A stretch of DNA of 56,959 bases from an uncultured Flavobacteriaceae bacterium (GTDB taxonomy: Bacteria; Bacteroidota; Bacteroidia; Flavobacteriales; Flavobacteriaceae): contig CALDUF010000059.1 of NCBI GenBank assembly GCA_937923515.1, forward strand, positions 1 to 56,959, read 5' to 3'. Every line of letters starts with the position of its first letter. Within the stretch, counting starts at the first letter, position 1. The notes beneath the pieces are model-generated. The model worked only from the letters and a program-made list of their open reading frames with translations, ran no database searches and was not told the DNA's origin. Made by a program: the position numbers and the translations under genes. This document shows, piece by piece, positions 1-56,959 of this stretch.

Positions 1-833
1 GTTAATAATATGTCTGGAAAATCTTTAGTAGTGATATCGCCATACAACAACGCTAAAACACCTGCATATAATACCGCTATGGCTGATGCTTCAGTTGCTG
101 TAAAAATACCTGCAACAATGCCGCCTACCACAATTACTAAGAGTAAGAGACTAAAAAATGCCTTTCTAAAGTATTTCCAAATTAGTGATATTGGTGCGCG
201 ATCGCCTTTTGTGAATTTTCTGGTAATTGCCACAAACGCGATATAGGATATAATTGCAAAGCCCAAAAGTATTCCTGGTAAATACCCTGCTATAAATAAC
301 GCAGCAACCGATGCTGTTCCACCGCTTGCTAAGGCATAAACAATTAGTATATTACTTGGTGGTATTAATAAACCCGTAGTTGAGGATGTAATATTTACTG
401 AAGCACTAAATTCTCTTGGATAGCCTTCTTCTTCCATTCTATCCGTCATGATACTTCCAATGGCAGACGTTGCTGCAATTGCAGACCCAGAAATAGCGCC
501 AAAAAGCATAGAAGCCAACACGTTAACATACGCTAAACCTCCTGGTAAACTAGCTACTAAAGACTTCGCAAAATTTATCAACCTATTAGCAATACCACCA
601 CGCTTCATAATCTCGCCGGCTAACACAAAAAACGGTATAGCCAATAATGCAAAACTATCTATACCTGTTGTCATTCTTTGGGCAATAGTAGTTACCCCTG
701 GCAACTTGTCTATATTTAAAAGCAGACTAAGTGTTGTAGAAATACCTATACTATAAGCCACAGGCACTTTAAGCATTAATAACGTAAAAAAACTTGCAAA
801 TAAAACGATGATACTTATTACTTCAATACTCAT
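1..833 (-). CDS. dctM: TRAP transporter large permease (DctM-like), partial
   Basis: The coding strand runs from an ATG at 833 off the left edge, so only the first about 277 residues are present and the C-terminus is missing. The product is a very hydrophobic multi-spanning membrane protein containing typical DctM stretches (AIPFFVLAGEIMKRGG, FGAISGSAIAATSAIG, LIPPSNILIVYA, ATEASAIAVLYA). It forms the ion-coupled channel of a tripartite transporter with the small permease whose stop codon lies two bases upstream. Genes to its right break down hexuronates, so the likely substrate is a glucuronate- or galacturonate-type sugar acid. That substrate is inferred from context only. Confidence 0.93.
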   Translation of the reverse strand, partial: MSIEVISIIVLFASFFTLLMLKVPVAYSIGISTTLSLLLNIDKLPGVTTIAQRMTTGIDSFALLAIPFFVLAGEIMKRGGIANRLINFAKSLVASLPGGLAYVNVLASMLFGAISGSAIAATSAIGSIMTDRMEEEGYPREFSASVNITSSTTGLLIPPSNILIVYALASGGTASVAALFIAGYLPGILLGFAIISYIAFVAITRKFTKGDRAPISLIWKYFRKAFFSLLLLVIVVGGIVAGIFTATEASAIAVLYAGVLALLYGDITTKDFPDILL

Positions 834-835
834 AA

Positions 836-1327
836 TTATTCAGTTATTTCGTTGGCATTAATTTTAAACATATGATAAACAGAAAACCACATAATAAGCA
901 AACCACTAATAGGTAAAATAGCATAAATATAACCTAGCGGAATACGAAGTGTTCCAGACAACTGCCCTAAATGCAATGTTGTATAAACAAGATTAAAACC
1001 TCCAATAACCATTACAATTAGTGCAAATGCAAAAACACATATTTCTATAAAAATCAATACTTTTTTTCTGGTTTTAGTTGAAAACTTTTGGTACAGAAAA
1101 TCCATAGATAAATGCAAACGCTTTGCATTTAAATATGCAGCTCCTAGCACCGACAACCATATTAAAGAAAATCTTGCCAACTCTTCTGTAAAAGCAAACG
1201 ATGTATTTAGAATATACCTTGAAAATACTTGTCCTAAAACATCAACTACTAATAGTCCAAATATAAAAATTAGGATGATCTCCATGACCCTACACGCTTT
1301 ATCAAAAATAATATCTGATGTCTTCAT
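836..1327 (-). CDS. dctQ: TRAP transporter small permease (DctQ-like)
   Basis: A 163-residue protein with four hydrophobic segments and the family's central signature (FTEELARFSLIWLSVLGAAY), in which a charged Glu-Glu-Arg sits beside a membrane helix. It is the small integral-membrane subunit that joins the large permease and docks the substrate-binding protein at the inner membrane. It lies two bases from both neighbours (binding protein upstream, large permease downstream), so the three are surely co-transcribed. The length is normal for the family. Confidence 0.93.
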   Translation of the reverse strand: MKTSDIIFDKACRVMEIILIFIFGLLVVDVLGQVFSRYILNTSFAFTEELARFSLIWLSVLGAAYLNAKRLHLSMDFLYQKFSTKTRKKVLIFIEICVFAFALIVMVIGGFNLVYTTLHLGQLSGTLRIPLGYIYAILPISGLLIMWFSVYHMFKINANEITE

Positions 1328-1329
1328 AA

Positions 1330-2301
1330 TTACTGCTTTTTAATCTTAGAAATTATATCTGTCATTTCTGGGTGCTTCTTCATAAAATCTTCTAAAACCG
1401 ATTTTGATTTTTCTTGAAATAATGACTTTTCAGGAATAATAACCTCAACGCCTGCCTTTTTAGCTACTGCCATTGATTCTTCAACAGATGCATTCCAAAA
1501 TACTTTTTGTGCTTGCGCTGATTCATCAGCGGCCTCTTGAACCCACACACGCTCTTCTTCGGAAAGTTTATCCCAGTATTTTGTACTTATTAATAAAACA
1601 TCAGGGACTGAAGAGTGCTGGTCTAACGTATAGTATTTACTTACTTCATAATGGTTTGAAGATACAAATGAAGGCGGGTTATTTTCTGCACCGTCAACAA
1701 CACCCTGCTGGATAGCAGTATATAATTCTCCATAAGCCATTGGTGTTGCAGAACCACCTAAAGAATTTACCATATTTATGGCCATTTGATTATTCATTAC
1801 ACGTATTTTCAACCCCTTAAGGTCTTCGGGTGTTCTTACGGCTTTGTTTGAAGTATAAAAACTCCTACTTCCAGCATCATAATAACATAAACCTCTTAAC
1901 CAAAATTTACTCCCTTTTTCTAAAATTGATTTACCTACTTCTCCTTCTAATACATCAAACTGATGTTGTTTATCTCTAAACAAATAAGGAATTCCTAGAA
2001 CGTGATATTCTGGCACAAAATTAGAGAGTGTTGCAGCACTTACTTTAGTAATAGCAACACTACCTATCTGTAGCAACTCTAAAGCTTCGCGCTCAGAACC
2101 TAGCTGGCCATCTGGAAAAATTTTAATATCCATTCTACCTCCAGATTTTTTGTTTAATGCTTTTTTAAATTCTAAAATACCTTTATGTACTGGATGCCCT
2201 TGGGGTAAAGTATGTGCCAAATATAGCGTTTGTACACCATCATCTTTTTTACAAGATGCTAATGATACAACTAGGATACAAGCTAAAATAAATCGTTTCA
2301 T
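1330..2301 (-). CDS. dctP: TRAP transporter substrate-binding lipoprotein (DctP-like)
   Basis: The 323-residue product starts with a lipoprotein signal peptide (MKRFILACILVVSLASC, lipobox LASC) and continues as a DctP-type solute receptor (LAHTLPQGHPVHKG; SEREALELLQIGSVAI; GLKIRVMNNQMAINMVNSLGG). It should capture the substrate and hand it to DctQM. The residues after the lipid-bearing Cys are KKDDG, which resembles the Bacteroidota signal that sends lipoproteins to the cell surface; that would be at odds with docking on an inner-membrane transporter. It lies five bases from uxaC upstream. Uronate specificity is inferred from the operon. Confidence 0.92.
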   Translation of the reverse strand: MKRFILACILVVSLASCKKDDGVQTLYLAHTLPQGHPVHKGILEFKKALNKKSGGRMDIKIFPDGQLGSEREALELLQIGSVAITKVSAATLSNFVPEYHVLGIPYLFRDKQHQFDVLEGEVGKSILEKGSKFWLRGLCYYDAGSRSFYTSNKAVRTPEDLKGLKIRVMNNQMAINMVNSLGGSATPMAYGELYTAIQQGVVDGAENNPPSFVSSNHYEVSKYYTLDQHSSVPDVLLISTKYWDKLSEEERVWVQEAADESAQAQKVFWNASVEESMAVAKKAGVEVIIPEKSLFQEKSKSVLEDFMKKHPEMTDIISKIKKQ

Positions 2302-2306
2302 AATAG

Positions 2307-3725
2307 TTATTGTGTTTTAAAACCAAAGTAGTTTTTGGCATTGTAGTAACAAATATCTTGAACCATTTTACCTAAAAATTCAATATCGTTTGGTACTAAG
2401 CCTTGTTTAACATCTTCTCCTAGCAAATTACATAAAATACGTCTAAAATACTCATGCCTTGGGAAAGATAAAAAACTTCTACTATCTGTAAGCATACCAA
2501 CAAATTTGCTTAGTAGGCCCATATTGGATAAACAATTGATTTGTTTTTCCATACCGTCTTTTTGATCTAGAAACCACCAACCAGAACCCCACTGCATTTT
2601 TCCTGGAAAATCTGAATTTTGAAAATTCCCCATCATGGTTGCAAAAACTTCATTTTGCGACGGGTTAAGATTATAGGTAATAGTTTTGGCTAGCTTATTA
2701 TTTAAGTTTAAAGTATCTAATAATTTAGACATTGCTTGCGCTACAGGAAATTCGCCTATAGAATCTACACCAGCATCAAGCCCTATTTGCTCTAACAATC
2801 TGCTGTTATTATTACGAATAGCACCAACATGCATTTGCTGCGTCCATCCCATTTCGTGATACATCTCACATAATTTAACTAAAATACAAGAGGCGTAACT
2901 ATGTATTTCAGAATTTGAAATAGCATCTCCAGATAGTCGCTTTTTAAAAATACCATCTACTTCTACTTCCGAAAAATCATCTGCATATATTTTTTCTAAT
3001 CCGTAATCAGAAAGTCTACAACCTAAACTATTAAAGAAAGTGATACGAGATTGTATTGCTTTTAATAAATCATCTAAACTACTTATTGAAAAGCCTACAC
3101 TGGTAGATAATTTATCAATATAAGTTGCAAATGAAGGCTTCCCTATCATCAACAAATTATCTGGTCTAAACGTTGGAAACACCTTTGTAAAAAACCCTTT
3201 TTCAGCAATTTCTTGATGGTATCTTAAATCATCAATCGGATCATCTGTAGTGCAAATCACTTCTACTTTTAAATCTTCTAAAAGTTGAGCTGGTGTTTTA
3301 TGTTCTAATATAGCGTTTGCCTTTTCATAAATAGCTTCAGCAGTATTTGGCTGTAATAACTCATCAATATCAAAATAACGTTTTAACTCCAAATGTGTCC
3401 AATGAAACAAAGGATTTCTTAACGTTTGTGGTACTGTTTCAGCCCATTTTAAAAACTTTTCTTTATGAGATGTTGCTGCACTAGTAATATAAATTTCCTC
3501 TATCCCATTGGCTCTCATAGCGCGCCATTTATAATGGTCGCCTTTAAGCCACGCTTCAGTTATGTTTTTTATGGGTTGATCTTCTGCTATTAATTGAGGC
3601 GACAGATGATTGTGATAATCTATTACTGGCAAATCTTTAGCGTATTGATGATATAAGGTCTCAGCAACATCTGATTGTAATAAAAAATTATCTGAAATAA
3701 AATTTTTAGAGTTTATAGCACTCAT
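2307..3725 (-). CDS. uxaC: Uronate isomerase
   Basis: A 472-residue member of the amidohydrolase fold with the hallmark metal-binding start (DYHNHLSP near residue 37). Other typical stretches are [21 protein letters not shown] and [16 protein letters not shown]. It interconverts D-glucuronate with D-fructuronate and D-galacturonate with D-tagaturonate in the cytoplasm. Length matches the family. Its start codon overlaps the stop of uxuA by four bases (ATGA type), indicating translational coupling in the operon. Confidence 0.97.
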
Positions 3726-4903
3726 AAATTTAAACTTTTTGATATCCCTAATTCTAAACCTCTTAATTCTGCTAAGCCTCTTAATCTACCAATCCCAGAG
3801 TAACCAGGGTTGGTTTTTTTATGTAAATCATCAAGCATTTGATGCCCGTGATCTGGCCTTACAGGAATTGCATAATCTGCGCGCCCTTCAGCACGTCTCC
3901 TTTTTTCTTCTTCAAGAATTTCTTTAATCACACTAAACATATCTACATCACCATCTAAATGGTTTGCTTCATAAAAATTACCTTGTGCATCTCTTTTGGT
4001 ACTTCTTAAATGTAAAAAATGTGCACGGTCTGCAAAACGTTTAAATATAGCAACCAAATCGTTATCTTCTCGCACGCCTAAAGACCCGGTGCAAAACGTA
4101 ATACCATTGGCCCTATCTGGAACATTATCGAACAAATAAGCATAATCAGCTTCTGTACTTACTACACGTGGCAAACCTAAAATTGGATATGGCGGATCGT
4201 CTGGATGTATACACATAAGCACATCATTTTGAGATGCTACTGGTATAATTTCTTTTAAGAATGCTACCAAGTTATCTCTTAGTTTTTGCGCATCAATATC
4301 TTTATAGGTATCTAAAATAGTTTGAAATTGCTCTAAAGTATACCCTTCTTCGGCTCCTGGTAAACCTGCAATAATATTATTTACAAGTTGTTTTTTTTGT
4401 GCATCAGTTAGTGCCTCAAAATATACTTTGGCTGCATTTTTTTGAGTATAGTTATAACTATCTTCTGCTCCTGGTCGTTTCAATAAAAACAGCTCGAAGG
4501 CAGCAAATGCAACAACATCAAAACGCAATGCTTTGGAGCCATCTTCTACTTCAAAATTTAAGTCGGTACGTGTCCAATCTAAAACGGGCATAAAATTATA
4601 ACACACAATATTTACACCGCATTTGGCTAAATTCGCTATACTTTGCTTGTAACGCTCTATATAGGTTTGGAATTCTCCAGATCTTGTTTTTATATTCTCA
4701 TGCACAGGAATACTTTCTACCACACTCCAGGTTAAACCTGCTTGTGTTATTGCAGATTTTCGTTTTTCAATTTCATCAATAGTCCATACTTCTCCATTAG
4801 GAATATGGTGTAATGCTGATACTACTCCTGTTGCACCAGCTTGTTTTATGTCTAATAAAGATACTGGATCGTTTGGTCCGTACCATCTCCACGTTTGTTC
4901 CAT
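3722..4903 (-). CDS. uxuA: Mannonate dehydratase
   Basis: A 393-residue TIM-barrel enzyme beginning [19 protein letters not shown], the characteristic UxuA N-terminus. Further family stretches are [44 protein letters not shown] and the C-terminal [12 protein letters not shown]. It removes water from D-mannonate to give 2-keto-3-deoxy-D-gluconate. It overlaps uxaC by four bases and follows the oxidoreductase gene by seven, so it is an internal gene of the uronate operon. Kinase and aldolase genes for the next steps are not in this window and may lie beyond the left edge. Confidence 0.97.
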
Positions 4904-4910
4904 TTTTATG

Positions 4911-5879
4911 TTATGCTTTTGTAAATTCTTCCATTAAATTAATTACCAATTCTCCGTCTTCTACAGGACAAGGATTATTTCTTTTTCCCAAAAAATAATG
5001 TATCGTTTCTTGTATCATAGGCTGTTGTATATGAGCTGGATTTTTAAACTCAAAACTTTTAGATGAATTTTTAGCATTAAGCGTTAACTTTTCTTCATAA
5101 AAAGAAAACGTAATTGAGCCATCTTCACCGTAAATAGTACAGTTATCTTCTTGGAGATTTTCTGGTATGGCAAAAGACCAAATACCTCTAAATTGTATAC
5201 CATTTTTAAAATCGATAATACCATTTACCGTATCATCAACTGCATTTATCTTTGATTGGTTTACAGCTATTCCGGTAGCTGAATTATAACTACCAAAAAA
5301 GTGATACATTAAATCTATTTGATGGGGTGCAATATCATGAAAATAACCACCACCTGATACGTTTTTATCGAGCCGCCATGTTGCTTTAGAGTTAAAATCA
5401 AAAGGTTGCAAAAACCGCAAATCAACAAACTTTACAGCGCCAATTACGTTTTCGTCTAAAAGCTGTTTTACCTTTAAATACATAGGTAAAAACCTTCTGT
5501 AGTGCGCCATAACGAGTTTATTATTACTCTTAGCAACAGCATTTTTTAGTTGCAAAGCCTCATCATTAGAAATAACCATTGGCTTTTCTAAATACACATC
5601 TTTCCCAAACTCTAGTGCTTTTAAAGCATACTGAAGATGTGTGGATGGCGGTGTTGCAATATATACGGCATTTATATCGGGGTTTTGTAAAAGTTTATCT
5701 GCATCGTCATACCACAAAGGTACATTATGCCTTTTAGCAAAATCTTCAGCCAATTCGCCGTTTCTTCGCATAACAGCTAATAAGGTTGACGCTTTACACT
5801 TTTGAAACGCTGGCCCACTCTTTATTTCGGCTACGTCTCCACAACCTATAATGCCCCAATTAATAGTTGTATCTCCCAA
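4911..5879 (-). CDS. Gfo/Idh/MocA-family oxidoreductase
   Basis: A 322-residue NAD(P)-binding protein. The N-terminal Rossmann motif [15 protein letters not shown] is followed by the family's EKP motif ([15 protein letters not shown], around residue 95) and the [16 protein letters not shown] segment carrying the usual catalytic-site His. The exact substrate cannot be told from sequence. Its place between the SDR and uxuA suggests oxidation or reduction of a hexuronate or aldonate, or entry of an unusual uronate (for example one released from algal polysaccharide). It lies seven bases upstream of uxuA and about 20 bases downstream of the SDR gene. Confidence 0.9.
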
Positions 5880-5900
5880 ATACTAAAGTTTTAAATTTTA

Positions 5901-6728
5901 TTATACGCCACTGTAAGCACTAAAGCCACCATCTATTGGAACCACTACTCCTGTTACAAATGATGCCCCTTCGCCACATAACCATAGTGTGGTACCCACT
6001 AAATGTTCTGGTTCTCCAAACTTACCCATTGGTGTTTGCTCTATAATTTGGTTACCTCTAGGTGTTAAGCTTCCGTCGCTATTTGTTAGTAATGTTCTAT
6101 TTTGCTCGGTTAAGAAAAAACCAGGAGCTAAAGCATTAACACGAATACCCACTTTTGAAAAATGTACTGCTAACCACTGCGTAAAGTTTGAAACAGCTGC
6201 TTTAGCACCACTATATGCTGGTATTTTTGTTAAAGGTGTAAATGCATTCATAGATGATACATTTAAAATACTACACCCTTCTTTTCCAACCATATCTTGT
6301 GCAAAAATTTGTGTTGGCAATAAAGTTCCTATAAAATTTAAATTAAATACGAATTGAATTCCAGTAGGATCTAAATCAAAAAATGTTTTGAAACCTTCAG
6401 TTTTATTAAGCAAATCTTCTGCTTGTAAAAAAGGATTGCTAGTTGTACCTAAAGGATGATTTCCTCCTGCACCGTTAATTAAAATATCACAGGCTCCAAA
6501 AGCTTTATTAACTTCTTCTTTTGCTGAAATTAAGGAATCTTTCTCCAAAACATTAGCCTTAACACCTATAGCCTTTCCGCCTGCACTATTTATACGTTTT
6601 GCAACAGCATCGGCAGCATCCTTGTTTAGATCTAATAATGCTATTTTATTCCCTTCTTTTGCTAAAGCTTCTGCCATAGTACTACAAAGCACACCTCCAG
6701 CACCAGTTACTACAATTGTTTTCCCCAT
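5901..6728 (-). CDS. SDR-family oxidoreductase, probable D-mannonate oxidoreductase (fructuronate reductase)
   Basis: A classical short-chain dehydrogenase: TGAGGVLCS cofactor motif near the N-terminus, NGAGGNHP replacing the NNAG motif, active-site Ser followed by YSGAKAA (YxxxK), then LAPGFFLTEQNR and a C-terminal GGFSAYSGV. It most likely interconverts D-fructuronate and D-mannonate, the step between uxaC and uxuA; an SDR commonly replaces UxuB in Bacteroidota. I chose the ATG at 6728 (MGKTIVV, 275 residues). The frame stays open to 6851, but the extra 41 residues look non-coding (Cys/Lys/Asn-rich) and precede the expected fold. The first gene of the operon as seen here. Confidence 0.85.
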   Translation of the reverse strand: MGKTIVVTGAGGVLCSTMAEALAKEGNKIALLDLNKDAADAVAKRINSAGGKAIGVKANVLEKDSLISAKEEVNKAFGACDILINGAGGNHPLGTTSNPFLQAEDLLNKTEGFKTFFDLDPTGIQFVFNLNFIGTLLPTQIFAQDMVGKEGCSILNVSSMNAFTPLTKIPAYSGAKAAVSNFTQWLAVHFSKVGIRVNALAPGFFLTEQNRTLLTNSDGSLTPRGNQIIEQTPMGKFGEPEHLVGTTLWLCGEGASFVTGVVVPIDGGFSAYSGV

Positions 6729-6974
6729 TAATTTTTGTTTGGTTGTTAATTTTATAGTTTGTTCTACTTTTAATATAGAATTGAATTTTTGATTGTTAGT
6801 TTGTTTCTGACAACAAAAAAACACAATCTTAAGTATTTTAAATACATACACATTAAATTATGTACAAAACAACACCTTAATTGTACTTAAATGATTTTAT
6901 TAAACTAATAATTTTAAGTTGCTCGTAGTTTTCGAATCTTAAAACAATTAAAATATACAACTTTTAAGTATAAA

Positions 6975-6982
6975 CAAATTTA
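6975..6982 (-). promoter_or_regulatory. Candidate -7 box (TAAATTTG) for the uronate operon
   Basis: On the minus strand the sequence reads TAAATTTG, matching the Bacteroidota -7 consensus TAnnTTTG. It lies in the 316-base gap between the GntR regulator and the SDR gene, about 250 bases before the chosen SDR start. No clear -33 TTG accompanies it, so it may be fortuitous. Confidence 0.3.
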
Positions 6983-7002
6983 AATAACACGACATATGAA
7001 GT

Positions 7003-7021
7003 TGTCCTGCTCTGTCCTGCT
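7003..7021. promoter_or_regulatory. Two direct TGTCCTGCT repeats, candidate operator
   Basis: TGTCCTGCT occurs at 7003-7011 and again at 7013-7021, exactly 10 bp apart so on the same face of the helix. The pair sits just upstream of the candidate -7 box of the uronate operon and is conspicuously GC-rich in an AT-rich spacer. It may bind the GntR-type regulator encoded directly upstream. Binding is inference. Confidence 0.4.
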
Positions 7022-7044
7022 TCTCAACTAAAACAGCCTAAATA

Positions 7045-8046
7045 CTAAAGAGACTCGCGCAAAATAAGCTTGGTATCCAAATACGTTTTTACAGGTTCGT
7101 TAGAATTAATAAACTCTGCAACTTTAGCTCCAAACTCCTTAAAATCGATTGAAATAACAGAAATCCCCTTATATGTGAATTTCTTTAATGGTGTATCATT
7201 ATAAGAAAGCACGCCTACCTCTTTACCTAATTCATAATTTGATGCGCTACATTGACTTAACAGCTCATAAAGCACTCTATCATTAACACAAATATAGGCT
7301 GTATTTTTATTCACTACTAAAGCCTTGTAATTATAACAAATTGTATACTCTAGATGGTGATGCTCACAAAACTTTTTAAAATGCTCTAAACTTTCTGGAG
7401 GATGATGTGTAAATTCTGGATATACCAAACTTAATACTTTATATTTTTTAAACTGATGTAAGGCACTCTCTAAGCAAGAATAAAAAGCGGTTCCAAAATC
7501 TTGAAATACATAATTTTCAAAACCACCTAAGTTGGCCTTCCAATCGATAAGTAATAGTTTTTTTCTATCAATTTTAGAAATCATTTTAGAGACTTCAGGG
7601 TGATCAAAACCCATAATTACGTACTTGTAATAGCCACCATTATCTACATTAAGCATTGCTTTAAAATTCTTAATATTATAATGATGAAATTGTAAATCTA
7701 CAATTACATTATCGGGCATACAGCTCATAAAAGAATGGTAAAACACTTCTTTATATGCTTTAAAAGTACTAATAAGTAAAAGTACTTTTTTTCTGCTTTC
7801 GCATATATAATACCCTTTATTAGGCGTTGCTTGTATATAGCCTTGTTTTTTAAGTAATGTATAGGCTTTAAAAACCGTATCACGAGAAAGATTGAAGGTT
7901 TTACTAAACTCATTAATAGAAGGCAAACTGTCTCCAGACTTATAATTATTTACCTCAATAGAAGTTTTAAACGCATTAACCACCTTTAGGTATTTTGGTG
8001 TATTATTGCTATCAATATCTTTTAAAACTATTTTAGTATCTACCAT
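7045..8046 (-). CDS. GntR-family regulator with a periplasmic-binding-protein-like effector domain
   Basis: A 333-residue protein. Residues about 15-80 form a GntR winged helix (YKSGDSLPSINEFSKTFNLSRDTV, read in two parts: YKSGDSLPSINEF and SKTFNLSRDTVFKAY, then LLKKQGYIQATPNKGYYI). The rest resembles a LacI/periplasmic-binding fold (VIMGFDHPEVSKMI; EVGVLSYNDTPLKKFTYKGISVISID). It probably senses a sugar acid and controls the operon downstream, which it precedes on the same strand with a 316-base gap. Whether it activates or represses cannot be seen. Confidence 0.88.
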   Translation of the reverse strand: MVDTKIVLKDIDSNNTPKYLKVVNAFKTSIEVNNYKSGDSLPSINEFSKTFNLSRDTVFKAYTLLKKQGYIQATPNKGYYICESRKKVLLLISTFKAYKEVFYHSFMSCMPDNVIVDLQFHHYNIKNFKAMLNVDNGGYYKYVIMGFDHPEVSKMISKIDRKKLLLIDWKANLGGFENYVFQDFGTAFYSCLESALHQFKKYKVLSLVYPEFTHHPPESLEHFKKFCEHHHLEYTICYNYKALVVNKNTAYICVNDRVLYELLSQCSASNYELGKEVGVLSYNDTPLKKFTYKGISVISIDFKEFGAKVAEFINSNEPVKTYLDTKLILRESL

Positions 8047-8623
8047 TTTAAATCTTAGAACCTTCGTTTTAAACTAAATAGTATTTGTTTAAGTTTTGAA
8101 GATTTTTTTTCAAAAAAAAGAATTTATCGAGAAACACGCATCCTGTACTTTCTGAGGGATTATTAATACAAAACACACAAATCGAAGTATTGCTCTTAGT
8201 TTTTTAGCCAAATAACTGGTGCAAATTGGCAGCTATTTTGCGTATAATAATATCTGCTGCATTTTACATTCCACATATCAATACACAGCCTAATTAACTT
8301 AAAGTATATAAGTGCCTTATTGTGATATAAAGAATAGAGATAGTAGCATAAATATATGATAAATAGAAAGCTAGTTTAGATTGTGAATACGTGAACATTA
8401 TAACTTAAGCAATGTTTATGTTTAATAGTTCATCCCTATGTGAAACAAAAATGGTTTGGGCGGTGAATTGCAAACAAAGCTTACTTATATTTTGTGGGAT
8501 GATAGGATTTGTAGAATCATTTTGCATCGCTATTGTTGCAAATAAACACCAAATGCTATTGCATTTTTAGTGTTTTTATTTTGAAATTTTACCCAAACAG
8601 GATTTAGTTTTTGCCAAAACTAT
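8047..8623. other. Gene-free stretch between the GntR gene and tRNA-Pro(GGG)
   Basis: About 580 bases with stop codons in all frames and no recognisable gene or RNA. It must hold the promoter of the GntR gene near 8047-8130. An imperfect hairpin lies at about 8541-8578 (ACACCAAATGC pairing with GCATTTTTAGTGT, with bulges). Otherwise I see nothing. Confidence 0.5.
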
Positions 8624-8654
8624 AAATACTCTACTTCGTTGAAGTAGAGTATTT
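8624..8654 (-). terminator. Terminator-like hairpin after tRNA-Pro(GGG)
   Basis: A perfect 14-bp stem (AAATACTCTACTTC / GAAGTAGAGTATTT) with a 3-base loop begins six bases beyond the tRNA 3' end as read on the minus strand. It most likely ends the tRNA transcript; the flanking T-run is short. Confidence 0.7.
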
Positions 8655-8659
8655 ATTTG

Positions 8660-8734
8660 TCGGGATGACAGGATTTGAACCTGCGACCACACGGCCCCCA
8701 GCCGTGTACGCTAACCGGACTGCGCCACATCCCG
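8660..8734 (-). tRNA. tRNA-Pro (anticodon GGG)
   Basis: Read on the minus strand: acceptor stem CGGGATG/CATCCCG with discriminator A, a D-arm with GGTTA loop, anticodon stem CACGG/CCGTG enclosing loop CTGGGGG (anticodon GGG, reading CCC and CCU), and T-arm GCAGG-TTCAAAT-CCTGT. CCA is not encoded. It stands alone and is followed by a strong hairpin. Confidence 0.95.
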
Positions 8735-9132
8735 TTTTTAAAAACAGTTTCCAAAGAAAACATATTTTTAAATAATTACAAACTTGTAAGCTCTATAAAT
8801 TACAAGTAAGCAAACAGAAAAACTTAGCTAGAAATGGCTTTGATAAATAAGAAAGTGTTAGAGATTGTACTCCTAGTGCCAGAGCAAATACAGCGGCGTA
8901 CTTTTTGTGAAGCACTAAAAAAAGAGAACCCTTAATTAAAGTTGGGTGTTTTACTTTTTTGAGAGATCCAGAAACATGATTGAGATTGATTCACAAAAAG
9001 ATGTGGCGAAACATTCATCTTAATGAATTCAATACTTAAAACAAAATACATGAATAAGGAACCGAGCGTATAAACTCATAAAAATTAAAACGCCAAAGCT
9101 ATAACACTTTGGCCTTTTAACTTTATTAATTT
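8735..9132. other. Gene-free stretch between tRNA-Pro(GGG) and trxB
   Basis: About 400 bases without a credible reading frame. It should contain the tRNA promoter on the right side of the tRNA and the end of the trxB transcript near 9100 (AACGCCAAAGC...GCTTTGGCC-like pairing around 9090-9115 is imperfect). I do not recognise anything else. Confidence 0.45.
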
Positions 9133-10113
9133 TTAATTGTATGTTGATGTAGATACCTCAAACGTTGCATCTTTAGCTGCTAAATAACGTTCTGCATCAA
9201 GCGCAGCCATACAGCCTGTTCCTGCAGCAGTTACTGCTTGCCTGTATACATGATCTGCAGCATCTCCAGACACAAAAACACCATCAATATTTGTTTTAGA
9301 GCTTCCAGGAACATTAATAATGTAACCCGTTTCATCTAAATCTAAATAATCTTTAAAAATATCAGTATTTGGTTTATGCCCGATAGCTACAAAAAATCCT
9401 GTGGCAGGAATGTCGTGCTTTTCCTTTGTTTTGTTATTAAACACACGCACACCATTTACCACTTGCCCATCACCTAAAACCTCATCGGTTTCAGTATTAA
9501 ACAATATCTCTATATTTTCAGTATTTCTTACTCTAGCTTCCATAATTTTAGAGGCCCTAAACTCATCACGTCTTACCAACATAGTTACCTTTTTACATAA
9601 CTTTGATAAATAGTGCGCCTCTTCACAAGCTGAATCGCCTGCACCCACTATAACCACTTCTTGATTTCTATAAAAGAAACCATCACAAACGGCACAGGCT
9701 GAAACACCGCCACCCAGTTTCAAATATTTTTGTTCAGAATCTAAACCTAAATATTTCGCAGAGGCACCTGTTGAAATTATTATAGTATCTGCATGAATTT
9801 CTTTTTCATCGTTAACCCAAACTTTATGCACGTCACCAGAGAAATCTACCTTGGTTATCCAACCATTGCGCACATCTGTTTCAAAACGTTCTGCTTGGGC
9901 TTGTAATTGCAGCATCATTTCTGGACCTGTTACACCATCTGGATAACCAGGGAAATTTTCAACCTCGTTGGTAGTAGTTAATTGCCCACCTGGTTGCGAA
10001 CCTTGATATAATACTGGTTTCATGTTAGCTCTAGCCGCGTAAATTGCAGCTGTGTATCCTGCAGGACCTGACCCAATAATTAAACATTTTACACTTTCTA
10101 TATCTTCTGCCAT
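9133..10113 (-). CDS. trxB: Thioredoxin-disulfide reductase
   Basis: A 326-residue FAD/NADPH flavoprotein of normal length. The N-terminal FAD motif GSGPAGYTAAIYAARA, redox-active CAVCDG (Cys140 and Cys143), NADPH motif GAGDSACEEAHYL and C-terminal GVFVSGDAAD are all visible. It reduces thioredoxin using NADPH in the cytoplasm. It is monocistronic, with a good TACTTTTG -7 box close to its start. Confidence 0.97.
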   Translation of the reverse strand: MAEDIESVKCLIIGSGPAGYTAAIYAARANMKPVLYQGSQPGGQLTTTNEVENFPGYPDGVTGPEMMLQLQAQAERFETDVRNGWITKVDFSGDVHKVWVNDEKEIHADTIIISTGASAKYLGLDSEQKYLKLGGGVSACAVCDGFFYRNQEVVIVGAGDSACEEAHYLSKLCKKVTMLVRRDEFRASKIMEARVRNTENIEILFNTETDEVLGDGQVVNGVRVFNNKTKEKHDIPATGFFVAIGHKPNTDIFKDYLDLDETGYIINVPGSSKTNIDGVFVSGDAADHVYRQAVTAAGTGCMAALDAERYLAAKDATFEVSTSTYN

Positions 10114-10134
10114 AATCTTATCAATTTAATAGCA

Positions 10135-10142
10135 CAAAAGTA
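10135..10142 (-). promoter_or_regulatory. -7 box (TACTTTTG) of trxB
   Basis: On the minus strand TACTTTTG fits the TAnnTTTG consensus and stands about 22 bases before the trxB ATG, giving a very short leader. No obvious -33 TTG is seen. Confidence 0.55.
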
Positions 10143-10213
10143 GAATTTTTGATTGAAACCTTACAGCTAAGTTATTAACAGTTTTTATCCTATCATCAAT
10201 GTAAACTATAAAA

Positions 10214-10248
10214 AAAACAACAGCTCAAAATACATAAGCTGTTGTTTT
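10214..10248. other. Orphan 12-bp perfect hairpin in the trxB/AraC divergent spacer
   Basis: AAAACAACAGCT at 10214-10225 and AGCTGTTGTTTT at 10237-10248 form a perfect 12-bp stem with an 11-base loop. It looks like a bidirectional terminator but lies between two divergently transcribed genes, so no known transcript should end here. The rest of the 324-base spacer shows no gene. Confidence 0.6.
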
Positions 10249-10437
10249 AGGTCTCTAACTAAATTAAGCGAACTAATTTTAAAATAAAAACTAATTACAC
10301 ACATTGCTAAATTATAGATAACAAAGGTTAGGTATTATAAAAATCAATTAATTTAATAATGATTTCACTCAAAAATTATAGCGATAGAGATAAATAATAA
10401 GCAACTATACTTTATCTTTAACATGTAATAAAAACAA

Positions 10438-11469
10438 ATGAATAGCACTTGTATTTTTAAAGGAGAAAACGCAGAAGATATTATAAAAGAATTATCTGCA
10501 TGTTTAAACACTAATTACACCTCAGAGAATAACGAATTTTGTTTTGATATACCAGAGCAGTTAGGATCTGGATATCTTATAGGTTATCAATTCTCACATG
10601 GCGTTTCAGTAATTGAAATTAATGTATTTTTAAAAAAAGCACTTTATATAAACTTTGATAAAGAAGCACTTAACCCTCTAAGGCTTTTATTTAACAGCAA
10701 TTCAGCAATAAGACACGTAAACAAGATTAGCAACAACAAAGCAACTAATAGTGTTAACAAACTACAAAGGGTTATTTATGCCAACGGTGTAAACTCAACA
10801 CATGCTATTAGACTAGAAAAGCTAAAAGACACTAGTGTTTTTATCATCAACATTGATAGAAAATTATTTGAAAAGAAAATAGACAGCTTCTCTGACGGGA
10901 TATCTGAAGAATTAGCCCTGATTTTTAAAGATGTTAATGGCGTAAACGATGTATATTATCAAGACTATTTTTCTTTGGAAATTTCTAAAATTATAGAAGA
11001 ATTTAAGTCTTGCGAACTGGATGAATTTATGAAACCTATATTTTTAGAAGGTAAAACTTATGAAATTTTAACAAATCAAATCCAACAATTTTCTGATAAT
11101 TTAAAGGGAAAAAATAATGATAAACTTTTAAGGAAGGCAACAATTGATAAAATAGAAAAGGCTGTTGACATCATTAAAAACGAAGTAGATATACGCATAA
11201 ATGTACACAAACTTGCAAAACGTGTAGGGCTTAATCAAAATACACTACAATCTGGGTTTAAAATTTTATTTAAGACATCGGTTAACGAGTATATTAAAAA
11301 CCATAGGCTAGATATGGCAAAAACACTTTTAGAAAAGTCGGACCTCAATATCACAGAAATTACCTATAAAATTGGCATTAGCAGTCGCAGTTATTTTTCA
11401 AAATTGTTTAAGGAACGCTTCGGAATATCTCCAAAAGAGTATTTATCTCAAACTAGAAAAACCGCTTAA
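10438..11469 (+). CDS. AraC-family transcriptional regulator (paralog 1)
   Basis: A 343-residue protein with a C-terminal AraC-type double helix-turn-helix (INVHKLAKRVGLNQNTLQ; then ITEITYKIGISSRSYFSKLF; FGISPKEY). The N-terminal about 230 residues are an unrecognised domain shared with three other proteins in this window (an LGSGYLIGYQFSHGVS-type block near residue 40). This copy is the most diverged of the four. No phosphoacceptor, membrane or sugar-binding motif is obvious, so the signal sensed is unknown. It stands alone on its strand. Confidence 0.88.
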   Translation: MNSTCIFKGENAEDIIKELSACLNTNYTSENNEFCFDIPEQLGSGYLIGYQFSHGVSVIEINVFLKKALYINFDKEALNPLRLLFNSNSAIRHVNKISNNKATNSVNKLQRVIYANGVNSTHAIRLEKLKDTSVFIINIDRKLFEKKIDSFSDGISEELALIFKDVNGVNDVYYQDYFSLEISKIIEEFKSCELDEFMKPIFLEGKTYEILTNQIQQFSDNLKGKNNDKLLRKATIDKIEKAVDIIKNEVDIRINVHKLAKRVGLNQNTLQSGFKILFKTSVNEYIKNHRLDMAKTLLEKSDLNITEITYKIGISSRSYFSKLFKERFGISPKEYLSQTRKTA

Positions 11470-11578
11470 GCGTAAATATATTTTTTCAATACAAAAACCT
11501 AAAAATCAGTATTTTAAATAAAAATCTTCATCGTAAAATAAAATTAAAATAACTTAATATTGTTAACTTAAGTTTCAA

Positions 11579-11620
11579 TAATGTTAAACATTACTGCAAA
11601 GTTAATCTTCTTTTGCAGTA
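11579..11620. promoter_or_regulatory. Two inverted repeats upstream of AraC paralog 2
   Basis: A perfect 15-bp palindrome TAATGTT-A-AACATTA (11579-11593) overlaps a second dyad, TACTGCAAA (11592-11600) pairing with TTTGCAGTA (11612-11620). They lie 80-120 bases before the AraC gene, where an autoregulatory operator would be expected. The 9-mer TGTTAAACA also occurs, inverted, upstream of paralog 4. Confidence 0.4.
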
Positions 11621-11701
11621 CTAAAGTGTTAATACTTTCTACACCAACCTCTTTTAAATCAACCAAAATTGAGTTGAATTAATTATTAGCAAAGAAAAAA
11701 A

Positions 11702-12742
11702 ATGAAGATTATTGAAATTGAAAACACAAAAGCACTTTCGATTATTGAACAACTAAACGAAAGTCTAAATGGAAAAGTAACTAAAAAAGACGGAGAAGAA
11801 ATTTTAGAATTTAAAAACGATTTAGGCCATGGAAGCATAAGAAATATTGCTTTTGATTGGGGCATAAGTCTGTTAGATTACGATGTTTATTTTTACGAAG
11901 ATTTAAAAATAATTTATAAAATTACTGAAGAAGCACCTATTGAATTCCTTTTTGTATCCGAAGGAAACCTAAAATACAATAGCGATGAATCTGCCAATTT
12001 TATTGAGCTGGAGCGGTTTCAAAACGTCATCATCTCTAATAAAGAAAATTCTAGAAATGTTTATATATTTCCAAGTAAGGTAAATGTAAAATTAAACGTT
12101 ATACAAGTACTTTCTGACGAATACAGCAAAAAGAAAAATAATAATATTGGCACTATTCAAGAAACCTTACTGTCTGTATTTCAAGGAGATAAAAATAATT
12201 TGCCTTACAAACATTTAGGTGGATACAATTTAAAAATTGCTAGTATCATAAAAAACTTAAATAATGTAGAGGGGTCAGGAATCATAAAATCGTTATCAAT
12301 TGAGGGACAGCTCAATTTAATTTTAGCGTTGCAAATTTCAGAACACAGAAAGTTTATTAATAAAGAAACCCTTCCTGATTCTTTATCTAAAAATGATATT
12401 AAAAACATACATAAAACAGCAAATTATATTGTAGATAACGTTTCACAATATATGTCTATCAAAACGTTATCGTCATTATCAGGGCTAACACCAAAAAAAC
12501 TACAGAGCGGTTTTAAGTTGTTGTATTCAAAATCTGTTAATGAGTATATAAGACAAATTAAGTTGGAAATTGCTAGGGATTTAATTAAGAATACCGACAA
12601 GTCCATATCAGAAATTGTATATAGTATAGGCTATCGCAGTAGAAGTTATTTTTCTAAAATTTTCCACGATAAATACAATATACTGCCTACAGATTACAGA
12701 GATGCCATAAAACGCAGTACTATCAAATCTAAAACGGAATAG
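11702..12742 (+). CDS. AraC-family transcriptional regulator (paralog 2)
   Basis: A 346-residue regulator with a C-terminal AraC DNA-binding domain (MSIKTLSSLSGLTPKKLQ; SISEIVYSIGYRSRSYFSKIF; YNILPTDY). The N-terminal domain carries the family block FDWGISLLDYDVYFYEDL near residue 60, nearly the same as in paralog 4 (FDWGVSMLQYNITFYDDI). Its end overlaps the end of the convergent SRAP-like gene by 14 bases. Function in signal sensing is unknown. Confidence 0.9.
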   Translation: MKIIEIENTKALSIIEQLNESLNGKVTKKDGEEILEFKNDLGHGSIRNIAFDWGISLLDYDVYFYEDLKIIYKITEEAPIEFLFVSEGNLKYNSDESANFIELERFQNVIISNKENSRNVYIFPSKVNVKLNVIQVLSDEYSKKKNNNIGTIQETLLSVFQGDKNNLPYKHLGGYNLKIASIIKNLNNVEGSGIIKSLSIEGQLNLILALQISEHRKFINKETLPDSLSKNDIKNIHKTANYIVDNVSQYMSIKTLSSLSGLTPKKLQSGFKLLYSKSVNEYIRQIKLEIARDLIKNTDKSISEIVYSIGYRSRSYFSKIFHDKYNILPTDYRDAIKRSTIKSKTE

Positions 12743-13421
12743 ACAAAGATTCATACTCTGACGGATCTAAAAAAGAATCGAATAATATATTGTTTTTGTA
12801 AAATTCTCTCGCAACAGGATGCGATGTGAAATTAAGTGCATCGTAATCATCATAATTACCATCTAAAACTACTTGATAATTGCTCGACAGCCAAAGTTCA
12901 TAGTTTTTTGGAGAAATTACAAGAGGTTGCCTCTTGCCTATGTTATGATATTTTGCAGCTTTAGTGTTAATAGCAGTTAAAAGTAAACTGCAGGTTATAT
13001 AGCCATCGTGGGTAGTATTGTAAATACCTGCGATGGCAAATGGCTTTTTAGATTTTAAACGCGTATAAAATGGGTAAATTTCCCCTTTGTAAACGTAAGT
13101 TAGAAAAAAACCTGTAACAATAACTATGCATCTTTTATCTAAACTAAATTTATCAGAGTTATTAATTATATTTAAGTCTGTATTTAAAGTGTTTTGCGTT
13201 TTTTGAAACACACTCCAATCTTCTCTATACCCTTCGGGTAAAATCCCCCAAATACCGTATTGAATTTTATATAAATTTTTATCTGTAATTATAGGTAACA
13301 ACTCCTCGTTAAAGCCATTAATGAGGGGGTTTTTAAGGTAGATATCTGGATATTTGAATGTTACACCAAACATGCGTTCCATTTCTTCTACATTTGCAGT
13401 ATTTGATAATTTATAAAACAT
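12729..13421 (-). CDS. SRAP (YedK/HMCES)-fold protein lacking the catalytic residues
   Basis: A 230-residue protein whose layout matches SRAP proteins of Bacteroidota: start MFYKLSNTANVEEMERMFG, then IWGILPEGY (WGLIPxW equivalent), RCIVIVTGFF (RCLIPAxGFYEW equivalent), FAIAGIYN, and HNIGKRQPLVI (His159; HNxxKRMPVIL equivalent). SRAP proteins cross-link abasic sites through Cys2. Here residue 2 is Phe, the NARAET segment is degenerate (NTLNTDL) and the Glu after GFF is Leu, so DNA-protein cross-linking or peptidase activity is unlikely. It may bind DNA without chemistry. It overlaps AraC paralog 2 tail to tail. Confidence 0.75.
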   Translation of the reverse strand: MFYKLSNTANVEEMERMFGVTFKYPDIYLKNPLINGFNEELLPIITDKNLYKIQYGIWGILPEGYREDWSVFQKTQNTLNTDLNIINNSDKFSLDKRCIVIVTGFFLTYVYKGEIYPFYTRLKSKKPFAIAGIYNTTHDGYITCSLLLTAINTKAAKYHNIGKRQPLVISPKNYELWLSSNYQVVLDGNYDDYDALNFTSHPVAREFYKNNILFDSFLDPSEYESLSIPF

Positions 13422-13656
13422 AGTGCTTTTTTGTTAATGCAAGTTCTAAAAATTATACTTAAACAATTGATTTTATTACGTAAAAAGATAACCCAAACCA
13501 TTCATTTTGTGTTAAATAGAATAAAATTAATGATATAATAACATTTTAGCAACATAATGGCACACAAAGACTCGATAGTGATAATGTAAGATATAAACTA
13601 TAGCTAATTTTACGTAAATAGAAACCCCTAACTCTAACATTCTATTTACATGAAAA

Positions 13657-14709
13657 ATGAAAAAGATAAAACACTCTAGTATAAAGGCAGTTAGTACATC
13701 AAATCTAATAACTAACGTAAAAGCAGCACTTAACGCAACGTTAGTTACTAAATTAGATATGCAGATTTTAACTGTAGATGAAAAACTTGGCAACGGAAAG
13801 GTAGAACATGTTGATTTTAAAAACGGCATATCTTTTACACAATATGATATTTTAGTTTATGAGGATTTAAGTTTCCAGCTAGAACATTCAGATAAAGATT
13901 TTATTTATTTGTTTTATGGATTAGAAGGTGAATGTTATCATAATTTTAAAACCAAAGAAAAACATACCCTAATTGAAGAATTTAGAACTACGGTAATAAA
14001 TGGTAACAAAAACCAAAACAATATAATTACACTAAGAAAAAATAAAACCTTTAAATACAGTGTAATTAGTATTGAAAAAAATAAGTTTTTCAAAAAATTT
14101 GAGGATTATTATGATATACCAAAATCTAAAATGATAAATCTTTACAATGCTTTTAAAAATCAAGAATTAAGAGTACACCAATGCTCTCACAATCTTAAAA
14201 TTGCTGATCAATTACGATTTCTTAAAAAGGTAAGTACTGATTTTAAAGTGACACACTTGATGTATTACGAAAGTCATTTTAAAATGATTTTATCAATACA
14301 CTTAGAACATTTTTACAACGAGACTTATGAAAAGCGTATTGTATCTGCTTTAAGCAAAACTGAATTAAAGAAAATAAGAACCATAACAGAATTTATAATA
14401 GACCACCCAGAATTACACCACACCATAAAAAGCCTATGTGCTAAAGCCATACTGTCTCCAGTTAAATTACAGGAAGGTTTTAAATGTACACATGGTACAA
14501 CGGTATCAAACTACATAAAAAATACTAGAGTAGAACGTGCTAGAGATTTATTAATCTATTCAGATTACAACGTATCAGAGGTTGCCTACATGGTAGGGTT
14601 TACAAGCAGAAGTTATTTTTGCAAAATTTTTAAAGAGAAATTTAAGTGTAATGCCACAGCATATCGCGACAAGTACAAAGATAAAACGGTTAGCTTGAGC
14701 AAGATTTAA
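13657..14709 (+). CDS. AraC-family transcriptional regulator (paralog 3)
   Basis: A 350-residue regulator ending in an AraC DNA-binding domain (HTIKSLCAKAILSPVKLQ; YNVSEVAYMVGFTSRSYFCKIF). The N-terminal region has the shared block VDFKNGISFTQYDILVYEDL near residue 55. It is monocistronic and closed by a strong terminator. Like its paralogs, it has no recognisable sensor motif. Confidence 0.88.
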   Translation: MKKIKHSSIKAVSTSNLITNVKAALNATLVTKLDMQILTVDEKLGNGKVEHVDFKNGISFTQYDILVYEDLSFQLEHSDKDFIYLFYGLEGECYHNFKTKEKHTLIEEFRTTVINGNKNQNNIITLRKNKTFKYSVISIEKNKFFKKFEDYYDIPKSKMINLYNAFKNQELRVHQCSHNLKIADQLRFLKKVSTDFKVTHLMYYESHFKMILSIHLEHFYNETYEKRIVSALSKTELKKIRTITEFIIDHPELHHTIKSLCAKAILSPVKLQEGFKCTHGTTVSNYIKNTRVERARDLLIYSDYNVSEVAYMVGFTSRSYFCKIFKEKFKCNATAYRDKYKDKTVSLSKI

Positions 14710-14730
14710 ACACATTATAAATTAAAACAT

Positions 14731-14760
14731 AAAAAAACCTCTTTACTAAGAGGTTTTTTT
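14731..14760. terminator. Bidirectional terminator between AraC paralog 3 and the small lipoprotein gene
   Basis: A-run plus ACCTCTT, loop TACT, AAGAGGT plus T-run: a 13-bp stem with A/T tails on both sides, suited to stopping both convergent transcripts. Confidence 0.88.
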
Positions 14761-14780
14761 GTTTTTATAAAGTATTGAAA

Positions 14781-14942
14781 TTAATCTTCGACTGCATCTT
14801 CAACATCATCTGCAGCATCCTCTACCGCATCACCAGCATCATCCATAACTTCTTCAACTTCACTTTCTTTTTTTTCTCTACAACTTGTAAATACTGTGGA
14901 AACCGTAAATAAGAATAATAGAGCAAATATTAGTTTTTTCAT
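14781..14942 (-). CDS. Small acidic lipoprotein
   Basis: A 53-residue frame starts at an ATG at 14942. It has a lipoprotein signal peptide (MKKLIFALLFLFTVSTVFTSC) and a very acidic tail built from repeated Asp-Ala/Glu-Asp-Ala units (DDAGDAVEDAADDVEDAVED). The role is unknown; short acidic or entericidin-like lipoproteins are frequent in stress gene sets. It lies 33 bases downstream of the DUF1328 gene on the same strand, so the two are probably co-transcribed. Confidence 0.8.
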   Translation of the reverse strand: MKKLIFALLFLFTVSTVFTSCREKKESEVEEVMDDAGDAVEDAADDVEDAVED

Positions 14943-14975
14943 AATTGTAAGTTTTAAAATTTAAATATTTATGAT

Positions 14976-15137
14976 TTAGCGTTTAACAACACCCTTTAAT
15001 AACGATAGTACAAATAGTACCAAAAAAATAAAGAATAAAATTTTAGCAATTCCTGCTGATGCTCCTGCGATTCCTCCAAATCCTAAGACTCCAGCTATTA
15101 AAGCAATTACTACAAATGTGATTGTCCAACGTAACAT
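14976..15137 (-). CDS. DUF1328 (YtjA-type) small membrane protein
   Basis: A 53-residue frame from the ATG at 15137: [40 protein letters not shown], then [13 protein letters not shown]. Two membrane helices flanking a GFGGIAG turn are the DUF1328 signature. The family is induced by stress in many bacteria, but its biochemical role is unknown. It sits just upstream of the acidic lipoprotein gene. Confidence 0.9.
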
Positions 15138-15407
15138 AATATTTTGATTTTAAGTTAATAAATTTTAAGATTTGACTATCAAACCTTACACTACAAAGAT
15201 GCCAAATTTACTGCATAGGACTTTGCTCTTACACTATAGTTTTTAACGCATACACCCATTGAATATCAAATAATTGCATAAAAAAAGACCCTAGCTTTTG
15301 TTGAAGATATACTAAGGTCTTACTATCACTAACCAACCACTTACAAATTTAAAGTTTTAGTGCTCTATTGGCGACCGCTATAACTTTAAAAGTTAACGCA
15401 TATGCTT

Positions 15408-15436
15408 AAAAAAAAACAGCTATTCAAAGAATAGCT
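15408..15436 (-). terminator. Terminator of the DUF2383 gene
   Basis: Read on the minus strand, AGCTATTC-TTT-GAATAGCT is followed by a run of about nine T. It lies 26 bases past the DUF2383 stop codon. The rest of the spacer (15138-15407) contains a loose AAGACC/GGTCTT pairing at about 15287-15319 and no gene. Confidence 0.85.
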
Positions 15437-15461
15437 ATTTCTTAAGGGTGCACTATTAGAT

Positions 15462-15911
15462 TTAATGTAAATCCTCTAATGATTTAATTTTTGACAAGCC
15501 ACTCTCAATTTGATTTTTTTGAGATACCAATAGTGAGCGTGTGGTTTCTGGTATGGCAGCATCATTGATAACTTCTTCATACTCAGATATCGCAGATTTT
15601 TCACCTCTAATAGCTTCCTCTAGCATTGATTCTTCACTATCTGCAGAAAATAATGATTTAACATCCATCCAAGTTCTATGTACTGCTCCTGTAGCACTAC
15701 CACCTTTGTCTACATCTTCTCCAAAAGATTTGATTTCTGCCTTCAAATCATGGCCAAAGCTATAGCGCTCATCTGCTTTTTGCTTAAAATAACTTCTTAA
15801 CCTAGGGTTATCAACGTTTTCAGCTGCTTTTTTAAAACCTTTTTCTGCATCATACGTTTTTTCTAATAAATCGTTTAAACTACTACTAATGTTTTCAGTG
15901 TAAGTACTCAT
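15462..15911 (-). CDS. PA2169-family four-helix-bundle protein (DUF2383)
   Basis: A 149-residue, entirely helical, charged protein. The order LNDLLEKTYDAEKGFKKAAE, LRSYFKQKADERYSFGHDL, HRTWMDVKSLFSADSEESML and CEEAIRGEKS-like EEAIRGEKSAISEYEEVIND matches the ferritin-like DUF2383/PA2169 family. Some members are thought to bind metal, and the family is associated with stress, but the function is not established. It is flanked by the topoisomerase IB and DUF1328 genes on the same strand. Confidence 0.88.
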   Translation of the reverse strand: MSTYTENISSSLNDLLEKTYDAEKGFKKAAENVDNPRLRSYFKQKADERYSFGHDLKAEIKSFGEDVDKGGSATGAVHRTWMDVKSLFSADSEESMLEEAIRGEKSAISEYEEVINDAAIPETTRSLLVSQKNQIESGLSKIKSLEDLH

Positions 15912-16037
15912 AATAATTTTTTTATATGTTAACAGTAATTTGTTTTTAGATGCCTACTGATTTGCATCAAAATTCAACGTAAAATTATTAAAGAGAACTT
16001 ATATAAATTATTCCATATGCGCTGATTATTAGTGCAT

Positions 16038-17126
16038 TTAAATATCAAACTTAAAGTTTTTTATGAGAGATAACATCGCGTATTCTGATGAAGATAATTG
16101 ATGCATACTTTTAGATTTGGCTGATTTTGATATATCGAAATACTTCTTAATACTCCCGTTTTGGTAAAACGAAGGTAGTATAGGATGCACATAATATTTG
16201 CGCACTACATTTCTTGTATTACCTAAAGCTTTTGAGGCTGCATCAAATGCTTTGAGTATATTTTTTTGTATTTGTTTATCATCGCTAGTTGTTTCAAAAT
16301 CTTGTAAGGTTTCAAAAAATATTAACGAGGCAGACCATGTTCTAAAATCTTTAGCAGTAAAATATTCAGAACTTATATTTTGCAAATACGCATTAACCAT
16401 ACTACTATCAACATTGTGCTTATCGCCAGCACTATCGTAATACTTAAAAAGCTTCCATCCTGGAATTTCTTCGCATTGATTTACTAATTTGATGAGTCGC
16501 TTATTCCGAATGGTAATCGAATGTTTTTTGCCTCGTTTGCCCGTAAATTCAAACTTTGCCTTATTTTTAAAAATATCAACATGTTTAGAGCGTAACGTAG
16601 AGAGGCCATATGTTTTGTTGCGTTTTGCATATTGACTATTACCGATGCGAATATGTGTTTCTTCTAATAATTTGATAACCAAAGCCAATACTTTAGTTTT
16701 AGTAAAACGCTTTTGCTGAAGGTCGGCCTCAACACGCTCTCGAATTTTAGGTAGCGCTTTACCAAAGGCATACATTTTGTAGAATTTGGTTTGGTTGCGA
16801 ATTTTAGACCATTTATCATGATAACGGTATTGTTTTCGCAAGCGCTTGTCTCTACCAACAGCTTGTAAATGACCGTTTTTTAGAGATGTTATTTTAACCG
16901 ATTCCCAAGCTGGTGGTAAAACCAGTTTGTTAATGCGCTTAATTTCTCCATTTGTTAATGGTTTGTTATTACACTTTTTGTAATTAAAGCCATTATCTTT
17001 CTTTATGCGTTTTATATCTAAATGCGCATCGGTAACGTATATTAAATTTAAATAATCTAGCGCGTCTTTTGGAGCAGTTAATAGCTGCTTATATAATTTA
17101 TGATTATTTAAATTTGAATCTATCAT
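16038..17126 (-). CDS. DNA topoisomerase IB (poxvirus-like)
   Basis: A 362-residue type IB topoisomerase. The N-terminal part includes GFNYKKCNNKPLTNGEI, LPPAWESVKI and AVGRDKRLRKQYRYHDKW. The catalytic domain has THIRIGNSQYAKRNKTYGLS, FTGKRGKKHSI, FRTWSASLIF (RTW with the catalytic Arg) and NVVRKYYVHP, where Tyr312 should be the nucleophile. It relaxes supercoils through a 3'-phosphotyrosine intermediate. It follows the hemerythrin gene by nine bases, suggesting an operon with stress-type genes. Confidence 0.95.
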   Translation of the reverse strand: MIDSNLNNHKLYKQLLTAPKDALDYLNLIYVTDAHLDIKRIKKDNGFNYKKCNNKPLTNGEIKRINKLVLPPAWESVKITSLKNGHLQAVGRDKRLRKQYRYHDKWSKIRNQTKFYKMYAFGKALPKIRERVEADLQQKRFTKTKVLALVIKLLEETHIRIGNSQYAKRNKTYGLSTLRSKHVDIFKNKAKFEFTGKRGKKHSITIRNKRLIKLVNQCEEIPGWKLFKYYDSAGDKHNVDSSMVNAYLQNISSEYFTAKDFRTWSASLIFFETLQDFETTSDDKQIQKNILKAFDAASKALGNTRNVVRKYYVHPILPSFYQNGSIKKYFDISKSAKSKSMHQLSSSEYAMLSLIKNFKFDI

Positions 17127-17134
17127 TGTAAGGA

Positions 17135-17572
17135 TTAAGCGTTTTTAGCCATATAAGACTCATAATCTTTCGCTAAATCTGTTTTTTGAGCCTCGGTAAA
17201 CACTTTACCTGCTAATTGAAAAAAGGTGTGTTCTTCGTCTTCAAGATGATGTTCTACCTTTTCTTTTAAATCTTTAGCTATTTTTAACCAAGCTGAGGAA
17301 TCGTGAGATGTTTCTTGTAATTTTTCTAAAAGCTCATCAATTTCATGATGTTCTGCAACACCGTGTCTTGCTTTTTCCTGCATCATATCATTACTCATTA
17401 ACGGTTTATAAAAATGACGCTCTTCGCCGTTGGCATGCATATCTAATTCGTGCTTAAGTTGCTTAAATATTTTACTTCTAGCTTCTGTATCCCCAGAAGT
17501 TTGCACCAAGCGCTCTAAAAGATTCCGTTGCGTGTCATGATCTTTTCTTAAAGCTTCAAAAATTGTTGTCAT
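17135..17572 (-). CDS. Hemerythrin HHE-domain protein
   Basis: A 145-residue helical bundle with regularly spaced His/Glu ligands: KDHDTQRNLLERL, HANGEERHFYKPL, VAEHHEIDELL and VEHHLEDEEHTFF. These fit a di-iron hemerythrin-like site that binds oxygen or handles nitric oxide or peroxide stress. It is the first gene before topoisomerase IB, with a nine-base gap. The 344-base spacer upstream also serves the divergent AraC paralog 4. Confidence 0.92.
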   Translation of the reverse strand: MTTIFEALRKDHDTQRNLLERLVQTSGDTEARSKIFKQLKHELDMHANGEERHFYKPLMSNDMMQEKARHGVAEHHEIDELLEKLQETSHDSSAWLKIAKDLKEKVEHHLEDEEHTFFQLAGKVFTEAQKTDLAKDYESYMAKNA

Positions 17573-17732
17573 ACTTTATTATATTTTTATTAAACAAAAA
17601 ATTATTTATAATTTACTTTTAGTATTATTTAATGAGCAGTAACATTAACTGCGTATCAAAACTAGGCTTATTATTATTGGTGTTGTAACTATATCGATTG
17701 TATCATTAACTTAAAAGATCAGGAAAATAATT

Positions 17733-17774
17733 TTTTGTTATGTTTAACAAAATCGGTTAAAGTTTTAACAAAAT
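17733..17774. promoter_or_regulatory. Inverted repeat plus a third half-site upstream of AraC paralog 4
   Basis: TTTTGTTA (17733-17740) and TAACAAAA (17745-17752) form an 8+4+8 palindrome. TAACAAAAT recurs at 17766-17774, 21 bp (two helical turns) from the first copy. The group sits 35-75 bases before the candidate -7 box, as an operator would. Confidence 0.4.
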
Positions 17775-17808
17775 AAAAATTTTATACATTATTTTGTTCT
17801 ATAAAAAT

Positions 17809-17816
17809 TAACTTTG
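17809..17816 (+). promoter_or_regulatory. Candidate -7 box (TAACTTTG) of AraC paralog 4
   Basis: TAACTTTG matches TAnnTTTG and lies about 100 bases before the ATG at 17917 (54 bases nearer the alternative ATG at 17863). No TTG is found at the usual -33 distance. Confidence 0.5.
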
Positions 17817-17916
17817 AAAAATAAAATTATAGACAAGTCACCCATTTTACCTAAAAATTAAAATGGTAATATTTAACCAATTTGTGACTCACACAAGAGC
17901 TACTAAAACAATAGAT

Positions 17917-18945
17917 ATGAAACAAATTAACATTAGTGCTGATAATACAATTGAAATTCTTGAAGAAATTAAAGTCATAATTGGAGGACATATTAAAAGT
18001 ACTTGGGGAGAACATAAACTAATAGTTAATAGCCCTATTGCTAAAGGTTCTATAAAATTTATCCCGTTTGATTGGGGCGTGAGTATGCTTCAATATAATA
18101 TTACTTTTTATGATGATATTGATATTGAAATTAAAGCTACAGAGTTTAACCCTATTCGATTTATCTATAACTCTGGCGACACATTCCAACACAAGTTTGG
18201 TGTAGACAACACGCAAAAAAACATAGAACAATTTCAATCTGTAATATTTACCAACAAAACTAATGGCACAAACTGTATTAGCTTTAAAAAGGATACTAAA
18301 GCAGACATGAATGTTATACAAATAGTGAGACAAAAATTTCTTAAGAAGCGCACTACAAATATTGCATCCCTAAACGAGAAACTATACGAAGTATTTGTAG
18401 ATACAGACCACAACCAAAGGTTTTTCCATCACGGCACCCTCAATTTAAGAATTGCTGATTATGTAAAATCCATAAAAAAAGTAAAATCTAAAGGAATGGT
18501 TAAGTTCTTAAAGATTGAAGCTAAAGTCTACGAAATACTCACGCTTCATATTCAAGAACACAACAATGCATCACAAGGTGTTCCACTACCAACGTCGTTA
18601 ATAAAAAGAGAACTTAAAATAGTTAGAAGATTAAGCAAACAAATTAATGAAAGCCCAGAGCAGCCTTACACCTTAGAGCAATTGTCGCAAGAGTCTGGTC
18701 TGTCACAGGTAAAACTACAAGACGGTTTTAAATTTTTATTTAATAGAACCGTTACAGAATATATAAGGCACGTACGTTTAGAAACTTCTAGAGAATTAAT
18801 AAGAACAACAGATTTAAACATCTCACAAATAGTGTACACCATTGGTTTTACCAGCAGAAGTTACTTCTCTAAAATATTTAAAGCCAAATACGGTATTACA
18901 CCTTATGAGTATAAGAAACAAGTATATATACCTATAGCTGTATAA
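17917..18945 (+). CDS. AraC-family transcriptional regulator (paralog 4)
   Basis: A 342-residue regulator if translation starts at the ATG at 17917 (MKQINISADN). That start aligns residue for residue with the start of paralog 2, so I prefer it to the in-frame ATG at 17863, which would add 18 residues. It has the shared block FDWGVSMLQYNITFYDDI and a C-terminal AraC domain (YTLEQLSQESGLSQVKLQ; NISQIVYTIGFTSRSYFSKIF; YGITPYEY). It is divergent from the hemerythrin-topoisomerase pair and ends in its own terminator. Confidence 0.88.
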   Translation: MKQINISADNTIEILEEIKVIIGGHIKSTWGEHKLIVNSPIAKGSIKFIPFDWGVSMLQYNITFYDDIDIEIKATEFNPIRFIYNSGDTFQHKFGVDNTQKNIEQFQSVIFTNKTNGTNCISFKKDTKADMNVIQIVRQKFLKKRTTNIASLNEKLYEVFVDTDHNQRFFHHGTLNLRIADYVKSIKKVKSKGMVKFLKIEAKVYEILTLHIQEHNNASQGVPLPTSLIKRELKIVRRLSKQINESPEQPYTLEQLSQESGLSQVKLQDGFKFLFNRTVTEYIRHVRLETSRELIRTTDLNISQIVYTIGFTSRSYFSKIFKAKYGITPYEYKKQVYIPIAV

Positions 18946-18984
18946 TTTAATTACCAAACTTTTTCCCCAATTGTTAGGTATAAA

Positions 18985-19018
18985 AAATGCTTTCAAAACT
19001 ATGTTTTTGAAAGCATTT
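18985..19018 (+). terminator. Terminator of AraC paralog 4
   Basis: AAATGCTTTCAAAA and TTTTGAAAGCATTT form a 14-bp stem around a 6-base loop about 40 bases after the stop codon. Confidence 0.85.
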
Positions 19019-19137
19019 ACTTTTAGATATCATAGTCCTTAAAGCTATCTTAAATATTTATAATCAGAAAAAACGCCAAGAATAAGTACCGGATTATCGT
19101 ATTGCGCTACAATTTGTATCTTCAATAGGGTTTACAA

Positions 19138-19338
19138 TTATTTTACCGCTCTTTTTAGCAGCATCATTGCACCGAGTTTACCAGCCATTTTCAGTCCAGA
19201 TTGCACCCAATTTAATGGCTTAAAGTCTTCTTTATACTCCTCTTTAACAGCCTTAATTTCTTCCCAAGCTATTTTTCGCTCCAAATCTAAAATCTTTAGA
19301 TCTCGTTCTACATTTTGTATGTCGGTATATATTTTCAT
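19138..19338 (-). CDS. Small DUF6327-like protein
   Basis: A 66-residue protein with a charged helical start (YTDIQNVERDLKILDLERKI) and a C-terminal amphipathic segment (LKMAGKLGAMMLLKRAVK). It resembles the DUF6327 proteins found with YtxH and holin-like genes in Bacteroidota. The function is unknown. It starts one base after the stop of the membrane-protein gene upstream, so it is the last gene of a three-gene operon. Confidence 0.72.
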   Translation of the reverse strand: MKIYTDIQNVERDLKILDLERKIAWEEIKAVKEEYKEDFKPLNWVQSGLKMAGKLGAMMLLKRAVK

Positions 19339-19339
19339 A

Positions 19340-19687
19340 TTAATTGAAGAATTTTTTTGATAATTTTCGTATCACTAGTCTATCAATATTTCTTTTAAAT
19401 AAATAGGCAATAATTGAAAGCACTAAAAAAGCGCAACCTGTAATTAAAAAACCCAAGGGATAGCTGTTGATAGAATCGCCAATATGTAATGCCAATGCTA
19501 TGGCACCAAAAATTAAAAACAAAAGCGCAAGCCCACCAATAATGGCAATTTTCAAAGCTGTGGTTGCTGAGACAGATAGCTGTTTAAAAAACTTTAATTT
19601 GTAATACTTTAAGGATGATTCTAAGTATTTTTCGCCTACTTCAGCAGCTTTTTCATTAGTTTCCTTTATGGCATTAATCAACCCCAT
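19340..19687 (-). CDS. Phage-holin-superfamily-like membrane protein (DUF1469 type)
   Basis: A 115-residue protein with two hydrophobic helices (LKIAIIGGLALLFLIFGAIA and YPLGFLITGCAFLVLSIIAY) after an N-terminal charged helix. The size and topology are those of the YqjE/DUF1469 group called holin-superfamily III. No phage genes are nearby, so a stress-related envelope role is more likely than lysis. It abuts the YtxH gene exactly and precedes the DUF6327-like gene by one base. Confidence 0.8.
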   Translation of the reverse strand: MGLINAIKETNEKAAEVGEKYLESSLKYYKLKFFKQLSVSATTALKIAIIGGLALLFLIFGAIALALHIGDSINSYPLGFLITGCAFLVLSIIAYLFKRNIDRLVIRKLSKKFFN

Positions 19688-20056
19688 TTAACTTGCTTTT
19701 TTTTGAATTTTCTTATTTTTTGCCTTCAATTCAGCGAGCTTTTTTTCCAAAGTCACAATAACTTCATCTGCTTTATGGCTTGCGTTTTCAACAATAGAAT
19801 CTACCTGCTCATCGAGTGTTTGTTTTTTTGCTGTTGCTGTAGCCACTACTTTGTTTTTTATTTCTGTTGCAGATTCAGTAATCTTCGCTTTAGCTAAAAG
19901 AGCTTCTTCTTCTAACTTCAATTTAGCTAAATTTGCTTCAGTTGCAATTTTTGCTCTAGTATTGCTTCCTTTATCAGGCGCAAACAAAATACCTAACGCT
20001 GCTCCTATAGCAGTTCCTGCTAATACTCCTAAAAACGTATTTCCATTATCACTCAT
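19688..20056 (-). CDS. YtxH-domain protein
   Basis: A 122-residue protein starting with a glycine-rich membrane segment (GNTFLGVLAGTAIGAALGIL) and FAPDKGSNTRAKI, the YtxH signature. A long charged alanine/lysine/glutamate-rich coiled helix follows. YtxH proteins are general-stress proteins of unknown mechanism in Firmicutes and Bacteroidota. It is the first gene of the three-gene operon with the holin-like and DUF6327-like genes. Confidence 0.9.
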   Translation of the reverse strand: MSDNGNTFLGVLAGTAIGAALGILFAPDKGSNTRAKIATEANLAKLKLEEEALLAKAKITESATEIKNKVVATATAKKQTLDEQVDSIVENASHKADEVIVTLEKKLAELKAKNKKIQKKAS

Positions 20057-20239
20057 ATCTGTATCGATTTAAATTAAACATTATTTTAAATACAAAGTTA
20101 ACACATAAGTAACAGTTATATTAGCACTTAAGATTTTTATATTAACTTATTTCAAATCATCAAAATAGCTCATGTTTTTCCTATACGAGTCAAATTTATA
20201 AGCTGTAATAAAGTAAATTTAAAGTTGGAAAAAACCATT

Positions 20240-21601
20240 ATGAAAAAAAATATAACTACTACAAATCCGTATAACGGAAATAAATTAAAAGACTATCAAT
20301 TTCACACCGAAAAAGAAATATCAGAAATTTTAAATCAAGCAGACCATTGTTTTAAGACTTGGAAAAAAGAAACAATTTCAAACAGAACAAAACTTTTACA
20401 TGCAGTCGCAAAAAATCTAAGCAGCAAAAAGCAAGAATATAGCCGCTTGATGACCTTAGAAATGGGCAAGCCAATAACTGAAAGTATTTCAGAAATTGAA
20501 AAATGTATTGCACTATGTGATTTTTACGCCACAAACGCAGCATCATTATTGTCTGATGAACTTATAGAAACCGATGCTGATGAAAGTTTTATTTCTTACG
20601 ATCCATTAGGATGCGTTTTAGGCATCATGCCATGGAATTTTCCATTTTGGCAAGCTTTTAGATTTGCCATACCTACCCTAACTTCAGGCAACACTGTAAT
20701 TTTAAAACACGCCTCAAACGTTACAGGTTGTGCCTTGGCAATACATGATATTTTTAAAAATTCTGGATATCCCAACGGATGTTTTGCTACCGTTTTAGTA
20801 AACCATAACACTGTTGAAACTGTTATAAAAAATGATATTGTAAAAGCGGTGTCTTTAACTGGTAGCGAAAAGGCAGGTAAAACTGTTGCTAAAATAGCAG
20901 GTGCACAATTAAAGCCTTCCCTTTTAGAATTAGGAGGCAACAATGCGTGTATAGTTTTAAATGATGCCGATTTAGATACATATTTAGATACAATGGTGAA
21001 AGCCAGAATGCAAAATACAGGACAAAGCTGTATAGCTGCTAAACGATTTATAGTTGAAGAAGGTATTTATGATGAGTTTCTTGACAAGTTTACAGATAAG
21101 GTAAGTGCTTTAAATTTTGAAGACCCACTTTTAGAAACGTCTGATATTGGTACGCTCGCCAGAACAGATTTAGCTGATATTTTACAGGAACAAATAAACA
21201 AATCTATTGAAAAAGGCGCAAGTATACACTTTGGCAATAAAAGAGACAAGGCTTACTACCAACCTACTATTATTACCAATGTTACTGCTAATATGCCCGT
21301 GTTTACTGAAGAAACCTTCGGACCTGTTGCAGCCATTATAAAGGTTAGCAATAAAGATGAGGCCTACAAAATGGCAGCAAATAGTGATTTTGGCTTAGGC
21401 ACTATGATATTTACAGAAGATGTTGAAGATGCCAAATACAGAATTATTGATATTGAAGACGGTAGTTTTTTTATAAATGATATGGTAAAATCTGATCCTA
21501 GATTACCCTTTGGAGGCACAAAAAAGTCAGGTTACGGTAGAGAACTTTCAAGAGAAGGTATTTTAGCGTTTGTAAATAAAAAAACAGTATATATAAAGTA
21601 A
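20240..21601 (+). CDS. Aldehyde dehydrogenase, succinate-semialdehyde dehydrogenase-like
   Basis: I start the gene at the ATG at 20240 (MKKNITTTNPYNG, 453 residues); the in-frame TTG at 20225 adds only five residues. It is a NAD(P)-dependent aldehyde dehydrogenase with GIMPWNFPFWQAFR, the catalytic Glu in LLELGGNN (about residue 230), the catalytic Cys in NTGQSC (about 264), FTEETFGPVA and PFGGTKKSGYGRE. The short form and sequence resemble succinate-semialdehyde dehydrogenases (GabD/Sad). The substrate is not proven. The GH3 gene follows 36 bases later. Confidence 0.9.
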   Translation: MKKNITTTNPYNGNKLKDYQFHTEKEISEILNQADHCFKTWKKETISNRTKLLHAVAKNLSSKKQEYSRLMTLEMGKPITESISEIEKCIALCDFYATNAASLLSDELIETDADESFISYDPLGCVLGIMPWNFPFWQAFRFAIPTLTSGNTVILKHASNVTGCALAIHDIFKNSGYPNGCFATVLVNHNTVETVIKNDIVKAVSLTGSEKAGKTVAKIAGAQLKPSLLELGGNNACIVLNDADLDTYLDTMVKARMQNTGQSCIAAKRFIVEEGIYDEFLDKFTDKVSALNFEDPLLETSDIGTLARTDLADILQEQINKSIEKGASIHFGNKRDKAYYQPTIITNVTANMPVFTEETFGPVAAIIKVSNKDEAYKMAANSDFGLGTMIFTEDVEDAKYRIIDIEDGSFFINDMVKSDPRLPFGGTKKSGYGRELSREGILAFVNKKTVYIK

Positions 21602-21637
21602 AATATACTCTTAAACTCTAAACAGAAATAATACACT

Positions 21638-23161
21638 ATGGCCATTATTGGAAATATTATTAAAGGTGTCATCAACCTTAAAGATGTGATAACTCCTGAA
21701 CCCAATCCTTTTGAAGAACAAAATGATGTTCTTTTACAGTTACTAAAAAAAGCAAAACACACTGCATTTGGGAAACATTACAATTTTCAAAAGATAATAG
21801 ATTCTGATACCCCTCAAAAAACATTTGCCAGCACTGTTCCATATCATGACTACAACAAAATGAAGGAAGAATGGTGGCACAAACTACTTGATGGCGAAAA
21901 AGATATAACTTGGCCTGATAATCCTAACTATTTTGCTCTTAGCTCTGGCACTACAGGAAAAGAAAGCAAACGTATACCAGTAACTAACGATATGATTTCT
22001 GCCATTAGGCAAGCAGGCATAGATCAAGTTTTTGCATTAAGTAATTTTGATTTACCTGCTGATTTTTTTGAAAAAGAAATAATGATGTTGGGGAGCTCTA
22101 CTGATTTAGATGAAAAAGAGTCACATCAAGAAGGCGAAATAAGTGGTATTAGCGCCAGTAACATTCCTAGTTGGTTTAGAAGTTATTACAAGCCTGGAGA
22201 GGATATTGCCAAAATTGATGATTGGGATAGCCGTGTAAAACGCATCGCCAAAAATGCTAAAAATTGGGATATTGGAGCCTTAAGCGGTATACCCTCTTGG
22301 ATAGAACTTATGCTAGAAGAAGTTATAGCGTACCACAACGTAAAACACATACATGAGGTATGGCCTAATTTGCAAGTGTACACCTCAGGTGGTGTTGCTT
22401 TTGGGCCTTACGAAAAAAGTTTTAAAGCTTTATTAGGTAAACCCGTTACAGTTATAGACACTTATTTAGCTTCCGAAGGTTTTATTGCTTTTCAACAGCG
22501 ACCAGAAACTAGTGCTATGAAATTAGTTACAAATAATGGCATCTATTTTGAATTTGTACCATTTAAACCAGAATACATTAATACTGATGGCTCTATAAAA
22601 AACGACGCACCATGTTTAACTCTAGGAGAGGTTGAAACAGAGCAAGACTACGTACTGATAATATCTACAGTTAGTGGCGCATGGCGCTATTTAATTGGAG
22701 ACACTATTGCATTTACCGATATAGAACGCGCCGAAATTGTTATAACAGGTCGTACAAAATTCTTTTTAAATACGGTTGGCTCGCAACTGTCCGTTAACAA
22801 AATGGATGATGCTGTGCAATTTCTAGAAGAAGAGCTAAACACAAAAATTTCTGAATACACTTTATGCGCTAAACGTTATGACGACGATTTTTACCATAGC
22901 TGGTATTTAGGATCTACCATTAGTGATGCTAACGAAAAGCAAATTGCTGATTTATTAGATACATACTTATCTAGTGCTAATAAAAATTACAAGGTAGCAC
23001 GAAGTAAAGCGCTTAAGGGCGTAAAAGTTAAAGTGGTTGCTCCAGAAATTTTCTATGACTGGAGTGGTGCAAACAAGAAAAAAGGCGGACAGGTTAAAAT
23101 GGAACGTGTTATGAATGAAGATAAGTTTAAAGAATGGGAAACTTTTGTTGACAACTATTAA
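21638..23161 (+). CDS. GH3-family adenylate-forming protein
   Basis: A 507-residue protein of the GH3 family, with FALSSGTTGKESKRIPVT as the nucleotide-binding loop, WPNLQVYTSGGVAFGPY, YLASEGFIAFQ and the ITGRTKFFLN segment. Plant GH3 enzymes join amino acids to acyl acids such as auxin through acyl-AMP. In Bacteroidota the family is widespread and the substrates are unknown. It follows the aldehyde dehydrogenase closely, so it could act on the carboxylate that enzyme produces; that is speculation. Its 3' end overlaps the convergent peptidase-like gene by four bases. Confidence 0.9.
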   Translation: MAIIGNIIKGVINLKDVITPEPNPFEEQNDVLLQLLKKAKHTAFGKHYNFQKIIDSDTPQKTFASTVPYHDYNKMKEEWWHKLLDGEKDITWPDNPNYFALSSGTTGKESKRIPVTNDMISAIRQAGIDQVFALSNFDLPADFFEKEIMMLGSSTDLDEKESHQEGEISGISASNIPSWFRSYYKPGEDIAKIDDWDSRVKRIAKNAKNWDIGALSGIPSWIELMLEEVIAYHNVKHIHEVWPNLQVYTSGGVAFGPYEKSFKALLGKPVTVIDTYLASEGFIAFQQRPETSAMKLVTNNGIYFEFVPFKPEYINTDGSIKNDAPCLTLGEVETEQDYVLIISTVSGAWRYLIGDTIAFTDIERAEIVITGRTKFFLNTVGSQLSVNKMDDAVQFLEEELNTKISEYTLCAKRYDDDFYHSWYLGSTISDANEKQIADLLDTYLSSANKNYKVARSKALKGVKVKVVAPEIFYDWSGANKKKGGQVKMERVMNEDKFKEWETFVDNY

Positions 23162-23838
23162 TCAGTTTCACTTTGCTGTTTAACAATTTCCATTATTTCC
23201 TCAGGAGATAAATAATACTTGATAATTCTGCGTTTGTAGGTTTCGTCTATATCGGCATTATTCAAAATAAAATCTTTAGTTTTTAAAATATAATCTGCCA
23301 TTCCGTGAGATACTGCAAAGGTATCTGCAGCACGTTCTGCCGCTTTGATGTGGTTGTCAGACAGTAAATAGGTTATACCAAACCAAATCAACTCTAAATT
23401 TGTTTTATTTTGATAATCCATAATGTGCCCAAGTTCGTGGCCCAACCACCCAATCATCACATCATTAGGCATATCTTCAATCTTATACGCCGTATCAGCA
23501 ATTTTTACCTTTTTACTAATTAAAATAACGTAGGAGCGTTGGTCTCGTTTTTTAAAAAAACTACTAAATACAGGTTGCGCTTGCATTGTAGACTTTTTTA
23601 TGTCTTCCTTAAATTTAAAAGTAATAGCTACATTATCTAATTCTGGATAGTACGACAGCGCTTTACTAGCTTCTAAGGCAATACTATTTGGAAATACATG
23701 ATTTGTGTTGTGCGCCATATTCTGAAAAAAAATTAGTGATAAACATAAAATTAGTAGTATCCATTTAAAAGAACTACGCCTTAAACATCTAAAAATTACT
23801 TTAAATTGATTTTGCAACTTTTTTATTTTTTTAAGCAC
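23158..23838 (-). CDS. Membrane-anchored protein with a HELGH zinc-peptidase motif
   Basis: A 226-residue protein with an N-terminal membrane anchor (WILLILCLSLIFFQNMA, about residues 26-42) followed by an extracytoplasmic domain. GWLGHELGHIMDYQNKT holds the HExxH zinc motif and KAAERAADTFAVSHG could supply the third ligand (ExxxD). I do not recognise the exact family; it is gluzincin-like. No partner gene is apparent: it is convergent with GH3 and divergent from the radical SAM gene. Confidence 0.75.
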   Translation of the reverse strand: MLKKIKKLQNQFKVIFRCLRRSSFKWILLILCLSLIFFQNMAHNTNHVFPNSIALEASKALSYYPELDNVAITFKFKEDIKKSTMQAQPVFSSFFKKRDQRSYVILISKKVKIADTAYKIEDMPNDVMIGWLGHELGHIMDYQNKTNLELIWFGITYLLSDNHIKAAERAADTFAVSHGMADYILKTKDFILNNADIDETYKRRIIKYYLSPEEIMEIVKQQSETD

Positions 23839-24027
23839 AAAACAACATTGTAATATGCTTATTTTTAAACTATTAAACTAATTTGTTAGAATTTACTACT
23901 ACAAGGTTAACTTGTTTTAACCAAAAAAATTAATCTATTAATTTGAGTTCAACAACTTAGTGTTATTATTAAATTAAATTGACTATTTCACTACAAAAGT
24001 TAGTCGGTTTGATATTTTTTTAAGGAT

Positions 24028-24059
24028 AAAAGACAGGTCCCCTCGCCTGTCTTTTTTTT
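24028..24059 (+). terminator. Orphan rho-independent terminator
   Basis: AAAAGACAGG, an 8-base loop and CCTGTCTTTT followed by more T residues make a strong terminator for plus-strand transcription. No gene on the plus strand lies between 23161 and here, so it may end a short RNA starting somewhere in 23840-24020, or GH3 read-through. The rest of the 316-base spacer holds no reading frame. Confidence 0.8.
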
Positions 24060-24096
24060 GTCATAAAATTTAACAGTAAGCAAACTCATATTTTTC

Positions 24097-24104
24097 TATC
24101 TTTG
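24097..24104 (+). promoter_or_regulatory. -7 box (TATCTTTG) of the radical SAM operon
   Basis: TATCTTTG matches TAnnTTTG exactly and lies 50 bases before the ATG at 24155, downstream of the orphan terminator. A -33 TTG is not evident. Confidence 0.6.
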
Positions 24105-24154
24105 GGTAATCGAGTTTTCCAAATCTACATTCACACTAAAAAACTGTCCTGTTT

Positions 24155-25417
24155 ATGTCTTTCGATCGTATTCGAGAAAAACTTAATATACTTGCAGATG
24201 CCGCTAAGTATGATGTATCCTGCGCCTCAAGTGGTAGCAACAGAAAAAACACTAACAAAGGCATAGGTAATGCCACTGGTATGGGTATTTGCCATACATA
24301 TACGCAGGATGGCCGATGCGTTTCACTATTAAAAATTTTACTTACAAACCATTGTATTTTTGACTGTGCCTATTGTGTTACCCGAAAAAGTAACGACATA
24401 AAGCGTGCTGCTTTTAAAGTACAAGAAGTGGTAGATTTAACCATAAACTTTTACCGCAGAAATTATATTGAAGGGTTGTTTTTAAGCTCTGGTATTTTTA
24501 AAAATGCAGATTATACCATGGAGCGCTTGGTGGCAGTAGCTAAAAAACTACGATTAGAAGAAAACTTTAACGGTTACATACACTTAAAATCTATTCCAGG
24601 AGCCTCAGATGAATTGATGAAAGAAGCGGGTTTATATGCAGATAGACTTAGCGTAAACATTGAAATACCCACAAAGGCTGGGCTTAAAGAATTAGCACCA
24701 GATAAAAATCATGAAGATTTTATTAAACCAATGACTAAGGTTAAAAATGAAATTATGCAATACAACTCTGAAAAGAAGATTATAAAAAGCACTCCAAAAT
24801 ATGCACCTGCAGGACAAAGTACACAAATGATTATAGGTGCTAGCGGTGAGAATGATATGCAAATTATGTACACTTCAAATTATTTGTACAATAGGTTTGA
24901 TTTAAAACGTGTGTATTACTCTGGATATATTCCTGTAAGTTATGATAAACGATTACCTGTAATTGGAACAGAAGTTCCCGTTTTGAGAGAAAACAGATTA
25001 TACCAAACCGATTGGCTATTGCGTTTTTATGGCTTTGATATTAGAGAGTTATTAAACCCAGAACATCCAAATTTAGATTTAGATATAGATCCAAAACTTA
25101 CTTGGGCACTTCGCAATCTAAATCAATTTCCTATTAACGTTAACACAGCAGATAAAATGTTATTAGCTAGAGTACCAGGATTAGGGATGGTATCGGTAAA
25201 TAAAATTATAAATGCACGACGGTTTAGAAAATTAAATTGGGAGCATTTAAAAACAATAGGCGTAAAGTTAAATAGAGCCAAATATTTTATAACCTGTAAT
25301 TCAAAACATTTTGAACATAAAGATTATGCCGCTTCACAATTAAAACAGATTATAGTAAACAGCTCTAATAGCAAACATAAAACTGCTTTTACTGGGCAAT
25401 TAGCACTCTTTACGTAA
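24155..25417 (+). CDS. Putative DNA modification/repair radical SAM protein (TIGR03916 type)
   Basis: A 420-residue protein with the radical SAM cluster Cys67-x3-Cys71-x2-Cys74 (CIFDCAYC) and an SPL-like core (YIHLKSIPGASDELMKEAG; RLSVNIEIPT). A C-terminal helix-hairpin-helix region (NVNTADKMLLARVPGLG, then VSVNKIINARRFRKL) is a DNA-contact module. The family is annotated as putative DNA modification or repair, but the reaction is not known. The stop codon region overlaps the start of the next gene, its usual partner. Confidence 0.92.
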   Translation: MSFDRIREKLNILADAAKYDVSCASSGSNRKNTNKGIGNATGMGICHTYTQDGRCVSLLKILLTNHCIFDCAYCVTRKSNDIKRAAFKVQEVVDLTINFYRRNYIEGLFLSSGIFKNADYTMERLVAVAKKLRLEENFNGYIHLKSIPGASDELMKEAGLYADRLSVNIEIPTKAGLKELAPDKNHEDFIKPMTKVKNEIMQYNSEKKIIKSTPKYAPAGQSTQMIIGASGENDMQIMYTSNYLYNRFDLKRVYYSGYIPVSYDKRLPVIGTEVPVLRENRLYQTDWLLRFYGFDIRELLNPEHPNLDLDIDPKLTWALRNLNQFPINVNTADKMLLARVPGLGMVSVNKIINARRFRKLNWEHLKTIGVKLNRAKYFITCNSKHFEHKDYAASQLKQIIVNSSNSKHKTAFTGQLALFT

Positions 25418-26175
25418 TGCAAGCAACAACATTGGTTTACGACGGTTCTTTTGATGGTTTTCTATCTTCCATTTTTGAAATATATGAACAACGAATCACC
25501 AATCCTATCATCATAAAAAAATCCGAATTTCAAAATCAATTGTTTGGCGAACAGTTAAATATTATTTCAAATTCTAACCACGCAAAACGCGTTTGGGACG
25601 GTATAAAAAAACTACTAAAACCAAATGGTAGTAAGCTTTTGTATTATGCATTTTTAAGTGAAATTTACGGCTTAGAAAACACACTATTTAAAGTTATTAA
25701 ATATGCATTTGAAACTCAAAAAAATGTAATTTCTGACTTTGGTAATTCTCATGTTTTATCACTATCTAAAACAGCAAAAAAAGTAAGCAGAGAAAAACAT
25801 AGAATGGAAGCTTTTGTAAGATTTCAGCAAACTAAAGACGGTATTTATTTTGCTAACATTCTACCAGATTTTAATGTTTTGCCGCTTATAAATTCACATT
25901 TCACAAAAAGATATGCCGACCAAAAATGGATTATTTACGATTTAAAGCGCAAGTACGGTTTATTTTATAATTTAGTTAAAACTGAAGTTATCACACTAGA
26001 TTTAAATAATAATATTCTCAATGAAGACATCTTCACTTCAGAAGAACACCACTACGAAACACTTTGGAAAGATTATTTTAAAAGTACCAATATAGAAGAA
26101 CGCGTTAATAACGCTTTACATGTAAAACACGTTCCAAAAAGGTATTGGAAATATTTGAGCGAGAAACACCCATAG
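25417..26175 (+). CDS. TIGR03915-family putative DNA repair protein (partner of the radical SAM gene)
   Basis: A 252-residue protein beginning TTLVYDGSFDGFLSSIFEIY, the standard start of the TIGR03915/DUF4130 family. It contains VSREKHRMEAFVRFQQTKDG, FTKRYADQKWIIYDLKRKYG and a C-terminal KHVPKRYWKYLSEK. In other genomes the family is paired with, or fused to, uracil-DNA-glycosylase-type enzymes. Here its start overlaps the radical SAM gene's stop by one base, so the two are translated together. The biochemical role is unknown. Confidence 0.92.
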   Translation: MQATTLVYDGSFDGFLSSIFEIYEQRITNPIIIKKSEFQNQLFGEQLNIISNSNHAKRVWDGIKKLLKPNGSKLLYYAFLSEIYGLENTLFKVIKYAFETQKNVISDFGNSHVLSLSKTAKKVSREKHRMEAFVRFQQTKDGIYFANILPDFNVLPLINSHFTKRYADQKWIIYDLKRKYGLFYNLVKTEVITLDLNNNILNEDIFTSEEHHYETLWKDYFKSTNIEERVNNALHVKHVPKRYWKYLSEKHP

Positions 26176-26291
26176 TGTATTTAAGTGTAACAGAATATGT
26201 TTTTTTAAGCACATAATTACTTAGGCTTTTATTAGAATTCAAATAAAAACTTATACTATTTTAGCTAAATTAATAATACATATTTTGAATT

Positions 26292-27254
26292 ATGAAAATA
26301 GTAGTTTTAGACGGCTATACACTAAACCCAGGAGATTTAAACTGGGATAAATTAAAAACCTTTGGTAATGTTACCGTTTTTGATAGAACAGCTTACAACG
26401 ATGTTGATATTATTAGGAATATTGGTGATGCCGAAATTATTTTCACAAACAAAACACCCATCAACAAAAATGTTTTGCAAAGTGCTACTGCATTAAAATA
26501 TATAGGCGTTTTAGCAACTGGATATAATGTTGTTGATATAGCAACCGCTAAAGCAAACGACGTTACAGTAACTAATGTACCAGACTATAGTTCGCAATCT
26601 GTTGCGCAATTTACTATGGCATTAATTTTAGAATTATGTCACCACATAGGCGATCATAACCATGCTGTACAAGAAGGGGATTGGGTGAAAAGTAAAGACT
26701 TTTCGTTTTGGAACTACCCATTAATTGAATTAGCTGGAAAAACACTCGGCCTTATTGGATTTGGTAAAATTGGTAAAGCCACAGCAAAATTAGCTGAAGC
26801 CTTCGGCATGAAAGTTTTAGTATTTAATAGAACGGAATATTCTGAATTTGAAAATGAAAATTTAAAATTCGCCACGTTGGATGATGTTTTACAAAATTCA
26901 GATTTCATAAGCTTACATTGCCCTTTAACTCCAGAAACACAAGGTATTATTAACGCAGATTCAATTGAAAAAATGAGAGATACTGCGTTTTTAATCAATA
27001 CATCAAGAGGACCTTTAGTAAATGAGCTAGATTTGGCTAATGCACTAAATAATAATAGAATTTCTGGAGCTGCTATTGATGTAATTTCTACAGAACCAAT
27101 GCAAGCCGAAAACCCGTTATTGAGAACAAAAAACTGTATAATAACACCGCATATTGCCTGGGCGCCTAAAGAAGCACGCCAACGATTGATGGATACAACT
27201 ATTGAAAATCTAAACACTTTTATAAAAGGCAACCCACAAAATGTTATAAACTAA
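26292..27254 (+). CDS. D-2-hydroxyacid dehydrogenase
   Basis: A 320-residue NAD-dependent dehydrogenase. The Rossmann motif is LGLIGFGKIGKATAKLAEAF. The substrate Arg lies in INTSRGPLVNE, a Glu in DVISTEPMQAENPLL, and the catalytic His in CIITPHIAWAP. It resembles glycerate or hydroxypyruvate dehydrogenases; the substrate is uncertain. It is monocistronic and ends at a strong terminator shared with the convergent tRNA unit. Confidence 0.92.
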   Translation: MKIVVLDGYTLNPGDLNWDKLKTFGNVTVFDRTAYNDVDIIRNIGDAEIIFTNKTPINKNVLQSATALKYIGVLATGYNVVDIATAKANDVTVTNVPDYSSQSVAQFTMALILELCHHIGDHNHAVQEGDWVKSKDFSFWNYPLIELAGKTLGLIGFGKIGKATAKLAEAFGMKVLVFNRTEYSEFENENLKFATLDDVLQNSDFISLHCPLTPETQGIINADSIEKMRDTAFLINTSRGPLVNELDLANALNNNRISGAAIDVISTEPMQAENPLLRTKNCIITPHIAWAPKEARQRLMDTTIENLNTFIKGNPQNVIN

Positions 27255-27288
27255 AAAAGACTTTTCATAAAAATGAAAAGTCTTTTTT
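27253..27288. terminator. Bidirectional terminator between the dehydrogenase and the tRNA-Pro unit
   Basis: A-run with GACTTTTCAT, a 4-base loop, ATGAAAAGTC and a T-run form a stem of about 16 bp. It starts within the last codons of the dehydrogenase gene and lies directly after the tandem hairpin repeats of the minus-strand tRNA unit, so it can end both transcripts. Confidence 0.88.
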
Positions 27289-27293
27289 TGGAT

Positions 27294-27454
27294 GGTCACG
27301 CTTTGCGGCGTGACGACTTCTATGTTGTCGGGGTGGTCACGCTTTGCGGCGTGACGACCTCTTGTTGTCGGGGTGGTCACGCTTTGTGGCGTGACGACCT
27401 CCTGTTGTCGGGGTGGTCACGCTTTGTGGCGTGACGACCTCCTGTTGTCGGGGT
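27294..27454 (-). repeat. Four tandem 40-41 bp hairpin repeats mimicking the tRNA 3' half
   Basis: Units begin at 27294, 27335, 27375 and 27415. Read on the minus strand, each has GAGGTC (or AAGTC), a hairpin GTCACGC-CACAAA-GCGTGAC (CGCAAA in two units), then CACCCCG and the trailer GACAACA. GAGGTC, CACCCCG and GACAACA are the variable loop, 3' acceptor strand and trailer of the neighbouring tRNA-Pro(TGG); the hairpin takes the place of the T-arm. The units are nearly identical and touch each other with no spacers. They lie between the tRNA 3' end and the terminator, so they should be transcribed with the tRNA. Confidence 0.92.
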
Positions 27455-27522
27455 GGCAGGATTCGAACCTGCGACCTCCGCGTCCCAAACGCGGCGCGAT
27501 AACCGGGCTACGCTACACCCCG
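27448..27522 (-). tRNA. tRNA-Pro (anticodon TGG)
   Basis: Acceptor CGGGGTG/CACCCCG with discriminator A, D-arm with CGGTTA loop, anticodon stem CCGCG/CGCGG around TTTGGGA (anticodon TGG), T-arm GCAGG-TTCGAAT-CCTGC. CCA is not encoded. Its first ten bases (27513-27522) are also the last codons and TAG stop of the GIY-YIG gene. There is only this one intact copy in the window, and the nearest promoter lies about 365 bases upstream, beyond the GIY-YIG gene and a remodelled tRNA copy. Confidence 0.96.
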
Positions 27523-27755
27523 AAATAGTTATCTAAATATCGTTTTGCGCCTCTTTTTTTAATTCGCTTTTCTAAAACCATAGCTTCAGAACGCGTTTTA
27601 AGCTCAATTTGCAAAACTAATTCCCAAGGTGCGCCTGTCGTAGTGGATGGCACACGCCCTAGGTTATGTCTTTCTAATCTCTTATCAATATCACTAGTTT
27701 GACCTATGTAATATCTAGAACGTTTTTTACTAAAAAGTATGTACACTACAAACAT
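27513..27755 (-). CDS. GIY-YIG nuclease-family protein
   Basis: A complete 80-residue single-domain GIY-YIG protein: VYIL (GIY strand, residue 4), YYIGQT (YIG strand, residue 15), KRLERHNLG with the conserved Arg and His, PWELV, and the metal-binding Glu62 in EAMVLEKRIKKR. It is close to the COG2827/YhbQ-type stand-alone nucleases, which in other contexts cut branched or specific DNA. The ATG at 27755 follows the remodelled tRNA copy by 12 bases, so that structure would be its 5' leader. The final residues NYFGV and the stop are written in the tRNA leader and acceptor sequence. Confidence 0.92.
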   Translation of the reverse strand: MFVVYILFSKKRSRYYIGQTSDIDKRLERHNLGRVPSTTTGAPWELVLQIELKTRSEAMVLEKRIKKRGAKRYLDNYFGV

Positions 27756-27767
27756 ATGTTCTTTTTA

Positions 27768-27866
27768 GTGGGTGGTCACGCCTCTAGCGTGACGACCTCC
27801 GCGTCCCAAACGCGGCGCGATAATAACGCCAAGGCGTTATCTACGTCAGGGCTACGATACACCCCG
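27768..27866 (-). pseudogene. Remodelled tRNA-Pro(TGG) copy with hairpins in place of the D-loop and T-arm
   Basis: On the minus strand it starts CGGGGTGTATCGTAGCCC like the intact tRNA. The D-loop bases GGT are then replaced by 26 bases containing ATAACGCC-TT-GGCGTTAT. The anticodon arm CCGCG-TTTGGGA-CGCGG and GAGGTC are unchanged. The T-arm is replaced by GTCACGC-TAGAG-GCGTGAC, and the 3' acceptor strand is CACCCAC, pairing with five of seven bases. It cannot be a working tRNA, but it still folds into a cloverleaf-like structure directly ahead of the GIY-YIG start codon. Confidence 0.85.
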
Positions 27867-27887
27867 AAATAGTTATCTAAGCGGATG

Positions 27888-27895
27888 CAAATATA
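27888..27895 (-). promoter_or_regulatory. -7 box (TATATTTG) of the tRNA-Pro/GIY-YIG unit
   Basis: Minus-strand TATATTTG is an exact TAnnTTTG match, 21 bases before the 5' end of the remodelled tRNA. This is probably the original tRNA-Pro promoter; it is the only good candidate for the whole unit down to the terminator at 27253. Confidence 0.6.
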
Positions 27896-27984
27896 ATTCT
27901 TTAAACCAGTTTTTAAAGTGTTTTTTAAGAAAAATTTAGTTTTTCAAATTTTTACGTGTTTTAGAAAACTTCTAATTTCGGCTG

Positions 27985-30132
27985 GTGAAAAAAAAACTAT
28001 GTCTTTCTTTATTATTTACAGTAATAGTCGTGCAAATCTTCTATTCTCAAAATAATAAAACGAATACTACTAACGATAGTATTAGCAACAAAAAATATAG
28101 CCCTAAAACTAAAGAAAAACCGGCGTTACTAAACGAAGTTATAATTAACGCCAACCATTTACCTACGCAATTAAAACGTGCTACATCTAGCACTGCGCTT
28201 ATTTCTAACAAAGCAATAGAGCGTGCAAATAATACTAATATAAATGAGGCATTAAATAGAGTTTCGGGAGTTTTTATGCAATCTGGTGCTCTAAATACTA
28301 ACCGCATTACCATAAGAGGTGTAGGTTCTAGAAATTTATTTGGCACAAGCAAAATTAGAGCTTACTTTAAAGATATACCACTAACAAACGGCAGTGGCGA
28401 AACGAGTTTAGAAGATTTTGAATTGGGTGCAATCTCAAGAATAGAAATTACAAAAGGAGCCACATCTAGCACCTACGGCGCAGGCCTAGGTGGTGTAATT
28501 CAACTACTACCAAAAGCTGCAAGTTTTAACACGACAACTCTTAAAAATGAAACTACAATTGGTTCTTTTGGATTATTTAAAAATCTATCTCAAGTAAATT
28601 ATGGTAATACCTCTAATGCTTTAAAATTGGTGTTTAGCACAACGCAAAGCGATGGTTTTAGAGCCAACAACAGGTATAATAGAGACGCCCTAACATTTAA
28701 TTCTACTCACAAATTAAACACAAAAACAGAGCTTTCTATTCTTGGTACGTTTTCAGATTTAAAAGCGTTTATTCCAAGTTCTTTAAACGCTACAGATTTT
28801 AGAAACAATCCAGAATCGGCAGCATTTACTTGGGGAGCTTCAAGAGGATTTGAGGATACCAAACGTGGTTTATTAGGTATTTCACTACAGCATACATTCA
28901 CTAAAAATATATCTCAAAACACCAGCGTTTTTGGCTCTTTTAGAAACTCTTACGAACCTAGACCTTTTAATATTTTAGATGAATCGGTTTTAGGTTACGG
29001 CTTAAGGCATCGGTTTATTGGAAATTTCAACATAAATGCTAAAACATTTAATTGGACTTCAGGAATAGAAATTTTTAAAGATAATTTTAAACATCAAACG
29101 TTTGAAAATTTGTATCAAGATTTTCCTGAGGGAAACGGTAGTGTTCAAGGAAATCCATTATCAAACTTCAAAGAAAAAAGGCAATATTACAATGTGTTTT
29201 TTGAAGGCAGATATGAAATTGCAACTGCAACCAACATTGTTTTAGGAATAAACTACAATAAAACAACATACAATCTAAAAGATCGATTTCCTGTTTCAAA
29301 TTCTAATAGAGATGACTCTGGAAATTTTAAATTCAATGGTATTGTATCACCAAAAATTGGAATCTTACATCAGTTAAACACAACATCAAACCTATATGCT
29401 AATGTTAGTCACGGTTTTTCACCTTTGTCATTAGAAGAAACCTTGCGACCAGATGGACAAATCAACACAAATTTAAATCCAGAAACAGGATGGAACTTTG
29501 AGATTGGCGCAAAAGGAGTTGCCATTAAAAACAAACTGCAATACAATATTTCTGTATATCGCTTAGCAATCAAAAATCTTTTAGTAGCGCGAAGAACTGC
29601 CGAAGATGTTTTTATAGGCGTAAACGCAGGAAAAACAAACCATGATGGTTTAGAAATGGATTGGACTTACAGCATTTTAAATACTGATAATTTACAATTT
29701 TCCACATTCGGCAGTTACAGTTTAAACCTTTACAAATTTGATGAATTTATTGATGATGATGCCGTTTTTTCAGGAAATGACGTTACTGGCGTTCCTTCAG
29801 ATATTTTAAATTTGGGTATAGAGCTCAACACCTCAACTGGAATATACGGCAATTTAAATTTTCAGCACGTAGGCAAAATACCAATTACAGACAGTAATAG
29901 TTTGTTTAGTGACGCATACAACCTTACAAACCTAAAAATTGGATATCAAAACACAATAACACCACAATTACAATTAAACATTTTTTTAGGTGTTAATAAT
30001 GTTTTTGACGCCGCCTATGCGTCTCAAATTTTAATAAATGCAGGCAGCTTTGGTGGCAATGCGCCACGATATTTTTATCCAGGAAACCCAGTAAACTATT
30101 ATTCTGGTTTTACTTTAAATTATTCGTTTTAA
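27985..30132 (+). CDS. TonB-dependent outer-membrane receptor, possibly for PQQ
   Basis: A 715-residue receptor starting at GTG (signal peptide KKKLCLSLLFTVIVVQIF, ending near YSQ). The plug domain has SNKAIERANNTNINEALNRV, ITIRGVGSRNLFGTSKIRAY and ITKGATSSTYGAGLGGVIQL. A 22-strand-type barrel follows, ending in the aromatic YSGFTLNYSF. The IRGxGSRxxxG...IRxYxxxIP pattern is like that of the PQQ importer PqqU (YncD). The next gene, overlapping by one base, is a PQQ-dependent dehydrogenase, and a cytochrome c follows, which supports PQQ as ligand. Siderophore transport (FecA-like) is the alternative. Confidence 0.9.
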   Translation: MKKKLCLSLLFTVIVVQIFYSQNNKTNTTNDSISNKKYSPKTKEKPALLNEVIINANHLPTQLKRATSSTALISNKAIERANNTNINEALNRVSGVFMQSGALNTNRITIRGVGSRNLFGTSKIRAYFKDIPLTNGSGETSLEDFELGAISRIEITKGATSSTYGAGLGGVIQLLPKAASFNTTTLKNETTIGSFGLFKNLSQVNYGNTSNALKLVFSTTQSDGFRANNRYNRDALTFNSTHKLNTKTELSILGTFSDLKAFIPSSLNATDFRNNPESAAFTWGASRGFEDTKRGLLGISLQHTFTKNISQNTSVFGSFRNSYEPRPFNILDESVLGYGLRHRFIGNFNINAKTFNWTSGIEIFKDNFKHQTFENLYQDFPEGNGSVQGNPLSNFKEKRQYYNVFFEGRYEIATATNIVLGINYNKTTYNLKDRFPVSNSNRDDSGNFKFNGIVSPKIGILHQLNTTSNLYANVSHGFSPLSLEETLRPDGQINTNLNPETGWNFEIGAKGVAIKNKLQYNISVYRLAIKNLLVARRTAEDVFIGVNAGKTNHDGLEMDWTYSILNTDNLQFSTFGSYSLNLYKFDEFIDDDAVFSGNDVTGVPSDILNLGIELNTSTGIYGNLNFQHVGKIPITDSNSLFSDAYNLTNLKIGYQNTITPQLQLNIFLGVNNVFDAAYASQILINAGSFGGNAPRYFYPGNPVNYYSGFTLNYSF

Positions 30133-30161
30133 TGTATCTTTATACCAATAATTCTATGATA

Positions 30162-31289
30162 ATGAAACAGTTTATATCACTTTTGGCAGTACTATCTGTT
30201 TGTTTTTGTTCTTGTGCGCAACAAGAACCTTCTGAAATTTCGGCAGAAACCCCTAAAAAAGTTAATTACGTAACTGAGGTTGTTATTCCTGAAATCAGCA
30301 TCCCTTGGGGTATGGAATTTTTACCAGACGGAAGTATCCTTGTTACAGAAAAAACAGGAACACTTATTCATTTTAAAGACGGCAAAAAAATAACTATTAA
30401 AGGTTTGCCAGAAATTTATTTGAGAGGCCAAGGAGGTTTAATGGATATAAAATTACATCCAAATTACGAAGAAACAGGATGGATTTATTTTTCGCATGCT
30501 TCGGCCGAAGGCGAAGGCGATGGTGGTAACACAGCAATTATTAGAGCGAAACTTAACGAAAACAGCCTTACTAATGTTGAGCAACTTTACAAAGGGGTAC
30601 CAAATACTAAAAAAGGACAGCATTTTGGGTCGCGTATAGAATTTGATAAAGAAGGCTATTTGTATTTTTCTATTGGCGACAGAGGTAATAGAGATGTAAA
30701 CCCACAAGATATTACCAGAGATGGCGGTAAAATTTACAGACTAAATGCCGATGGCTCTATTCCAATAGATAATCCTTTTGTAAATAACGAAGGCGCTAAA
30801 CAAGCTATTTTTAGCTATGGCCACCGTAACCCACAAGGTATGGCTATGCACCCAAAAACTGGTGCTATTTGGGTAAATGAACACGGACCAAAAGGAGGCG
30901 ATGAAATAAATATTGTAGCAAAAGGTAAAAATTTTGGTTGGCCCGTAATTTCATATGGCGTAAACTACAGCGGCACCACATTTACAGAAATTACCGAAAA
31001 AGAAGGTATGGAACAACCTTTATTTTATTGGGTACCCTCTATTGCTCCTAGCGGAATGGCTTTTGTAACTTCTAATAATTACAAAAGCTGGAAAAACAGC
31101 GTTTTAGTAGGTTCTTTAAAATTTCAATATTTGGAGCGCCTTGTTTTAAAAAACAATAAAGTAGTAAAACGCGAAAAACTATTTGAAGGTTTAGGCCGAT
31201 TTAGAAATATAAAACAAGCGCCCAACGGCTATTTATATGCAGGTGTTGAAGGCGTAGGCATCGTTAAAATTGTTCCAGATTCATTTTAA
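30162..31289 (+). CDS. PQQ-dependent sugar dehydrogenase lipoprotein (soluble aldose dehydrogenase type)
   Basis: A 375-residue protein from the ATG at 30162 (MKQFISLLAVLSVCFCSC, lipobox ending at Cys); an upstream ATG at 30132 would spoil the signal peptide. It is a six-bladed propeller of the GDH-B/YliI type: IPWGMEFLPDGSILVTEKTG, GLMDIKLHPNY, FGSRIEFDKEGYLYFSIGDRG, YGHRNPQGMAMHP, EHGPKGGDEIN. Such enzymes oxidise aldoses with PQQ and Ca2+ at the membrane. The following cytochrome c can take the electrons and the preceding receptor may import PQQ. Confidence 0.9.
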   Translation: MKQFISLLAVLSVCFCSCAQQEPSEISAETPKKVNYVTEVVIPEISIPWGMEFLPDGSILVTEKTGTLIHFKDGKKITIKGLPEIYLRGQGGLMDIKLHPNYEETGWIYFSHASAEGEGDGGNTAIIRAKLNENSLTNVEQLYKGVPNTKKGQHFGSRIEFDKEGYLYFSIGDRGNRDVNPQDITRDGGKIYRLNADGSIPIDNPFVNNEGAKQAIFSYGHRNPQGMAMHPKTGAIWVNEHGPKGGDEINIVAKGKNFGWPVISYGVNYSGTTFTEITEKEGMEQPLFYWVPSIAPSGMAFVTSNNYKSWKNSVLVGSLKFQYLERLVLKNNKVVKREKLFEGLGRFRNIKQAPNGYLYAGVEGVGIVKIVPDSF

Positions 31290-31299
31290 AATCACAATC

Positions 31300-31704
31300 A
31301 TGAAAATATTTTTATTTATAGTACTTAGCAGCATTACAACCTTTGGTATTTTTAAAATAAACAATCAAGACAAGCTAAAAGAAAGTATCGCAAGAGGACA
31401 AGAAATTTATACAGATTTTTGTATCAATTGCCACATGGCAGATGGCAAAGGTGTTGAAAAAACATTTCCGCCACTTGCTGGATCTGATTATTTATTAAAT
31501 AAACAAGAAGCTAGTATTCACGGTATCAAGTTTGGGCAAGAAGGTGAAATAGCAGTAAATGGTGTAGTGTATAATAGTTATATGGCACCCATGGGTTTAG
31601 ATGATGAAGAAATTGCCGATGTTATGAATTACATTAACAACAGTTGGGGAAATGCAGTAGAAGGCATGGTAACCCAAGAAAACGTAGCTGCAATAAAAAA
31701 ATAG
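31300..31704 (+). CDS. Periplasmic c-type cytochrome
   Basis: A 134-residue protein from the ATG at 31300 (MKIFLFIVLSSITTFG signal peptide); the open frame extends to 31270 but overlaps the previous gene. One haem motif CINCH lies in YTDFCINCHMADGKG, and a Met ligand is likely in YMAPMGLDDEEI. It ends a three-gene group with the receptor and the PQQ dehydrogenase and is probably the dehydrogenase's electron acceptor. Confidence 0.92.
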   Translation: MKIFLFIVLSSITTFGIFKINNQDKLKESIARGQEIYTDFCINCHMADGKGVEKTFPPLAGSDYLLNKQEASIHGIKFGQEGEIAVNGVVYNSYMAPMGLDDEEIADVMNYINNSWGNAVEGMVTQENVAAIKK

Positions 31705-31736
31705 TTACAATCTACACCTTATCATCATACATTTAC

Positions 31737-31744
31737 TAACTTTG
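31737..31744 (+). promoter_or_regulatory. -7 box (TAACTTTG) of the udk operon
   Basis: TAACTTTG matches TAnnTTTG and stands 28 bases before the udk ATG. No clear -33 TTG. Confidence 0.6.
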
Positions 31745-31772
31745 TTTTTACGCGAAACAAACCAAAAATATT

Positions 31773-32378
31773 ATGTTAGTAATCGGAATTGCAGGAGGCA
31801 CAGGATGCGGCAAAACCACTGTAGTACAACAGCTTTTAAAAGAGCTTCCTGAAGGTGAAGTGGGCGTAATATCTCAAGATTCTTATTACAAAGACACCTC
31901 GCATTTAAGTTATGACGAACGGGTAAAAATTAATTTTGATCACCCCAGAAGCATAGATTTTGATTTACTGGGAGCACACCTTAAAACATTAAAAAATAAC
32001 GAAGCCATACACCAACCTGTATACTCTTTCGTTAAACATAATAGAACGGGCGACACCATTTTAACACATCCTAGAAAAGTTATGATTGTAGAAGGTATTT
32101 TAATACTTACCAATCCTGAACTTCGGGATATGTTTGATATTAAAATTTTTGTACATGCAGATAGTGACGAGCGTTTGATAAGACGTTTGAAACGCGATAT
32201 TTCAGAACGTGGTAGAGATTTAGATGAAGTACTAACGCGGTATAAAACCACCTTAAAACCAATGCATGATCAGTTTATAGAACCTATGAAAGAATATGCA
32301 GATATTATCATACCAAATAACCATTACAATACAGTAGCTATTGATATTGTGCGCACTATAATTAATGAAAAACTGTAA
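31773..32378 (+). CDS. udk: Uridine kinase
   Basis: A 201-residue P-loop kinase: GIAGGTGCGKTTVVQ (Walker A), SQDSYYKD, NFDHPRSIDFDLL, VEGILIL, and IRRLKRDISERGRD. It phosphorylates uridine and cytidine for pyrimidine salvage in the cytoplasm. The next gene starts immediately after its stop codon, and the operon appears to continue through divIC and the methylmalonyl-CoA mutase genes. Confidence 0.96.
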   Translation: MLVIGIAGGTGCGKTTVVQQLLKELPEGEVGVISQDSYYKDTSHLSYDERVKINFDHPRSIDFDLLGAHLKTLKNNEAIHQPVYSFVKHNRTGDTILTHPRKVMIVEGILILTNPELRDMFDIKIFVHADSDERLIRRLKRDISERGRDLDEVLTRYKTTLKPMHDQFIEPMKEYADIIIPNNHYNTVAIDIVRTIINEKL

Positions 32379-32708
32379 ATGAAATCACCCAATACAAATA
32401 ATAAATACCTAAAACCATTTAAGAATATTTATATTCTAATTTTGGTGGTATTTGTGGTTTGGATGATTTTTTTTGATAGCAACTCTTGGTTTATACATAA
32501 CGAATTGAATACTGAGATTAGCAATTTAGAAGCTGAAAAAGAATACTATAAAAAGAATAAAGAAAAAGACGATAAAGCGTTTAAAAAACTAAGCTCTCCA
32601 GATGGTTTAGAAAAATTTGCCCGCGAAGCGTATTATATGAAACGCGAAAACGAAGACATTTTTATCATTGAATACGAAGATAGTTTAAAAACAAAAGATG
32701 ATGAATGA
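32379..32708 (+). CDS. Septum-formation initiator (DivIC/FtsB-like)
   Basis: A 109-residue bitopic protein: a short cytoplasmic N-terminus, one membrane helix (IYILILVVFVVWMIFF), a coiled coil (HNELNTEISNLEAEKEYYKK) and the conserved LEKFAREAYYMKRENEDIF. It belongs to the FtsB/DivIC family of the divisome. It starts directly after udk and overlaps mutA by 11 bases. Confidence 0.9.
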   Translation: MKSPNTNNKYLKPFKNIYILILVVFVVWMIFFDSNSWFIHNELNTEISNLEAEKEYYKKNKEKDDKAFKKLSSPDGLEKFAREAYYMKRENEDIFIIEYEDSLKTKDDE

Positions 32709-34062
32709 CGGGTTATTTAATGACTTTGAACCTGTTTCTATTAAACAGTGGAAACAAAAAATACAATTCGATTTAAAAGGCGCAGACTATAATGATGCCT
32801 TAGTTTGGACAAGCAATGAAGGTATACAAGTAAAACCATTTTACCATGATGATGATTCAGCTGAGTTTCAAACCATAGCCACACCAAGCAGTTTTAAAAT
32901 TTGTGACACTATATTTGTTTCTAATGCTGAAAACGCTAATACAGCAGCACTTTCAGCCATTGAAAACGGAGCTGAAAGCATAAAATTTATTGTGCCTTCA
33001 AAAACTATTGATTTTAAAACCCTAATTGCGAATATTAATCTTGAAGTACTTACATTATATTTTGAATTTCAATTTATAGATGAAAACGCAGTAAAAAAGG
33101 TAGTTAGTTTAACAACAAAAGCCAAAACCTTTATCACTATTGATAGTATTGCACATTTAGCTAAAACAGGAAATTGGTACCACAATTTAAATGAAGACTT
33201 CGCCAAACTCTACAGTTGCGTAAAACAATCTCATACACTTGCAGTAGATACTGCTTTATATCAAAATGCAGGTGCAAATATGGTACAGCAATTGGCGTAC
33301 GCCATGGCACACGTAAATGAATATTTCAATTATATTGAAAACACTTCAAAAACAACAGCATCAAAAATCAACGTTGTTTTTAATACTGCTGTTGGCTCTA
33401 ATTACTTCTTTGAAATTGCAAAACTACGAGCGCTAAGGTTACTATTTGACACACTTCAAAAGGAATATACAACACATTACAATTGCCATATTTTTACAAC
33501 ATCATCTAAACGTAATAAGGCGATTTACGATTATAACACAAACATGCTGCGCAGCACTACAGAATGTATGAGTGCGGTTTTAGGTGGCGCAAATACCATT
33601 AGCAACTTACCTTATGATGCTGTGTTTCATAAAAGCAATGCTTTTGGCTCTAGAATTGCTAGAAATCAACTACTCATCCTAAAACACGAAAGTTATTTTG
33701 ATGTAGTTGAAAATCCGTCTAGCGGCAGTTATTATATAGAATCACTAACACAACAATTGGCAGAAAAAGCATTATCTTTATTTAAAGCGATTGAAACCAA
33801 TGGAGGCTTTTTAAAGCAATTAAAAAATGGCACCATCCAACGAAAAATTAAAGAAAATGCTACAAAAGAACAGCAGCAGTTTAATACAGGTAAAGAAATT
33901 ATTCTAGGCAGTAATAAACATCCTAATCAAAATGATAAAATGAAAAATAATTTAGAAATTTATCCTTTTGTAAAGATTAAAAAACGAAAAACATTAATAG
34001 CACCTATAATTGAAAAACGTTTAACCGAAACATTAGAACAAGAACGATTAAAAAACGAGTAA
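32698..34062 (+). CDS. mutA: Methylmalonyl-CoA mutase small (beta) subunit
   Basis: A 454-residue protein beginning with the family's SIKQWKQKIQFDLKGADYND. It keeps the TIM-barrel body (AHVNEYFNYIE; TTECMSAVLGGANTISNLPYD; RIARNQLLILKHESYFDVVENPSSGSYYIE) but has no B12-binding domain, as usual for the Bacteroidota beta subunit. It pairs with the MutB subunit to interconvert methylmalonyl-CoA and succinyl-CoA. The start ATGATG overlaps the divIC stop. Two lipoprotein genes separate it from mutB. Confidence 0.95.
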   Translation: MMNDGLFNDFEPVSIKQWKQKIQFDLKGADYNDALVWTSNEGIQVKPFYHDDDSAEFQTIATPSSFKICDTIFVSNAENANTAALSAIENGAESIKFIVPSKTIDFKTLIANINLEVLTLYFEFQFIDENAVKKVVSLTTKAKTFITIDSIAHLAKTGNWYHNLNEDFAKLYSCVKQSHTLAVDTALYQNAGANMVQQLAYAMAHVNEYFNYIENTSKTTASKINVVFNTAVGSNYFFEIAKLRALRLLFDTLQKEYTTHYNCHIFTTSSKRNKAIYDYNTNMLRSTTECMSAVLGGANTISNLPYDAVFHKSNAFGSRIARNQLLILKHESYFDVVENPSSGSYYIESLTQQLAEKALSLFKAIETNGGFLKQLKNGTIQRKIKENATKEQQQFNTGKEIILGSNKHPNQNDKMKNNLEIYPFVKIKKRKTLIAPIIEKRLTETLEQERLKNE

Positions 34063-34067
34063 TCATC

Positions 34068-34754
34068 ATGAAACTAAAATTTAAAATTATTGCACTTTTT
34101 GTTGCAACTACAGTATTGAGTTGTAAAACAGAATCTAAAGAAAAAACACTAACCGATTACAAATTCTCTGAGAAAGGTATTGTTTTAAACTGTGATGAAT
34201 TTGATTTAAAACTTCTTAATGAAGCTTTATTTTCTTTTGAGGACGACATTTTAAAAACCTACGGAACACCAGCGCAAACTGGAAACCCTAATCTTACACG
34301 CGCCTATTCTCAATTTATACGAAACGCAATGTATAGTAGAGCAAAATACGAAGATATTGTTTCTCCACATTCAGCTAAAATCTTTGAAGTATTAAAATCT
34401 AAAACTGAATTATGGAACTTAGATAATCCTAACGACAAATTAAATTACAATAGTGCTGTGATACGATGTATTTCGGATAATATGACAGACAAAAGCCTTA
34501 AAGCAACTATGGATGCGCTTATTGAAACCAATAGCATGAGCTCTAAACTATACGGGCCTGCCATACTATCAAACTATGGTGCAGCTATTAGAGATAAATA
34601 TTTATCTGCTTACGTAGCTTTAGAGTTTTACTATGGCAGAATGTTTGATTTAGATTTATCTAAAGTTTCAGAAAAGCCTAAACCTCCAGTAGATTTTAAT
34701 AAAATACCGTTACCTGTACCTGGTGAAGATCCGCATGCAGGCCATAACCACTAA
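34068..34754 (+). CDS. Uncharacterised lipoprotein with a His-rich tail
   Basis: A 228-residue lipoprotein (MKLKFKIIALFVATTVLSC). The mature part is mostly helical, with NPNLTRAYSQFIRNAMYSRA and SKLYGPAILSNYGAAIRDKY, and ends in PVPGEDPHAGHNH, which could bind metal. I do not recognise the family. It sits five bases after mutA and just before a second lipoprotein gene, so it is translated with the mutase subunits although its product leaves the cytoplasm. Confidence 0.82.
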   Translation: MKLKFKIIALFVATTVLSCKTESKEKTLTDYKFSEKGIVLNCDEFDLKLLNEALFSFEDDILKTYGTPAQTGNPNLTRAYSQFIRNAMYSRAKYEDIVSPHSAKIFEVLKSKTELWNLDNPNDKLNYNSAVIRCISDNMTDKSLKATMDALIETNSMSSKLYGPAILSNYGAAIRDKYLSAYVALEFYYGRMFDLDLSKVSEKPKPPVDFNKIPLPVPGEDPHAGHNH

Positions 34755-34759
34755 TTGAT

Positions 34760-35416
34760 TTGGCACAAAAAATCAAATTCATAAAAAAACAAATCAGAAA
34801 GAATTTATACATATTGTTAGTTCTTATGATATGCTGTATTAGTTTGATATCGTGCAATAATAAAAGTGTATCTCAAATAGACGAAAATAAATTACCAGGA
34901 ACTTATTTTGAGTTAAATGAAGATAAAATCAAATTATTCTTTCCTGTGTATTTTCAAGAATTTAATGAAAAAACTTATGGTGAGTTGATAGATGCTTTAC
35001 CTGATTCAAATGAAAAAAACTTAGAAAAAGAACGGTTTAATTATTTGAAATTTTCAAAAGGTAACACCTACTATTTTAAGGATGTAGCATCTTCAACTTT
35101 AATTACAGTTAAAATGCACAAGTATATGCCCTTTAGTAAAAATGAATCATCATTTTTATTGGGCTTCTTAACCAATCAATGTGCTGATTATGCTTTTGCG
35201 ACTGGTGGTGAATGTGAAAAAATTCAAGGTAGATATTCTGGAAACGCTAAAACTAAAGTATTTAAAGCGGTTTATAAACTTACTAAGGAAAATGATTATA
35301 TAGGTTATAATACAATGTATATTGTAACATCAAATCATAAGACACTAAGTATAAGTATATTTTCTAATACACTTGAAAACTATAATAAATTTATAGAGAA
35401 AATCGTGATTAAATAA
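34760..35416 (+). CDS. Uncharacterised lipoprotein
   Basis: A 218-residue lipoprotein read from a TTG at 34760 ([20 protein letters not shown], then [11 protein letters not shown] lipobox). No ATG gives a proper basic n-region, so the TTG is the best start. The mature part is a compact domain of mixed strands and helices with [21 protein letters not shown] do not recognise the family. It lies five bases after the His-tailed lipoprotein gene and overlaps the mutB start by one base. Confidence 0.75.
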
Positions 35417-37611
35417 TGCGCAAACCCCTTCAACATATTCAACTTGATTCTCAAAATGCAATTCAGAATTCTGAAGTTAAAGCATTTGATACTGCTGAGG
35501 GTATTGCCATAAAATCTAGGTATTCTAAAAAAGACATCGCACCGCTTAAACACTTAAATTTTGCTGCCGGTATACCTCCATATTTAAGAGGACCTTATAG
35601 TACCATGTATGTAAAACGCCCGTGGACTATTCGCCAATACGCAGGATTTAGTACTGCTGAAGAAAGCAATGCGTTTTATAAACGTAATTTAGCGGCAGGA
35701 CAAAAGGGCCTATCTGTTGCCTTTGATTTGCCAACACACCGCGGTTATGATTCTGATCATGAGCGTGTTGTAGGTGATGTTGGAAAAGCTGGTGTAGCCA
35801 TAGATTCGGTAGCTGACATGAAAATTCTTTTTGATCAGATTCCACTGGATAAAATGTCGGTTTCCATGACAATGAATGGCGCGGTTTTGCCCATTATGGC
35901 TTTTTATATTGTAGCTGCTGAAGAACAAGGTGTTGCCTTAGAACAGCTATCTGGCACCATCCAAAACGATATCTTAAAGGAGTTTATGGTGCGTAACACA
36001 TACATTTACCCGCCCAAACCTTCCATAAAAATCATCTCTGATATTTTTGAATTTACCAGCAAACACATGCCAAAATTTAATAGCATTAGTATTTCTGGGT
36101 ATCATATGCAAGAAGCTGGTGCTACTTGCGATATAGAACTGGCTTATACTTTGGCAGATGGTTTAGAATATTTAAGAACCGGCATTAAAGCAGGTATGGA
36201 TATTGATACTTTTGCCCCTCGCCTATCTTTCTTTTGGGGTATTGGTATGCATCATTTTATGGAGATTGCCAAAATGCGTGCTGCAAGAATGCTTTGGGCA
36301 AAAATTGTAAAACAGTTTAATCCTAAAAACCCAAAATCTTTAGCATTGCGCACCCATTGCCAAACTTCTGGTTGGAGTTTAACAGAGCAAGACCCGTTTA
36401 ATAACGTAGCAAGAACTACTATTGAGGCTACTGCTGCAGCTTTTGGAGGCACACAGAGTTTACACACAAATGCCCTAGATGAAGCTATAGCACTACCCAC
36501 AGATTTTTCAGCTAGAATTGCGAGAAACACTCAAATTTATTTACAAGAAGAAACTAAAATTACAAAAACTGTTGACCCGTGGGCTGGTAGTTTTTACGTT
36601 GAAAAGTTAACGCATGATATCGCAGAAAAAGCATGGACTCTCATTGAGGAGATTGAAGCGTTAGGCGGTATGACTAAGGCTATTGAAGCTGGTATTCCTA
36701 AATTGAGAATTGAAGAAGCAGCAGCTAAAAAACAAGCACGTATTGATTCTGGACAAGATATTATTATTGGAGTAAATAAGTACCAATTGGAACAAGAGGA
36801 TGCTATTTCTACTTTAGAAGTAGACAATCAAACAGTTAGAAATTCTCAAATAGAACGCTTATATCAAATTAAAGCTTCTAGAAATACTGATGAAGTAGCA
36901 GCTGCTTTATCGAAGCTTACTGAAGCTGCAAAATTTTCATTAAATTCGGATAATAACGTTTCAAAAGGTGCGCAAACCAAAAATTCGACAGATTCCCACT
37001 TTTGTGAGGATTATAATTTATTAGCTTTAGCAATTAAAGCAGCAAGAGCCCGCGCAACATTAGGCGAAATAAGTGATGCACTTGAAGCCGAATTTGGACG
37101 ACATAAAGCACAAATTAAATCATTCTCTGGCGTGTATAGTAAAGCAATAGAAAACGACGATTCATTTAAAAAAGCACAAGAACTTGCAGATGTTTTTGCG
37201 GAACAAGATGGTAGAAGACCACGTATTATGATTGCTAAAATGGGACAAGATGGTCACGATCGCGGTGCTAAAGTTGTGGCAACTGGATATGCCGATATTG
37301 GTTTTGATGTAGATATTGGTCCGTTATTTCAAACCCCAAGTGAAGCCGCAAAACAAGCTGTTGAAAATGATGTACATATTTTAGGTGTGTCTTCGCAGGC
37401 AGCAGGTCATAAAACATTAGTACCACAAGTAATTGAAGCTCTTAAAAACTACGAACGTGATGATATTATGGTAATAGTTGGTGGTGTTATTCCAAAACAA
37501 GATTATCAGTTTTTATTTGATACAGGTGCTGTTGCTGTTTTTGGCCCTGGCACAAAAATTAGTGAAGCTGCCATAAAAATTTTAGAAATTTTAATTGATG
37601 ATGACGCTTAA
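35416..37611 (+). CDS. mutB: Methylmalonyl-CoA mutase large (alpha) subunit
   Basis: A 731-residue catalytic subunit. The TIM barrel has [48 protein letters not shown] and [20 protein letters not shown]. The C-terminal B12 domain carries the DGHDRG cobalamin motif ([14 protein letters not shown]) and [10 protein letters not shown]. An extra linker of about 50 residues joins the two (around 480-545). It interconverts methylmalonyl-CoA and succinyl-CoA. No MeaB chaperone or epimerase gene is present in the window. The start overlaps the preceding lipoprotein stop by one base. Confidence 0.97.
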
Positions 37612-37670
37612 TGGTTTTCTAAAATAGAAATAACCAATCGCATCAATTAATTATCAAATATTTGAAACAA

Positions 37671-37706
37671 AAAAAGCCAAATCAAGAATTTTGATTTGGC
37701 TTTAAA
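37671..37706. terminator. Bidirectional terminator between mutB and the M16 peptidase
   Basis: AAAGCCAAATCAA and TTGATTTGGCTTT form a 13-bp stem with A/T runs on both sides, between two convergent genes. Confidence 0.9.
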
Positions 37707-37722
37707 ATAAATTGAAATAAAA

Positions 37723-40491
37723 TTAATCTACTTTTTTATCACTTTTAATTTCTGGTTGTTTTTCAAAATCTCCTGCATTTACAACAGTCCATTTATCAAA
37801 CGTTTTAAAGTACTTTTTTATGGCTTTGTTTATGTCATCTACTGTTAAAGACGTCATCTTGTCTTCTATATTTTTGTAGAACATCATATCTCTATCATAG
37901 TATAAATTATTATTTATAGTAACAGATAATTCGTTATCCTTGGCTCTAGATACACTTTGGTTTTGCACCCATCCAGTTACGGCAGTTGTAAGTTCTTCTT
38001 CCGTAATACCATCGGCTATATAACGCGCTACCTCTTCACTAAATCCTTTTTGAACTTTTGCTGCATTTTCTGGTGCATAAATTGCGTATACATAAATAAC
38101 AGAGTTCTTTTCTTTCGCATTGCCATCAACACTTATTTGTCCGCCAGCACCATAACTCACACCATCTTTTTGACGTAATCGCCCTGCAATTCTTGAGTTT
38201 AGAAATCCGCCACCAAAAATGCTACTAGCTACTTGTAAAGCCGCGTAATCTTCGTCTTCAATGCTACCTTCAAAAGACATCAATCCTATACTCATAGCAT
38301 TTTTCTTATCTGGAGTTAATATTTGCTTATTTACAGCTTTATTAACCGCATAAGGATCTAAAATTGGTTTAAAAGGCTTGTTTACTTTAAAATCAGCAAA
38401 TGTTGTTTCAAAGTAATTTGTAAGTGCAGTTTCATCAATATTACCAATAGCTACTAAAGATGCATTGTCTGAAATTCCATAAAACGTATCATAGTATTTT
38501 TTAATATCTGCAACACTCACTGCATTTATAGCTTCAATATCTTCTTCTATAGTGTTAGTGTAAAGTGGATGCCCTTTTTTATAACGCTGATTGATTAATC
38601 CTAGATTTTTACTCGCTAAATATTGTGGCTCCGTTTTATTTCTTTCAATACCTGCAAGCTCTTGCGTTTTCAATTTATCTAATTCGGCTTCATTAAACGC
38701 AGGGTTTTTTAACATATCTGTCATTAATGCCAATGTGCCCATTAAGTGCTCTTCTGTAGTACTAACATTTGCACTAATTCTGCCGTTAGAACCAGAAAAG
38801 CGAATGGACGATTTTAAAGCACTCAATTTATCTTCTATATCTTGTCTAGAATTATTTGTTGTACCCTTGTTTAACATTTGCGCAGTGTAACTTGCTAATT
38901 TCCCTTTGTTCATAAAGTCTTTTACGTTACCATTACGAATTACAAATGAAAGATTTACAGTATTACCACGATTGTTTTTCTTAATAAAACCATATTCTAT
39001 TGGTAAATTTTGAAGTTTACCAGAATTTAAGCGGTTTTGGATATTTTCGTAAGACACATCAAAAGCTTCACCTTCACCAAGGCCTTTTTTTCCTTTGTAA
39101 TTAGATACTAATGCCTCTAAACCTTCGGTGTGTTCAATTTCAACACGAATTGGCTTTTCAGATGGCATAAAATTACCAACCGTTCTATTGGTTGGAATTA
39201 TATAACGTTGTACCGCAGCGTTTACCTTTTCAGCAGTCATACCCTCAACCCTATCTCTATGAATAAATGACAACCTCCAATCTCCTGCTCCAATAAACTC
39301 ACTCATGTAAGTACCTAAAAACGCAGAGTTTCTACTAATTTGATCTATGCGCTTTAAAATATTAGCCTTAGCACGTTTTACTTCTTCTTCTGTAATTGGG
39401 TTATCTTTTAAACCATCAAGAAGATTTACCATTGTGCTTTCGGCTTCAGTTAAGGATTTATCAGAAGGTACATCTACATTTATGTACATAAAAGAAGGCT
39501 CTTTAGTAAAAGGTGAATAAGACCAAACTGTTGAGGCTTTTTTTCCATCTACCAAAGCTTTATACAATCGCCCTGACGGATTATCGGTTAAAATACTCTC
39601 TGCTATAGCCATAGCAGCATACTCTTCATGAGAACCTGCTGGTAAATGGTATAATGCAGACACTATTTGTAAATCGCCAACGCGACTTAAAGCTACTCTA
39701 CGCTCGCCATCTTGTGCTGGTTCTATGGTAGGCACACTATTTAGGGGTGTTTCGGGATTTTTTAAATCTGCAAACTTCTTTTCTATTAGTGCCAATGTTT
39801 TATCTGTATCAAACTTACCAGTAACCATTAATACGGCGTTATCAGGTCTATAATACTTTTTATAAAACGCTTGTAAATTTTCTATCGGAACACGCTCAAT
39901 ATCAGAACGGTTACCAATAGTAGCATTCCCATAGTTGTGCCACAAATAAGCAGTATTTATCACTTTTAAACGCAATACGTTTGATGGTGAATTTTCACCA
40001 CTTTCAAATTCGTTACGAACTACTGAAAACTCAGATTGTAAATCATCATTAGAAATATAAGAATTTAGCATCCTATCCGCTTCTAAATCTAGTGCCCACT
40101 CTAAATTTTCGTCATTGGCATTAAATGTTTCGTAGTAATTTGTTCTGTCAAAATACGTTGTTCCGTTAGGTCTTGCACCTCTTTCTGTCAATTCCTTAGG
40201 AATATCTGGATGATTAGGTGTACCTTTAAATACCATGTGCTCTAAAAGGTGCGCCATTCCTTTTTCACCATAACCTTCGTGTTTGGAACCAACTAAATAT
40301 GTGATATTTACGGTTATAGTTTGTGCTGAATTGTCTTTAAATAACAGTACTTTAAGTCCATTATCTAGGACATATTCTGAAATGCCTTCAACTTCCGCAG
40401 TTTTTTTAATCTGCGCGTTAATTTGAAAAGTAAAGGTAGTGATGAGCAGAATAAGCATCACTTTCTGGATAGAAGAAAAATAGTTTATCAT
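37723..40491 (-). CDS. M16-family zinc metallopeptidase (two M16 domains)
   Basis: A 922-residue secreted protein with a signal peptide (LILLITTFTFQINA). The inverted zinc motif HLLEH lies at residues 81-85 (GMAHLLEHMVFKGT), with the downstream Glu in ENLEWALDLEADRM. The second half repeats the fold (GTLALMTDMLKNPAFNEAEL; GGGFLNSRIAGRLRQKDGVS) without the zinc motif, as in other pitrilysin/processing-peptidase-like proteins. It probably degrades periplasmic peptides. It is monocistronic, divergent from parA. Confidence 0.94.
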   Translation of the reverse strand: MINYFSSIQKVMLILLITTFTFQINAQIKKTAEVEGISEYVLDNGLKVLLFKDNSAQTITVNITYLVGSKHEGYGEKGMAHLLEHMVFKGTPNHPDIPKELTERGARPNGTTYFDRTNYYETFNANDENLEWALDLEADRMLNSYISNDDLQSEFSVVRNEFESGENSPSNVLRLKVINTAYLWHNYGNATIGNRSDIERVPIENLQAFYKKYYRPDNAVLMVTGKFDTDKTLALIEKKFADLKNPETPLNSVPTIEPAQDGERRVALSRVGDLQIVSALYHLPAGSHEEYAAMAIAESILTDNPSGRLYKALVDGKKASTVWSYSPFTKEPSFMYINVDVPSDKSLTEAESTMVNLLDGLKDNPITEEEVKRAKANILKRIDQISRNSAFLGTYMSEFIGAGDWRLSFIHRDRVEGMTAEKVNAAVQRYIIPTNRTVGNFMPSEKPIRVEIEHTEGLEALVSNYKGKKGLGEGEAFDVSYENIQNRLNSGKLQNLPIEYGFIKKNNRGNTVNLSFVIRNGNVKDFMNKGKLASYTAQMLNKGTTNNSRQDIEDKLSALKSSIRFSGSNGRISANVSTTEEHLMGTLALMTDMLKNPAFNEAELDKLKTQELAGIERNKTEPQYLASKNLGLINQRYKKGHPLYTNTIEEDIEAINAVSVADIKKYYDTFYGISDNASLVAIGNIDETALTNYFETTFADFKVNKPFKPILDPYAVNKAVNKQILTPDKKNAMSIGLMSFEGSIEDEDYAALQVASSIFGGGFLNSRIAGRLRQKDGVSYGAGGQISVDGNAKEKNSVIYVYAIYAPENAAKVQKGFSEEVARYIADGITEEELTTAVTGWVQNQSVSRAKDNELSVTINNNLYYDRDMMFYKNIEDKMTSLTVDDINKAIKKYFKTFDKWTVVNAGDFEKQPEIKSDKKVD

Positions 40492-40674
40492 GATGAAATA
40501 TTTAATTTTATCAAATTTCTAACTTCGATAGGATAATTTCTCATAACAAAGTGTTAAAATTCAACGAAATGTTAGTATAAACAACACTTATAAGACATTG
40601 AGGCTATGTTAACAAGTTAGGTTTTTATTACTCATAAATAATCGTATTTTTACGCATCAAAAACCAGATCGTAT

Positions 40675-41439
40675 ATGGGCAAAATTATTGCAATTGCTAA
40701 CCAAAAGGGAGGTGTAGGTAAGACTACTACATCGGTAAATTTAGCTGCTTCCTTGGGTGTTCTAGAGAAAAAGGTATTACTAATAGATGCTGACCCTCAA
40801 GCAAATGCTAGCTCTGGATTAGGCATTGACGTTGAAAGTGTAGAAATTGGTACATACCAACTTTTAGAACATACAAACTCTGCTAAAGAATCTATAATTT
40901 CTACGGACACACCAAATTTAGACATCATACCTGCGCACATAGATTTGGTGGCTATCGAGATAGAACTTGTTGATAAAGATGAACGCGAATACATGCTTAA
41001 AAAAGCACTTGTAGATATCAAAGATGATTACGATTATATTTTGATAGATTGCGCACCATCGCTTGGATTATTAACACTAAATGCGCTAACAGCGGCAGAT
41101 TCTGTTTTAATTCCTATACAATGTGAATATTTTGCTTTAGAAGGTTTAGGAAAGTTATTGAACACCATTAAGAGTGTACAAAAAGTACATAATTCAACGC
41201 TTGACTACGAAGGCCTATTGCTTACTATGTATGATTCGCGATTAAGATTATCAAACCAAGTGGTTGAAGAAGTACAAAAACATTTTAATGATATGGTGTT
41301 TGAAACCATAATTCAACGAAATGTGCGTTTAAGTGAAGCACCAAGTTATGGTGAAAGCATAATTAATTATGATGCAGGCAGTAAAGGTGCAAGTAATTAT
41401 TTAAGTTTAGCTGAAGAAATTATTACCAAAAACTCCTAA
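40675..41439 (+). CDS. parA: Chromosome-partitioning ATPase ParA
   Basis: A 254-residue ParA/Soj: deviant Walker A KGGVGKTTTSVNLAASL, LIDADPQANASSGLG, LIDCAPSLGLLTLNAL, and IQCEYFALEGLGKLL. It binds the nucleoid and ParB to segregate origins. parB follows three bases later, then DUF5683, dapB and lepB, an arrangement frequent in Flavobacteriaceae. Confidence 0.97.
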   Translation: MGKIIAIANQKGGVGKTTTSVNLAASLGVLEKKVLLIDADPQANASSGLGIDVESVEIGTYQLLEHTNSAKESIISTDTPNLDIIPAHIDLVAIEIELVDKDEREYMLKKALVDIKDDYDYILIDCAPSLGLLTLNALTAADSVLIPIQCEYFALEGLGKLLNTIKSVQKVHNSTLDYEGLLLTMYDSRLRLSNQVVEEVQKHFNDMVFETIIQRNVRLSEAPSYGESIINYDAGSKGASNYLSLAEEIITKNS

Positions 41440-41442
41440 ATT

Positions 41443-42360
41443 ATGGCGAAGGCTACAAAAAAACAAGCTTTAGGTAGAGGTTTATCTGCATTATTAAAAG
41501 ACCCAAGTAACGACATACAATCTGTTCAAGATAAGGGTGCAGATAAGGTTATTGGCAATATCGTAGAGTTAGATGTAACGTCTATAGAAGTTAATCCGTT
41601 TCAGCCTCGTACAAACTTTAGTGAAGAATCGCTTCAAGAATTGGCATCTTCTATTAAAGAGCTTGGTATTATTCAACCTATAACCGTTAGAAAGTTAGAG
41701 TTTAACAAATACCAACTGGTTTCTGGAGAGCGTCGTTATCGCGCTTCAAAATTGATAGGTTTAGAAACTATTCCTGCTTACATTAGAATTGCTAACGACC
41801 AAGAGTCGTTAGAAATGGCATTGGTAGAAAACATTCAACGCCAAGATTTAGATCCTATAGAAATTGCTTTATCATATCAACGTTTAATTGATGAAATAAA
41901 CCTTACGCAAGAGCAAATGAGCGAGCGTGTGGGAAAAAAACGTTCTACCATTGCTAACTATTTAAGACTTTTAAAACTAGACCCTATTATTCAAACAGGG
42001 ATGCGAGATGGTTTTATATCAATGGGACACGGTAGAGCCTTAATTGCTATTGAAGACCAAAGCGAACAATTAGATATTTACGAAACTATTTTGTCTAAAA
42101 AACTATCTGTTAGAGAAACGGAAGAACGCGTAAGGCAACATAACAACCCCGATACTAAAAGCACTCAACATACGACGAATACCGAAGATTTAGAAGACAT
42201 ACCAAAACATGTTAAAAAAGGCATAAAAGAATTTTCAGAATACTTTGGGCATAAAATTGACGTTAAAGTCTCTAAAAATGGAAAAGGAAAAATTGTAATT
42301 CCGTTTCATTCAGAAGAAGATTTTAATCGAATTAAAAAATTAGTGCAACGTGCCAAATAA
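41443..42360 (+). CDS. parB: Chromosome-partitioning protein ParB
   Basis: A 305-residue ParB: N-terminal LGRGLSALLKD, ParB/Srx CTPase core (EVNPFQPRTNFSEESLQELA; SGERRYRASKLIG; ALVENIQRQDLDPIE), a helix-turn-helix (TQEQMSERVGKKRSTIANYL) and a C-terminal dimerisation segment. It loads at parS sites and partners ParA. I found no parS-like 16-mer in the window. The next gene's GTG start lies inside its last codons. Confidence 0.97.
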   Translation: MAKATKKQALGRGLSALLKDPSNDIQSVQDKGADKVIGNIVELDVTSIEVNPFQPRTNFSEESLQELASSIKELGIIQPITVRKLEFNKYQLVSGERRYRASKLIGLETIPAYIRIANDQESLEMALVENIQRQDLDPIEIALSYQRLIDEINLTQEQMSERVGKKRSTIANYLRLLKLDPIIQTGMRDGFISMGHGRALIAIEDQSEQLDIYETILSKKLSVRETEERVRQHNNPDTKSTQHTTNTEDLEDIPKHVKKGIKEFSEYFGHKIDVKVSKNGKGKIVIPFHSEEDFNRIKKLVQRAK

Positions 42361-42967
42361 ACTTATAATAGCACTTGTTTTAGCTTTATGTTGTTGTTTT
42401 ACGTCGTTTTCTCAAAAAAAACGCAAAACAGTTAAAGACAGTATTCCTGCGCCAATAGTAATTACTGATACGATTGGGCCCTCAAAAAAAATAGATCCGT
42501 TACGTCCTGCAAAAGCTGCATTTTTATCTGCGGTTTTACCTGGATTAGGGCAAGCCTACAATAAAAAATATTGGAAAATCCCTATAGTATATGGTGCTCT
42601 AGGTACAGGTATGTATTTTTATCTTACCAATGATATGGAGTACAGAAGGTACCGCAATGCGTTTAGAAGGCGTTTGGCTGGATTTAGGGATGATGAATTT
42701 ATAAATCTGGATGAAAATGGTAATTTTTTATCAGAGCGTGTAAGTGAAGATGGTTTAATACGCGCACAAGAACTCTTTAGAAGAAACAAAGAAGTGTCGC
42801 TTTTAGTAACCATTGGTTTATATGCGTTAAATATTATTGATGCAAATGTTGATGCGCATTTATTACAGTATAATGTTGATGAAAATCTTACCTTAGCGCC
42901 GCATTATGAGCTTAACGAACTAGACAGAAGTAGTACTGTTGGCTTAACTTTAAATTGGAAATTTTAA
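42350..42967 (+). CDS. DUF5683 membrane protein
   Basis: A 205-residue protein read from a GTG at 42350, overlapping parB by 11 bases. A signal peptide (LIIALVLALCCCFTSFSQ) leads to PLRPAKAAFLSAVLPGLGQAYNKKYWKIPI, here cited as LSAVLPGLGQAYNKKYWKI, the DUF5683 signature with its GLGQxYN membrane turn. Two membrane segments follow. The family is found in Bacteroidota beside parB and dapB; the role is unknown, probably at the envelope. Confidence 0.88.
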   Translation: MPNKLIIALVLALCCCFTSFSQKKRKTVKDSIPAPIVITDTIGPSKKIDPLRPAKAAFLSAVLPGLGQAYNKKYWKIPIVYGALGTGMYFYLTNDMEYRRYRNAFRRRLAGFRDDEFINLDENGNFLSERVSEDGLIRAQELFRRNKEVSLLVTIGLYALNIIDANVDAHLLQYNVDENLTLAPHYELNELDRSSTVGLTLNWKF

Positions 42968-43000
42968 CCCAAAACGGGTGTTAATTAACTAAAACAACAA

Positions 43001-43705
43001 ATGAATATAGCTTTACTTGGATATGGTAGAATGGGACAAACCATTGAAAAAATAGCCATAAAACGTGGCCATAACATCGTTTTAAAAGTAGATAAAGATG
43101 ATACTGGATACGATATTACCAAAGCAGATGTAGCGATAGATTTTAGTATTCCTAACGTTGCGTTTGGCAATATTACAAACTGTATAGAAAATGGTGTGCC
43201 TGTAGTTTCAGGCACCACAGGATGGTTAGATAATTACGATAAAGCTATTTCACTTTGTGAAGAAAAAAAGGGCGCATTTATCTATGCTTCAAACTTTAGC
43301 TTAGGTGTAAATATCTTTTTTGAGTTAAATAAAACGTTGGCTAAAATGATGAATAATTTGGAGCAGTATAATGTTACCATGGAAGAAATTCATCATACCA
43401 AAAAACTAGACGCGCCAAGTGGTACTGCCATTACTTTAGCAGAAGGCGTTATTGCAAATAATGAAAATTACGATGGTTGGCAACTAGATACGCCTTCAGA
43501 GAAAAACATCCCAATTGTGGCAAAACGTATTGCCGATGTTCCTGGAACGCATAGCGTAAATTACGAGAGCGAAGTAGATACCATATCTATTGAGCATGTT
43601 GCTCACAACCGCCAAGGTTTTGCACTAGGTGCTGTTGTAGCTGCGGAGTGGTTGGTTGGCAAAACAGGTGTGTTTTCTATGAACGATGTGTTAAATATTG
43701 GTTAA
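43001..43705 (+). CDS. dapB: 4-hydroxy-tetrahydrodipicolinate reductase
   Basis: A 234-residue enzyme with an N-terminal Rossmann motif (ALLGYGRMGQTIEKIA), ASNFSLGVNIFFELN, EEIHHTKKLDAPSGTA (catalytic His and Lys) and HVAHNRQGFALGAV. It performs the NAD(P)H-dependent step of the lysine/diaminopimelate pathway. It is a little shorter than the E. coli enzyme, as is common in Bacteroidota. lepB follows about 70 bases later. Confidence 0.96.
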   Translation: MNIALLGYGRMGQTIEKIAIKRGHNIVLKVDKDDTGYDITKADVAIDFSIPNVAFGNITNCIENGVPVVSGTTGWLDNYDKAISLCEEKKGAFIYASNFSLGVNIFFELNKTLAKMMNNLEQYNVTMEEIHHTKKLDAPSGTAITLAEGVIANNENYDGWQLDTPSEKNIPIVAKRIADVPGTHSVNYESEVDTISIEHVAHNRQGFALGAVVAAEWLVGKTGVFSMNDVLNIG

Positions 43706-43774
43706 CTACACTTAATAAATGTAACAAAACTTAAGCTTAGGGTTCTAACCGGCTTTACATAAAACAACAACATA

Positions 43775-45364
43775 ATGACTATTACGCAGTGGCTTATTTT
43801 TATTCTAATCATACAAGTTATTCACGGATTAGGCACTTGGAAATTATATAAAAAAGCAGGTAGACAACCTTGGGAAGCTTTTGTACCTGTGTACAATGGT
43901 GTGGTTTTAATGAAAATTATAAACCGGCCTTGGTGGTGGGTTATTTTACTTTTCTTGCCTATTGTTAACTTAATTATGTTAATGGTAGTTTGGGTAGAAA
44001 CTGCTAGAAGCTTTGGAAAAAACACACATTTAGATACCTTCTTAGCGGTAGCAAGTCTTGGGTTTTATAATTTTTATTTAAACTATGTAGCAGATGTAAA
44101 GTACGTTGAAAACAGAAGTTTAGTACCAAAATCTGGCTCGGGAGAATGGACCAGCTCTATTTTATTTGCCATTGTAGCAGCTACTATTGTACATACCTAT
44201 TTTATGCAACCCTTTACAATACCGTCTTCTTCACTTGAAAAATCATTATTAGTAGGAGATTTTCTTTTTGTAAGTAAGTTTCATTATGGCGCTAGAGTGC
44301 CTATGACAACGGTTGCAGCACCTATGGTACACGATACCATTCCTTTAGCAAATGTAAAATCTTATGCCTTTAACGATAATTTCGAAAAGCGTAAAACATC
44401 TTGGATTAATAAGTTGCAATTACCCTATATGCGTATTCCAGGATTTCAAAAGATAAAACGCAACGATATTGTGGTGTTTAACCAACCTGCGGATACCTTA
44501 CGTAATATGGATATCTTTAAACCAGACAGAAATTACTACAAGCCAATTGACAAAAAAACCAATTTGGTAAAACGCTGTGTGGGCTTACCTGGAGATTCTT
44601 TAGAAGTTCGTAACGGTTACGTATTTATTAACGGCAAGCAAAATGAGTTACCAGACAGAGCTAAATTGCAGTTTAGTTATCTGGTACAGCCTAAAACCAG
44701 TCAATTTAACCCTAAATACATTAAGGAACGGTACGACATAACAGATCGTTTCGGAATAATTAATAAACAAAACACCTATTATTTTTCGGCTATTACCGAT
44801 GAAGCTGCTGAGAAATTTAAGAACAATCCTAATGTTTTAAACATTTCCATAAATAAGGAAGAAAAAGGAAATCCTAATCCTGATACGTTTCCACATCATC
44901 CAGATTACCCTTGGAATGTCGATTTCTTTGGCCCGTTGTACATTCCGCAAAAAGGTGCAACAATTGACATTAATCTAAAAGTGTTACCCTTATATAAACG
45001 TGTAATTACTGAGTATGAAGGCAATAGTTTAAAAGTACAAGGCAACCAGATATTAATTAATGGCGAAGTTGCAAATACATACACCTTTAAGCAAAATTAC
45101 TATTGGATGATGGGTGACAACCGCCACAACTCTGTAGATGCAAGACGTTGGGGCTTTGTACCTTATAGTCATGTATTTGGTAAAGCCGTATTTATATGGA
45201 TGAGTTGGGATGGTTTCCCTAATGCCAGATGGAAACGCTTTTTTACTACCGTACATGGCGAAGGTAAAGCAACATCATATCTTATTCCGTTTTTAGTTTT
45301 GTTGTTTGGATGGATAGGCTTTAATAAGTGGCGCAGCCGAAAAAAAGAAAAAAGTAGTACTTAA
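43775..45364 (+). CDS. lepB: Signal peptidase I with an N-terminal DUF5684-like membrane domain
   Basis: A 529-residue protein, longer than classical LepB. Residues 1-105 hold about three membrane helices and WKLYKKAGRQPWEAFVPVYN, like the DUF5684 domain. Another membrane helix (about 127-146) precedes FTIPSSSLEKSLLVGDF, with the catalytic Ser at about 153. The Lys is in LVKRCVGLPGDSLEVRNGYV and the GDNxxNSxDxR box is MMGDNRHNSVDARRWG. An insertion between these boxes makes up the extra length. A C-terminal membrane helix ends the protein. It cleaves Sec signal peptides at the inner membrane. Confidence 0.95.
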   Translation: MTITQWLIFILIIQVIHGLGTWKLYKKAGRQPWEAFVPVYNGVVLMKIINRPWWWVILLFLPIVNLIMLMVVWVETARSFGKNTHLDTFLAVASLGFYNFYLNYVADVKYVENRSLVPKSGSGEWTSSILFAIVAATIVHTYFMQPFTIPSSSLEKSLLVGDFLFVSKFHYGARVPMTTVAAPMVHDTIPLANVKSYAFNDNFEKRKTSWINKLQLPYMRIPGFQKIKRNDIVVFNQPADTLRNMDIFKPDRNYYKPIDKKTNLVKRCVGLPGDSLEVRNGYVFINGKQNELPDRAKLQFSYLVQPKTSQFNPKYIKERYDITDRFGIINKQNTYYFSAITDEAAEKFKNNPNVLNISINKEEKGNPNPDTFPHHPDYPWNVDFFGPLYIPQKGATIDINLKVLPLYKRVITEYEGNSLKVQGNQILINGEVANTYTFKQNYYWMMGDNRHNSVDARRWGFVPYSHVFGKAVFIWMSWDGFPNARWKRFFTTVHGEGKATSYLIPFLVLLFGWIGFNKWRSRKKEKSST

Positions 45365-45447
45365 CAGCTGTTGGTGTTGAGGAAGCAGGAATGTAAACAT
45401 TAAATTTTATAGTGAATTTCTGCTTTCGCAGGAATTATAAATTAGTT

Positions 45448-46071
45448 ATGACGATTCTGATCCATCCTACGTATTTTCCAAATATCGCTCAATTTTCTGC
45501 AATAGCAAAGGCGCAACATTTGGTTTGGGAATTTCAGGATAACTTTGTAAAACAAACCTACAGAAATCGCAGCTATATTTATGGTGCTAATGGAAGGCTA
45601 CTACTTAATATTCCTGTAATTTACTCTCAAAAAAACAGACAAAAATATAGCGAAGTAAAAATTTTTAATGGTGAAAAGTGGCAATTACATCACTGGAAAT
45701 CTTTAGAATCTGCCTACCGTACGTCGCCCTTTTTTGAATTTTATGAAGACGAACTAAAACCACTTTTTTTTGAAGAAACAGCATTACTGCTAGACTTTAA
45801 TTTGAAGTGTTTTGAAGTAATTTGTGATTGTCTTCAACTAGATATTTCTAGCTCTAAAACATCTACATATCAAAAAGTAGTAGAAGATATAATTGATTTA
45901 AGATATTTGGTGGATGCTAAAACTGAAACACCGCAACACTTTGAAAGTTATACCCAAGTGTTTAGGAACAAACATGGCTTTATTCCTAATTTAAGTATTT
46001 TAGACTTGCTTTTTAATGAAGGGCCAAATGCCTTAAATTATTTAGAATCACAAACTAGTTCAACAAGATAA
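45448..46071 (+). CDS. WbqC-family protein
   Basis: A 207-residue protein from the ATG at 45448 (MTILIHPTYFPNIAQF); the frame runs up to 45412 but the family starts at this HPTYFP motif. It shows the typical GRLLLNIPVIYSQKNRQKYS, WQLHHWKSLESAYRTSPFFE and YEDELKPLF. WbqC-like proteins occur in O-antigen and other clusters and have no firmly established activity. The next gene overlaps its stop by one base. Confidence 0.9.
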   Translation: MTILIHPTYFPNIAQFSAIAKAQHLVWEFQDNFVKQTYRNRSYIYGANGRLLLNIPVIYSQKNRQKYSEVKIFNGEKWQLHHWKSLESAYRTSPFFEFYEDELKPLFFEETALLLDFNLKCFEVICDCLQLDISSSKTSTYQKVVEDIIDLRYLVDAKTETPQHFESYTQVFRNKHGFIPNLSILDLLFNEGPNALNYLESQTSSTR

Positions 46072-46379
46072 TGGTACAATCCATAGCGCATTACGGTTGC
46101 CATTTTCTTTTACCTTTGGTAGTGGCACTTTTGTTTTTTAAAGCAAACTGGAAAATTGCTTATGTTACAATGCTCGCTGGATTATTGATAGATCTAGACC
46201 ACCTACTGGCGTCGCCTATTTTTGATCCCAACAGATGCAGTATTGGATACCATCCACTACACGCGCCTTTCGCCATATTGTTTTATATCTTTTTATGCTT
46301 CCCTAAAAAATCAAGACTAGTAGGTTTAGGCTTGGTAATTCATATTATTTCCGATGCAGTGGATTGCGCTTTTATGTAA
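46071..46379 (+). CDS. DUF6122 membrane protein
   Basis: A 102-residue protein with about three hydrophobic segments and conserved HYGCHFLLPLVVALLFF, LIDLDHLLASPIFDPNRCSI and YHPLHAPF. The pattern of conserved His and Asp in membrane turns resembles metal-dependent membrane hydrolases, but the family is uncharacterised. It overlaps the WbqC gene by one base and is convergent with the next gene. Confidence 0.88.
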   Translation: MVQSIAHYGCHFLLPLVVALLFFKANWKIAYVTMLAGLLIDLDHLLASPIFDPNRCSIGYHPLHAPFAILFYIFLCFPKKSRLVGLGLVIHIISDAVDCAFM

Positions 46380-46381
46380 AT

Positions 46382-47407
46382 TTATTGCTTTAAATTAAGC
46401 GTCGTCATAATTGGGTAATGGTCGGAATAATGTTCGTTATACGCCTTAAAGCCATTTACTTTAAGAGTTTCATCTGAAAAAATAAAGTCAATCCTAATTG
46501 GAAAAAACTTAAAATCGAATGTGCGTCCAAAGCCATTACCAGCTTCTTTAAAAGTATCGTTTAAATCGCCTTTAATATTTCTATACACATAAGAAAAGGC
46601 CGTATTATTAAAATCGCCACAAATAAGCATTTTGTATTTGCATTGTTTTTTATGAATTAAAAACAACTCCGATTGAAATTGTTGCATTTTAAACGTTTTA
46701 CCAACATGCTTAAAAAGGCGCTCAGAATTTTCGGTTTTTAAGTTTTCTACTTTGGTATCAATACGCATAGACTCCAAATGAATATTGTATACTCTTACAG
46801 TGTCATTTTTAATAACTACATCGGCATAAATAGCATTGTTTGAAGTATCAGGGAACTCCACAGAGCCTGAATTCACTATCGGGAAATTAGAAAAAATGGC
46901 TTGTCCGTATTTAATTTTTTTACCAAATAGTTTTTCGTATTTATATTTAAAAAAAGACAGATCTACGTTTTTATGCGGATGATATTCTTGCAAACTCAAA
47001 ATATCTGGTTGTTCATTTTTAATTAAATCTACAATTTTAGTTTCAATATCATCCTCGGGAATCCATTTGTATAAATTAAATAACCGAACATTATAATTCA
47101 TTACCTTAAAATTATCAGGTGCTTCTATATTTTTAGAAGACGAAAACTTATATAGCGACCCAAAAGAAAAATAACCAACTGCCAAAACTACTAAGGACAA
47201 TAAAAATTGCTTTTTAAGCTTTAGCAACCAATACAAAAAAAACAGTACGTTGATAAGAATTAAAAGTGCAACACCTAAACTTAATACCGAAAGTATTGAA
47301 AACGTTTTTGGAGGCAAAAAAGGCAACACATAAGAAAGTAACAATATAACCGCTAATAGTCTATTGATGACCCAAAGGATTTTATCAAAGAATTTTAGTT
47401 TTTTCAT
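46382..47407 (-). CDS. Membrane-anchored endonuclease/exonuclease/phosphatase-family protein
   Basis: A 341-residue protein. The first about 100 residues contain three hydrophobic helices. The EEP domain follows: KVMNYNVRLFN, SLQEYHPHKN (Glu), VYNIHLESMRI, LICGDFNNTAFS and the C-terminal YNEHYSDHYPIMTTL (catalytic SDH). Such membrane-bound EEP proteins probably hydrolyse a phosphoester outside the cytoplasm; the substrate is unknown. It is transcribed separately from the rhomboid genes after a 140-base gap. Confidence 0.9.
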   Translation of the reverse strand: MKKLKFFDKILWVINRLLAVILLLSYVLPFLPPKTFSILSVLSLGVALLILINVLFFLYWLLKLKKQFLLSLVVLAVGYFSFGSLYKFSSSKNIEAPDNFKVMNYNVRLFNLYKWIPEDDIETKIVDLIKNEQPDILSLQEYHPHKNVDLSFFKYKYEKLFGKKIKYGQAIFSNFPIVNSGSVEFPDTSNNAIYADVVIKNDTVRVYNIHLESMRIDTKVENLKTENSERLFKHVGKTFKMQQFQSELFLIHKKQCKYKMLICGDFNNTAFSYVYRNIKGDLNDTFKEAGNGFGRTFDFKFFPIRIDFIFSDETLKVNGFKAYNEHYSDHYPIMTTLNLKQ

Positions 47408-47549
47408 ATTGAATTGGCTAATGCTAATAGACAGAGGATAGCTGTTGTTTAAGGCTGTTTTTAAAAGCTATCATAGTGAGCATTATATGAAAGACTCGAT
47501 GGTAACACATTTCAAATTGAGATTAATTGCTTTAGCTTCTGGCTCCAAC

Positions 47550-48395
47550 TTACTTCCCTGCTCTAAATAAAAAATCTTTTTCTTCAGCCGTTAAACTATC
47601 GTAACCACTTTTACTTATTTTATCTAAAATAACATCAATCTTTTTCTGATTGTTAAACTCATCAAAATCTGCTTTAGTATAACCGCCTACTTTACTTTTA
47701 TTTTTATGAACAGTTTTTAAAGGGCTCTTTTTTTTGAACTTAAAAAACCCTGTTATAGCATCCATAAGCTTCTCAAAGCCTTTACCAATATCATTACCTT
47801 TTACCAGTTGCTTTGCGTACACATAGCCCAATAAAACGCCTCCTAAATGTGCTAAAGCACCACCGCCATTGCTTCCAAAAAGGCCTAATACATCAATTAC
47901 TACTATTGCAACACCTATATACAATAGTTTAATATTAAAAGCGATTAATCGTACTTCTTTATTAGGCATATAAGCACATAAAAAAATAAGTAGCGCTCTA
48001 ACCGAAGCCGAAGCACCCACAAGCGGCACATTGGTACGACTTTGGGGTAAGAACTCGTAAAACAATAAATATAAAATACCTCCAAAAATGGCACCTAAAA
48101 AATAAACGTTCAATGCTGTTTTTGAAGAAAAAAGATTAAGAAACATTTGCGCTAAAAAATAAAGCCATAGCATGTTTAAGCCCATGTGTAACCAATCGTA
48201 ATGGGTAAACGCATAGGTAATAACTGTCCAAGGTTTATAGATAAATTGATTAAGACTACTTGGTAGTTCTAACCATGATAATAACGAAGAAAATACGATA
48301 CCAATTAAAAAAATTATAACATTAGCAACTATAATTTTTTCAAGAACGTTTAATCTTAACAGTTTGTCTTTAATATCTTGATTTAAGGAAGTCAT
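47550..48395 (-). CDS. Rhomboid-family intramembrane serine protease
   Basis: A 281-residue rhomboid. Six membrane helices include FTHYDWLHMGLNMLWLYFLA (helix-2 His/Asn), the nucleophile segment VPLVGASASVRALLIFL and the catalytic His in ALAHLGGVLLGYVYAK. About 90 cytoplasmic residues follow, ending in VILDKISKSGYDSLTAEEKD, the small C-terminal helical motif seen in flavobacterial rhomboids. It lies two bases downstream of a second rhomboid gene. Confidence 0.92.
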   Translation of the reverse strand: MTSLNQDIKDKLLRLNVLEKIIVANVIIFLIGIVFSSLLSWLELPSSLNQFIYKPWTVITYAFTHYDWLHMGLNMLWLYFLAQMFLNLFSSKTALNVYFLGAIFGGILYLLFYEFLPQSRTNVPLVGASASVRALLIFLCAYMPNKEVRLIAFNIKLLYIGVAIVVIDVLGLFGSNGGGALAHLGGVLLGYVYAKQLVKGNDIGKGFEKLMDAITGFFKFKKKSPLKTVHKNKSKVGGYTKADFDEFNNQKKIDVILDKISKSGYDSLTAEEKDFLFRAGK

Positions 48396-48396
48396 G

Positions 48397-49143
48397 TTAA
48401 TTCCAACGATTGCTTTTAAATTGTGTTTTTTTCCAATACCACATAATAAATGCGCCAGTTATGGCACCACCTACGTGGGCAAAATGTGCAATATTTGCAC
48501 CACCAAATATACTCTGTCCTGAAAGCCCTAAAAAGGTTTCGAGCGCTAAAACTGCGGGGATAAAATATTTTGCTTTAACTGGTATGGGTAAAAAAATGAG
48601 CATCAATTCTGCATTTGGATTCATCATTCCAAAAGCAGCCAGTATCCCCATAATACAACCAGATGCCCCAACCATAGAAGCTGTATAAAAATTGTATGAC
48701 TCTTGTAAAGCACCAACCAACTCTGTAGTCATACCAGCAACACCTTTGCCACTAGCGTACATGTTAAGAATTTCAGTTTCAGAAAAACCTGCTGCAATTA
48801 ACTCATTAAATGCAGGCATAAACCTAAAATAATATTCACCTAGCTGTAATGCTAAAGCGCCCAATCCTGCCGAAAAATAAATAAACAAAAATCGTTTAGA
48901 CCCTAAAACTTGTTCTACAGGTGTACCAAACATCCATAAGGCAAACATATTTAAAGCCAAATGCATTACACCACCATGCATAAACATGTGAGTTACAATT
49001 TGCCATGGTTGGAAAGCTTCATTTTTTGGAAAATGCATTGCGAACCAATTAGAAAACAGTCCCTCGCCAACTGCCATTGTTCCCACAAATAATATCACAT
49101 TTATGATAATTAAATGCTTAACTGTATCTGAAATTCGCATCAT
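48397..49143 (-). CDS. Rhomboid-family intramembrane serine protease
   Basis: A 248-residue rhomboid with QIVTHMFMHGGVMHLALNMF (helix-2 HxxxN), the nucleophile in MVGASGCIMGILAAFG (GxSG) and the catalytic His in AHFAHVGGAITGAFIM. A long loop of about 50 residues (RFMPAFNELIAAGFSETEIL) is inserted before the catalytic Ser. It lies two bases upstream of the other rhomboid gene and four bases after mutL, so the three genes form an operon. Confidence 0.93.
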   Translation of the reverse strand: MMRISDTVKHLIIINVILFVGTMAVGEGLFSNWFAMHFPKNEAFQPWQIVTHMFMHGGVMHLALNMFALWMFGTPVEQVLGSKRFLFIYFSAGLGALALQLGEYYFRFMPAFNELIAAGFSETEILNMYASGKGVAGMTTELVGALQESYNFYTASMVGASGCIMGILAAFGMMNPNAELMLIFLPIPVKAKYFIPAVLALETFLGLSGQSIFGGANIAHFAHVGGAITGAFIMWYWKKTQFKSNRWN

Positions 49144-49146
49144 AGT

Positions 49147-51000
49147 TTATATAAATTTTTTATCTAATTCATCAACACCCATCGTTATAAACGTTAAGCG
49201 ATTGGTAGGTGAAACATTAGGTTCTTTGCAGGCAAATAGCTTATTTACTATATGTTCTTGCTCATCTTTTTGCAGCGACTGCCCCGTTTTTATAGCCAAA
49301 CTTTTTGCCATAGATTTTGCCAACAAATCTGTAGCACTAAAATTTGCATCAGGTACTTCGTTTTGCACATCGCTTATTAATTGTTCTAATATGATAGAAA
49401 TTTCACTTTCTGGCACCATAACTGGCACGCCTTTTATTTCTATAGATGCTTCTGTAACATTAGAAAACACAAATCCTGTGTGTTCTAAATCTTTTTGTAA
49501 TTGCTTTACAATCTCTAATTCTTGTGATGAAAAGTGCAATTCTAAAGGAAACAACAATTGCTGGCTCACGCCTTCCTTCACCGTAATATCCTTTAAAAAG
49601 TCTTCGTATAAAATACGTTGGTGTGCCCTACTTTGGTCTATTACCAAAAGTCCAGATTTTATAGCACTTATAATATATTTATTATGAAATTGATAGGTTT
49701 TATTTGTTTTTTCTGGCGTCTCCTTACCTTCAAATAAAGAGCTTACAGTTTCCTCACTTTCAAACGTTAAGGCTCTAAAATCTGTCGAACCATTACTTTT
49801 AGATTCTAAACCAACATACAAACCTTCCCAGTTTTCAGTAGGTGTTTTTCTGTAAGAAGTCGCCTGATGTGTTCCCGGTGTTGTTTTAGATTCTTGAAAC
49901 GGATTAAAACTACTATCTACCTCTATTTTGGGTGTCTCGGTTCTAGAACCTTTCAAACTATATGGTGTATCTAAGGTTGCATCGCGCTCAAAATCTAAAA
50001 CTGGCGCAATATTAAACTGGCCTAAACTGTGTTTTACGGCAGATCGTAAAATGGCATACAACGTATGTTCATCATCAAACTTTATTTCTGTTTTTGTAGG
50101 ATGAATATTTATATCAATAGTTTGTGGATCTACAGTTAAATTTAAAAAATAGCTTGGATGCGTTCCTGTTTTTAGAAGCCCTTCAAAAGCCGATAAAATA
50201 GCGTGATTTAAATATGCACTTTTAATAAACCGATTATTTACAAAAAAATACTGTTCGCCTCTGGTCTTTTTAGCAAACTCGGGCTTGCCAACAAATCCTG
50301 AGATTTTTAGTACCTCTGTATCTTCATCTACAGGTACAAGTTTCTCGTTCGTTTTGTTTCCAAATATATTTACAATACGCTGCCTGTAATTACTAACCGG
50401 TAAGTTAAACGTTTCACTACCGTTATGGTACAGTGAAAAACTAATATTAGGATGCGCTAGAGACACTCTATGAAACTCATCAATAATATGGCGTAGCTCT
50501 ACCGTGTTAGATTTTAAAAAATTACGACGTGCCGGAATATTGAAGAATAGGTTTTTTACAGAAAGCGATGTGCCTTTTGGTGTTACCACAACATCTTGAG
50601 ATACCACCTCGCTACCTTCAATTACTATTGCCGTACCTACATCATCGGCCGCTTGTTTTGTTTTTAATTCCACATGAGCAATAGCAGCAATACTGGCTAA
50701 AGCTTCACCACGAAACCCTTTAGTATTAAGTAGAAATAAATCATCAGCACTTCTAATTTTTGATGTGGCATGCCGTTCAAAACTTAAACGCGCATCAGTA
50801 ACACTCATGCCTTTACCATTATCAATAACTTGAATAAGGGTTTTGCCAGCGTCTTTCACTATAAGTTTTATAACATCTGCACCAGCATCAATTGCATTTT
50901 CTAATAATTCTTTTACTACAGATGCAGGACGTTGTACAACTTCTCCAGCAGCTATTTGGTTTGCTACATGATCTGGTAAAAGTTGAATAATATCTGCCAT
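49147..51000 (-). CDS. mutL: DNA mismatch repair protein MutL
   Basis: A 617-residue MutL. The GHKL ATPase motifs are ELLENAIDAGAD, IDNGKGMS, RHATSKIRSADDL and GFRGEALASIAA. A transducer domain follows (YFFVNNRFIKSAYLNHAI; DINIHPTKTEIKFDDE), then a C-terminal dimerisation domain. The C-terminal part shows CKEPNVSPTNR-like residues but I do not see the DQHAxxERxxYE motif (it reads IDQSRAHQRILYEDF), so the endonuclease motif appears altered. It couples MutS to strand removal. Confidence 0.96.
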   Translation of the reverse strand: MADIIQLLPDHVANQIAAGEVVQRPASVVKELLENAIDAGADVIKLIVKDAGKTLIQVIDNGKGMSVTDARLSFERHATSKIRSADDLFLLNTKGFRGEALASIAAIAHVELKTKQAADDVGTAIVIEGSEVVSQDVVVTPKGTSLSVKNLFFNIPARRNFLKSNTVELRHIIDEFHRVSLAHPNISFSLYHNGSETFNLPVSNYRQRIVNIFGNKTNEKLVPVDEDTEVLKISGFVGKPEFAKKTRGEQYFFVNNRFIKSAYLNHAILSAFEGLLKTGTHPSYFLNLTVDPQTIDINIHPTKTEIKFDDEHTLYAILRSAVKHSLGQFNIAPVLDFERDATLDTPYSLKGSRTETPKIEVDSSFNPFQESKTTPGTHQATSYRKTPTENWEGLYVGLESKSNGSTDFRALTFESEETVSSLFEGKETPEKTNKTYQFHNKYIISAIKSGLLVIDQSRAHQRILYEDFLKDITVKEGVSQQLLFPLELHFSSQELEIVKQLQKDLEHTGFVFSNVTEASIEIKGVPVMVPESEISIILEQLISDVQNEVPDANFSATDLLAKSMAKSLAIKTGQSLQKDEQEHIVNKLFACKEPNVSPTNRLTFITMGVDELDKKFI

Positions 51001-51006
51001 AAAATA

Positions 51007-51285
51007 TTATGAAAAGAATATAGATAAATCGAAACCAATAATAAACAAAAACACTAAAACTAATACTGCAATAATAATGATTACGCGCTTATTGGCTTCG
51101 TTGTTTTCATTGGTTTTGTAATCGTTAATTGCATTAACAAACTTAGATTTTATACCATTGTTATTACCCACAGTAACCCTATGTTCATCAAACTTATGCT
51201 TTATTTCATAAGGACTACCTTCACCTTTATAATACCGAGGTGTGTAACTAAATTTTTTGTTTTTTCTAACTTTTAAAATGCCCAT
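51007..51285 (-). CDS. Small single-span membrane protein
   Basis: A 92-residue protein with a basic N-terminus (LKVRKNKKFSYTPRYYKGEG) and a C-terminal membrane helix (VIIIIAVLVLVFLFIIGF). It shares its layout (KxFxYxxR start, C-terminal helix) with the 72-residue protein just upstream. Small proteins at this mutL-ribH position are sometimes labelled riboflavin synthase subunit beta in flavobacterial genomes, a label the sequence does not support. The function is unknown. It lies six bases from mutL. Confidence 0.75.
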   Translation of the reverse strand: MGILKVRKNKKFSYTPRYYKGEGSPYEIKHKFDEHRVTVGNNNGIKSKFVNAINDYKTNENNEANKRVIIIIAVLVLVFLFIIGFDLSIFFS

Positions 51286-51303
51286 GGGTTCTAGATTTTG
51301 TGA

Positions 51304-51522
51304 TTACATATATTTTTTTTCTAATAGATACATGCAAATCAATAATAATACCAAAGCCAAGATTAAAAAACGTATCGATATGCCACCTCTTACTTTTTTA
51401 CCACTTTCATTTCGCCATTTTGATGCAAATTCTTTGCGATTGCCTTCTACTTGAGAGTTGGTATGATCTCCTGAAAAGCGAGACTTATAGTTAAAGGTTT
51501 TATGTTTACGTTTTCCGAACAA
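51304..51522 (-). CDS. Small single-span membrane protein
   Basis: A 72-residue protein: MFGKRKHKTFNYKSRF, a charged middle (GNRKEFASKWRNESGKK), then a C-terminal membrane helix (FLILALVLLLICMYLL). It looks like a distant paralog of the next protein downstream (18-base gap). The function is unknown. Both could insert as tail-anchored membrane proteins. Confidence 0.72.
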   Translation of the reverse strand: MFGKRKHKTFNYKSRFSGDHTNSQVEGNRKEFASKWRNESGKKVRGGISIRFLILALVLLLICMYLLEKKYM

Positions 51523-51685
51523 AATAGATTGCTTACTAATCTCTCAAAAGTACTTAAAAAAGGGTAGAAATACTGGGGCGAACTGCTAAAAATTGTTAAC
51601 AAAGCCTACTCTAAATTTCAAATATCTAAATTCTAAACTCCAATCTTATATTTGGAATTTTGTTTTTGAATATTGGAATTTTTAA

Positions 51686-52171
51686 TTAACTATTATTACG
51701 AAGTTCTGCCATTTTTATAGCAGCAATAGCAGCTTCAGTACCTTTATTACCGTGCTTACCGCCAGAGCGGTCTATGGCTTGTTGCATAGTATTATCAGTA
51801 AGCACGCAAAAAATTACGGGTGTTTCTTGCATTACATTTAGGTCTTTAATTCCCTGCGCAACACCTTCACAAACAAAATCAAAATGTTTAGTTTCACCTT
51901 GAATAACACTACCAACGGCTATAACAGCGTTTACTATTTGTTCTTGCATTTTTTTACAACCATAAATTAACTCAAAACTTCCAGGGACATCCCAACGTAT
52001 AATATTAGAAGGTGCTACACCATTTTCAATTAGTGTATTGTAAGCGCCTTTGTAGAGCCCCTCTGTAATGGTGTCATTCCATTCTGAAACAACAATCCCA
52101 AACCGAAAGTTGCTCGCGTTTGGGATTGTTGTTTTATCGTAATGTGATAAATTTTTATTTTCGGTAGCCAT
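51686..52171 (-). CDS. ribH: 6,7-dimethyl-8-ribityllumazine synthase
   Basis: A 161-residue enzyme with RFGIVVSEWNDTITEGLY, WDVPGSFELIYGCKKM, VIAVGSVIQGETKHFDFVC and VLTDNTMQQAIDRSGGKHGN, all characteristic of RibH. It condenses the ribityl-uracil with dihydroxybutanone phosphate in the last but one step of riboflavin synthesis. The enzyme forms large oligomeric shells. It follows the TPR gene by 11 bases. Its 150-base downstream spacer is unremarkable. Confidence 0.97.
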   Translation of the reverse strand: MATENKNLSHYDKTTIPNASNFRFGIVVSEWNDTITEGLYKGAYNTLIENGVAPSNIIRWDVPGSFELIYGCKKMQEQIVNAVIAVGSVIQGETKHFDFVCEGVAQGIKDLNVMQETPVIFCVLTDNTMQQAIDRSGGKHGNKGTEAAIAAIKMAELRNNS

Positions 52172-52182
52172 ACTACATGGTT

Positions 52183-52953
52183 TTATTTATTTGCTAAAAC
52201 TTGCGCTTTACCTATAAACACATCCACACTTGAGGCTTCGCTAGAATCTGAATATTCATCCTTTATTCTCTTAAAATACCCAAGAGCCTTTTCAGCATTA
52301 CCCAATTCTAAAGCAAGTGCACCAGCTTTGTAAAGGTACATTGGTGTTGTATACCCATTATCTCTAAGCGCAATTGCTTTTTCATAGTATCCTAATGCAT
52401 CCTCTTTTTGGTCTAGTTGTACAAAAGCGTCACCAATATTACCTTGTGCTAATGGCGCTAATACTTCATCATCACTTTCAAACTCACTTAAATACGTTAC
52501 CGCATTTTTATAATCTTTTAATCTTAAATATGCAGTACCTGCGTAGTAATTAGCTAAATTTGCAGCAGGTGTACCGCTGTATTCATTTATAATATCAAGC
52601 ATTCCAAATTTACCTTCGCCACCGTTTAGTGCTAGATTAAATAAAGAGTCTTTAGCAACGCCATTTACAGCCTCATTAAAAAACTTTTGCGCTTGAAACA
52701 TATCGTTCATAGCATTTAATTGCTTAGGTTTTGCAACATATTCTTTATATGCTAATGAGCCTAAAACTACAGCTGCAACCAAACCAACAATAATAAAAAT
52801 GTATTTTTGGTTTTTAGCTACAAAAGCCTCGGTTTTAGAAGCAGTTTCGTCTAGAGTATTAAAAACTTCAGCAGTAGTTGATCCTTCTTCGATGTTTTGC
52901 TCCTTCTCCGCTTTGGTTTTAGGTTTGTATCCTCTTTTATTATAAGTTGCCAT
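52183..52953 (-). CDS. Membrane-anchored tetratricopeptide-repeat protein (YfgM-like)
   Basis: A 256-residue protein with a charged cytoplasmic N-terminus, one membrane helix (YIFIIVGLVAAVVLGSLAY, about residues 50-68) and a TPR domain (LANYYAGTAYLRLKDYKNAV; AQGNIGDAFVQLDQKEDALG; GNAEKALGYFKRIKDEYSDS). The layout resembles YfgM, a SecYEG-associated periplasmic chaperone partner. The exact role is unproven. It is the first gene before ribH. Confidence 0.85.
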   Translation of the reverse strand: MATYNKRGYKPKTKAEKEQNIEEGSTTAEVFNTLDETASKTEAFVAKNQKYIFIIVGLVAAVVLGSLAYKEYVAKPKQLNAMNDMFQAQKFFNEAVNGVAKDSLFNLALNGGEGKFGMLDIINEYSGTPAANLANYYAGTAYLRLKDYKNAVTYLSEFESDDEVLAPLAQGNIGDAFVQLDQKEDALGYYEKAIALRDNGYTTPMYLYKAGALALELGNAEKALGYFKRIKDEYSDSSEASSVDVFIGKAQVLANK

Positions 52954-52975
52954 AAATTCTAAAATTAATATCGCG

Positions 52976-52983
52976 CAAAAATA
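52976..52983 (-). promoter_or_regulatory. -7 box (TATTTTTG) of the TPR-ribH operon
   Basis: Minus-strand TATTTTTG matches TAnnTTTG, 22 bases before the TPR gene start, in the divergent spacer shared with recF. Confidence 0.5.
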
Positions 52984-53089
52984 TAATTTTTCTTGTGATT
53001 TAAAAGGCTATTTATTTGTTATTTTTCAATAATTTGCACTTCTTTTTGCCATATTTTTTAATTAAACACGGTTTAAGCTATAGTATTTA

Positions 53090-54169
53090 ATGATTTTAAA
53101 ATCACTTTCGTTAGTCAACTACAAAAATTTTGAAAGTCAATCTTTTAACTTCAACGACAAGATTAATTGTTTTGTTGGAAACAATGGTGTTGGTAAAACC
53201 AATATTTTAGACGCTATTTACCACCTATCATTCGGGAAAAGTTATTTTAACCCCGTAGCGTTACAAAACATTAAACACAACGAAGATTTTTTTGTAATTA
53301 ATGGTGAATACGATAAAGCGGATAAAACTGAAAACATTGTTATTAGCCTAAAACGCGGGCAAAAAAAAGTAATAAAACGCAATGGTAAAGCTTACGAGAA
53401 ATTTAGTGAACATATTGGGTTTTTGCCACTGGTTATCATTTCTCCTGCAGATAGAGATTTGATTATTGAAGGCAGCAGCACACGGCGCAAGTTTATAGAT
53501 AGTGTGATTTCGCAAAGCGATAAGAGTTATTTATCGTATTTAATAAATTACAATAAGGTACTTGCGCAACGTAATGCCTTGTTAAAATATTTTGCTTTAA
53601 ATCATACATTTAATGCTGATACTTTAGAAGTTTACAACGAACAACTTACTGAATATGGCACAGTTATTTATGAAAAACGAGCCGCCTTTTTACAGGCGTT
53701 TATTCCTATTTTTAAATCTAAGTACGAAGCGATTAGTAATGGAAATGAGCAGGTGAATTTGGTGTATGAAAGTCATTTATCCGAAGATAATTTAAACACA
53801 CTGTTAGCTAAAAACATCAACAAAGATAAAGCACTACAATACACAAGTGTAGGTGTACATAAAGACGATTTAGTGTTTAATATTGAAGGGCATCCCGTTA
53901 AAAAATTTGGAAGCCAAGGCCAACAAAAATCGTTTTTAATTGCTTTAAAACTGGCACAATTTGATTTTATAAAAGCACAAAGCGGCGTTAACCCAATTTT
54001 ATTATTAGACGATATTTTTGACAAGTTAGATGAACAGCGTGTAGCACAAATTATAAAACTAGTAGATAATGAGAATTTTGGACAATTATTTATTAGCGAT
54101 ACACATGCCGATAGAACCGAAAATGCCGTAAAACAAGTGCATCAAAGTTATGAGGTTTTTAAGTTGTAG
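53090..54169 (+). CDS. recF: DNA replication and repair protein RecF
   Basis: A 359-residue SMC-like ATPase: [17 protein letters not shown], Walker [36 protein letters not shown], signature [20 protein letters not shown] and Walker [17 protein letters not shown]. It helps load RecA at gaps. As in other Bacteroidota it is not beside dnaA/dnaN. It is divergent from the TPR gene, and a DUF721 gene follows after the toxin-antitoxin cassette. Confidence 0.97.
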
Positions 54170-54269
54170 CAATCTTGTTTTAATGAATAATACGAGTTTT
54201 ACTCTTATAATATTACTTAGATTTAAGTGCAAATACGACTTGATTCTGCAAAAATTTTAAACCACCTTC

Positions 54270-54325
54270 GTTTAACGTCGGATATAAGTTATTAAAACGG
54301 TGTATATACGTAAAAACCGCTGGGT
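54270..54325 (+). repeat. attC-like sequence left of the toxin-antitoxin pair
   Basis: GTTTAAC (54270-54276) fits the integron R'' pattern RYYYAAC. GCTGGGT (54319-54325) fits the R' pattern GTTRRRY except at one base. Between them CGG/CCG and ATATA/TATAT can pair into an imperfect arm. GCTGGGTGTG (54319-54328) is nearly the inverse of CACACCCAAC at 54947-54956 on the other side of the gene pair. The assignment is tentative. Confidence 0.35.
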
Positions 54326-54360
54326 GTGATTTGAGAGAGATCTTGCAAATTTAAATTTTT

Positions 54361-54375
54361 TACCAAAATTTGGTA
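54361..54375. promoter_or_regulatory. Palindromic operator of the toxin-antitoxin operon
   Basis: TACCAAA-A-TTTGGTA is a perfect 15-bp palindrome 24 bases before the antitoxin ATG, overlapping the region where the promoter must lie. Ribbon-helix-helix antitoxins usually repress their own operon at such sites. Confidence 0.65.
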
Positions 54376-54398
54376 TATTCGATTAAAATTAAAATAGA

Positions 54399-54674
54399 AT
54401 GAAAAACACATCAATATCGCTTGGAAATTATTTTGACCAGTTCGTACAAAGCCAAGTTTCTGCTGGACGATATAAGAACGTGAGTGAAGTAATTAGAGCT
54501 GGACTTCGACTTTTGGAAAATGAAGAAAGTAAAGTAATAGCGTTACGAAATGCAATACAAGAAGGTTTGAATAGCCCTTTAGTGGAAGATTTTGATTTTG
54601 ACGAAAATCTAAAAAGACTAAAAGCGGAAAAAAGAAAGAATGGCAAAAGTAATATTAAGAAAAAAAGCCATTGA
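54399..54674 (+). CDS. ParD-family ribbon-helix-helix antitoxin
   Basis: A 91-residue protein with the ParD/CopG-type N-terminus (TSISLGNYFDQFVQSQVSAG, then RYKNVSEVIRAGLRLLENEE) that forms the DNA-binding ribbon-helix-helix. The C-terminal acidic-to-basic tail (NSPLVEDFDFDENLKRLKAE) should wrap and neutralise the toxin. The toxin gene overlaps its 3' end by 35 bases. A perfect palindrome lies just upstream. Confidence 0.94.
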   Translation: MKNTSISLGNYFDQFVQSQVSAGRYKNVSEVIRAGLRLLENEESKVIALRNAIQEGLNSPLVEDFDFDENLKRLKAEKRKNGKSNIKKKSH

Positions 54675-54939
54675 TGATTTGAATGACATTTGGGATTATA
54701 CTTTCGAAAAATGGTCAGCAAAACAAGCGGACAAATATTATACGACAATAAAGTTGACTTGCAACGGAATTGGACAAAATCCTGAAGTTGGAAAAGAATA
54801 TGGTGGAATTAGTAATAATTTACTTGGATTAAAATCTGGAAAACATATCATATTTTACAAAGCTATTTCAGATGAAAGCATTGAAGTAGTCAGAATTTTA
54901 CACGAGCGAATGGACTTGAAAAATAGAATAATTGAATAA
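54640..54939 (+). CDS. ParE/RelE-family toxin
   Basis: A 99-residue toxin: KVILRKKAIDDLNDIWDYTF, AKQADKYYTTIKLTCNGIGQ, NPEVGKEYGGISNNLLGLKS, GKHIIFYKAISDESIEVVRI and LHERMDL. This is the ParE fold; ParE toxins inhibit DNA gyrase. The start inside the antitoxin gene is typical of parDE. Stability of the pair depends on the antitoxin encoded upstream. Confidence 0.93.
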   Translation: MAKVILRKKAIDDLNDIWDYTFEKWSAKQADKYYTTIKLTCNGIGQNPEVGKEYGGISNNLLGLKSGKHIIFYKAISDESIEVVRILHERMDLKNRIIE

Positions 54940-54949
54940 TAAAAAACAC

Positions 54950-55032
54950 ACCCAACAATGGCTATAAATAATTGCTTGTTCTCGCATACTTTTGAAAATC
55001 CCCGCATCTATTCGTAGCCGAGACTGTTAAAC
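54950..55032 (+). repeat. attC-like sequence right of the toxin-antitoxin pair
   Basis: ACCCAAC (54950-54956) fits R'' (RYYYAAC) and GTTAAAC (55026-55032) fits R' (GTTRRRY). Just inside them GGCTA (54960-54964) pairs with TAGCC (55015-55019). The 83-bp span is within the size range of integron attC sites. No integrase gene is in the window. Together with the left-hand sequence it would bound a cassette carrying only the toxin-antitoxin genes. Confidence 0.42.
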
Positions 55033-55088
55033 GAACCTTTGTAAAACAAAAAAGCTTTTAATTGAAAACCCTGAAATAGCGGATGCGT

Positions 55089-55174
55089 GCGTTAGGGATT
55101 GTAGTGGAAAGCCCACAGCCCGACGCAGGAGGTGCGAGGACTTGCAACGGAAAGCCCGACCCTTGTGGTAACGC
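55089..55174 (+). ncRNA. Structured GC-rich intergenic element (possible small RNA)
   Basis: The ends pair: GCGTTA (55089-55094) with TAACGC (55169-55174), and GGG (55095-55097) with CCC (55160-55162). Inside, GGAAAGCCC occurs twice (55106-55114 and 55149-55157) in matching contexts, and GCAGGAGGTGC forms a small hairpin. It is clearly more GC-rich than its surroundings. I recall similar GGAAAGCCCGACCC-bearing sequences between genes in other Flavobacteriaceae. Strand and function are uncertain. Confidence 0.5.
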
Positions 55175-55225
55175 CCAAAATAATTTTAGCTTTAATTAAA
55201 CATATTTTAATATTTTTACCTTAAC

Positions 55226-55522
55226 ATGCCAAAACGCAACAACGAACACTTAAGTATTAAAGACGCCTTAAAAGAATTTGTAGAAACCAACAAACTAGAA
55301 AAAGGTTTAAATAAAGTAAATGCTGCCGAAGCGTGGGCAAACTTAATGGGTAATGGCGTAAATAATTATACAACTTCGGTAAAATTAGAACGCGAAACGC
55401 TATATATTCAACTCAGTTCCAGCGTACTTAGAGAAGAATTAAGCTACGGTAAGCAAAAAATTATTGACATGCTAAACGAAGAATTAGGACAAAATCTTAT
55501 AAAAAAATTGATTTTACGTTAA
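55226..55522 (+). CDS. DUF721 domain protein
   Basis: A 98-residue protein of the DUF721 (DciA-like) family: LSIKDALKEFVETNKLEKGL, AAEAWANLMGNGVNNYTTSV, and the C-terminal TLYIQLSSSVLREELSYGKQ, KIIDMLNEELGQNLIKKLIL. In Proteobacteria DciA loads the replicative helicase. The short flavobacterial form may act likewise but has not been shown to. Its position near recF fits a replication role. Confidence 0.9.
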   Translation: MPKRNNEHLSIKDALKEFVETNKLEKGLNKVNAAEAWANLMGNGVNNYTTSVKLERETLYIQLSSSVLREELSYGKQKIIDMLNEELGQNLIKKLILR

Positions 55523-55623
55523 TAAAAACATCTTTTTATTTAAACCTTATTTTAAGCTAATACTACTGTTAATAAGCTTTTTAACCTTCATCCTTAAATT
55601 TATTCAAAAAAAAACGTAATTAA

Positions 55624-55655
55624 TTGATTTTTAAAGTTTTTACACAGTACCTTTG
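55624..55655 (+). promoter_or_regulatory. Promoter of the first cold-shock gene (TTG-N21-TACCTTTG)
   Basis: TTG at 55624-55626 and TACCTTTG at 55648-55655 match the Bacteroidota -33/-7 consensus with 21 bases between. Transcription would start about 20 bases before the ATG, leaving a short leader rather than a long cold-sensing one. Confidence 0.7.
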
Positions 55656-55681
55656 TACTTTAATAATTTAATATTTATAGT

Positions 55682-55873
55682 ATGAGTACAGGAACAGTAA
55701 AATTCTTCAACGATTCAAAAGGATTTGGATTTATTATCGAAGAAGGTTCAAACAAAGAACATTTTGTTCACATTTCTGGATTAATTGACGAAGTTCGCGA
55801 AGGTGACAACGTTGAATTTGATCTTCAGGAAGGTAGAAAAGGTTTAAACGCAGTAAACGTAAAAGTTATTTAA
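55682..55873 (+). CDS. Cold-shock protein (copy 1)
   Basis: A 63-residue CspA-family nucleic-acid-binding protein with RNP1 (KGFGFI) and RNP2 (HFVHISG) motifs; it binds single-stranded RNA or DNA and melts RNA structure. It is almost identical to the second copy 109 bases downstream: differences are IIEEGSNKE versus ITEEGSGKE and LIDEV versus LVDEV. A terminator separates the two, so they are transcribed independently. Confidence 0.97.
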   Translation: MSTGTVKFFNDSKGFGFIIEEGSNKEHFVHISGLIDEVREGDNVEFDLQEGRKGLNAVNVKVI

Positions 55874-55901
55874 TATATATACTTGAACAATTACAACAAA
55901 G

Positions 55902-55932
55902 AGTCTATCAGTTTCTTGATAGACTTTTTTTG
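55902..55932 (+). terminator. Terminator after cold-shock copy 1
   Basis: AGTCTATCA, a 6-base loop and TGATAGACT followed by a T-run; a 9-bp stem 28 bases past the stop codon. Confidence 0.9.
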
Positions 55933-55981
55933 TGGTACGAACTTTGCAAACAATAACATATATTAATTTAATACAAATACA

Positions 55982-56173
55982 ATGAGTACAGGTACAGTAA
56001 AATTTTTCAACGATTCTAAAGGATTCGGATTCATTACAGAAGAAGGATCAGGAAAAGAACATTTTGTTCATATTTCTGGATTGGTAGACGAAGTTCGCGA
56101 AGGCGATAACGTTGAATTCGATCTTCAAGAAGGTAGAAAAGGTTTAAACGCAGTAAACGTAAAAGTAATTTAA
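55982..56173 (+). CDS. Cold-shock protein (copy 2)
   Basis: A 63-residue CspA-family protein with the same RNP1 and RNP2 motifs as copy 1. The coding sequences differ mainly at silent positions, so the duplication is not very recent but the protein is under strong constraint. The upstream 49 bases hold a weak GAACTTTG at about 55938-55945 in place of TAnnTTTG, so its promoter differs from that of copy 1 and its regulation may too. Confidence 0.97.
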   Translation: MSTGTVKFFNDSKGFGFITEEGSGKEHFVHISGLVDEVREGDNVEFDLQEGRKGLNAVNVKVI

Positions 56174-56201
56174 TATATAATTATTTCACTTTTTTAAACA
56201 G

Positions 56202-56233
56202 AAAGCCCGAAACTTTAGTTTTGGGCTTTTTTT
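56202..56233 (+). terminator. Terminator after cold-shock copy 2
   Basis: AAAGCCC-G-AAACT, a 2-base loop, AGTTT-T-GGGCTTT and a T-run; 29 bases past the stop codon. Confidence 0.9.

Positions 56234-56959
<726 letters not shown>

Follow-up and report, generated by a model that had tools for sequence, protein, structure and literature searches.

Group I introns with GIY-YIG homing endonucleases interrupt tRNA genes and the tRNA stays functional, and integrative elements and phages use tRNA genes as attachment sites. At tyrT/rtT of Escherichia coli, the tRNA is followed by tandem repeats that each include part of its 3' end, and we know of no nuclease gene there. Cyanobacterial small dispersed repeats and REP sequences are short palindromes scattered in genomes. 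The tRNA region of T-even phages encodes SegB, a free-standing GIY-YIG homing endonuclease whose cuts fall inside tRNA genes and whose activity is required for tandem repeats of tRNA plus segB (PMC13096335). Its motif, RAWTSGAAC, is present at 23 of 83 sites; it boosts cutting and is not strictly required (PMC13096335). The locus described here likewise has a free-standing, intron-less GIY-YIG gene in or beside tRNA genes, and tandem amplification of tRNA plus nuclease is common to both systems, here as read from sequence pattern. SegB, however, is phage-borne, whereas the present element is chromosomal, minimal, and marked by palindromes; the consulted portion of the SegB account reports no palindrome-broken dead tRNA copy, rebuilt tRNA, or isotype preference (PMC13096335). 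An earlier statement, in a first-pass annotation of this DNA, that no described element has such a layout therefore needs tempering: SegB is a close functional analogue.

The locus lies in what we call the window, the whole 56,959-nucleotide stretch of DNA from an uncultured Flavobacteriaceae bacterium that was analyzed. Along the minus strand run a promoter, a broken tRNA-Pro copy (here tRNA'), an 80-amino-acid (aa) GIY-YIG gene, and an intact tRNA-Pro(TGG); all features of the order first proposed were present, exactly or within a few bases. The sequence TATATTTG at 27888 to 27895, which we take to be a Bacteroidota-type -7 box, is followed by the outer, native leader of the tRNA transcript (27867 to 27887; aligned with empty-site leaders), whose 3' end is TTAGATAACTATTT. 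Next come tRNA' (27768 to 27866; direct repeats D3 and D4, fold z of -3.25) and the nuclease gene (27513 to 27755; open reading frame, Pfam, predicted fold). The 3' coding end of this gene doubles as the leader of the intact tRNA, repeating TTAGATAACTATTT at 27523 to 27536 (repeat D3), and its stop codon is formed by nucleotides 8 to 10 of that tRNA. The intact tRNA-Pro(TGG) expected behind the insertion was found by ARAGORN and by Rfam (67.8 bits), and was also folded, at 27447 to 27522 on the minus strand, with 27447 or 27448 as the lower bound. Beyond it stand four tandem units (about 27294 to 27446; repeat D1) spaced 40 to 41 bp apart, altered tRNA 3' ends with GTCACGC-n6-GCGTGAC for the T arm, one of which folded with a z of -5.09. 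Four hairpin repeats had been claimed correctly, but the end given for them, 27454, runs into the tRNA. The units resemble the tyrT/rtT repeats and are missing in a related genome (G008) and in all three empty sites described below. A hairpin at 27253 to 27288 (arms 27253 to 27268 and 27273 to 27288; inverted repeat I1) is the native terminator of the tRNA unit, and a related hairpin is present in G008 and G010.

The claimed 32-bp direct repeat at an offset of 344 bp was recovered (27505 to 27536 and 27849 to 27880, 97% identity), and we add a second, of 31 bp at an offset of 321 bp (27472 to 27502 and 27793 to 27823, 100%). tRNA' consists of the acceptor 5' strand, the D arm with an inserted hairpin, and an intact anticodon arm, with the T arm replaced. 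The D-loop palindrome is ATAACGCC-TT-GGCGTTAT (27823 to 27840; sequence and palindrome count), and GTCACGC-n5-GCGTGAC occupies the place of the T arm (27775 to 27793; sequence and palindrome searches). From the two direct repeats, the upstream copy can be understood as a tRNA-Pro with a hairpin inserted in its D loop and its T arm swapped for this second palindrome. The pattern GTCACGCN{3,7}GCGTGA has seven forward matches in the 2.7-Mb genome of the window, and the pattern read backwards has none; six of the seven fall at its two tRNA-Pro(TGG) loci, five of them within the window. This concentration is more than chance.

The first-pass annotation had proposed looking for empty sites in related genomes. 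Three aligned related loci are such sites, without the 344-bp segment, in keeping with its view that the segment came by insertion; an arrangement with never an empty site is not what these genomes hold. In a sister genome the site is filled, with a nuclease 72% identical to that of the window. Across 12 genomes of the genus there are 23 intact tRNA-Pro(TGG) copies, four with the nuclease and one with tRNA' only, and both occupied and empty alleles are present, in a comparison between species. The TATATTTG box is identical in the three empty sites and in one other filled site. Being common to empty and filled sites, it marks the tRNA's own native promoter, on which the element rides, and the claim that the tRNA had been put under the element's own transcript is not supported. 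All three empty sites also have GATAA in their leaders, so these sites may be excised rather than never occupied. At a further locus, G000:C73, a nuclease remnant was searched for and none was found.

As a class, tRNA genes are where this nuclease family resides, in keeping with the tRNA-targeting role proposed at the outset. Among loci chosen independently of similarity to the Pro clade, 69 of the 74 with a nuclease of at least 60 bits lie at most 400 bp from a tRNA, and all 69 are on its strand, compared with only 7 of 34 loci below 60 bits that are next to a same-strand tRNA; the count covers the best-scoring places and 60 further places picked from the match lists, not all places, after removal of 18 hand-listed duplicate loci and of loci cut by a contig end that have no tRNA. 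Nuclease matches at E 1e-12 occur in 100 of 198 genomes of the phylum. Eleven tRNA isotypes are occupied, and the tRNAs differ among species. The same layout is seen in named type or isolate strains and in single-contig genomes, truncated or nuclease-less copies also occur, and the sequence pattern includes tandem arrays of up to eight units with a spacing of about 310 to 405 bp. Figures for the Pro clade, in the counts of partial copies, palindromes, lost arms, and stop codon positions and on the nuclease tree, lean on 80 loci picked by likeness to the window protein (the best 80 of 278 in a genome-contig scan), the titles of which presumably all name Bacteroidota.

Relatives at other tRNAs, with matching partial copies, had also been proposed as something to look for, and they are frequent. 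Beyond the other side of the gene, 94 of 127 loci have a partial copy of the same tRNA that exceeds the 99th percentile of controls; these include Pro units filed under nearby tRNA-Ser, so the test is conservative. Once loci assigned to Ser or tmRNA had been set aside, along with regions shorter than 110 bp, an extra G+C palindrome is present in 104 of 121 partial-copy regions, against 7 of 117 outer stretches and 95 of 1210 shuffles. None of the 86 scorable copies (after loci with short flanks, an alignment score below 42, or undefinable arms were dropped) has both the anticodon arm and the T arm. In type A, the type of the window, the element would carry the 5' half and sit between promoter and tRNA; in type B, it would carry the 3' half and the terminator and sit after the tRNA. 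The T arm is missing from 58 of 59 type A copies, and among the Pro-TGG copies of this type it is lost, with the anticodon arm kept, in 34 of 43 scorable cases. Type B copies all lack the anticodon arm (27/27), and 21 of the 27 keep the T arm.

Our main reading, to which we assign a probability of roughly 0.6, is that the window locus is one member of a large family of very small Bacteroidota mobile elements in tRNA genes, and that the element is free-standing and tied to one isoacceptor, homing into a tRNA gene that it splits and then restores from sequence it carries. The unit would be a stand-alone GIY-YIG gene with a complete or partial copy of the same tRNA on either side. Its nuclease would cut a tRNA gene of the matching isoacceptor that holds no element, and repair would draw on an occupied locus via recombination in tRNA sequence. 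The recipient's own half would stay behind as the dead copy, tRNA', marked close to the junction by a short G+C palindrome. The element-carried half and the recipient's other half would together make up the rebuilt tRNA. Recombination between direct repeats could then produce tandem arrays or a return to the empty site. We infer that cleavage by the nuclease is the driver, that the palindrome marks the cut, and that occupied sites are immune. The essential role of the target may also protect the element, as first suggested.

Nuclease lineages track the tRNA isoacceptor, not the locus. On a nuclease tree built from 142 rows and 74 columns, with 63 of 139 inner branches open, the isoacceptor label changes 30 times, against at least 61 in 200 shuffles; the locus label changes 11 times, a number that 300 shuffles also span (mean 13.1, minimum 8). 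Nuclease genes at two different tRNA-Pro loci of one genome (G004) are 97.7% identical to each other and 72.5 to 77.6% identical to those of two genus-mates, and this pair has identical inner leaders and locus-specific outer leaders. Other within-genome pairs are 89.5, 84.5, and 82.6% identical, and the pair L204/L199, in which the L204 gene is frame-broken, 39.7%. The outer leader or terminator differs from the inner one in L125, L126, and L130, matching the homing model. Contrary to it, inner and outer terminators are alike in L005, L013, L015, L100, L123, and L223, as are inner and outer leaders in the window, G000:C73, and L184; such loci would call for a donor from the same lineage, or else for tandem duplication or conversion at a later time. 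Comparison of these sequences establishes empty and filled sites, co-orientation, isoacceptor fidelity without locus fidelity, arrays, and purifying selection on the nuclease, the last from dN/dS values of 0.06 to 0.40 in 14 pairs.

The window protein belongs to the GIY-YIG nuclease superfamily: it matches Pfam PF01541 with 57.2 bits (E 2e-15), its predicted structure has the GIY-YIG fold (pLDDT 95), and in an alignment of 24 sequences including the window's, Y5, Y16, R26, H30, and E62 are invariant and G18 nearly so, residues with a catalytic role in these nucleases. SegB is larger and has further domains, and a separate DNA-binding module is typical of free-standing GIY-YIG homing endonucleases. 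By Pfam and predicted fold the 80-aa protein has one GIY-YIG domain only, and no DNA-binding module was found in it. This weighs against homing, as the bare catalytic domain leaves isoacceptor discrimination unexplained and, among solved proteins, both profile and fold place it nearest to UPF0213 and SLX1, the latter a structure-specific nuclease. The intact tRNA beside the nuclease also looks like an unprotected target. By our own reading, the SegB motif matches the T loop GTTCGAATC when this is reverse-complemented, and the tRNA' of the window is the copy in which the T arm has been replaced. As a general rule of immunity, loss of this T-loop motif was rejected, since it fits type A (58/59) but fails in type B, where the T arm kept in 21 of 27 copies means that loss of one common site cannot explain immunity.

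An SLX1-like, structure-specific nuclease might instead attack tRNA genes and palindromes at their hairpins or cruciforms, promoting tandem duplication and gene conversion among like tRNA genes with no target sequence and no true homing; isoacceptor fidelity would then come from homologous recombination alone. The preferred break positions (34/43 in Pro-TGG type A, 27/27 in type B) and the colonization of new isoacceptors are not readily explained in this way, and we consider the account unlikely even though it suits the nearest relatives of the protein and its want of a DNA-binding module. It would also suit the restriction of movement to loci with a shared tRNA, the likeness of arrays and matching inner and outer terminators to tandem duplication, and the fact that tRNA arms and palindromes are both hairpins. 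Of 78 type A loci, 54 have the stop codon of the nuclease within the tRNA, so that 5' processing of the tRNA would yield a stop-less nuclease mRNA, a possible feedback. This would fit a host-owned unit with a locus function such as tRNA dosage control, or one in which broken tRNA copies act as decoys and so keep integrating elements away from tRNA attachment sites. Purifying selection and the presence of matches in about half of the phylum genomes (100/198) speak for host ownership, yet the nuclease is patchy in the genus (4/23 tRNA-Pro(TGG) loci), the tRNAs differ by species with switching of loci, and truncated or nuclease-less copies exist, making this idea improbable. Ordinary vertical duplication of a tRNA beside an unrelated small gene, or an artifact of a fragmented assembly (the genome of the window is in 136 contigs and 88% complete), is very improbable, and the artifact was rejected, as the layout recurs in the strains and single-contig genomes noted above, same-strand tRNA adjacency goes far beyond that of low-scoring GIY-YIG genes, and empty sites exist.

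Of the described systems, a group I intron also keeps the tRNA functional, but by splicing, where the homing element would do so by duplication; we rejected an intron because Rfam at the gathering score found no intron family in the window, and only two tRNAs. Type B units resemble tRNA-integrating elements in bringing a new 3' end for the tRNA and in producing direct repeats of that end, whereas type A units bring the 5' end instead, and the dead copy with a palindrome is a feature of the present family. At about 310 to 405 bp, the units lack room for both the nuclease and an integrase gene. In the 344-bp inserted segment, the long coding frame, which is the one scanned, is the GIY-YIG gene, and an integrase element was rejected on this basis. 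Beyond Bacteroidota, the searches comprised the genome-contig scan (best 80 of 278) and phage, plasmid, and viral sets. The window protein had no tblastn match at 1e-5 among 50,697 phage records and no confirmed match in viral contigs, and so showed no sequence relatedness to phage SegB in these searches; phage or plasmid carriage was rejected, with no carrier found in the phage, plasmid, or viral searches. In titles and abstracts among the matches listed, with preprints and most subscription journals outside the scope, GIY-YIG genes in Bacteroidota tRNA genes are undescribed, and in the main text of a 2006 survey of the superfamily "bacteroid" occurs 0 times (PMC1564403).

Similar palindromes are scattered over these genomes, a point against the homing reading. 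Compared with REP sequences and other small dispersed palindromes (RepRanger, PMC12306157, in the part consulted), those of the present family sit in most dead tRNA copies beside GIY-YIG genes. Palindrome abundance correlated with nuclease count over 88 of 148 genomes (rho 0.32, P 0.002), the 60 left out all being smaller than 2.5 Mb and the counts (E 1e-8) including GIY-YIG genes away from tRNAs; over the 61 genomes of at least 2.5 Mb, rho was 0.07 (P 0.57), and the former value probably reflects genome size. By family, f1 gave a rho of 0.46 (P 0.037, n = 21), and f5 and f7 were negative and not significant. A role of the nuclease as a REP/RAYT-like mobilizer of scattered palindromes is not supported by these figures, though it may exist. 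GIY-YIG genes also lie downstream of tmRNA at L078, L141, and L150, and no convincing tmRNA copy was found in the 1.8 kb downstream (scores of 21 to 22), so tmRNA was not counted as a further target.

In its widest form, the homing reading would describe a phylum-wide, intron-free class in Bacteroidota, in which bare, roughly 80-aa nucleases, with every lineage tied to one isoacceptor, split a tRNA gene and rebuild it from a carried half without splicing, a palindrome marks the abandoned half and removes the cut site, and the type A message mostly loses its stop codon at tRNA maturation. For this whole set of features together we would put the chances at slightly under even. If it is true, tRNA genes across much of the phylum would host a minimal selfish element that solves the problem of an essential target by duplication, not splicing. 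Many very small natural nucleases would be bound to different tRNA genes, making site finding by a bare GIY-YIG domain testable. Such elements would account in part for the scrambled tRNA copies in these genomes, for some false tRNA-SeC calls, and for contigs that break off at tRNA genes, and the amplification of tRNA genes driven by SegB would have its counterpart on the chromosome.

The nuclease locus of the window lies on the minus strand and opens with a TATATTTG box (27888-27895), which we take to be a -7 box. A leader follows, and then a broken copy of tRNA-Pro, here called tRNA' (27866-27768), with a palindrome in its D loop (27840-27823) and GTCACGC-n5-GCGTGAC in place of its T arm (27793-27775). 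Next come the GIY-YIG nuclease gene (27755-27513), an intact tRNA-Pro(TGG) (27522-27447), four hairpin units (27446-27294), and finally a terminator (27288-27253). tRNA' and the intact tRNA share a 32-bp repeat, made up of 14 nt of leader and tRNA nucleotides 1 to 18, and a 31-bp repeat that runs from where the D arm ends to where the T arm begins; the D-loop palindrome falls between the two. The nuclease gene overlaps the 5' end of the intact tRNA, such that its TAG is tRNA nucleotides 8 to 10 and its final codons form the tRNA leader. The four hairpin units are tRNA 3' halves in which the T arm has been swapped for a palindrome of the tRNA' type. The tRNA-Pro(GGG) of the window (8659-8734) has no adjoining GIY-YIG match there; in two genus-mates (L010 and L011), this tRNA has a nuclease unit.

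The first-pass annotation proposed that the nuclease gene and altered tRNA had arrived by insertion or duplication, and comparison within the genus supports an inserted segment. Intact tRNA-Pro(TGG) is present in 23 copies across 12 genus genomes. Four carry the nuclease (G000:C59, which is the window, G008:C56, G004:C20, and G004:C11), one has tRNA' and both palindromes without the nuclease (G000:C73), and 18 have neither nuclease nor tRNA' between 300 bp before the tRNA and 200 bp after it. G000:C73 (L036), the second such locus of the window's genome, has a spacer of ~100 bp without a recognisable nuclease. When the window locus and G008 are aligned with the empty sites of G010, G003, and G001, promoter, leader, and tRNA are continuous in the empty sites, which lack an extra segment of 344 bp in the window and a shorter, similar one in G008. 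On visual inspection, the 2-hydroxyacid dehydrogenase flank downstream is likewise common to G010 and G003. As the -7 box is identical in all five loci, filled and empty, the promoter is native. Neither G008 nor any of the three empty sites has the 3' hairpin units. The alignments provide good support for the window segment being an insertion, and restoration of the tRNA is also well supported by comparison.

The window locus belongs to a family. Profile searches using ten relatives gave matches in 54 of the 148 order-level genomes (E of 1e-8) and 100 of the 198 phylum-level genomes (E of 1e-12). Among loci picked independently of similarity to the Pro clade, a tRNA lies within 400 bp at 31/33 loci scoring at least 90 bits, 20/21 scoring 75 to 90, and 18/20 scoring 60 to 75, and nuclease and tRNA are co-oriented in every tRNA-linked locus of at least 60 bits. 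In contrast, loci below 60 bits, other GIY-YIG genes that serve as a built-in control, have a tRNA at this distance in just 6/21 and 1/13 cases. At two of the five tRNA-less loci of at least 60 bits (L115 and L245), a tRNA 3' piece adjoins the gene. Across the pooled loci, 218 of 239 distinct matches span >55 model positions; of the 218, 139 have a tRNA within 400 bp, in every case co-oriented with the gene. The adjoining tRNAs include Pro, Arg, Asn, Ala, Val, Met, Leu, Asp, His, Phe, and Ser, several with more than one isoacceptor. This genomic context strongly suggests that tRNA genes are the target class of the family. At L078, L141, and L150, a GIY-YIG gene lies 0.2 to 0.6 kb downstream of a tmRNA gene, with no convincing tmRNA copy found beside it.

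The expectation that such nucleases would sit at other tRNAs with matching partial copies also held: at 94 of 127 loci, a partial copy of the same tRNA across the gene from the intact one exceeded the 99th percentile set by 2,540 controls. Several of the remaining 33 are, by eye, short or heavily altered copies. Where the gene precedes the intact tRNA (type A), the copy is chiefly the 5' part (often 1-22, 1-28, or 1-51), and the nuclease stop codon is within the tRNA at 54 of 78 loci. Where it follows (type B), the copy is chiefly the 3' part, often from ~45, plus a terminator. Of 86 scorable copies, not one retains the anticodon arm together with the T arm, the latter being missing in 58/59 type A copies and the anticodon arm in 27/27 type B copies. 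A G+C palindrome foreign to the intact tRNA occurs in 104/121 partial-copy regions, compared with 95/1,210 shuffled regions and 7/117 stretches further out. Similar palindromes are scattered across these genomes (TCCCG-n-CGGGA has 76 forward matches in G004 and 81 in G160, and the backwards pattern none), so those of tRNA' probably came from a pool spread over the genome and not from the nuclease. In a dead copy, they may remove the cut site, weaken repeat recombination, or prevent the copy from serving as a tRNA. Four dead copies (L168, L213, L243, and L034) have, by eye, a second insert at tRNA position ~9-16, a palindrome followed by CAGG, which has the look of a defined module. At L015, L069, and L076, ARAGORN calls tRNA-SeC(tca) on sequences next to the nuclease gene that look like broken tRNA-Val copies; copies of this kind may be a source of false tRNA annotations.

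Mapped onto a 142-domain nuclease tree, the tRNA label (isoacceptor and side, given for 116 rows) requires 30 changes, and none of 200 shuffles requires fewer than 61; for isoacceptor alone the figure is 26 (shuffle minimum, 57), and without Pro rows it is 20 (minimum, 34). Linkage to tRNA-Ser among 43 Pro-TGG type A rows changes 11 times, against a mean of 13.1 and minimum of 8 in 300 shuffles. Because the tRNA label falls far below its shuffles and the linkage label resembles them, nuclease lineages are faithful to the isoacceptor and not to the locus. The nuclease genes of the two G004 loci are 97.7% identical to each other and 72.5 to 77.6% identical to those of two genus-mates; their inner leaders are identical, and their outer leaders differ. 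Other within-genome pairs are 82.6 to 89.5% identical, except one at 39.7% with a frame-broken member. The dN/dS of 0.06 to 0.40 across 14 pairs, with dS saturated in some, indicates that the protein is maintained. In the window it has 80 residues, forming a single GIY-YIG domain (mean pLDDT of 95 in the predicted structure) with no added DNA-binding module. The closest solved structures are UPF0213 BH0048, alone at E <0.001 in the fold search, and SLX1, followed by I-TevI and UvrC domains. At the thresholds applied, no relative turned up in phage, plasmid, or viral contig sequences.

The economical reading of the locus is homing, in which an empty tRNA gene would be cut, repair would proceed off an occupied locus via tRNA homology, and the recipient's tRNA half would stay behind as tRNA'. 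The differing inner and outer terminators of type B loci L125, L126, and L130 fit an element that brings the inner half along and encounters an outer half native to the site. However, the two terminators are alike in L005, L013, L015, L100, L123, and L223, and in L184 ~50 bp of leader is repeated at either side. These cases count against homing, as they call for tandem duplication, a donor of the same lineage, or conversion at a later time. The longest tandem array has 8 units 359 to 368 bp apart (G075), with others of 5 units 365 to 366 bp apart (G160) and 4 units 322 bp apart (G348). The arrays at L115, L116, L248, and L256 (8, 5, 4, and 3 similar genes at 322- to 368-bp spacing) have a broken tRNA piece in each unit. 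A contig end cuts 32 of the best 80 of 278 loci by likeness to the window protein, perhaps reflecting repeats that break assembly.

The homing steps gain plausibility from published SegB behavior. SegB cuts within tRNA genes, with the motif RAWTSGAAC at 23/83 sites; tandem amplification requires SegB activity, and recombination is thought to connect the tRNA 5' region with the segB 3' region (PMC13096335). By our reading, the motif matches T loops such as GTTCGAATC in reverse complement, and the part missing from tRNA' in the clade of the window locus is the T arm. Contrary to a single T-arm rule, type B copies mostly retain the T arm. Among the literature matches listed, none describes a tRNA-rebuilding GIY-YIG arrangement. 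The arrangement is real and recurrent. Our best reading, to which we give a probability of roughly 60%, is that it represents a minimal form of free-standing GIY-YIG homing that resides in the chromosome and rebuilds the tRNA, with an enzymology that we infer.
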